Positions 1 through 22,204 of a stretch of DNA of 22,204 nucleotides are shown in pieces (the first letter of the stretch is position 1; each line of letters starts with the position of its first letter). The stretch lies in the IMG/VR virus record IMGVR_UViG_3300030099_001113, positions 1 through 22,204 of that record; one strand, given 5' to 3'. The stretch comes from a virus. The notes beneath the pieces are model-generated. The model was not told the origin of the DNA, made no database searches, and saw only the letters and a program-made list of their open reading frames with translations. Made by a program: the position numbers and the translations under genes.

Positions 1-1
1 C

Positions 2-37
2 TATGGTTTAGTAGATGGTTACTCAGTAAGGATGTAA
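2..37 (+). CDS. 3' end of a truncated upstream gene (possible)
   Basis: The frame starting at base 2 is open from the window edge and reads YGLVDGYSVRM before a TAA at 35-37. The next plausible gene starts 9 nt later, which fits the tight packing of the neighbours. A second frame is also open from the edge and ends at a TGA at 73-75, but it would overlap the better-supported gene at 47-196. Eleven residues cannot show a function. This is a guess based on spacing only. Confidence 0.3.
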   Translation, partial: YGLVDGYSVRM

Positions 38-46
38 GTAAATCTA

Positions 47-196
47 ATGAACGCTATGCAAGATGTACTAGATGAGCTAGATGAGAAAGATGAAATGTTT
101 GAGCTTGTTTCTTGCCTTATCTTTCACCGGGTGGACCCGGAACCGGGAACACTCGAACACTACGATTGGATCAGAGAAACCTACGGAAACGACTAA
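47..196 (+). CDS. small acidic hypothetical phage protein (49 aa)
   Basis: ATG at 47 opens a 49-residue frame ending at TAA 194-196. The protein is rich in Asp and Glu near the N-terminus (DVLDELDEKDEMFEL) and ends WIRETYGND. I do not recognise the family. An in-frame stop at 35-37 limits the start to 47 or 56. No strong ribosome binding site is seen; the closest is an AAGGA at 29-33, about 13 nt upstream. Support comes from its fit into the gene string: its stop sits on the ribosome binding site (AAGGAG, 195-200) of the next gene, and its reading frame looks protein-like. It is mutually exclusive with reading the next gene from an upstream start. Confidence 0.5.
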   Translation: MNAMQDVLDELDEKDEMFELVSCLIFHRVDPEPGTLEHYDWIRETYGND

Positions 197-206
197 GGAG
201 AGTCCT

Positions 207-374
207 ATGGAACGCCTGAGAATTATTTCTAAAGAAGGTAGAAAGTGGAAAGTTCAACACTCTGATGGTCAGGTTACATATCACAAAACCTTAAAGGCGG
301 CTAAGTCTTACGAACATCAGTTGTTAGTAATTGATCCGTTTCCAGAATACCCTTTAGAGGAGAAAGGAAAATAA
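207..374 (+). CDS. small basic hypothetical phage protein (55 aa)
   Basis: The frame is open from an ATG at 81, but the ATG at 207 is preceded by AAGGAG at 195-200 with 6-nt spacing and is the better start. It gives a 55-residue protein starting MERLRIISKEGRKWKVQ. The 42 extra residues of the longer reading look random and would overlap the acidic 49-aa gene. The sequence alternates charged and hydrophobic residues, with short beta-like stretches (WKVQHSDGQVTYHKTLK) and no membrane segment or known motif. The stop lies 2 nt before the GTG of the next gene, which suggests coupled translation. Function unknown. Confidence 0.55.
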   Translation: MERLRIISKEGRKWKVQHSDGQVTYHKTLKAAKSYEHQLLVIDPFPEYPLEEKGK

Positions 375-376
375 CA

Positions 377-544
377 GTGAAAAAGAAACATAAAAAATCT
401 GTTGTTTCACGCAACAGAATGGCAAAAGCCCTAGAAAAAACTTTGTATCGTAATCGCATTCTTCCTAATAAAAAGAAGGATGTTAAGCCAGAGATTGAAG
501 AAACAAATGAAAACTGGGGAAGTTCTAGCGTGGACATGGAGTGA
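377..544 (+). CDS. small lysine-rich hypothetical protein (55 aa, GTG start)
   Basis: This gene starts with GTG at 377, behind an AGGAGAAAGGA stretch at about 357-367. It runs to TGA 542-544 and gives 55 residues. The first half is strongly basic (start MKKKHKKSVVSRNRMAKALEK) and the second half acidic (EIEETNENWG). Such charge-split small proteins often bind nucleic acid or a protein partner, but nothing here proves that. The upstream gene ends 2 nt before it. The next ribosome binding site (TAGGAG, 545-550) directly follows its stop. I do not recognise a family. Confidence 0.5.
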   Translation: MKKKHKKSVVSRNRMAKALEKTLYRNRILPNKKKDVKPEIEETNENWGSSSVDME

Positions 545-557
545 TAGGAGAATTGAA

Positions 558-749
558 ATGAGCAACATGAAAAACTTTATGATGGATGTCGAAGAGTTCT
601 GTGATGGATACTCTTATGAAGGCATGTCAGGACTTTTCTTTAAAGATTTCACTGTTAATGAAGTGATTGAAGATGTTGAAATGTATTTCAAAAGCAGTGA
701 AGCAGTGAAGTACGCCAAACAATATCTCATTCAAAAGATAGGAGAATAA
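558..749 (+). CDS. small acidic hypothetical protein (63 aa)
   Basis: The longest frame starts at 480, but ATG 558 has a clear TAGGAG at 545-550 with 7-nt spacing. The longer form would also overlap the GTG-started gene at 377-544. From 558 the protein has 63 residues, is acidic (MMDVEEFCDG, VNEVIEDVEMYF) and is predicted mostly helical by eye. It has no membrane segment or recognisable motif. Its stop is followed 2 nt later by the next ATG, and that gene's ribosome binding site lies inside this one's last codons. Function unknown. Confidence 0.6.
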   Translation: MSNMKNFMMDVEEFCDGYSYEGMSGLFFKDFTVNEVIEDVEMYFKSSEAVKYAKQYLIQKIGE

Positions 750-751
750 AA

Positions 752-1432
752 ATGAACATATTCTACCTAGATTCTACTCAACATGTCTGTGCTCAGATGC
801 ACAACGATAGACATGTAGTCAAGATGATTGTTGAATATGCCCAGTTGTTATCCACTGCTCACCGTGTACTGGATGGTGAAGAACGTGTTGTTTCTAAATG
901 GGTTTATTCTAAGAAGGATAAGACATGGAAGATCAAAGATAACTTCAAACACATGCATCTGAATGGAGATGTGTATGATGAGTTTGGTGTGCTTGAACCT
1001 AAGAATAGATTTACTGATCGCTATCAGTGTCCGTTCTATCTGACAGCGCATATCGGTCATCCTTGTGCTGTATGGGTGCGAGAGACATCAGAAAATTATT
1101 CTTGGCTGTCTGTTCTTCTGATGGAATTATGTTGGGAGTTTACACACAGAAGAGGGACACTGCATGGTACTCAGATTGATGGAATTGTTGCTAACCTTTT
1201 GTCTCTTCCCAAAAATATTCCAGAAGGTTCTTTAACAACACCACCGCAGTGCTTTGGTGAGTATCAAGAAATTTGTGAGGTAGAGAATGATCCTATAGAA
1301 GGCTACAGAAAATACTACAACAAAGCTAAACAATTCGATAAGGCTGGTCGTCCTATGAATGTTTGGACAAATCGTGAAGTACCAGAATGGTTTACAATGG
1401 AGAAAGTAAATGAAGAAACGTGTTCATATTAA
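752..1432 (+). CDS. conserved phage protein of unknown function (MNIFYLD family, 226 aa)
   Basis: A well-formed 226-residue soluble protein. Its N-terminus (MNIFYLD...HNDRHVVKMIVEYAQLL) and later HPCAVWVRET, GYRKYYNKAK and NREVPEWF motifs match my memory of a protein common in marine and T4-like phages, usually left as hypothetical. Clustered His, Asp and Trp residues (HNDRHVVKM near residues 17-25) suggest a catalytic or metal-binding centre, but I know of no assigned activity. AGGAGA at 740-745 gives a good ribosome binding site. The end overlaps the start of the next gene by 23 nt. The family match is from memory and was not searched. Confidence 0.8.
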   Translation: MNIFYLDSTQHVCAQMHNDRHVVKMIVEYAQLLSTAHRVLDGEERVVSKWVYSKKDKTWKIKDNFKHMHLNGDVYDEFGVLEPKNRFTDRYQCPFYLTAHIGHPCAVWVRETSENYSWLSVLLMELCWEFTHRRGTLHGTQIDGIVANLLSLPKNIPEGSLTTPPQCFGEYQEICEVENDPIEGYRKYYNKAKQFDKAGRPMNVWTNREVPEWFTMEKVNEETCSY

Positions 1433-1634
1433 TCAACATGTGATCAAAAAAAACGCAAAGACAGGTGAAAGAGAACCTGTAATCACAGTAAAAACGTATA
1501 AGGATAATGTCTATGGTACGAGAGTTCGTATCGATGGGCCATGTGAGGTTATATACAGCCCAGACAAGCCGCTATCCTGTGGTGCAAGGGTATGGATAGA
1601 GACTGATGCAGAGTGTGATATAATAAATGAGTAA
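1410..1634 (+). CDS. small conserved phage protein (74 aa)
   Basis: This 74-residue frame starts inside the 3' end of the previous gene, behind GGAGAAAG at 1399-1406. It begins MKKRVHINQHVIKKNAK and is rich in beta-forming residues (PVITVKTYKDNVYG, CGARVWIETDAEC), suggesting a small barrel-like fold. I recall near relatives of the form RVHINQH...PLSCGARVWIETDAE in marine podoviruses, always hypothetical. The 23-nt overlap and matching codon style argue for a real, translationally coupled gene. A minus-strand frame at 1511-1873 crosses this gene and the next and is judged a shadow. Confidence 0.7.
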   Translation: MKKRVHINQHVIKKNAKTGEREPVITVKTYKDNVYGTRVRIDGPCEVIYSPDKPLSCGARVWIETDAECDIINE

Positions 1635-1655
1635 ATATATAAAGGAAGCAAGAAA

Positions 1656-1982
1656 ATGTATAAATCAATTAGAATAATACTAATTACTTTGTTACTATTT
1701 TGTTTTAGTATTGTAACAACAAACGCCCAGTCTAATGACGATAAGGACGGACCAGTTTTTAAATGTTTTCCTTCAGATTTAGTTATAAAATATCTAACTG
1801 AAGAAGGACTGACACATATAGCTGCTGCTGGACTAGATGAACAGGGAAATTTAATGAGATTATTCTCTAGCAATAAAGGAGAGTGGCAAGTTATAATTAC
1901 TCTGGCTCAACAGAATTTAAGCTGTCCATTAACTTTCGGTTATTATCTTACAACATATGAAAGAAAAGGTGAAACACACTAA
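1656..1982 (+). CDS. secreted or periplasmic hypothetical protein with signal peptide
   Basis: The 108-residue product begins with a classical Sec signal: basic MYKSIR, a hydrophobic core (IILITLLLFCFSIV) and a likely cleavage after TTNA near residue 24. The mature part, starting QSNDDKD, is about 84 residues with two Cys (around 37 and 90) that could form a disulfide in the periplasm. It is not a lipoprotein, since no lipobox Cys is seen. AAGGAAG at 1642-1648 is the ribosome binding site. Its TAA overlaps the ATG of the SleB-like hydrolase by one base (TAATG), so the two are probably co-translated. A role with the hydrolase at the cell envelope is inference. I recall similar small secreted proteins in Rhodobacteraceae phages. 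Confidence 0.75.
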   Translation: MYKSIRIILITLLLFCFSIVTTNAQSNDDKDGPVFKCFPSDLVIKYLTEEGLTHIAAAGLDEQGNLMRLFSSNKGEWQVIITLAQQNLSCPLTFGYYLTTYERKGETH

Positions 1983-2446
1983 TGATAGATGTTACCCTTC
2001 CAGTTCTAGCTATCATCGCTGGCTTTGCTAATCTAGAAGAAGCCAAACAAACAAAGTGTATGGCAGAAGCTATCTACTTTGAAGCACGTTCTGAGTCCAT
2101 TATGGGACAGTTAGCAGTAGGAAATGTAATTATCAACCGAGTTAATAGTGACAGGTTTCCTAATACTATTTGTAAAGTTGTACATCAAGGACCGAAGTAC
2201 AAATCTGGTCATCCTGTCAAGCATAAATGTCAGTTTTCTTATTGGTGCGACGGAGTAAAAGAAAAGTACACCGACAGGCGAGCATATGCCGATGCTTTAA
2301 ATGTAGCAGTTATGATAAACAAAGGTATAAGAATAGAAAGTCTTACAAACGTTTTGTTTTACCACGCTACTTACTCATCTCCGTATTGGGCAGCTAAAAA
2401 GAAATTGAAAAGTATAATTGGAAGCCACGTTTTTTACGCTGATTAA
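1982..2446 (+). CDS. SleB-like cell wall hydrolase (putative endolysin)
   Basis: This 154-residue protein matches the Hydrolase_2/SleB family of murein hydrolases, which cut the glycan backbone of peptidoglycan. The hallmark CMAEAIYFEARSE lies at residues 26-38, with the likely catalytic Glu at E29. VGNVIINRV (46-54) and CQFSYWCDG (83-91) follow in family order. Cys residues at 26, 64, 83 and 89 could form disulfides in the periplasm. The N-terminus (residues 4-16, TLPVLAIIAGFA) is hydrophobic and might act as a weak signal-arrest-release anchor, though no positive charge precedes it. It is the only murein hydrolase seen here, so it is probably the endolysin. It sits about 10.5 kb from the holin-like genes, on the other strand. 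Confidence 0.88.
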   Translation: MIDVTLPVLAIIAGFANLEEAKQTKCMAEAIYFEARSESIMGQLAVGNVIINRVNSDRFPNTICKVVHQGPKYKSGHPVKHKCQFSYWCDGVKEKYTDRRAYADALNVAVMINKGIRIESLTNVLFYHATYSSPYWAAKKKLKSIIGSHVFYAD

Positions 2447-2640
2447 TTATCTTCTTCTGGTTTCCCGTTTTCAATAACTACCCCCAGTGAATTGAGAGTA
2501 GCTATCAAACGAGAATGATCCATTAATAAGTTGGATATCTTTTTCTTTTGAGTAGTTACTTTCTTTCCTTTTCCTTTTTGAGATTCCTCAGACAAATCAT
2601 GATAATCATCATGAGTAGTATACAGCTTTAGTGTTCTCAT
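2443..2640 (-). CDS. lone minus-strand small basic protein (65 aa)
   Basis: This 65-residue protein starts MRTLKLYTTHDDYHDL, has a basic middle (KGKGKKVTTQKKK) and ends acidic. An AGGGAGA lies 4 nt before its ATG on the minus strand. A near-consensus promoter (TTGACG, 17 nt, TATAAT) lies about 108 nt upstream, so I judge the gene real although it stands alone between plus-strand genes. Its stop overlaps the stop of the SleB gene tail to tail (2443-2446). No helix-turn-helix motif is visible; the segment NLLMDHSRLIATLNSLGV is likely helical. Its position opposite the replication operon makes a regulatory role possible, but that is inference. I vaguely recall similar small phage proteins without a function. 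Confidence 0.65.
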   Translation of the reverse strand: MRTLKLYTTHDDYHDLSEESQKGKGKKVTTQKKKISNLLMDHSRLIATLNSLGVVIENGKPEEDN

Positions 2641-2695
2641 TCTGTCTCCCTATCTATATCCATCTGCTTCTCCACTGTGGGACCGGTAAGCGAAA

Positions 2696-2709
2696 CTGTT
2701 TCTAAACAG
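2696..2709. repeat. inverted repeat CTGTTT-ct-AAACAG
   Basis: A perfect 6-bp inverted repeat with a 2-bp spacer, inside the long leader of the minus-strand 65-aa gene. As RNA it could form a 5-bp stem with a TCTA loop; as DNA it could be a small operator. A 14-bp repeat of this kind can occur by chance, so weight comes only from its setting between divergent promoters. Confidence 0.35.
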
Positions 2710-2742
2710 ATGAACAAATATAATTATCATTGTTTTGTTCAA

Positions 2743-2754
2743 CCGCTGAAGCGG
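2743..2754. repeat. inverted repeat CCGCT-ga-AGCGG at minus-strand start site
   Basis: A 5-bp GC-rich inverted repeat that directly abuts the minus-strand TATAAT (2755-2760). It covers the expected transcription start of the 65-aa gene. Operators often sit exactly here, so a repressor could block the promoter. The sequence shows the symmetry and position; binding is inference. Confidence 0.4.
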
Positions 2755-2783
2755 ATTATAACAACGCCGCAAAAAAGCGTCAA
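2755..2783 (-). promoter_or_regulatory. sigma70-type promoter for the minus-strand 65-aa gene
   Basis: Read on the minus strand, TTGACG (2783-2778) is followed by a 17-nt spacer and a perfect TATAAT (2760-2755). This is 11 of 12 consensus bases at ideal spacing. The expected start near 2748 gives a leader of about 108 nt before the ATG at 2640. It diverges from the plus-strand promoter at 2831-2859, with 47 bp between the two -35 boxes. Confidence 0.65.
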
Positions 2784-2798
2784 GTAAAAACCGACACG

Positions 2799-2829
2799 GG
2801 TGCGTCAAAATGTCGCACCTAATTTTTTT
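2799..2829 (+). terminator. hairpin plus T-tract between the divergent promoters (terminator or operator)
   Basis: GGTGCG (2799-2804) pairs with CGCACC (2814-2819). Inside, CA pairs with TG after a T-T mismatch, leaving an AAA loop. Seven T residues follow at 2823-2829. On the plus strand this has the form of a rho-independent terminator and could stop read-through from the SleB operon. Being symmetric, it could instead be an operator for either promoter. The T-tract also belongs to a 13-bp block shared with the promoter at 9698-9710, where no comparably strong hairpin exists. Confidence 0.55.
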
Positions 2830-2830
2830 C

Positions 2831-2859
2831 TTGACAGCCCCGACGCGCTGCTTTATGGT
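2831..2859 (+). promoter_or_regulatory. sigma70-type promoter of the replication operon (module copy 1)
   Basis: TTGACA (2831-2836, perfect), a 17-nt GC-rich spacer and TATGGT (2854-2859) form a good host-type promoter just before the primase-helicase. The block AATTTTTTTCTTG (2821-2833), the GCGCTGCT before the -10 region, the TATGGT and a downstream TCCGG recur at 9698-9745 upstream of the ribonucleotide reductase genes. Both copies lead into an AAAGGAG ribosome binding site and a GTG start codon. Confidence 0.7.
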
Positions 2860-2897
2860 AGCATCCGGTCGCAATCGAAGAAAGGAGTAATGCTGTC

Positions 2898-4619
2898 GTG
2901 AATAGTGATAGCTTTCCAGAAGGCAACTCTACAGAAATAGGACGTGGCGCATGTGATCAGTGCGGTTCATCTGATGCCCATGTCTACTACGCTGATGGTC
3001 ATAGTCATTGTCATAAATGTGGTCATCATACACCTGCCTCTAAACAAAACAAACAGGAGTTTAAAGTGTCGGTATCGACAAATAACGTAACACCAATATC
3101 TACTGCATCCTTACCATCCGGTCAGTATCTTCCTTTGAATGATCGAAACATCTCTGTTGATGTCGCAAAGAAGTATGGTATCGAGTCGAAACAACACCCA
3201 AACGGTCACATCACTTCTCATTACTATCGATACTACGATAAGAAGGGAAACATCACCGCTGTCAAGGAACGTCATGTAGACACAAAAGGTTTTAACTGGA
3301 CGGGCAACTCTTCTAACTCTGCTCTTTTTGGTCAGAATCTTTTCAACGGTGGTGGCAAGATGGTCACGCTTTGTGAAGGTGAACTGGATGCTGCATCAGT
3401 TTATCAGATGAACGGTGGGTATCCTGCCGTATCTGTACAGAATGGTGCTCAGTCTGCTCTGAAGTCATGTAAGCGCAGCTTTGAATTTCTCGACAAGTTC
3501 GAAGAAATCATTATCTGTTTTGATAATGATGATGCAGGATGTAAAGCAGCTAATGAAGTAGCTGAACTCTTTGCTCCCGGTAAGTGTTCTATTCTCACTA
3601 CAGAACTGAAAGACCCTAACGAATATCTCAAGCAGGGCCGTAGTAAGCAGTTTATGAACGAGTTCTGGAACAACAAGCGTATCTATGCTCCAGATGGCAT
3701 CATCTGCTTCACTGACATGTGGGATAATCTCTCAACGAAAGAAGAGATTGTTACCGTTGACTACCCTTGGGAAGGATTGCAAGACCTCAGTTATGGTATG
3801 CGATTGGGTGAACTTTGTACCTACGCTGCCGGTACTGGACAAGGCAAGTCAACTACGATGCGAGAGATTGCTTATCATATCATCAACACAACTAAGTACA
3901 ATGTTGGTATGCTGTTTCTTGAAGAGAGTGTGAAGCGTACTGGCTTGGCACTGATGGGTATTCACGCTAACAAACCTTTTCATCTTCCCACCTGTCAGTA
4001 TAGTGATGAAGAATTTAAGGAAGCATTCGACACTCTTTCGTTAGATCGTCGTGTGTTTCTATTCGATCATTTTGGTTCTTGGGATATCGATAAGCTAGTA
4101 TCTCGTGTTCGATATATGGCAAAGGGTTTGGAATGTAAGTTTATCTTTCTGGATCACGTCAGTATCGTAGTCAGTGCCGGTGAACAGGGTGACGAACGTC
4201 GAGCATTGGACGAAGTAATGACGAAGCTTCGTATGCTGGTTCAGGAACTCGACATTCACCTTGCCGTTGTTACTCACCTGAAGCGAGTACAAAACAATGG
4301 ACATGAAGAGGGAGGTGTTGTATCTCTTTCCCACCTTCGTGGCAGTGCAGGTATTGCTCAGTTGTCGGACATGGTTATCTCTTTGGAGCGTGACTCTCAG
4401 AATGATAATGCTGAAGTTCGAAACACTACGTTGGTACGAGTATTGAAGAACAGGTTCAGCGGAGATACTGGGCCAGCTTCTTATCTTCAGTACGATAGGA
4501 ATACTGGAAGGCAGTTCGAAGTTGACGGACTTCCTGATAGTGACGACAGTTCGTCTGATACAGATGAACAAGCAAAAGCTACAGACTTCACTCCTGTAGT
4601 TGATATTGACAATCTTTAA
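2898..4619 (+). CDS. DNA primase-helicase (T7 gp4-like)
   Basis: A full-length two-activity protein of 573 aa (T7 gp4 has 566) that primes the lagging strand and unwinds DNA ahead of the polymerase. Domains in order: zinc ribbon with C19, C22, C38 and C41; TOPRIM primase with E160 (CEGELDA) and D209/D211 (FDNDDAG); RecA-like helicase with Walker A GTGQGKST (312-319), likely catalytic E343, Walker B FIFLDH (415-420), H460, RGSAGIAQLSD (481-491) and KNRFSGDTG (517-525, arginine-finger region). The acidic tail (DSDDSSSDTDE) resembles the T7 tail that contacts polymerase. The start is GTG 2898, 10 nt after AAAGGAG (2881-2887). An ATG at 2890 opens only a 3-codon frame overlapping it. First gene after promoter copy 1. 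Confidence 0.95.
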   Translation: MNSDSFPEGNSTEIGRGACDQCGSSDAHVYYADGHSHCHKCGHHTPASKQNKQEFKVSVSTNNVTPISTASLPSGQYLPLNDRNISVDVAKKYGIESKQHPNGHITSHYYRYYDKKGNITAVKERHVDTKGFNWTGNSSNSALFGQNLFNGGGKMVTLCEGELDAASVYQMNGGYPAVSVQNGAQSALKSCKRSFEFLDKFEEIIICFDNDDAGCKAANEVAELFAPGKCSILTTELKDPNEYLKQGRSKQFMNEFWNNKRIYAPDGIICFTDMWDNLSTKEEIVTVDYPWEGLQDLSYGMRLGELCTYAAGTGQGKSTTMREIAYHIINTTKYNVGMLFLEESVKRTGLALMGIHANKPFHLPTCQYSDEEFKEAFDTLSLDRRVFLFDHFGSWDIDKLVSRVRYMAKGLECKFIFLDHVSIVVSAGEQGDERRALDEVMTKLRMLVQELDIHLAVVTHLKRVQNNGHEEGGVVSLSHLRGSAGIAQLSDMVISLERDSQNDNAEVRNTTLVRVLKNRFSGDTGPASYLQYDRNTGRQFEVDGLPDSDDSSSDTDEQAKATDFTPVVDIDNL

Positions 4620-4635
4620 GAGGAGATAGCTAACA

Positions 4636-4899
4636 ATGGCAAGGCTGAATCAGAAAGAAGAAGAACTTCTGTTGGAAGTAACTAACCATCTACTGAAGTG
4701 TTTACGTTACATGTCTGAATGTTATACCCTTGAACTAGATGATCTAGGAAAGATGGATAAACTAGCTAACAACCTAGCTCAAGCATTCGGGTCACGTTGG
4801 TATCGAGAAAAATGGTGTCATGACTACAAAATATCAAAACAAAAAGAGTTAGAGTTAAATGGATCAATAAAAAATCTTGATGAATTTACTGAACACTAA
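4636..4899 (+). CDS. small hypothetical protein between helicase and polymerase (87 aa)
   Basis: This 87-residue protein is mostly helical by eye, with charged repeats (NQKEEELLLEV, DDLGKMDKLANNL) and an aromatic RWYREKW patch. AGGAGA at 4620-4625 is a distant (10-nt) ribosome binding site. It sits between the primase-helicase and DNA polymerase genes, with the polymerase ATG 2 nt after its stop. It could be a replisome accessory protein, but only position supports this. I do not recognise a family. Three Cys are scattered and form no zinc motif. Confidence 0.65.
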   Translation: MARLNQKEEELLLEVTNHLLKCLRYMSECYTLELDDLGKMDKLANNLAQAFGSRWYREKWCHDYKISKQKELELNGSIKNLDEFTEH

Positions 4900-4901
4900 C
4901 C

Positions 4902-6557
4902 ATGAAAAAGGTCGTACTTGACATAGAAACGGACGATCTAAACGCTACCGTGATTCACGTCGCCGTTTGTAAAGAAGTAGGCGCGAACTCACATGTCGTG
5001 TTTGGTGGACCGAATGGCAAACCTATCACTATGCTTGTCCCTTATCTTCAGAGCGCAGATAAGATCATCATGCATAATGGAATGTCATTCGATCTACCAA
5101 CTGTCAATCGATTGTTAGAATCAAATATCTCTTACGGTAAGGTAGTCGATACGCTTCTGCTATCGCAGTTACACAATCCTATCATCGATAAGGGACACTC
5201 TCTTGCTGAATGGGGAGAGCGTTTCGGTTTAGCTAAGATCGACTTTCACGATTGGTCAGGCTATTCCGAAAGTATGGAAACTTATTGTAAACGAGACGTA
5301 GACATCACTGAAAAACTCTACACTCATTTTTCAAGCCACGCCTCAGACTTTTCTAAACGCAGCGTCGATCTGGAACACGCAGTTCGAAGAGCTATAAACA
5401 TTCAGGAAGATAATGGATTTTATATAGACACAAAAGAAGCAAATCTTCTTCTTTGTGAATTGAATGATGAGTCGTTCAAAATCGAAAAAGAAATGCAGGA
5501 AACTTTTGAACCTACAATTTTACCGCGTAAAAGAATACAAGATAAAATTGTTCCGTTCAATCCTCAAAGCCGACAACAAATAGCTGACCGACTGATGAAG
5601 CGTGGGTGGCAACCTACTGAATTTACTGAGAAAAGCGGCAACCCGGTTGTTAATGAAAAGACCTTGGGAGAGTGTGAACTTCCTGAAGCCAAGCAGCTAC
5701 TTCGTTATATGTTGTTGAAAAAGAGAGAGGCTCAGATCAACTCTTGGTTAAAGGTAGTCAATGCCGAAACCAACCGTGTTCACGGTAGAGTTATAACTAT
5801 CGGTGCAGTAACAAATCGAATGACGCACAACAGTCCTAACATGGCTCAAGTTCCAGCAGTCTACTCTCCCTACGGAACTGAATGCAGAAGTTGTTGGACA
5901 GTAGAAGATAAAGAAAATTATAGATTGGTTGGTGCTGATAGTTCTGGTTTAGAACTTCGCTGCCTAGCTCACTACATTAAAGACGATGACTATACTCGTG
6001 AGATACTGGAGGGGGACATTCATACAGCCAATCAGAAGATGGCTGGTCTACCTACTAGGGACAATGCCAAGACCTTTATCTACGCCTTCTTATATGGCGC
6101 TGGAGCGGCAAAGATAGGAAGCATTGTCGGTAAAGATTTTGAAGAAGGACAGAAACTGATTGGCAGCTTTCTCGAAAAGATGCCCAAGCTCTCGAAGTGG
6201 CGAAACGAAGTAATGGAAGAAGCTGAAGGATCTAATAAAGTGAAAGCTCTGGACGGAAGATATCTTCATGTTCGTAGCTCTCACTCTTCCGTTAACACTC
6301 TTCTTCAGGGAGCCGGTGCTATCATCTGTAAAGATTGGTTGACACAGATAATGTCGTTGGTTAAGGTCAAAGGACTTGACGCTCAACCCGTAGCAAATGT
6401 TCACGATGAAGTTCAGTTTGAGGTTCACCTGAAAGACGCAGAGGAGTTTTCCAAGCTCACTCATCAGGCTACGAAACAAACAGAAGAAAGTCTGTCGGTA
6501 AACTGTCCGCTGGATAGCGAAGCAAAGATTGGTTTTAACTGGGCTGAGACACACTAA
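4902..6557 (+). CDS. family A DNA polymerase with 3'-5' exonuclease (T7 gp5-like)
   Basis: Replicative DNA polymerase of 551 aa, shorter than T7 gp5 (704 aa). The exonuclease is intact: Exo I D7/E9 (LDIETDD), Exo II near D64 (HNGMSFD), Exo III Y128...D132 (YCKRD). The polymerase domain has motif A D346 (GADSSGLELR), motif B RDNAKTFIYAFLYGAG (386-401), which differs from T7 at one residue as I recall it, and motif C HDE at 501-503. Tyr394 is at the position of T7 Tyr526 and E. coli Phe762, which sets nucleotide discrimination. The region between exonuclease and fingers is short, so a T7-style thioredoxin-binding loop is probably reduced or absent. Its TAA overlaps the next ATG by one base. Confidence 0.95.
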   Translation: MKKVVLDIETDDLNATVIHVAVCKEVGANSHVVFGGPNGKPITMLVPYLQSADKIIMHNGMSFDLPTVNRLLESNISYGKVVDTLLLSQLHNPIIDKGHSLAEWGERFGLAKIDFHDWSGYSESMETYCKRDVDITEKLYTHFSSHASDFSKRSVDLEHAVRRAINIQEDNGFYIDTKEANLLLCELNDESFKIEKEMQETFEPTILPRKRIQDKIVPFNPQSRQQIADRLMKRGWQPTEFTEKSGNPVVNEKTLGECELPEAKQLLRYMLLKKREAQINSWLKVVNAETNRVHGRVITIGAVTNRMTHNSPNMAQVPAVYSPYGTECRSCWTVEDKENYRLVGADSSGLELRCLAHYIKDDDYTREILEGDIHTANQKMAGLPTRDNAKTFIYAFLYGAGAAKIGSIVGKDFEEGQKLIGSFLEKMPKLSKWRNEVMEEAEGSNKVKALDGRYLHVRSSHSSVNTLLQGAGAIICKDWLTQIMSLVKVKGLDAQPVANVHDEVQFEVHLKDAEEFSKLTHQATKQTEESLSVNCPLDSEAKIGFNWAETH

Positions 6558-7114
6558 TGATAGAGATTGAAATAACAGACGAGATGCGAAAGTCTGCATT
6601 CGATAAGTCGATGGAGATGGGCCAGCTTCGAAACTCTATTACACAGGGAAAGCATAACGAGTATGGTTTCCTTGGTGAAGCAATGGTGGCTAAGTATCTC
6701 AACTGCGATACCTATAACACCTACGAATATGATATAATTTTACAGGACGGTACGCGGCTAGAAGTTAAAAGTAAGCCAACACCGCACAAGCCCCCTGATT
6801 GGTATGAAGTTAACCTATCCGCTCTTAATCCTAATCAACGGTGCGACTACTATGTATTTTGTCGTATCATGAAAGACAGAAGTAAGGGTTGGATTGTCGG
6901 TTACGATAGCCGAGAGGACTATCTGAAGACAGCCAAGCTTTATAAGAAAGGCGAAAAGTTTTCAAGAAGTGAATATATCGTCAGATCGGATTGCTACATT
7001 AAAGAGATAAAAAATTTGCAGCAGCCGAAAAAACTTCTTGACATTGCTTCGGAGGCCAATTATGCTCCTCCGCAAGTTAGTAGTAAGAGTAGTACCGAAA
7101 CTAAACGAATCTAA
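6557..7114 (+). CDS. PD-(D/E)XK-type endonuclease (putative)
   Basis: A 185-residue protein with a restriction-endonuclease-like core: E41 in GFLGEAMVAKYL, D59 in YDIILQDG and E69-V-K71 in RLEVKSK. These match the E...D...ExK metal-binding pattern of PD-(D/E)XK nucleases. The C-terminal 30 residues (from about 155) look disordered and rich in Ser, Lys and Pro. The start overlaps the polymerase stop (TAATG), so it is probably translated with it. In T7-like replication clusters such nucleases process host or phage DNA, but the exact substrate here is unknown. A resolvase or nicking activity is possible. The fold call rests on motifs only. Confidence 0.75.
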   Translation: MIEIEITDEMRKSAFDKSMEMGQLRNSITQGKHNEYGFLGEAMVAKYLNCDTYNTYEYDIILQDGTRLEVKSKPTPHKPPDWYEVNLSALNPNQRCDYYVFCRIMKDRSKGWIVGYDSREDYLKTAKLYKKGEKFSRSEYIVRSDCYIKEIKNLQQPKKLLDIASEANYAPPQVSSKSSTETKRI

Positions 7115-7142
7115 CCGAAACTCATAAAAGGAACTTAAAATA

Positions 7143-7634
7143 ATGGCAGTGATCTCTGGAAAAGCTTTTTGGGCAAAAGTCTATCAGCCCCAAGCATCCA
7201 AGTTCAACCCCGATGATTATCGTTATTCTATTGACGTTGGTCAGCTTGACGAACGTAACATCAAGCTTGCCGAAGACCTTGGCATGGATGTTAAGACTGA
7301 TGAAGTCATCGAAGGTAAGCCCTATTCGGGTCAGCGTGGAAGGTACGTTACAATTCGTAACTACGCCAAGAGTCAGAATGGCTCAGACAATCCACGCCCC
7401 CGTGTCGTAGATGCTCAGACAAATCCGATGACCAAGCTTATTGGTAACGGGTCTGATGTAAACGTTCTGTTTGACGTGTCCCCTTATAAGCGTGGTCCGC
7501 GTGAAGGACAGAACGGTTTCTATCTGAAGGGTGTTCAGGTAGTTAGTCTTGTAGAGTACGAAGGTGCAGGTGACAGTGGTGGTTCTTTCGCCGCTGTTGA
7601 CGGCGGTTACGTCGAAGAAGCCGCTCCTTTTTAA
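7143..7634 (+). CDS. single-stranded DNA-binding protein (T7 gp2.5-like)
   Basis: A 163-residue protein fitting the phage gp2.5-type SSB pattern: an N-terminal strand-rich region (ISGKAFWAKVYQP), a central GNGSDVNVLFDV (101-112) that is common in this group, and a Gly-rich linker (GAGDSGGSFAAVDGG). It ends in an acidic tail closing with aromatic Phe (YVEEAAPF), which in T7 gp2.5 binds polymerase and helicase. It coats single-stranded DNA at the fork. An AAAAGGA ribosome binding site lies at about 7126-7132. It is followed by a strong hairpin (7647-7689) before the exonuclease. Base composition is slightly richer in G and C than its neighbours, as often seen for highly expressed genes. Confidence 0.88.
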   Translation: MAVISGKAFWAKVYQPQASKFNPDDYRYSIDVGQLDERNIKLAEDLGMDVKTDEVIEGKPYSGQRGRYVTIRNYAKSQNGSDNPRPRVVDAQTNPMTKLIGNGSDVNVLFDVSPYKRGPREGQNGFYLKGVQVVSLVEYEGAGDSGGSFAAVDGGYVEEAAPF

Positions 7635-7646
7635 GCAGTGCGTACC

Positions 7647-7689
7647 GGACGGAGTGAGGGTTTTTCTTTCTCCTTACCTCACTCCGTCC
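7647..7689 (+). terminator. 13-bp perfect hairpin between SSB and exonuclease genes
   Basis: GGACGGAGTGAGG (7647-7659) and CCTCACTCCGTCC (7677-7689) are perfect inverted repeats around a 17-nt pyrimidine-rich loop. No T-tract follows on either strand, so this is not a standard rho-independent terminator. A processing site for a double-strand-specific RNase, or an mRNA-stabilising 3' end for the SSB message, fits better. The next ribosome binding site (AGAGGGA) begins 4 nt after the stem. Confidence 0.7.
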
Positions 7690-7706
7690 ACTAGAGGGAA
7701 GCCACT

Positions 7707-8552
7707 ATGACCGCCAGCTTTGATACACTTGAAGATGATCTCAAGTCCCTTTGGGATAAAGGTATAGAACCTTCTGAAAAAGATTTGGAAGAGTTCGCTG
7801 AGAACATCAAAGAAGCTGTTGTGGCTTCCCTCACTCGCTCTAAGACAGAAGTGGATGGGAAGAGAGAAGTTCTTCGAATGTCTTCTATAGGCAAGCCTAT
7901 GCGTCAGCTATGGTACGCTGCTAGAGAAGATGCTAAAGCAGAGAACTTTTCTTACTCTACTCTCCTCAAGTTTCTTTACGGCTCTATCATCGAAGAGCTT
8001 CTTGTCTTACTCGTAAAAACCGCTGGTCATTCCGTTACTGGTCAACAAGAAGAGCACGATATAGAAGGTGTAAAAGGTCATTCAGACGGTCGCATTGACG
8101 GAGTTCTAGTTGATTTCAAATCAGCTTCAGGCCGTTCTCTTCTTAAGTTTAAAAATAAAAATATTTTCTTTGACGATCCGTTTGGTTATATCGCTCAGAT
8201 AAGTGCCTATGCTGAAAAGAAAAAGGATGATCGTGCAGCCTTTGTCGTTATGGATAAACAGGCTGGAGAGTTAGTTACGATGGAGCTTAGTCGATCAGAA
8301 ATGATCGATCCAATGAAAAGAATAGCTGATCTTAAAGAAGCTTTATCGAAGGATACGCCTCCTGATCTTTGTTATTGGGATGAAGAAGATGGAAAGTCTG
8401 GTAATAGAAAGCTGGCAGTTGGGTGCTCATACTGTCAGTTTAAAAGTAAGTGTTGGCCTAATCTCAGAGCTTTTAAGTATTCGAATGGTACTAGGTTTCT
8501 AACGGTCGTAGAACGAGAACCGAATGTCGAAGAAGTCTTTGTTGAACAATAA
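7707..8552 (+). CDS. RecB/Cas4-like PD-(D/E)XK exonuclease
   Basis: A 281-residue nuclease of the RecB/Cas4-like PD-(D/E)XK group, probably replacing T7 gp6 as the exonuclease that degrades host DNA and processes ends. Motifs: MSSIGKPMRQLWYAAR (58-73), typical of phage RecB-like nucleases; YGSIIEELL (91-99); HSDGRIDG (125-132) with D131; DFKS (136-139) with K138; and QISAYAE (164-170), the Q-x3-Y motif. C240, C243 and C249 (C-x2-C-x5-C) match the C-terminal Cys set that holds an iron-sulfur cluster in Cas4 and AddB. The usual N-terminal Cys is missing from the QLWY region, so C222 could be the fourth ligand, or the cluster may be lost. Its 3' end overlaps the next gene by 29 nt. Confidence 0.85.
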   Translation: MTASFDTLEDDLKSLWDKGIEPSEKDLEEFAENIKEAVVASLTRSKTEVDGKREVLRMSSIGKPMRQLWYAAREDAKAENFSYSTLLKFLYGSIIEELLVLLVKTAGHSVTGQQEEHDIEGVKGHSDGRIDGVLVDFKSASGRSLLKFKNKNIFFDDPFGYIAQISAYAEKKKDDRAAFVVMDKQAGELVTMELSRSEMIDPMKRIADLKEALSKDTPPDLCYWDEEDGKSGNRKLAVGCSYCQFKSKCWPNLRAFKYSNGTRFLTVVEREPNVEEVFVEQ

Positions 8553-8961
8553 TCGTTATGGAAATAGAAAGGGAAAGTTTAGATCAAACTTTGAAAAAAC
8601 TGTAGCGGAAGACTTAGAAAAGAGAAGTGTAGAGTATGAGTTTGAACCCTACACTATTCCGTACATAGTACCTGCAAAGAACAGAACTTATCTTCCAGAT
8701 TTTATTCTTCCTAATGGTGTCTTAGTAGAGTGTAAGGGCTGGTTTAATCTAGAAGACAGACAGAAAATGCTATACGTCCGTGATTGTAATCCCGGCTTGG
8801 ATATTCGAATACTTCTTATGTCACCTAAAGCTAAAATATCTAAGAAGAGTAAAACGACTGTAGCGGAATGGTGTGACAAGAATGGATTTATCTGGGCTGA
8901 GAAAGTGGTGCCGAAAGAATGGTTGAGAAAGAAGGGGAAGCGCAAGAAGAGTTCTTCGTAA
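8524..8961 (+). CDS. endonuclease I-like Holliday junction resolvase (T7 gp3-like)
   Basis: A 145-residue homolog of T7 endonuclease I (149 aa), which cuts branched DNA and Holliday junctions and helps break down host DNA. Alignment with T7 gp3 from memory is clear over most of the length: GKFRSNFEK, PYIVPAKNRTYLPDFILPNG, VECKG and LDIRIL. Catalytic residues map to E24, D59, E69 and K71 (E20, D55, E65 and K67 in T7). The basic C-terminal tail (LRKKGKRKKSSS) is typical. The ribosome binding site is weak, and the gene starts 29 nt inside the exonuclease gene, so translation is probably coupled. The ATG at 8558 is out of frame. Confidence 0.92.
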   Translation: MSKKSLLNNNRYGNRKGKFRSNFEKTVAEDLEKRSVEYEFEPYTIPYIVPAKNRTYLPDFILPNGVLVECKGWFNLEDRQKMLYVRDCNPGLDIRILLMSPKAKISKKSKTTVAEWCDKNGFIWAEKVVPKEWLRKKGKRKKSSS

Positions 8962-9347
8962 GCGTATCATCTCTTAATGAAGAAGGATTTGATTTTTCTT
9001 GGAGTGACTTAGGTTTCGATTATTCAAACATTGAAACAGATGAAACAAAAAGTTCTCCATCTAGTCCTGAAAGAATGATGTTTATTGCGGTCTTCATTCA
9101 AAGCTTGTTAGACGCTACCAAAGAAAAATATGAAGGAGAGCCTACTGAATCCGTTAATAATCGAAGAGCAGCGCACAAATGGTTTAGTGTACCTTCGTGC
9201 GTCACTGCTTCTACCTTCGAGCCTATCTGTGAGCTAGCGGGTATCGATCCAGACTATGCGAGAAGGTATTATAAAAAAGTTGTTGACGGTGATATTGAGT
9301 TTCCATATCGTAGAATTAACGTGTTAATCAACGCTTCAAAGGATTAA
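8919..9347 (+). CDS. hypothetical phage protein with AGIDPDYARR motif (142 aa)
   Basis: This 142-residue protein starts 43 nt inside the resolvase gene. The first 50 residues are acidic and probably disordered (EKEGEAQEE, NIETDETKSSPSSPE). The rest is a helical domain with MMFIAVFIQSLLDATKEKY, NNRRAAHKWF and FEPICELAGIDPDYARRYY. The pattern 'RxxAxxWF...FxxICxLAGIDPDxxRR' is one I recall from small proteins of alphaproteobacterial prophages and phages, without a known function. The final helices could form a DNA-binding helix-turn-helix, which I cannot confirm. The start is uncertain: no strong ribosome binding site precedes ATG 8919, and a later start is possible. Confidence 0.65.
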   Translation: MVEKEGEAQEEFFVSVSSLNEEGFDFSWSDLGFDYSNIETDETKSSPSSPERMMFIAVFIQSLLDATKEKYEGEPTESVNNRRAAHKWFSVPSCVTASTFEPICELAGIDPDYARRYYKKVVDGDIEFPYRRINVLINASKD

Positions 9348-9350
9348 GAA

Positions 9351-9695
9351 ATGAAGTATGAACATTGGAAAGAGTTAATAGAAGCAGAAAAAGATGGAGA
9401 GGATTCTATCTTATACATGACAAATCCTGTTAACGAAAAACATGATGAAGTTTCAAGACCGGCACACTACAACCGTAGTGGTATTGAAGCTATTAAAGCC
9501 ATCGAAGCTAGCATGTCAGAAGTAGAGTTTCTTGGCTATCTCAAAGGAAATATTCTCAAGTATCTTTGGAGATATGCTTATAAAGATAATCCAAAGAAAG
9601 ACATAGCTAAAGCTCGTTGGTATCTTGATCTTCTCTATAATCAGATTGTAGACTTGGATCAAAAAGAACTGTCTAACAAGTTGAAAAACCTGTAG
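9351..9695 (+). CDS. DUF3310 family protein (T7 gp1.7-like region)
   Basis: A 114-residue protein whose C-terminal two thirds carry the DUF3310 signature: VSRPAHYNRSGIEAIKAIEA (35-54), GYLKGNILKYLWRY (62-75) and KDIAKARWYLDLL (83-95). In T7 this domain lies in gp1.7, reported to act as a nucleotide kinase, so a role in nucleotide supply is plausible. The domain alone does not prove kinase activity, and no P-loop is visible. AAAGGA at 9337-9342 is the ribosome binding site. It is the last gene before promoter copy 2. A weak hairpin over its stop leads into the shared T-tract. Confidence 0.82.
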   Translation: MKYEHWKELIEAEKDGEDSILYMTNPVNEKHDEVSRPAHYNRSGIEAIKAIEASMSEVEFLGYLKGNILKYLWRYAYKDNPKKDIAKARWYLDLLYNQIVDLDQKELSNKLKNL

Positions 9696-9707
9696 AAAAT
9701 TTTTTTC

Positions 9708-9739
9708 TTGCTAGCGCGCTGCGGCGCTGCTAATATGGT
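9708..9739 (+). promoter_or_regulatory. promoter of the ribonucleotide reductase operon (module copy 2)
   Basis: This region repeats the arrangement upstream of the primase-helicase: AATTTTTTTCTTG (9698-9710), GCGCTGCT (9723-9730 region), TATGGT (9734-9739) and TCCGG (9742-9746), then AAAGGAG and a GTG start. The -35 is TTGCTA (9708-9713). TATGGT lies 20 nt after it; TAATAT (9731-9736) lies at the ideal 17 nt, so the true -10 is uncertain. CAAGTT (9677-9682) and AACCTG (9687-9692) form a weak, mismatched hairpin before the T-tract, so some termination of the upstream message is possible. Confidence 0.6.
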
Positions 9740-9769
9740 TGTCCGGCCTTAACGAAAGGAGTTTACTCA

Positions 9770-9970
9770 GTGCAATATATAGTTCAACCCAACCCCAAAC
9801 ATGATTATCTTTCTTCTCGTAGTGCTTCTAATCAGCTTGTAAGCAATATAGAAGAGTTCTGGTCAAAGAAGGGATATACTAATGTACGTGCTTGGGTTGA
9901 AAAAGAAGAGTACGGTAGTAAGCATATCTATGTAGTGCGGTCAAATCTCTCTCTAAGACCTACCCCCTAA
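9770..9970 (+). CDS. small hypothetical protein, first gene after promoter copy 2 (66 aa)
   Basis: This gene starts with GTG 9770, 8 nt after AAAGGAG (9755-9761), and gives 66 residues beginning MQYIVQPNPKHDYLSSRS. It is soluble, with a probable strand-helix-strand pattern: IVQPN, SNIEEFWSKKGY, VRAWVEKEEYGSKHIYVVRS. No known motif is seen. It is the leader gene of the ribonucleotide reductase operon, so it should be made early and at a high level. The ribosome binding site of the reductase (ATAAAGGAGA) follows 19 nt after its stop. I do not recognise a family. Confidence 0.65.
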   Translation: MQYIVQPNPKHDYLSSRSASNQLVSNIEEFWSKKGYTNVRAWVEKEEYGSKHIYVVRSNLSLRPTP

Positions 9971-9998
9971 CTAATTCTAAACATAAAGGAGAACTGAC

Positions 9999-11684
9999 AT
10001 GGCTACGTTTCGTAGCAATGAAAACCCCATGTTTCGCTCAAAATTCAGCGAAGATATCTTCAAACATAAATATGCTCATCATAGTTGTGAGACTTGGGAT
10101 GCACTAGCATCAACTCTTGTTGATGACGTGTGTCAGGATTATCTGTCCAAGGATGATAAAGATGAGCTAAAACGTATGATCACTGACCTTAAATTTATTC
10201 CGGGTGGTCGATATCTTTATTATGCTGGTCGTGATAACAAGTTCTTTAACAACTGTTATCTTCTACGTGCAGAGGAAGACACCAGAGAAAATTGGGCAGA
10301 CATCTCTTGGAAGGCTGAGTCGTGCCTGATGACAGGTGGCGGCATTGGAGTAGACTACTCTGTTTATCGTGAAGAAGGCCGTCTTCTAAACGGTACAGGT
10401 GGACTAGCGTCTGGTCCTATTCCAAAGATGCAGATGGTCAACGAGATTGGTCGCAGGGTTATGCAGGGCGGTAGTCGTAGGTCTGCTATCTATGCTAGCT
10501 TAAACTGGAAGCATCCTGATGTAGACAAATTTCTTACTAGCAAAAACTGGTACGATATGCCAGTAGGAGACACGGGCTTTAGTATTGGTCAGGTTAAAGA
10601 GCAGGACTTTAATTTTATTGCTCCTCTTGATATGACAAACATCAGTGTAAACTATGATACAGAATGGTTACTTAATTATTGGAGGACAGGAGATGTTGGG
10701 AGTACTTTTAAGCAGAATGTTAGACAAGCCTTATCTACCGCCGAACCGGGGTTCTCGTTCAATTTCTTCGAGAAGGAAAATGAGACGTTACGGAACGCTT
10801 GTACGGAGGTTACATCTGAGGATGATAGTGACGTGTGCAATCTTGGGTCTATTAATATGGGACGTATTGATAACCTGAAAGATTTTTCTGATTGTGTAGA
10901 GCTTGCTACTAAGTTTCTGTTATGTGGCACACTCAGAGCCAAGCTTCCCTACGAAAAGGTATATAGAGTTAGAGAGAAGAACCGTAGGCTGGGCCTTGGC
11001 CTGATGGGTATGCATGAATGGTTAATCAAAGGAGGACACAAGTATGAAGTCACTGATGGTCTTCACAAGTGGCTGGCCGTCTATAAAGGCGTCAGCGACA
11101 ATACTAGTCGTTCACTGGCTGATAGCCTTTCAATTTCTCGTCCTGTGGCTAATCGGGCTATCGCCCCCACCGGAAGCATTGGCATACTGGCTGGCACCAG
11201 TACTGGTGTTGAGCCTATATTTGCAGTGGCGTATAAGCGCAGGTATCTAAAGGGAGGCAATCGCTGGCACTATCAGTATGTGGTAGACAGTGCAGCGCAA
11301 GAGATCATTGATCTTTATGGTGTTGCTCCTAATAAGATTGAGTCCGCTCTTGATCTGGCAGAAGACTATAAACGTCGTATGAAGTTTCAAGCTGACGTTC
11401 AAGACTATGTCGATATGTCCATCAGTAGTACTATTAATCTTCCTAAGTGGGGAACTAAACTTAATAATGAAGATACCGTCGATAGTTTTTCTGAAACTCT
11501 TGCTTCTTATGCTCACCGCTTACGTGGTTTCACGGTATATCCAGACGGTTGTAGGGGTGGGCAACCTTTGACATCCGTTCCCTACTCTGAGGCTGTAGAT
11601 AAGCTGGGTGAAGAGTTTGAAGAGAGTGTCGAGACGCATGACATATGCGACATTACTGGACACGGTGGAAGCTGCGGAGTATAA
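9999..11684 (+). CDS. adenosylcobalamin-dependent (class II) ribonucleotide reductase
   Basis: This enzyme reduces ribonucleotides to deoxyribonucleotides using vitamin B12, supplying dNTPs for phage replication without oxygen or a small subunit. Key sites: C86 (FNNCYLL), active-site pattern N266-A-C268-T-E270 with C268 the likely thiyl radical, C280 (SDVCNLGSIN), the loop APTGSIGILAGTSTGVEPIF (389-408) and the C-terminal redox pair C550/C559 (CDITGHGGSC). At 561 aa it is well under the roughly 740 aa of the monomeric Lactobacillus enzyme, and no ATP cone is seen. Short forms occur in marine phages. ATAAAGGAGA precedes the ATG. Adenosylcobalamin must come from the host, which fits B12-making marine alphaproteobacteria (inference). 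Confidence 0.93.
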   Translation: MATFRSNENPMFRSKFSEDIFKHKYAHHSCETWDALASTLVDDVCQDYLSKDDKDELKRMITDLKFIPGGRYLYYAGRDNKFFNNCYLLRAEEDTRENWADISWKAESCLMTGGGIGVDYSVYREEGRLLNGTGGLASGPIPKMQMVNEIGRRVMQGGSRRSAIYASLNWKHPDVDKFLTSKNWYDMPVGDTGFSIGQVKEQDFNFIAPLDMTNISVNYDTEWLLNYWRTGDVGSTFKQNVRQALSTAEPGFSFNFFEKENETLRNACTEVTSEDDSDVCNLGSINMGRIDNLKDFSDCVELATKFLLCGTLRAKLPYEKVYRVREKNRRLGLGLMGMHEWLIKGGHKYEVTDGLHKWLAVYKGVSDNTSRSLADSLSISRPVANRAIAPTGSIGILAGTSTGVEPIFAVAYKRRYLKGGNRWHYQYVVDSAAQEIIDLYGVAPNKIESALDLAEDYKRRMKFQADVQDYVDMSISSTINLPKWGTKLNNEDTVDSFSETLASYAHRLRGFTVYPDGCRGGQPLTSVPYSEAVDKLGEEFEESVETHDICDITGHGGSCGV

Positions 11685-11690
11685 TAAATT

Positions 11691-12149
11691 ATGGCATTAG
11701 TTAGCTTAACTCAGAAAACGGCATGGGTTATTGACGACGATCCTGTTCGTCCTGAGTTAAGCTATGCCTTTAGAACATCAGAGGACAGACACGGTTACGT
11801 TCTTTTAAATGATTTTAATGGAAACATTGAAGCAGCTTGCTGTACCGCAATGTGCTCTTCAGTTCCCAAAACAGTTGAAGAACTGTCTAACTTTTCTGTA
11901 AAAGAAAATACTAGAAACATAGCTGTTTTTTATACTTTATGGTCCTATGCGCGTGGAGCAGGTAGACAAATACTATTTGATATCTATTACGACATAAAAA
12001 ATCACAGACCTTCAGTAGATCGTTTTGTAACTCTTAGTCCCAAGACAGAGGTGGCAGAAAAGTTTCACACGTCAAATGGTGCTATTGTTCTTAGTCGTAA
12101 TGAAGAGAGCGATAACTATGAGTACGTTGAAAGAAAGTTATTTCAATGA
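11691..12149 (+). CDS. conserved phage protein, possibly GNAT-like acetyltransferase fold
   Basis: A 152-residue protein with an N-terminal WVIDDDPVRPELSYAFR, a central AVFYTLWSYARGAGRQILFDIYYDI (about 78-102) and a C-terminal VTLSPKTEVAEKFHTSNGA (about 112-130). The last pattern, 'LSPxTExAxxFHxxNGA', with the preceding G-x-G-R-x-I helix looks like motifs A and B of GNAT acetyltransferases, and I recall similar marine phage proteins. The acceptor is unknown and the fold call is tentative. It lies 6 nt after the reductase stop and overlaps the oxygenase start by 4 nt (ATGA), so it belongs to the same operon. Confidence 0.65.
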   Translation: MALVSLTQKTAWVIDDDPVRPELSYAFRTSEDRHGYVLLNDFNGNIEAACCTAMCSSVPKTVEELSNFSVKENTRNIAVFYTLWSYARGAGRQILFDIYYDIKNHRPSVDRFVTLSPKTEVAEKFHTSNGAIVLSRNEESDNYEYVERKLFQ

Positions 12150-12709
12150 ATATTCAAGAAGTTTGGAAAAGTGAGAGTGCTCTGTCAGAGGAGTTTTGCG
12201 ACAATCTTGTTCGACTCGGTAAAGAAACAAATCATGAATATGGTTTTGTAAATAAAGATACTTTAAAGACAACTGTTAGAAATAGCAGGGTAGCTTGGAT
12301 AAATAATCCAGAACTTACTGAAGTATTTTACAAGTGCATTATTCTTGCCAATCAAGAAGCTGGCTGGAACTTCGATATAGGCTCAGTAGAAGTTATGCAG
12401 TTCTCTACGTACTATGAGAGGGGTCACTACGGCTGGCACACGGACATAGAGAACTCATTCGACCCCGCAAAAGTTAGAAAGCTTTCGCTGGTTGTATCTT
12501 TAAATGATGACTATGAGGGCGGTGAGTTTCAGTTTAGCTGGGGCAAGCCGTCCAAGAGTTATCAGAAACGTATCATTGACTGCCCTGAATTAAAAAAGAA
12601 GGGAAGCATTGTTGTCTTCCCCTCTTTTCTTTGGCATCGTGTGAAGCCAGTTTTATATAATGAAAAGCATTCTATTGCTCTTTGGGCTTATGGTCCTGCT
12701 TTTCGGTAA
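12146..12709 (+). CDS. 2-oxoglutarate/Fe(II)-dependent oxygenase (prolyl hydroxylase-like)
   Basis: A 187-residue double-stranded beta-helix dioxygenase of the prolyl-4-hydroxylase-like type. Iron ligands are H98-x-D100 (GWHTD) and H164 (LWHRV). LSLVVSLNDDYEGGEFQF (113-130) is the family core strand region. The usual 2-oxoglutarate-binding Arg (RxS) appears as K174-H-S176, and Lys is used there by collagen-type hydroxylases. Phage members are common but their substrates are mostly unknown: protein side chains, nucleobases or small molecules. Position after the reductase hints at nucleotide or host metabolism, but this is weak. Its 3' end overlaps a convergent minus-strand gene by 38 nt, and no terminator hairpin is seen. 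Confidence 0.87.
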   Translation: MNIQEVWKSESALSEEFCDNLVRLGKETNHEYGFVNKDTLKTTVRNSRVAWINNPELTEVFYKCIILANQEAGWNFDIGSVEVMQFSTYYERGHYGWHTDIENSFDPAKVRKLSLVVSLNDDYEGGEFQFSWGKPSKSYQKRIIDCPELKKKGSIVVFPSFLWHRVKPVLYNEKHSIALWAYGPAFR

Positions 12710-12923
12710 CATCATATAGCTGCATTTCTAACTTTACAATTTCTTCATCAAGAGCATCGCGCTGAAATTTAAGTGTTTCTAGCTTTTGCTCTATCGCCGC
12801 TTCTTTATATTTCTTCATAACTCTTTCTGAAACCTTATAAGCCTCTTTATGTTTTTTAACAAAGGCTTCTGAGTAATTAGAGTAGTCATAAGGGGTAATA
12901 GTAGAAAAATAATTGATATACAT
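12672..12923 (-). CDS. coiled-coil hypothetical protein (83 aa)
   Basis: The frame is open to an ATG at 12944, but the ATG at 12923 has AGAGGT 5 nt upstream and is the better start. It gives 83 residues beginning MYINYFSTITPYDYSNY. From residue 23 on it is almost entirely charged helix with heptad-like spacing (AIEQKLETLKFQRDALDEEIVKLEMQL), a likely coiled coil. There is no signal or membrane segment, so it is not an Rz-like spanin by itself. It is the last gene of the minus-strand block, and its 3' end runs 38 nt into the oxygenase gene. Function unknown; a structural or chaperone role in late infection is conceivable. Confidence 0.6.
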   Translation of the reverse strand: MYINYFSTITPYDYSNYSEAFVKKHKEAYKVSERVMKKYKEAAIEQKLETLKFQRDALDEEIVKLEMQLYDVTEKQDHKPKEQ

Positions 12924-12951
12924 ATCAACCTCTTTATTTAGCATTGATTAA

Positions 12952-12977
12952 TGCGAACCTTACTATAAGCATTCGCA
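12952..12977. repeat. imperfect 10-bp hairpin between coiled-coil and holin genes
   Basis: TGCGAA (12952-12957) pairs with TTCGCA (12972-12977), and inside CTTA (12959-12962) pairs with TAAG (12966-12969), leaving a 3-nt loop and a small 1x2 bulge. It lies in the 75-nt gap upstream of the coiled-coil gene. No T-tract follows on either strand. It could be an mRNA processing or stabilising element after the holin gene. Confidence 0.45.
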
Positions 12978-12998
12978 GATGAAATGTAGATACTGATA

Positions 12999-13406
12999 TT
13001 ACTTTTTCAAGTTTTCTCTAGCAACCCCTTTCATTTTCTCAAATGATCTCATTCCGCCAAGTCCAAGTAAAGACATAAGAAGCGTCATGAGTGCTTGTGT
13101 ATCCAGTGCAGGAAGTTCGATAACAGGATACCAGATAGCAAAGCCCCAGCTAGCTATCGGAGCTATGATAAACTGCCACGCTAATGCAAAGGCGCATATC
13201 CACATGATAGCTGGTCTAGCTCCGCTGACAAAGAGAGAGGGATGCTTCGCCTGTTCTATGTTCGCTTGTGCTTGAGCAAGATCAAGAGATACTAACTGTG
13301 TTTTTAGCTCATGATCTAGTTTTTTTCGTAGGTCTTTATCTTCTACAAACTTATCTAAAACTTTACCGGCAACTCCGATTACGGAATCTGCAATACCTAA
13401 AACCAT
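12999..13406 (-). CDS. 3TM holin (GTA_holin_3TM-like)
   Basis: A 135-residue protein matching the holin family first described next to gene transfer agents: an N-terminal amphipathic part (VIGVAGKVLDKFVEDKDLRKKL), the family-specific KHPSLFVSGARPAIMWIC (54-71), then two clear membrane spans (about 66-95 and 100-117). Residues 1-16 are moderately hydrophobic and may form the third span. It would assemble in the inner membrane and open it at lysis time, letting the murein hydrolase out. Its ATG overlaps the stop of the preceding gene by one base (TAATG). The matching endolysin is not adjacent; the only candidate is at 1982-2446. Confidence 0.85.
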   Translation of the reverse strand: MVLGIADSVIGVAGKVLDKFVEDKDLRKKLDHELKTQLVSLDLAQAQANIEQAKHPSLFVSGARPAIMWICAFALAWQFIIAPIASWGFAIWYPVIELPALDTQALMTLLMSLLGLGGMRSFEKMKGVARENLKK

Positions 13407-13768
13407 TAGTCTGCCTTTCTTGTATCTGACACAGGCGGATGTGCGCCATTGTGCATGTGATAGAGCCTATCATAGCTTTTTTCTAAGTTTTTTATAGTTG
13501 TTAGTATTTCAGATAACTGCATGTGATCACGCCTGAGATTTTCTGGACTTGCCAGTTTAGCTAATACACTAATTCTTTGTTCTTGTGTTTCTGTAGAGGT
13601 ATGCAGCCTGTCATAATTACTATCCATCTTTCTTAAACGCTGCTCTACATCCTCTAGTTTATCTACTAATTGTTTAATCTGAATCTTTGCAACAGCGGAT
13701 GCCCCTGCAACACTAAACAGTATTCCGCCCAGAGTTATGACCAAACGTAAATCAATCGCCCCTTCCAT
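13406..13768 (-). CDS. membrane-anchored coiled-coil protein (120 aa)
   Basis: This 120-residue protein has one N-terminal membrane span (LRLVITLGGILFSVAGASAV, 8-27) followed by a long charged helix with heptad spacing (VDKLEDVEQRLRKMDSNYDRL) and a second helical stretch (EILTTIKNLEKSYDRL). I recall similar proteins encoded beside 3TM holins in Rhodobacteraceae phages. It may be a lysis accessory or spanin-like protein, but no outer-membrane partner or lipoprotein is visible. Spacing to both neighbours is tight (1-nt gap upstream, 1-nt overlap downstream), so the three membrane genes form one translation unit. Confidence 0.72.
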   Translation of the reverse strand: MEGAIDLRLVITLGGILFSVAGASAVAKIQIKQLVDKLEDVEQRLRKMDSNYDRLHTSTETQEQRISVLAKLASPENLRRDHMQLSEILTTIKNLEKSYDRLYHMHNGAHPPVSDTRKAD

Positions 13769-13769
13769 T

Positions 13770-14060
13770 TTATTTAATTCTATTCATTAGCGCTTCTTCA
13801 ATTTTAGGAAGAAGGCGTATGCCACAATATCCAATAACAAAGGCCAAACCAATAGCAACTTGATCATTAAACTTAAAATGGCTCATGGCTGCAGGAATTA
13901 GAAACTCTGCTGCAATCCATCCAACGATAATTGCAATTAAAATATCTTTAATAGCTCCTAAATTCCATTTTTTCTGTGTAAGTACGTTTGCTAATCCACC
14001 GCATCCCGAAGCAAAAATACAACACAGTTTTCCACCGAATGTCATAATAGCCCATTCCAT
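13770..14060 (-). CDS. small multi-span membrane protein, second holin-like
   Basis: A 96-residue hydrophobic protein with three likely membrane segments: about 10-27 (Gly/Cys-rich), 37-57 (KDILIAIIVGWIAAEFLIPAA) and 66-85 (VAIGLAFVIGYCGIRLLP). It ends in a short charged tail (KIEEALMNRIK). The size and three-span layout are those of phage holins of the LydA-like kind. Together with the GTA-type 3TM holin, the phage would have two pore proteins, or one could be an antiholin. AAGGAGAT, 8 nt before the ATG on the minus strand, is a strong ribosome binding site. Family assignment is tentative. Confidence 0.68.
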   Translation of the reverse strand: MEWAIMTFGGKLCCIFASGCGGLANVLTQKKWNLGAIKDILIAIIVGWIAAEFLIPAAMSHFKFNDQVAIGLAFVIGYCGIRLLPKIEEALMNRIK

Positions 14061-14093
14061 AGCTAAATCTCCTTGTCATGCTTTTATTATATA

Positions 14094-14387
14094 TTAGTCC
14101 ATTATGTCTAATGTATTTATTAAATCTTGTTTAATTCTATCAAGTTGAATATATACGGCGCTTACAGTCAATGCTCCGAAAAACCAATCGTGCATTGATC
14201 CATCTTCTTCGAACGCAAGAAATACGCCTCCCTTTATTTTATCATTTTCTGCCACTATTTCAAAAATCTTGTTCATAGACTCAACTACAGTAGCGTGAGC
14301 CTGTTCATCAAGACCTTCGTCAGTATTTTTATTAGGAGGAAGAGCTATAAAATTACTAGGAAAATCAACGATATTGTCATCAGACAT
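14094..14387 (-). CDS. hypothetical protein (97 aa)
   Basis: A 97-residue acidic soluble protein starting MSDDNIVDFPSNFIALPP. The middle is helical (EQAHATVVESMNKIFEIVAENDKI) and followed by a strand-like segment (GGVFLAFEEDGSMHDWFFG). No membrane span or catalytic motif is seen. Its start overlaps the end of the large fusion gene by 8 nt, with GGAGA 7 nt upstream, giving coupled translation. I recall similar short proteins in alphaproteobacterial phages without function. Confidence 0.68.
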   Translation of the reverse strand: MSDDNIVDFPSNFIALPPNKNTDEGLDEQAHATVVESMNKIFEIVAENDKIKGGVFLAFEEDGSMHDWFFGALTVSAVYIQLDRIKQDLINTLDIMD

Positions 14388-16695
14388 TCAGTATCTCCGT
14401 GTAATGAGGTTTAATGTATCCGTTAGATACTCGGTCTTTCCATATAGCGTTTACTAGTCCACCACAATGCATGTTCAGCGTCATGTCCACTGATTTATTA
14501 TCAAGCATTTGTTCCATGTCCTGAGCCATCGCTAGCAACTCACCCGTGACCCAGAACTTCTCTTTCTCTTCTCCAATGCCAACCTTAATCCATTTAGGAC
14601 TGCCGCTTTCAAGAAGCTCTTCCTTGTCTTCAGGCTCTCCTTCAATACAGGCATCAAAGCCGAACAGATCAAAGTTACGAAAACCAAGAACATGAAACAA
14701 ACCGATAGCTCTGGTAGCTGCACACGTTCCACCTGCAATCAACATAGTATCTCTGAGAAGCGGCCAATTCTGAATAGCCTGAGAGAACGCATCCCAACCG
14801 TAAACATTGTCAGTCTTACTTAGAATGTAATCAACAGCAGTGACATCCGTCATCGACGCAACAAAGAACTTTGTCTTTTCAGGAATATTCTTGAAGAGAT
14901 CACGCCTCTTTACGCCGTGCGTAGATACCCCGTCAATCGGTCTAGGATCGAGCACAATGCACCCCCAAGGGATGATGCCCTTTTTGACCAGCACCGGAAG
15001 AGAGTGCTTAACACAGACCACCTTAGAACGCTTTTCAGCCACTATCTGTTTTAGCTTATCTATATTCTTTTTAAGAGAGGGACCACCAGAAACAATACAC
15101 ATATGCTCGTTGTTTGGAGCACCTGCTTGCTTGACCCATCTTTTTATTTTATTTTTATTAGCTGTAATACTCTCCTGAATATATTCATCAGGCATTGAAT
15201 CGTGAGGCGTTACCTTGATGGGAGTACGGTTCTGTACAGGAGAAAGCGTCATCTCAGGAAGATCAGGCAGCTTGTCAGTATGAAGAACAGCTACAAGATT
15301 AGTGATACCGCCGCCCAGAACTCTATCGTTTGATGTCAGAATTTTCTTTCGTGCGGCGTCATCTATGAGATTGTCATATACGTGGTTTGTGCCACACATT
15401 TCTAAATCAACTTCTTTACCCTCTTCATCGGCAGTAAAGTAGTCATCAATGATCACAAACGGAACATGCTTCAGCATTTCATAGTCTGAAGAACACGTCT
15501 GTATGCTGTGACCTCCATCGATGTAAGCAAAGTCAGGGTGAATATTATGAGTATTGCTAAAGTCTGTGTCGTGTATCAGCTTTAGAGTTTCTTTTGAATC
15601 TCCTGCATACAGACAAAAAGTAAAAGTCTTACCATCTTCTTTTGCCTTTTTAGCAAACTCAGTTAGCTTTTCTTCAACCTGTTCTTTAGTGTGATGTGCT
15701 TTCGTATTAAGTTCTGCTTTATCCGTTTCTTCTGTGGCATAATCAAACAGATCAAAACCAGTGTAGTGAACAACATCCGATTTAGCGAACGCTGCAGATG
15801 CCATTTGTATAGCTCTATCACCATTCCACGTTCCTACTTCAAGAAGATTTTTTCTTTCATAAAAGGCAACAAGAGAATTAATATAAGCATATCGCTGCGG
15901 ACCCACTGGCATCGCAGGTATCTGATTTGCTTGGTCTTGTTTATTATACTTTAGATTACCCTTCTTGTGCTCCAAAAACTTACCAAGCTCGCTGGTAGCA
16001 AAAGCATTTAGATCAGTGCAATCAGGCGACATGTTGTAAACATTCAAGCCATGCTCTTCATGAATGTTCAACAAGCGCGTAAAGACAAAGCCATCGTGCC
16101 ACTCTCTGTATCCAAACACTTCATGGCTCGTGTACATTCCACGAAAGTCAGATAGAAACTCAAGAGTACGAGTAGAGTTTAGATTGAAGGACAGAAAAGA
16201 AGTTTCACTGTAGTCGATAGCAGTGCGGCCTAGATGTACGACTTCTGCTTCTTCGTTAGGTGCAGCAAAGTTTACGATGTCCGACCAACTCATGTAATCT
16301 TTTGATACAGTATCTGCATCTAGCCATACGAGATAACCACCCTCATTTTCAAGGCCCATCTTTTCATTAGCAAATGCTGAGTTTGTAATAGCAAAAACCT
16401 TGTGACAAAACTTTATCACGTCCATACGGTAGTTGTAGCCGCCGTTAGGTTCTTTACCGTTATACTCAGCATTATCGTTCTTAAAAGTTGTGAGGTCTTC
16501 ATCACTGTCTAAGGAAAAGTAAGAAACGTTTGGTGCATCAGGAGCGTCTTCAGGCAGTTCTCCGTTATGATAGTAAAGCCGAAGCTCTATAGTGCTTTCC
16601 CATTTGTCTATAAAGCTTTCAACAAAATTCTTAGCGTAAACTTCCCAATCTTTTACGTGAAAGCTAGAAACAATAGTAACTTTTTTCGATGTCAT
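14380..16695 (-). CDS. three-domain fusion: glycosyltransferase / SAM methyltransferase / DUF115 (Maf-like)
   Basis: A 771-residue protein with three enzyme-like parts. Residues 1-255 resemble a nucleotide-sugar glycosyltransferase with metal-binding D126-A-D128 (YLVWLDADTV). Residues 260-475 look like a class I SAM-dependent methyltransferase (Methyltransf_24-like): motif I LLEVGTWNGD (284-293), FAYIDGGHS (389-397) and VIIDDYF (413-419). Residues 500-771 match DUF115/MptE-like, the domain of Maf flagellin-glycosylation proteins: CIVSGGPSL (533-541), GGTCAATRAIG (655-665) and LFGFDAC (677-683). It follows the GT8-like gene with a 1-nt gap, so both act together, perhaps on virion or host surface glycans. 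Substrate and the activity of each part are inference. Confidence 0.8.
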   Translation of the reverse strand: MTSKKVTIVSSFHVKDWEVYAKNFVESFIDKWESTIELRLYYHNGELPEDAPDAPNVSYFSLDSDEDLTTFKNDNAEYNGKEPNGGYNYRMDVIKFCHKVFAITNSAFANEKMGLENEGGYLVWLDADTVSKDYMSWSDIVNFAAPNEEAEVVHLGRTAIDYSETSFLSFNLNSTRTLEFLSDFRGMYTSHEVFGYREWHDGFVFTRLLNIHEEHGLNVYNMSPDCTDLNAFATSELGKFLEHKKGNLKYNKQDQANQIPAMPVGPQRYAYINSLVAFYERKNLLEVGTWNGDRAIQMASAAFAKSDVVHYTGFDLFDYATEETDKAELNTKAHHTKEQVEEKLTEFAKKAKEDGKTFTFCLYAGDSKETLKLIHDTDFSNTHNIHPDFAYIDGGHSIQTCSSDYEMLKHVPFVIIDDYFTADEEGKEVDLEMCGTNHVYDNLIDDAARKKILTSNDRVLGGGITNLVAVLHTDKLPDLPEMTLSPVQNRTPIKVTPHDSMPDEYIQESITANKNKIKRWVKQAGAPNNEHMCIVSGGPSLKKNIDKLKQIVAEKRSKVVCVKHSLPVLVKKGIIPWGCIVLDPRPIDGVSTHGVKRRDLFKNIPEKTKFFVASMTDVTAVDYILSKTDNVYGWDAFSQAIQNWPLLRDTMLIAGGTCAATRAIGLFHVLGFRNFDLFGFDACIEGEPEDKEELLESGSPKWIKVGIGEEKEKFWVTGELLAMAQDMEQMLDNKSVDMTLNMHCGGLVNAIWKDRVSNGYIKPHYTEILNV

Positions 16696-16696
16696 C

Positions 16697-17494
16697 TTAT
16701 AAGCTGCCCTTAGAAGAGATAATGCTTGTCTTTAAGTACAAAGCATCTTTGTAGTTTTTAAACCATTCGTCGGCAAATGGAACTTCTTTGTATTCAGGAA
16801 ACCAAGGACCGCCCTCAGAAAAGTGAACAGCTTTGATGTTGACGCCTTCTTGTTCTGCTTTCTCGGTATTAACAGAGATGCCCGGAATAAAGTTCCATCC
16901 TTCGTTTATCTCACCAATCTCCTCATCTTTCAACCAACTGAAAGAGTGTAGACTAGCACCCGTAGCTTGATTAGTTTTAATAGGATCAAGGATAGGTTTA
17001 TTGGACGGATGTCCTACGTTCCACAAGACAAAAGAAGACCAGAGCTTTCTTGGATAAGCACTCTGAACCATGCCATCCATCTTCTTTTTATTTTTTTTAG
17101 GAGTGAAATCAAACTTGACACACATTGCTGCGTACTTATCGTCAACCTGTTCGAACAGGCTATTGAGCGGTGCTCTGAACATGAAGTCACAGTCGCAGAA
17201 AAGAATCCAACCATCTTCTGCGCAATGATATTTAGCCATGTAGGGAGCTAGAAAACGAGAGTGAGAAAACTCTGTAGAAAAAGGCTTACCATCTTCTTCG
17301 TCCCAGTACTGACCATCCTCATCGATGAGCCACCTACGAGAAAACCAGTTGTAACGACGAAGCATTCTATGATCTAGTTTATAAACTCCGACATCTACAC
17401 CGTTATACTTTTTTAAAGTAAACTCACAGACATCGTAGGCTTCTTGTTCACGAGAGTCATAGCCCACATACACACTATACTTTGGCAGTGACAT
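16697..17494 (-). CDS. GT8-like glycosyltransferase
   Basis: A 265-residue putative glycosyltransferase of GT-A fold, closest to family GT8 by pattern. It begins YSVYVGYDSREQEAYDVCEF, has EFSHSRFLAPYMAKY (75-89) and then DGWILFCDCDFMF (94-106) with metal-binding D101-C-D103. Late motifs NEGWNFIPG and AVHFSEGGPWF resemble the sugar-acceptor side of GT8 enzymes. It would move a sugar from a nucleotide donor; the acceptor is unknown. No membrane segment is seen, so it is cytoplasmic. The gene follows a near-consensus minus-strand promoter (17528-17556), while its own ribosome binding site is weak (AGGG about 12 nt upstream). It is paired with the downstream fusion enzyme. Confidence 0.82.
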   Translation of the reverse strand: MSLPKYSVYVGYDSREQEAYDVCEFTLKKYNGVDVGVYKLDHRMLRRYNWFSRRWLIDEDGQYWDEEDGKPFSTEFSHSRFLAPYMAKYHCAEDGWILFCDCDFMFRAPLNSLFEQVDDKYAAMCVKFDFTPKKNKKKMDGMVQSAYPRKLWSSFVLWNVGHPSNKPILDPIKTNQATGASLHSFSWLKDEEIGEINEGWNFIPGISVNTEKAEQEGVNIKAVHFSEGGPWFPEYKEVPFADEWFKNYKDALYLKTSIISSKGSL

Positions 17495-17527
17495 AATAAA
17501 ACTAACCCTATAGAAGGAAATACTCCT

Positions 17528-17556
17528 TTTATATAGTCAATTTATATCAGTGTCAA
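17528..17556 (-). promoter_or_regulatory. sigma70-type promoter before the glycosyltransferase genes
   Basis: On the minus strand, TTGACA (17556-17551, perfect) is followed by a 17-nt spacer and TATAAA (17533-17528). It sits in the 66-nt gap between the stop of the giant gene and the glycosyltransferase start. This would let the glycosyltransferase, holin and related genes be transcribed independently of the virion protein upstream. A short stem (AAGGA/TCCTT, 17514-17528) lies at the start of the transcript. Confidence 0.6.
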
Positions 17557-17560
17557 TATC

Positions 17561-20500
17561 TTATTCGCTGTATGCTGCTTCTCCAAGAATACGAGTAAGC
17601 AGTTCAGGACGCACTGCTTTTGGAACACGGGGTCCGGTACTGTAGCCAAATGGTTCCATTGCTCGCATCACTCGGTTCATCGGCGTTTTCGGATTAATTC
17701 GATACTGACGAGAAGGCTCCATAATATTATCAAAGTCATGCTGCATAGTGTGCAGAAAGTCTGTGTAATATTTAGCTAGGAAGTTAGCGGCGGAGTCACC
17801 GTCGCCTCTTTGAGCGGCTGCTAGATAAGCACCTAGATTTTTAGACATTCTATTTGTGTAAACATCTTTGCCTACCTTAGAACGATAAGACAGATAGTTC
17901 TCAAGACCTCTTCTTTCTCTAGCACGGGATACAGTAGTAGGCGTAAATCCAAATGTTTTCATAAGACGTTCTGTTCTAGACAGAGAATCTGCAGGTAATA
18001 GCTGCTGTCCTCTTGCCGTAAACGTACCCACTGATGGTTCTTTTACTAGAGCATCGTAAGCATTACGTGCAGCGATAGGCATTACGCCAACAGCAGCGCC
18101 AAGAAGATCACCATTGTTGTAAGCTTCCTTTGTTCCCTTTACCATGTCTACTGCACGAGAAATAGCAGGACCAGCAAAGTCAACAGGATCGCCACCCATT
18201 AACAATCGTATTGGAGCAACATCACCGTAACCAGTACGACGCGATACGTCTGCACCCAGCATTCTAGGAATACCGCGAAGAAGCGCATCAGTTGCCGTAT
18301 ATCCCATTGTTTCGCCAAGAGTTACCCGAAGCTCTTCTTCAAAGTCTTCTCCGACCTGATCACCAAACTGCTCTGTAAAGAACTTGATAAGCTCTTTTAG
18401 ATTTTCCATAAACGGAAGACCCATAGCACCGCCAAACGCCATCATAGAAAGCGTCATGGCTGCTAACTGCTTCATAGCTATCTTACGTGCAGCAGGGCGA
18501 AGAGGCTCTGGAATAGCATCCATACGTCCATTCAGAGACTTGAAGAGCGCGTCACCGTACATTCCAACCATCTGATACAGGAAGCTTTGAAACTGAGTTA
18601 CAACACTCATAACTGGACCCTGCATAATAGCAGGACGGTTCTCTTGGCCCATGAAGAACTGTGTCTTTTCGACACCCATTGTTCCCATCAGTTTAGCAAA
18701 GTCTTCAGTGTCTAACCCAGAGACATCCTGATCACCAAAGCGAGTGCCGCTTACGAATGCTTCAAAGTTCTTACGGTTCTTGGGGTCTTTAGCAGCACGA
18801 TAGAAAGCGAGAGCCGCTGCAATACGGTTAGTGTTTTCGACAACACCAAAAGCATAGCCAGAAGCGTTAAGCACAGGAGCAACACCACGCCTGACATCTA
18901 GCTCTTGAAGACGAGCCGCGCCCAAGTCAATGTTCTGAATCGGCTGAATAACACCAGTTCTAAATAGCTCTGCCAGATACCTGTATTCTTCTTCTGTAAC
19001 AGAGTCAGGTTTTTTATCCATGTCTACTTCGACGCTGACCGTACCATCAGGAGCCGTCGTAGTTTTAAAGAACGAGAAGCCGTACTCACCTACTGAAGGT
19101 TTGTCTTTTGATCCAAGCATCTTGCCGTACAAAGCAGATGAATCTTTTAGAGCTTTCGCAACATACACACCGCCGCTACCCAATCCGGTAATAGCACCTA
19201 GAACAGGATAGGTAGCTTGGAAAGTCTGCGTCAAGTTGACTAGAGCAGATGAAACATTAAAGCCAAGGAACATATGGAAAGCAAAGGCACGAGCCATAGG
19301 AGCTTCGTTTCTTGGATTATTTACATAATCATATATTTCTTTAGCTCTATCATGATACTTAGGTTGAGTACCTCTAGCAGCTTCTAGATCAGTCAAGCTT
19401 CCAAAAAGTTCAGGCTCTGTAAACAAAGAAGAGGCAGTGTTTGCTGTAGTATCGATAGACCTAACAAAAGAATCAAGAAGATAGGCACCATCGTTATTTC
19501 TTGAATTGATGTAACCCGGAATATTCTGCCGTGGCTGTATCAATCTATTAATACGCTTTTTAAAAAGACCATTAGCAATTTCATCTATAAGCGTACTAGC
19601 ATCGTCTGAAGTAGTTCCTGCTTTTCTCAAAGCTATTTCTTCAAGAATGTTTAAGGACTCAAGCAGTGCAGCCTGTTCTTCTGGTTTAAGTCCTCTAAAT
19701 GTTTTCTTATTTTTATCGTATTCAATTTTAAATGGATCACTTACAGTCATGCCCGGATACTGAGCCTGTAGTTCTAAACGAATTTCGTTCAGCCTTTCCT
19801 TTTTTCTTGAGCCAAAGCGATCTAAGAAAGTAGAAGAAACAGTTTCAAAGTATACAACATCACCGTCTTTATTTCTTACTATGATACCAGTATCGCCATA
19901 ACGATAGTTAGGAAAATAACCGTCTTTTCTGCTTGCTAATAGCTCTTGAACAAGTTGAATAGCATCATTTAATTTTTCAAATTTTTCAGGTTTAGCTAAA
20001 TACTCTTCTTTTAGCCCCGGAAATGCTGCTTTCTTTTCTTCTATCGTTGCGTTTTTAAAACTATCTTTTATTCTAATATAAGAACTTCCGTCGTCTTCTT
20101 TAACTCTTTCTAAGAATGGATTATTATCTACATCTAAAAACTTGCGAAGATCAGCAATTACATTGTTGTAATCAGCGGGTTGTCCAGCATCATCTACAGT
20201 TCGAATGATGTCAGCAAGACCAGACTCTTTCAGTTCTCTGCCGTTTATGAAAGAGTGAAGAATGGAGGTAAACAAATTATTACTAAGAAAATTACTAGTA
20301 GAACGTACACCAGCTACAGCATTAGCAACTTCAGGCTGACCTGACAGGGTAAACGTAACTCCTTCTTCTCTTTTCTGTATTGAAACTGTTGATGGATCAA
20401 CGCCAAGCATAGACAAAAATCTATCTTCTGTTCCGTATTCAGCTTCTATTCCATCATATCTTGTTTGTGGTATAGAAACTTCAACAGTTCCATTTTCAAT

Positions 20501-22204
20501 GTCTATCGTTGGCTCAACTTCACCATTATTAGCAAGCTGAATCATTACAGACGTTAGCTGTCGTTGATCACGATTAAGAGCACGTAAAGGTTCTGCACCT
20601 ATCTTAACTGATGCACCTTTAATAATGTTACGTATCTGTACACGTTTCTGAAGCGTGTTATAGAAAGCACGAAACAGTGGATTCTTCTGCGCTAGATCAG
20701 AGGGATGAGAAATAAGACGACCCATGAAACCAAGATCACGCAAGGAGTTGTTAAAGAACCCATCTTTAAATGGATTAGCAACGCCACCAAAGCCCGGAGT
20801 TCTCTTGATAGGAGCACCTACCAGTGCTTCATAGTTAGGCGCAGCATTTATACCTGCGTACTTTTTCAGAGCCTGATCATCCAAACGTCCTGCTTGTCTT
20901 GCTAGCTCACCACTATCAAAGTCTTCAAAGAGTTTTTTAACCTGTTCAATCTCTGATGTAGCATCTAGGTCAACTATCTTCTTAATAAAGCCTTCGCCCC
21001 GCGCCCAGCTAGACACTGCATCAAAGAAATCTTTAAGTGTTTTTAGCCGCCGTCTAACCGGAGCTTGCATTCCTTTGATTGGAACACCCGCTGCCCACAG
21101 AGAAAAGATTTGAGCCTGTGCCTCTTCCAAACGATGCTCTGGAGAATAAGCGTCAAACCACTCTTTTGATACTCCATTTCTGATAGCAAACTCAGGCGTG
21201 ATAACTCTGTCGAGCAACGCCTGATCATCCTGAGTAAGAACTAAACGCTTACCAGCATGAAACGCTTCATGATAAGTAACACCAAGAAGCCTTGAATAAT
21301 CATTAAAGCTTTCAGGAAAACCGTGTTCGCTGGTGGGAAGACTTGTTGTCTGAATAGCTATTCTTGTTGGAACACCTTGACGACCATCATAATCTCCACC
21401 AACTTCTACATAACCATATGGAGTTTTTACAAAAGGCTGTTCACCTTCTTTATCAAATCTAATAGTAGCAGCGCCTAAAGTATTTCTAGCTAGATACTTA
21501 TTAGCTTCTTGACCTATGTAGATAGCTATCTCTTCTGCACGATCCGCTCTTATTGGTCCTACCATTCTAAGAATAGCGTTCTTTAAGTTTTGTATAGCAG
21601 CACTATCGACAACGCCATCTGTAGCCGTCTTTTGATCTGTAATCATAACATTCTCAAAAGACGTTACATCTTTAATGTTACCATCTCCAAGATACTGACC
21701 AACTTCTCCTTTTGCATATGCATCTAGAAAGTTTTTAAATTCTTTGGCGTAAGGTTTAGCTCTTGCCCTTGAATAACCGCTTAACAAGTTTGATCCATCA
21801 GCATCAACCAACACACCAGAGTTTGTCAATGCTGCAACATTTACTCTTCCGTCTGGTCTTCTGAAACTTTCTATTGCAGCTTCAAAATCTTGAGCGCCTT
21901 CCTGATCTGATCCAAACACACCAACAATTCTAGCAAAGTCTTTTTTGATATCTCTAATGGTTTGCTGTGCTGCTGCATTAGGTTGTTTTTCTTGAGCAGG
22001 TAGCTTGTTAGGATCAGTAGTCGTTCCAGTGGGAGAAGGTGTTACTTCTTGTGCTGCATCAGGTTCACCTTCAGTAGTCGTTCCAGTGGCAGGAGGTGTT
22101 ACTTCTTCTGTTACATCAGGTTCTACTACAACCTCTTCTTCAGGTGCTGCTTCAGGTTCTGCTTCAGGTTCTGCTTCAGGTTCTGCTTCAGGTGCTGCTT
22201 CAGG
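17561..22204 (-). CDS. giant internal-virion/polyvalent-type protein with HExxH metallopeptidase motif (5' end beyond window)
   Basis: At least 1547 codons are open to the window edge, so the start is not here; the GTG at 21919 is internal. Order from the visible N-terminus: Pro-Glu-Ala low-complexity region; a metallopeptidase-like domain with GVTYHEAFHAGKR (H217 and H221 counted from the GTG at 21919) and, 45 residues on, RLEEAQAQIFS, which could give the third zinc ligand; a long middle part; hydrophobic stretches around residues 870-920 and 1147-1172; and a charged C-terminus. Size, domain mix and late position resemble podoviral internal virion proteins and the 'polyvalent' proteins that enter the host with phage DNA. 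It might be injected and cut host proteins, which is inference. Whether the HExxH site is active needs structure prediction. Confidence 0.75.
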   Translation of the reverse strand, partial: PEAAPEAEPEAEPEAEPEAAPEEEVVVEPDVTEEVTPPATGTTTEGEPDAAQEVTPSPTGTTTDPNKLPAQEKQPNAAAQQTIRDIKKDFARIVGVFGSDQEGAQDFEAAIESFRRPDGRVNVAALTNSGVLVDADGSNLLSGYSRARAKPYAKEFKNFLDAYAKGEVGQYLGDGNIKDVTSFENVMITDQKTATDGVVDSAAIQNLKNAILRMVGPIRADRAEEIAIYIGQEANKYLARNTLGAATIRFDKEGEQPFVKTPYGYVEVGGDYDGRQGVPTRIAIQTTSLPTSEHGFPESFNDYSRLLGVTYHEAFHAGKRLVLTQDDQALLDRVITPEFAIRNGVSKEWFDAYSPEHRLEEAQAQIFSLWAAGVPIKGMQAPVRRRLKTLKDFFDAVSSWARGEGFIKKIVDLDATSEIEQVKKLFEDFDSGELARQAGRLDDQALKKYAGINAAPNYEALVGAPIKRTPGFGGVANPFKDGFFNNSLRDLGFMGRLISHPSDLAQKNPLFRAFYNTLQKRVQIRNIIKGASVKIGAEPLRALNRDQRQLTSVMIQLANNGEVEPTIDIENGTVEVSIPQTRYDGIEAEYGTEDRFLSMLGVDPSTVSIQKREEGVTFTLSGQPEVANAVAGVRSTSNFLSNNLFTSILHSFINGRELKESGLADIIRTVDDAGQPADYNNVIADLRKFLDVDNNPFLERVKEDDGSSYIRIKDSFKNATIEEKKAAFPGLKEEYLAKPEKFEKLNDAIQLVQELLASRKDGYFPNYRYGDTGIIVRNKDGDVVYFETVSSTFLDRFGSRKKERLNEIRLELQAQYPGMTVSDPFKIEYDKNKKTFRGLKPEEQAALLESLNILEEIALRKAGTTSDDASTLIDEIANGLFKKRINRLIQPRQNIPGYINSRNNDGAYLLDSFVRSIDTTANTASSLFTEPELFGSLTDLEAARGTQPKYHDRAKEIYDYVNNPRNEAPMARAFAFHMFLGFNVSSALVNLTQTFQATYPVLGAITGLGSGGVYVAKALKDSSALYGKMLGSKDKPSVGEYGFSFFKTTTAPDGTVSVEVDMDKKPDSVTEEEYRYLAELFRTGVIQPIQNIDLGAARLQELDVRRGVAPVLNASGYAFGVVENTNRIAAALAFYRAAKDPKNRKNFEAFVSGTRFGDQDVSGLDTEDFAKLMGTMGVEKTQFFMGQENRPAIMQGPVMSVVTQFQSFLYQMVGMYGDALFKSLNGRMDAIPEPLRPAARKIAMKQLAAMTLSMMAFGGAMGLPFMENLKELIKFFTEQFGDQVGEDFEEELRVTLGETMGYTATDALLRGIPRMLGADVSRRTGYGDVAPIRLLMGGDPVDFAGPAISRAVDMVKGTKEAYNNGDLLGAAVGVMPIAARNAYDALVKEPSVGTFTARGQQLLPADSLSRTERLMKTFGFTPTTVSRARERRGLENYLSYRSKVGKDVYTNRMSKNLGAYLAAAQRGDGDSAANFLAKYYTDFLHTMQHDFDNIMEPSRQYRINPKTPMNRVMRAMEPFGYSTGPRVPKAVRPELLTRILGEAAYSE
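22016..22129. repeat. two tandem copies of a 57-bp unit inside the giant gene
   Basis: Units at 22016-22072 and 22073-22129 both begin AGTAGTCGTTCCAGTGG and share GGTGTTACTTCTT. They encode a 19-residue Thr/Pro-rich linker unit (EVTPxxTGTTT). This looks like an in-frame duplication within a disordered region. Confidence 0.7.
22139..22204. repeat. 12-bp tandem repeats (TTCAGGTtCTGC) at the right edge
   Basis: About 5.5 copies of a 12-bp unit start at 22139, 22151, 22163, 22175, 22187 and 22199, the last cut by the window end. On the minus strand they encode Pro-Glu-Ala-Glu/Ala repeats in the N-terminal part of the giant protein, a likely extended linker. Copy number may vary by slippage. Confidence 0.8.

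What the first reader, a model, noticed from the sequence alone, without database searches (positions are those of the whole stretch)
14380..16695. Single phage protein joining a glycosyltransferase, a methyltransferase and a DUF115/Maf-like domain
Three enzyme-like domains in a row in a 771-aa late phage protein, directly after a second glycosyltransferase, suggest a dedicated glycan-building and capping machine. DUF115 is the domain of Maf proteins, which glycosylate flagellin with nonulosonic acids. A phage version could decorate virion proteins or change host flagella or envelope sugars to block superinfection or aid adsorption. I do not recall a described system with this exact architecture.
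Basis: partly seen in the sequence, partly recalled or inferred. Interest (0 to 1): 0.65.

Follow-up and report, generated by a model that had tools for sequence, protein, structure and literature searches.

The report
Phage three-part sugar-chain building enzyme
A marine virus of bacteria carries two adjacent, tightly linked genes whose proteins look able to build a small sugar chain, methylate it and perhaps cap it; hundreds of other ocean viruses carry the same pair, but no cultured virus has the three-part protein and what it sugar-coats is unknown.

Summary
On the minus strand, 14380-16695 encodes a 771-aa protein with three real domains: a GT-A glycosyltransferase, a COMT/Methyltransf_24-type O-methyltransferase, and a DUF115 (PF01973, MptE-like/Maf) domain. 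An AlphaFold model matches a solved structure for each part. All three domains are under strong purifying selection, and their catalytic-type motifs are almost invariant across about 60 relatives. The gene is one base from a second, GT8-like glycosyltransferase (16697-17494). That partner is immediately upstream in 58 of 58 non-redundant full-length relatives with an upstream ORF, usually overlapping, so the unit is an obligate two-gene cassette. At least 403-518 uncultured viral contigs carry parts of it. Of 50,697 phage records none has the fusion; the literature searched does not describe it. The methyltransferase is a removable module: the tree needs about 6 gains/losses.

Best reading: a cytoplasmic glycan-building, methylating and capping machine, fed by host sugar nucleotides and used late, most likely on virion proteins. 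The acceptor and the DUF115 reaction are inferred, and remodelling of host envelope sugars is a close rival. DNA hypermodification is disfavoured. A flagellin target has no support; full-length Maf/PseD membership is not met. This is a new variant of a known kind.

The parts
14380..16695 (-). 771-aa trimodular protein (P0001): GT-A glycosyltransferase - O-methyltransferase - DUF115/MptE-like
15946..16695 (-). Domain 1, residues ~1-250: GT-A glycosyltransferase, GT6-like fold, DXD = D126/D128, EWHDGF = 198-203
   Evidence: fold match to bovine alpha-1,3-galactosyltransferase (5nre, TM 0.47 on target, 12% id); motif conservation in 61 rows
15262..15903 (-). Domain 2, residues ~265-478: class I SAM O-methyltransferase (EVGTWNG motif I; IDGGH 392-396 and DDY 416-418, metal-ligand-like)
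   Evidence: PF13578 above cut-off; COMT/Rv0187/TrmR folds; weak profile hits to O-methyltransferases incl. 6g7d
14425..15228 (-). Domain 3, residues ~490-757: DUF115 / MptE-like / Maf domain (SGGPS, LDPRP, STHG, GGTCA, GFD, TGEL...QD)
   Evidence: PF01973 67.3 bits; folds 8sd5 (TM 0.66 on target) and 5mu5; NCBIfam PseD partial; profile hit to 5mu5 E=0.0078
16697..17494 (-). 265-aa GT8-like glycosyltransferase (P0002, 'GTb'), obligate upstream partner
   Evidence: phrog_28018 unknown; pLDDT 92.6 model, WbbM/GlyE/GT8/UGGT/LgtC folds; immediately upstream in 58/58
17561..22204 (-). C-terminal 1547 residues of the large structural/internal-virion-type protein that precedes the cassette (2198 aa in the longer record); context, not part of the cassette
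   Evidence: phrog_11358, DarB-like and weak internal virion protein hits
12999..14060 (-). Holin-like genes that follow the cassette on the same strand (12999-13406 GTA_holin_3TM; 13770-14060 holin-like; 13406-13768 coiled-coil/Rz-like); context

Best explanation
The two genes 16697-17494 and 14380-16695 form a translationally coupled glycan-assembly cassette. The proteins carry no obvious membrane segment and would act in the infected cell's cytoplasm on host-made sugar nucleotides. The GT8-like enzyme and the GT6-like domain would each add one sugar (both DXD, metal-dependent, retaining by fold). The O-methyltransferase domain would methylate a sugar hydroxyl, and the DUF115 domain would add a terminal acidic sugar, most plausibly from a host CMP-activated keto-sugar such as CMP-Kdo. 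Carrying several steps on one chain would let the glycan pass from site to site. The most likely acceptor is a newly made virion protein, as Maf enzymes glycosylate flagellin in the cytoplasm before assembly, giving sugar-coated particles. SHOWN here: domain identities, conservation, purifying selection, coupling, late-module position, modular methyltransferase. INFERRED: every reaction, the donors, the order of steps and the acceptor.
For: Three domains by HMM and fold; catalytic-type residues nearly or fully invariant in 48-61 non-redundant members; dN/dS 0.04-0.06 per domain. GTb immediately upstream, same strand, in 58/58, mostly overlapping. Holin, small terminase or the large structural gene lie on the same strand within six ORFs in 49/60 loci. 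Split versions keep the company: pelagiphage Mosig has separate methyltransferases, the GT, GTb and a sulfotransferase in one run, and Caulobacter phage CcrColossus has tail protein - DUF115 protein - ... - GTb - GT9 - lysis genes. Methyltransferase and GT are also fused, in reversed order, in two marine alphaproteobacterial MAGs. Maf enzymes can use CMP-Kdo (PMC11339370) and modify flagellin before export (PMC4065374, title and abstract). No DNA-modification route found.
Against: No acceptor, donor or product is known. In 27 of 60 loci a ribonucleotide reductase gene lies on the same strand near the cassette, so it is not purely a structural-operon gene. No CMP-sugar synthetase in 37 records, so a CMP donor would have to come from the host. 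The DUF115 fold is equally that of the pterin pyrophosphokinase MptE (8sd5), so its reaction is not settled. The inter-domain arrangement in the model is uncertain (pTM 0.43).
Confidence: 0.45

Rival explanations
1. Same enzymes, but the acceptor is a host envelope glycan (LPS core, capsule or lipid-linked precursor). The phage remodels the cell surface to block superinfection or to stop released progeny from sticking to debris.
For: GT8-like enzymes such as LgtC and WbbM, among the best folds for P0002, build LPS; FkbM methyltransferase, UDP-sugar dehydrogenase, epimerase and C-methyltransferase genes follow the cassette in L024; KdsA/KdsB lie near a GTb relative in cyanophage S-SCSM2R; fused GT-methyltransferase chain terminators exist in O-antigen systems (PMC11231755); relatives sit in bacterial chromosomes.
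Against: Late-module position rather than early; none of the neighbouring genes scanned looked like a flippase, lipid carrier or gtrA/B-type gene; no coiled-coil ruler in the protein.
Confidence: 0.33
2. The DUF115 domain is not a sugar transferase but a catalytically different or purely binding module (for example an acceptor-binding or MptE-like pyrophosphokinase remnant), and only the two GTs and the methyltransferase build the glycan.
For: MptE 8sd5 is a good fold match beside the Maf structure; no CMP-sugar genes; sequence similarity to Maf is faint (5mu5 E=0.0078).
Against: Over 30 DUF115 positions are invariant in 36 sequences, including motifs beyond the Pfam core; dN/dS 0.04; PseD is the only NCBIfam match; it is kept in every full-length member while the methyltransferase is not.
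Confidence: 0.15
3. DNA hypermodification: the GTs glycosylate hydroxymethylated bases of the phage genome.
For: Phage glycosyltransferases often do this; a 2OG-Fe(II) oxygenase gene lies nearby (12146-12709; 15/60 loci on the same strand).
Against: 0 of 37 related records hold a thymidylate-synthase/hydroxymethylase family gene and only 3 of 37 a C5 DNA methylase; the oxygenase hit is to the prolyl-hydroxylase-like PF13640 family; a DUF115 domain has no known role there.
Confidence: 0.04
4. Flagellin modification of the host, as a phage-borne Maf.
For: DUF115/PseD similarity.
Against: PseD full-length score 32.7 against a cut-off of 670; Maf lacks the GT6-like and intact methyltransferase domains; nearest isolate relatives infect Pelagibacter, which lacks flagella (own knowledge), or roseobacters.
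Confidence: 0.03

Closest known systems
Maf/PseD flagellin glycosyltransferases (structure 5mu5; PMC11339370)
   Same: Share the PF01973 (Maf_flag10/DUF115) domain; Maf also has an N-terminal Rossmann-like domain with weak methyltransferase resemblance before it; cytoplasmic protein glycosylation.
   Different: The phage protein has an intact, motif-complete O-methyltransferase and a GT-A domain in front, no Maf C-terminal helical region recognised, no flagellar context, and fails the full-length PseD model.
Multimodule O-antigen polymerase/terminator proteins, e.g. Klebsiella O7 ORF6 and WbdD (PMC11231755)
   Same: Methyltransferase and glycosyltransferase modules on one chain for building and ending a glycan.
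   Different: No coiled-coil ruler, no kinase domain recognised, no ABC transporter genes seen; different domain order and a DUF115 module.
Phage-encoded virion glycosylation (mycobacteriophages, Freeman 2023, cited in PMC12619734)
   Same: Phage glycosyltransferases decorating capsid and tail proteins would be the same kind of outcome.
   Different: Different phages; those enzymes are not known to carry methyltransferase or DUF115 domains (own knowledge; homology not tested here).
Split cassettes in cultured phages: Pelagibacter phage Mosig and Caulobacter phage CcrColossus
   Same: Mosig has relatives of the GT domain and GTb side by side with methyltransferases and a sulfotransferase; CcrColossus has a DUF115 protein and GTb between tail and lysis genes.
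   Different: All as separate genes; neither phage has the fusion, and neither has all four parts recognisable by these searches.
BFVD entry A0A6J7X5Q0 (uncultured Caudovirales phage, 714 aa)
   Same: Full-length structural alignment, 31% identity: apparently the same three-domain architecture.
   Different: Annotated only as a methyltransferase-domain protein; not characterised.

Membership tests
DUF115 / MptE-like (PF01973) | Score above the curated Pfam cut-off | tested here: met
   67.3 bits against 34.6, residues 518-685
DUF115 / MptE-like (PF01973) | Fold of MptE/Maf | tested here: met
   8sd5 (TM 0.66 on target) and 5mu5 among PDB matches
Maf/PseD flagellin glycosyltransferase | Full-length PseD/Maf model above cut-off | tested here: not met
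   NF050051 32.7 bits against 670; only residues 529-681 match
Maf/PseD flagellin glycosyltransferase | Nonulosonate (CMP-sugar) synthesis genes in the neighbourhood | tested here: not met
   PF02348 in 0 of 37 related viral records; records are partly fragments
Maf/PseD flagellin glycosyltransferase | Transfer of a nonulosonate to flagellin Ser/Thr | not testable with these tools
   needs enzyme assay
MptE 6-hydroxymethylpterin diphosphokinase | Pterin/ATP active site and pyrophosphokinase activity | tested here: inconclusive
   fold matches 8sd5 but active-site residues could not be superposed
COMT/Methyltransf_24 O-methyltransferase | Curated cut-off, SAM motif I and acidic metal-ligand-like positions conserved | tested here: met
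   30.6 bits against 26.3; E286, G288, G292, D393, G394, G395, D417 at 95-100% in 48 rows; COMT folds
GT6 (alpha-1,3-Gal/GalNAc transferases) | Fold and sequence relationship | tested here: inconclusive
   fold match to 5nre/1g93; no Pfam or PDB sequence match
GT8 (partner P0002) | Fold and DXD, sequence relationship | tested here: inconclusive
   WbbM/GlyE/GT8 folds; DXD D101/D103 invariant; weak profile hits 6u4b E=0.007, 5gvv E=0.028; no Pfam hit
O-antigen polymerase-terminator proteins (WbdD/ORF6-O7 type) | Coiled-coil molecular ruler | tested here: not met
   no long helix in the model; longest about 20 residues
Phage DNA-hypermodification glycosyltransferase systems | Base hydroxymethylase or C5-methylase plus oxidase genes in the genome | tested here: not met
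   PF00303 0/37, PF00145 3/37; TET/JBP family not searched

The most novel reading that the evidence does not exclude
A widespread group of marine phages carries a self-contained 'Maf-like' protein O-glycosylation and methylation machine that coats its own virions with a methylated glycan capped by a host-derived Kdo/nonulosonate-type sugar: a DUF115 enzyme acting on something other than flagellin, with the whole pathway packed into two coupled genes.
Probability: 0.25. Interest if true: 0.75.

Novelty: new variant of a known kind. Interest (0 to 1): 0.52.

Why it matters
If right, hundreds of uncultured marine phages make chemically elaborate, methylated glycans with a compact two-protein machine, so sugar-coated virions or late-infection envelope remodelling would be common in the ocean. 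It gives a definable enzyme set to test in vitro, a new context for the DUF115/Maf domain outside flagella, and a fused enzyme of possible use in glyco-engineering. It also shows that these genes, now annotated as 'methyltransferase' or 'MptE-like', are misleadingly named.

Tried and rejected
Chance or mis-called ORF: rejected by conservation and dN/dS. Only one real enzymatic domain: rejected, since each domain has its own fold match and conserved motifs. DNA hypermodification: searched hydroxymethylase and C5-methylase families in 37 records, essentially absent. Phage-made CMP-sugar donor: none found. Sequence matches of the GT domain to solved structures: none, so its family rests on fold. 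The DUF115 profile from 8 sequences found no PDB sequence relative; a 36-sequence profile found Maf 5mu5 only weakly. Methyltransferase lost from the fusion but supplied by a neighbour: only suggestive. Clear methyltransferase genes follow in L075, L097 and L024, and weakly in L021; the 301-304-aa gene that follows in the L050/L064 lineage has no Pfam match. Weak hits of the cassette's own methyltransferase model in L075/L097 neighbours were too short to count as the same domain. A search for a glycosylation-acceptor candidate by Ser/Thr/Pro content of phage proteins gave no decisive result. Literature searches for phage DUF115, phage MptE-like, and roseophage CRP-3 with glycosyltransferase found nothing relevant.

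Full report
WHAT IS THERE. The ORF is real, 771 aa, but on the minus strand; the finding gave no strand. The window is itself a 22,204-base IMG/VR viral record. A longer record of 56,058 bases holds an identical protein. In that record the cassette lies directly after a 2198-aa structural-type protein and before holin-like genes, all on the late strand with terminase, portal and capsid.

DOMAINS. Pfam gives PF01973 (formerly DUF115, now 'MptE-like') at 518-685 with 67.3 bits and PF13578 Methyltransf_24 at 285-410 with 30.6 bits, both above their cut-offs; the first 250 residues match nothing. An AlphaFold model built from 15 relatives (mean pLDDT 82; pTM 0.43, so the domain arrangement is uncertain) has solved-structure matches for each part: GT6-type alpha-1,3-galactosyltransferases and LARGE1 for the N-terminal part, COMT/Rv0187/TrmR for the middle, and the M. 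jannaschii MptE enzyme 8sd5 and the Maf glycosyltransferase 5mu5 for the end. The tool does not print aligned residues, so the assignment of matches to parts follows from target identity and length. The partner P0002 models very well (pLDDT 92.6) as a GT8-like GT-A enzyme, with WbbM, GlyE, LgtC and UGGT as neighbours. A profile of the middle domain reaches O-methyltransferases weakly, including 6g7d, which shares the IDGGH region; from my own knowledge 6g7d is a mycobacterial mannose O-methyltransferase.

CONSERVATION. Among non-redundant members, the DXD of the GT (D126, D128) with E198, W199, D201 and R207 is invariant. The methyltransferase keeps E286/G288 and G394-G395, with D393 and D417 at 95%. 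DUF115 keeps K563-H564, D583-P584-R585, S591-T592-H593-G594, G655-G656-T657, D681 and T717-G718-E719-L720. P0002 keeps its DXD and H224. dN/dS against a 97%-identical relative is 0.042, 0.060 and 0.044 for the three domains.

A TWO-GENE CASSETTE. Scans of viral contigs found 518 stretches encoding relatives of the DUF115 part and 403 of the GT part; the best 80 of each were kept. Over the loci held, ORFs are GT-MT-DUF (130) or GT-DUF (42), the rest mostly cut by contig ends. After removing near-copies at 90% identity there are 60 full-length proteins, 47 with and 13 without the methyltransferase; the GT8-like gene is immediately upstream on the same strand in all 58 that have an upstream ORF, generally with overlapping or near-touching ends. 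On a tree of GT+DUF115 sequences the methyltransferase's presence needs 6 changes, at least 5 forced by well-supported branches, so it is a repeatedly lost or gained module. Three of the 13 loci lacking it (two of the lineages) have clear stand-alone methyltransferase genes nearby; I treat this as suggestive only.

OUTSIDE THE FUSION. No record among 50,697 phage records has the fusion; only two match, both over the GT part. One is pelagiphage Mosig, where GT and GTb relatives sit in one run with two methyltransferases and a sulfotransferase. Caulobacter jumbo phage CcrColossus has a DUF115 protein (31.8 bits, just below the cut-off of 34.6), a GTb relative (44%) and a GT9 gene between a tail protein and lysis genes. 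In 84,980 prokaryote species only three matches to the GT part appeared, all marine alphaproteobacterial MAGs in chromosomal settings (a scan limited to two GT peptide patterns). Two are methyltransferase-GT fusions in reversed order. All three genomes also carry an unlinked GTb relative, against 15 of 142 in a sample of the class, several of those weak. The three genomes are related, so this is not an independent test.

MECHANISM. The simplest reading is a cytoplasmic assembly line for a short methylated glycan. Which sugar each GT uses and the order of steps are inferred. Maf enzymes work in the cytoplasm before flagellin export (PMC4065374, title and abstract seen) and can use CMP-Kdo (PMC11339370). 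Since these phages carry no CMP-sugar synthetase (0 of 37 records), a host donor such as CMP-Kdo is the most economical guess. Virion proteins are favoured as acceptor because 49 of 60 loci have holin, small terminase or the large structural gene on the same strand within six ORFs and because of the CcrColossus parallel. The rival, host envelope remodelling, is nearly as good. DNA modification lacks the needed genes.

HOST. Different markers point to marine Alphaproteobacteria: the reductase is 76% identical to roseophage CRP-3, the DNA polymerase is nearest to pelagiphages HTVC103P/104P (44%), and the terminase to HTVC023P and related phages. CRP-3 has the reductase next to oppositely oriented large genes and no annotated glycosyltransferase there.

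NOVELTY. The pieces are known kinds; the fusion with an obligate partner, its prevalence, and a DUF115 enzyme in this setting appear undescribed in the searched literature, though unnamed database entries exist. New variant of a known kind.

Noticed in passing
L194:8927-12496 (minus; 56-kb record related to the window): A 1189-aa protein matches portal protein over residues 161-612 and endolysin/lysozyme families over 1050-1188: an apparent portal-lysozyme fusion.
   Followed up: no
L188:7992-9488 and L189:1396-2895: Marine alphaproteobacterial MAGs carry the same methyltransferase and GT domains fused in the opposite order, in housekeeping chromosomal context; L190 has the GT alone.
   Followed up: partly
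L193 (Synechococcus phage S-SCSM2R): A GTb relative sits a few genes from kdsA and kdsB, i.e. phage-borne CMP-Kdo synthesis genes.
   Followed up: no
L064:6839-7744, L050:6836-7750 and relatives: A ~302-aa protein without any Pfam match overlaps the end of the GT-DUF115 gene in one lineage that lacks the methyltransferase domain; it may be a replacement enzyme.
   Followed up: partly
22010-22099 (minus): Pro/Thr-rich, mucin-like linker (TPPATGTTTEGEPDAAQEVTPSPTGTTTDP) in the structural protein just upstream of the cassette; a conceivable O-glycosylation site, but the TGTTT motif is not in L004.
   Followed up: partly
12146-12709 (plus): Prolyl-hydroxylase-like 2OG-Fe(II) oxygenase; a relative lies on the same strand near the cassette in 15 of 60 loci.
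   Followed up: partly
9999-11684 (plus): B12-type ribonucleotide reductase 76% identical to roseophage CRP-3, while DNA polymerase and terminase are closer to pelagiphages: a mosaic genome.
   Followed up: partly
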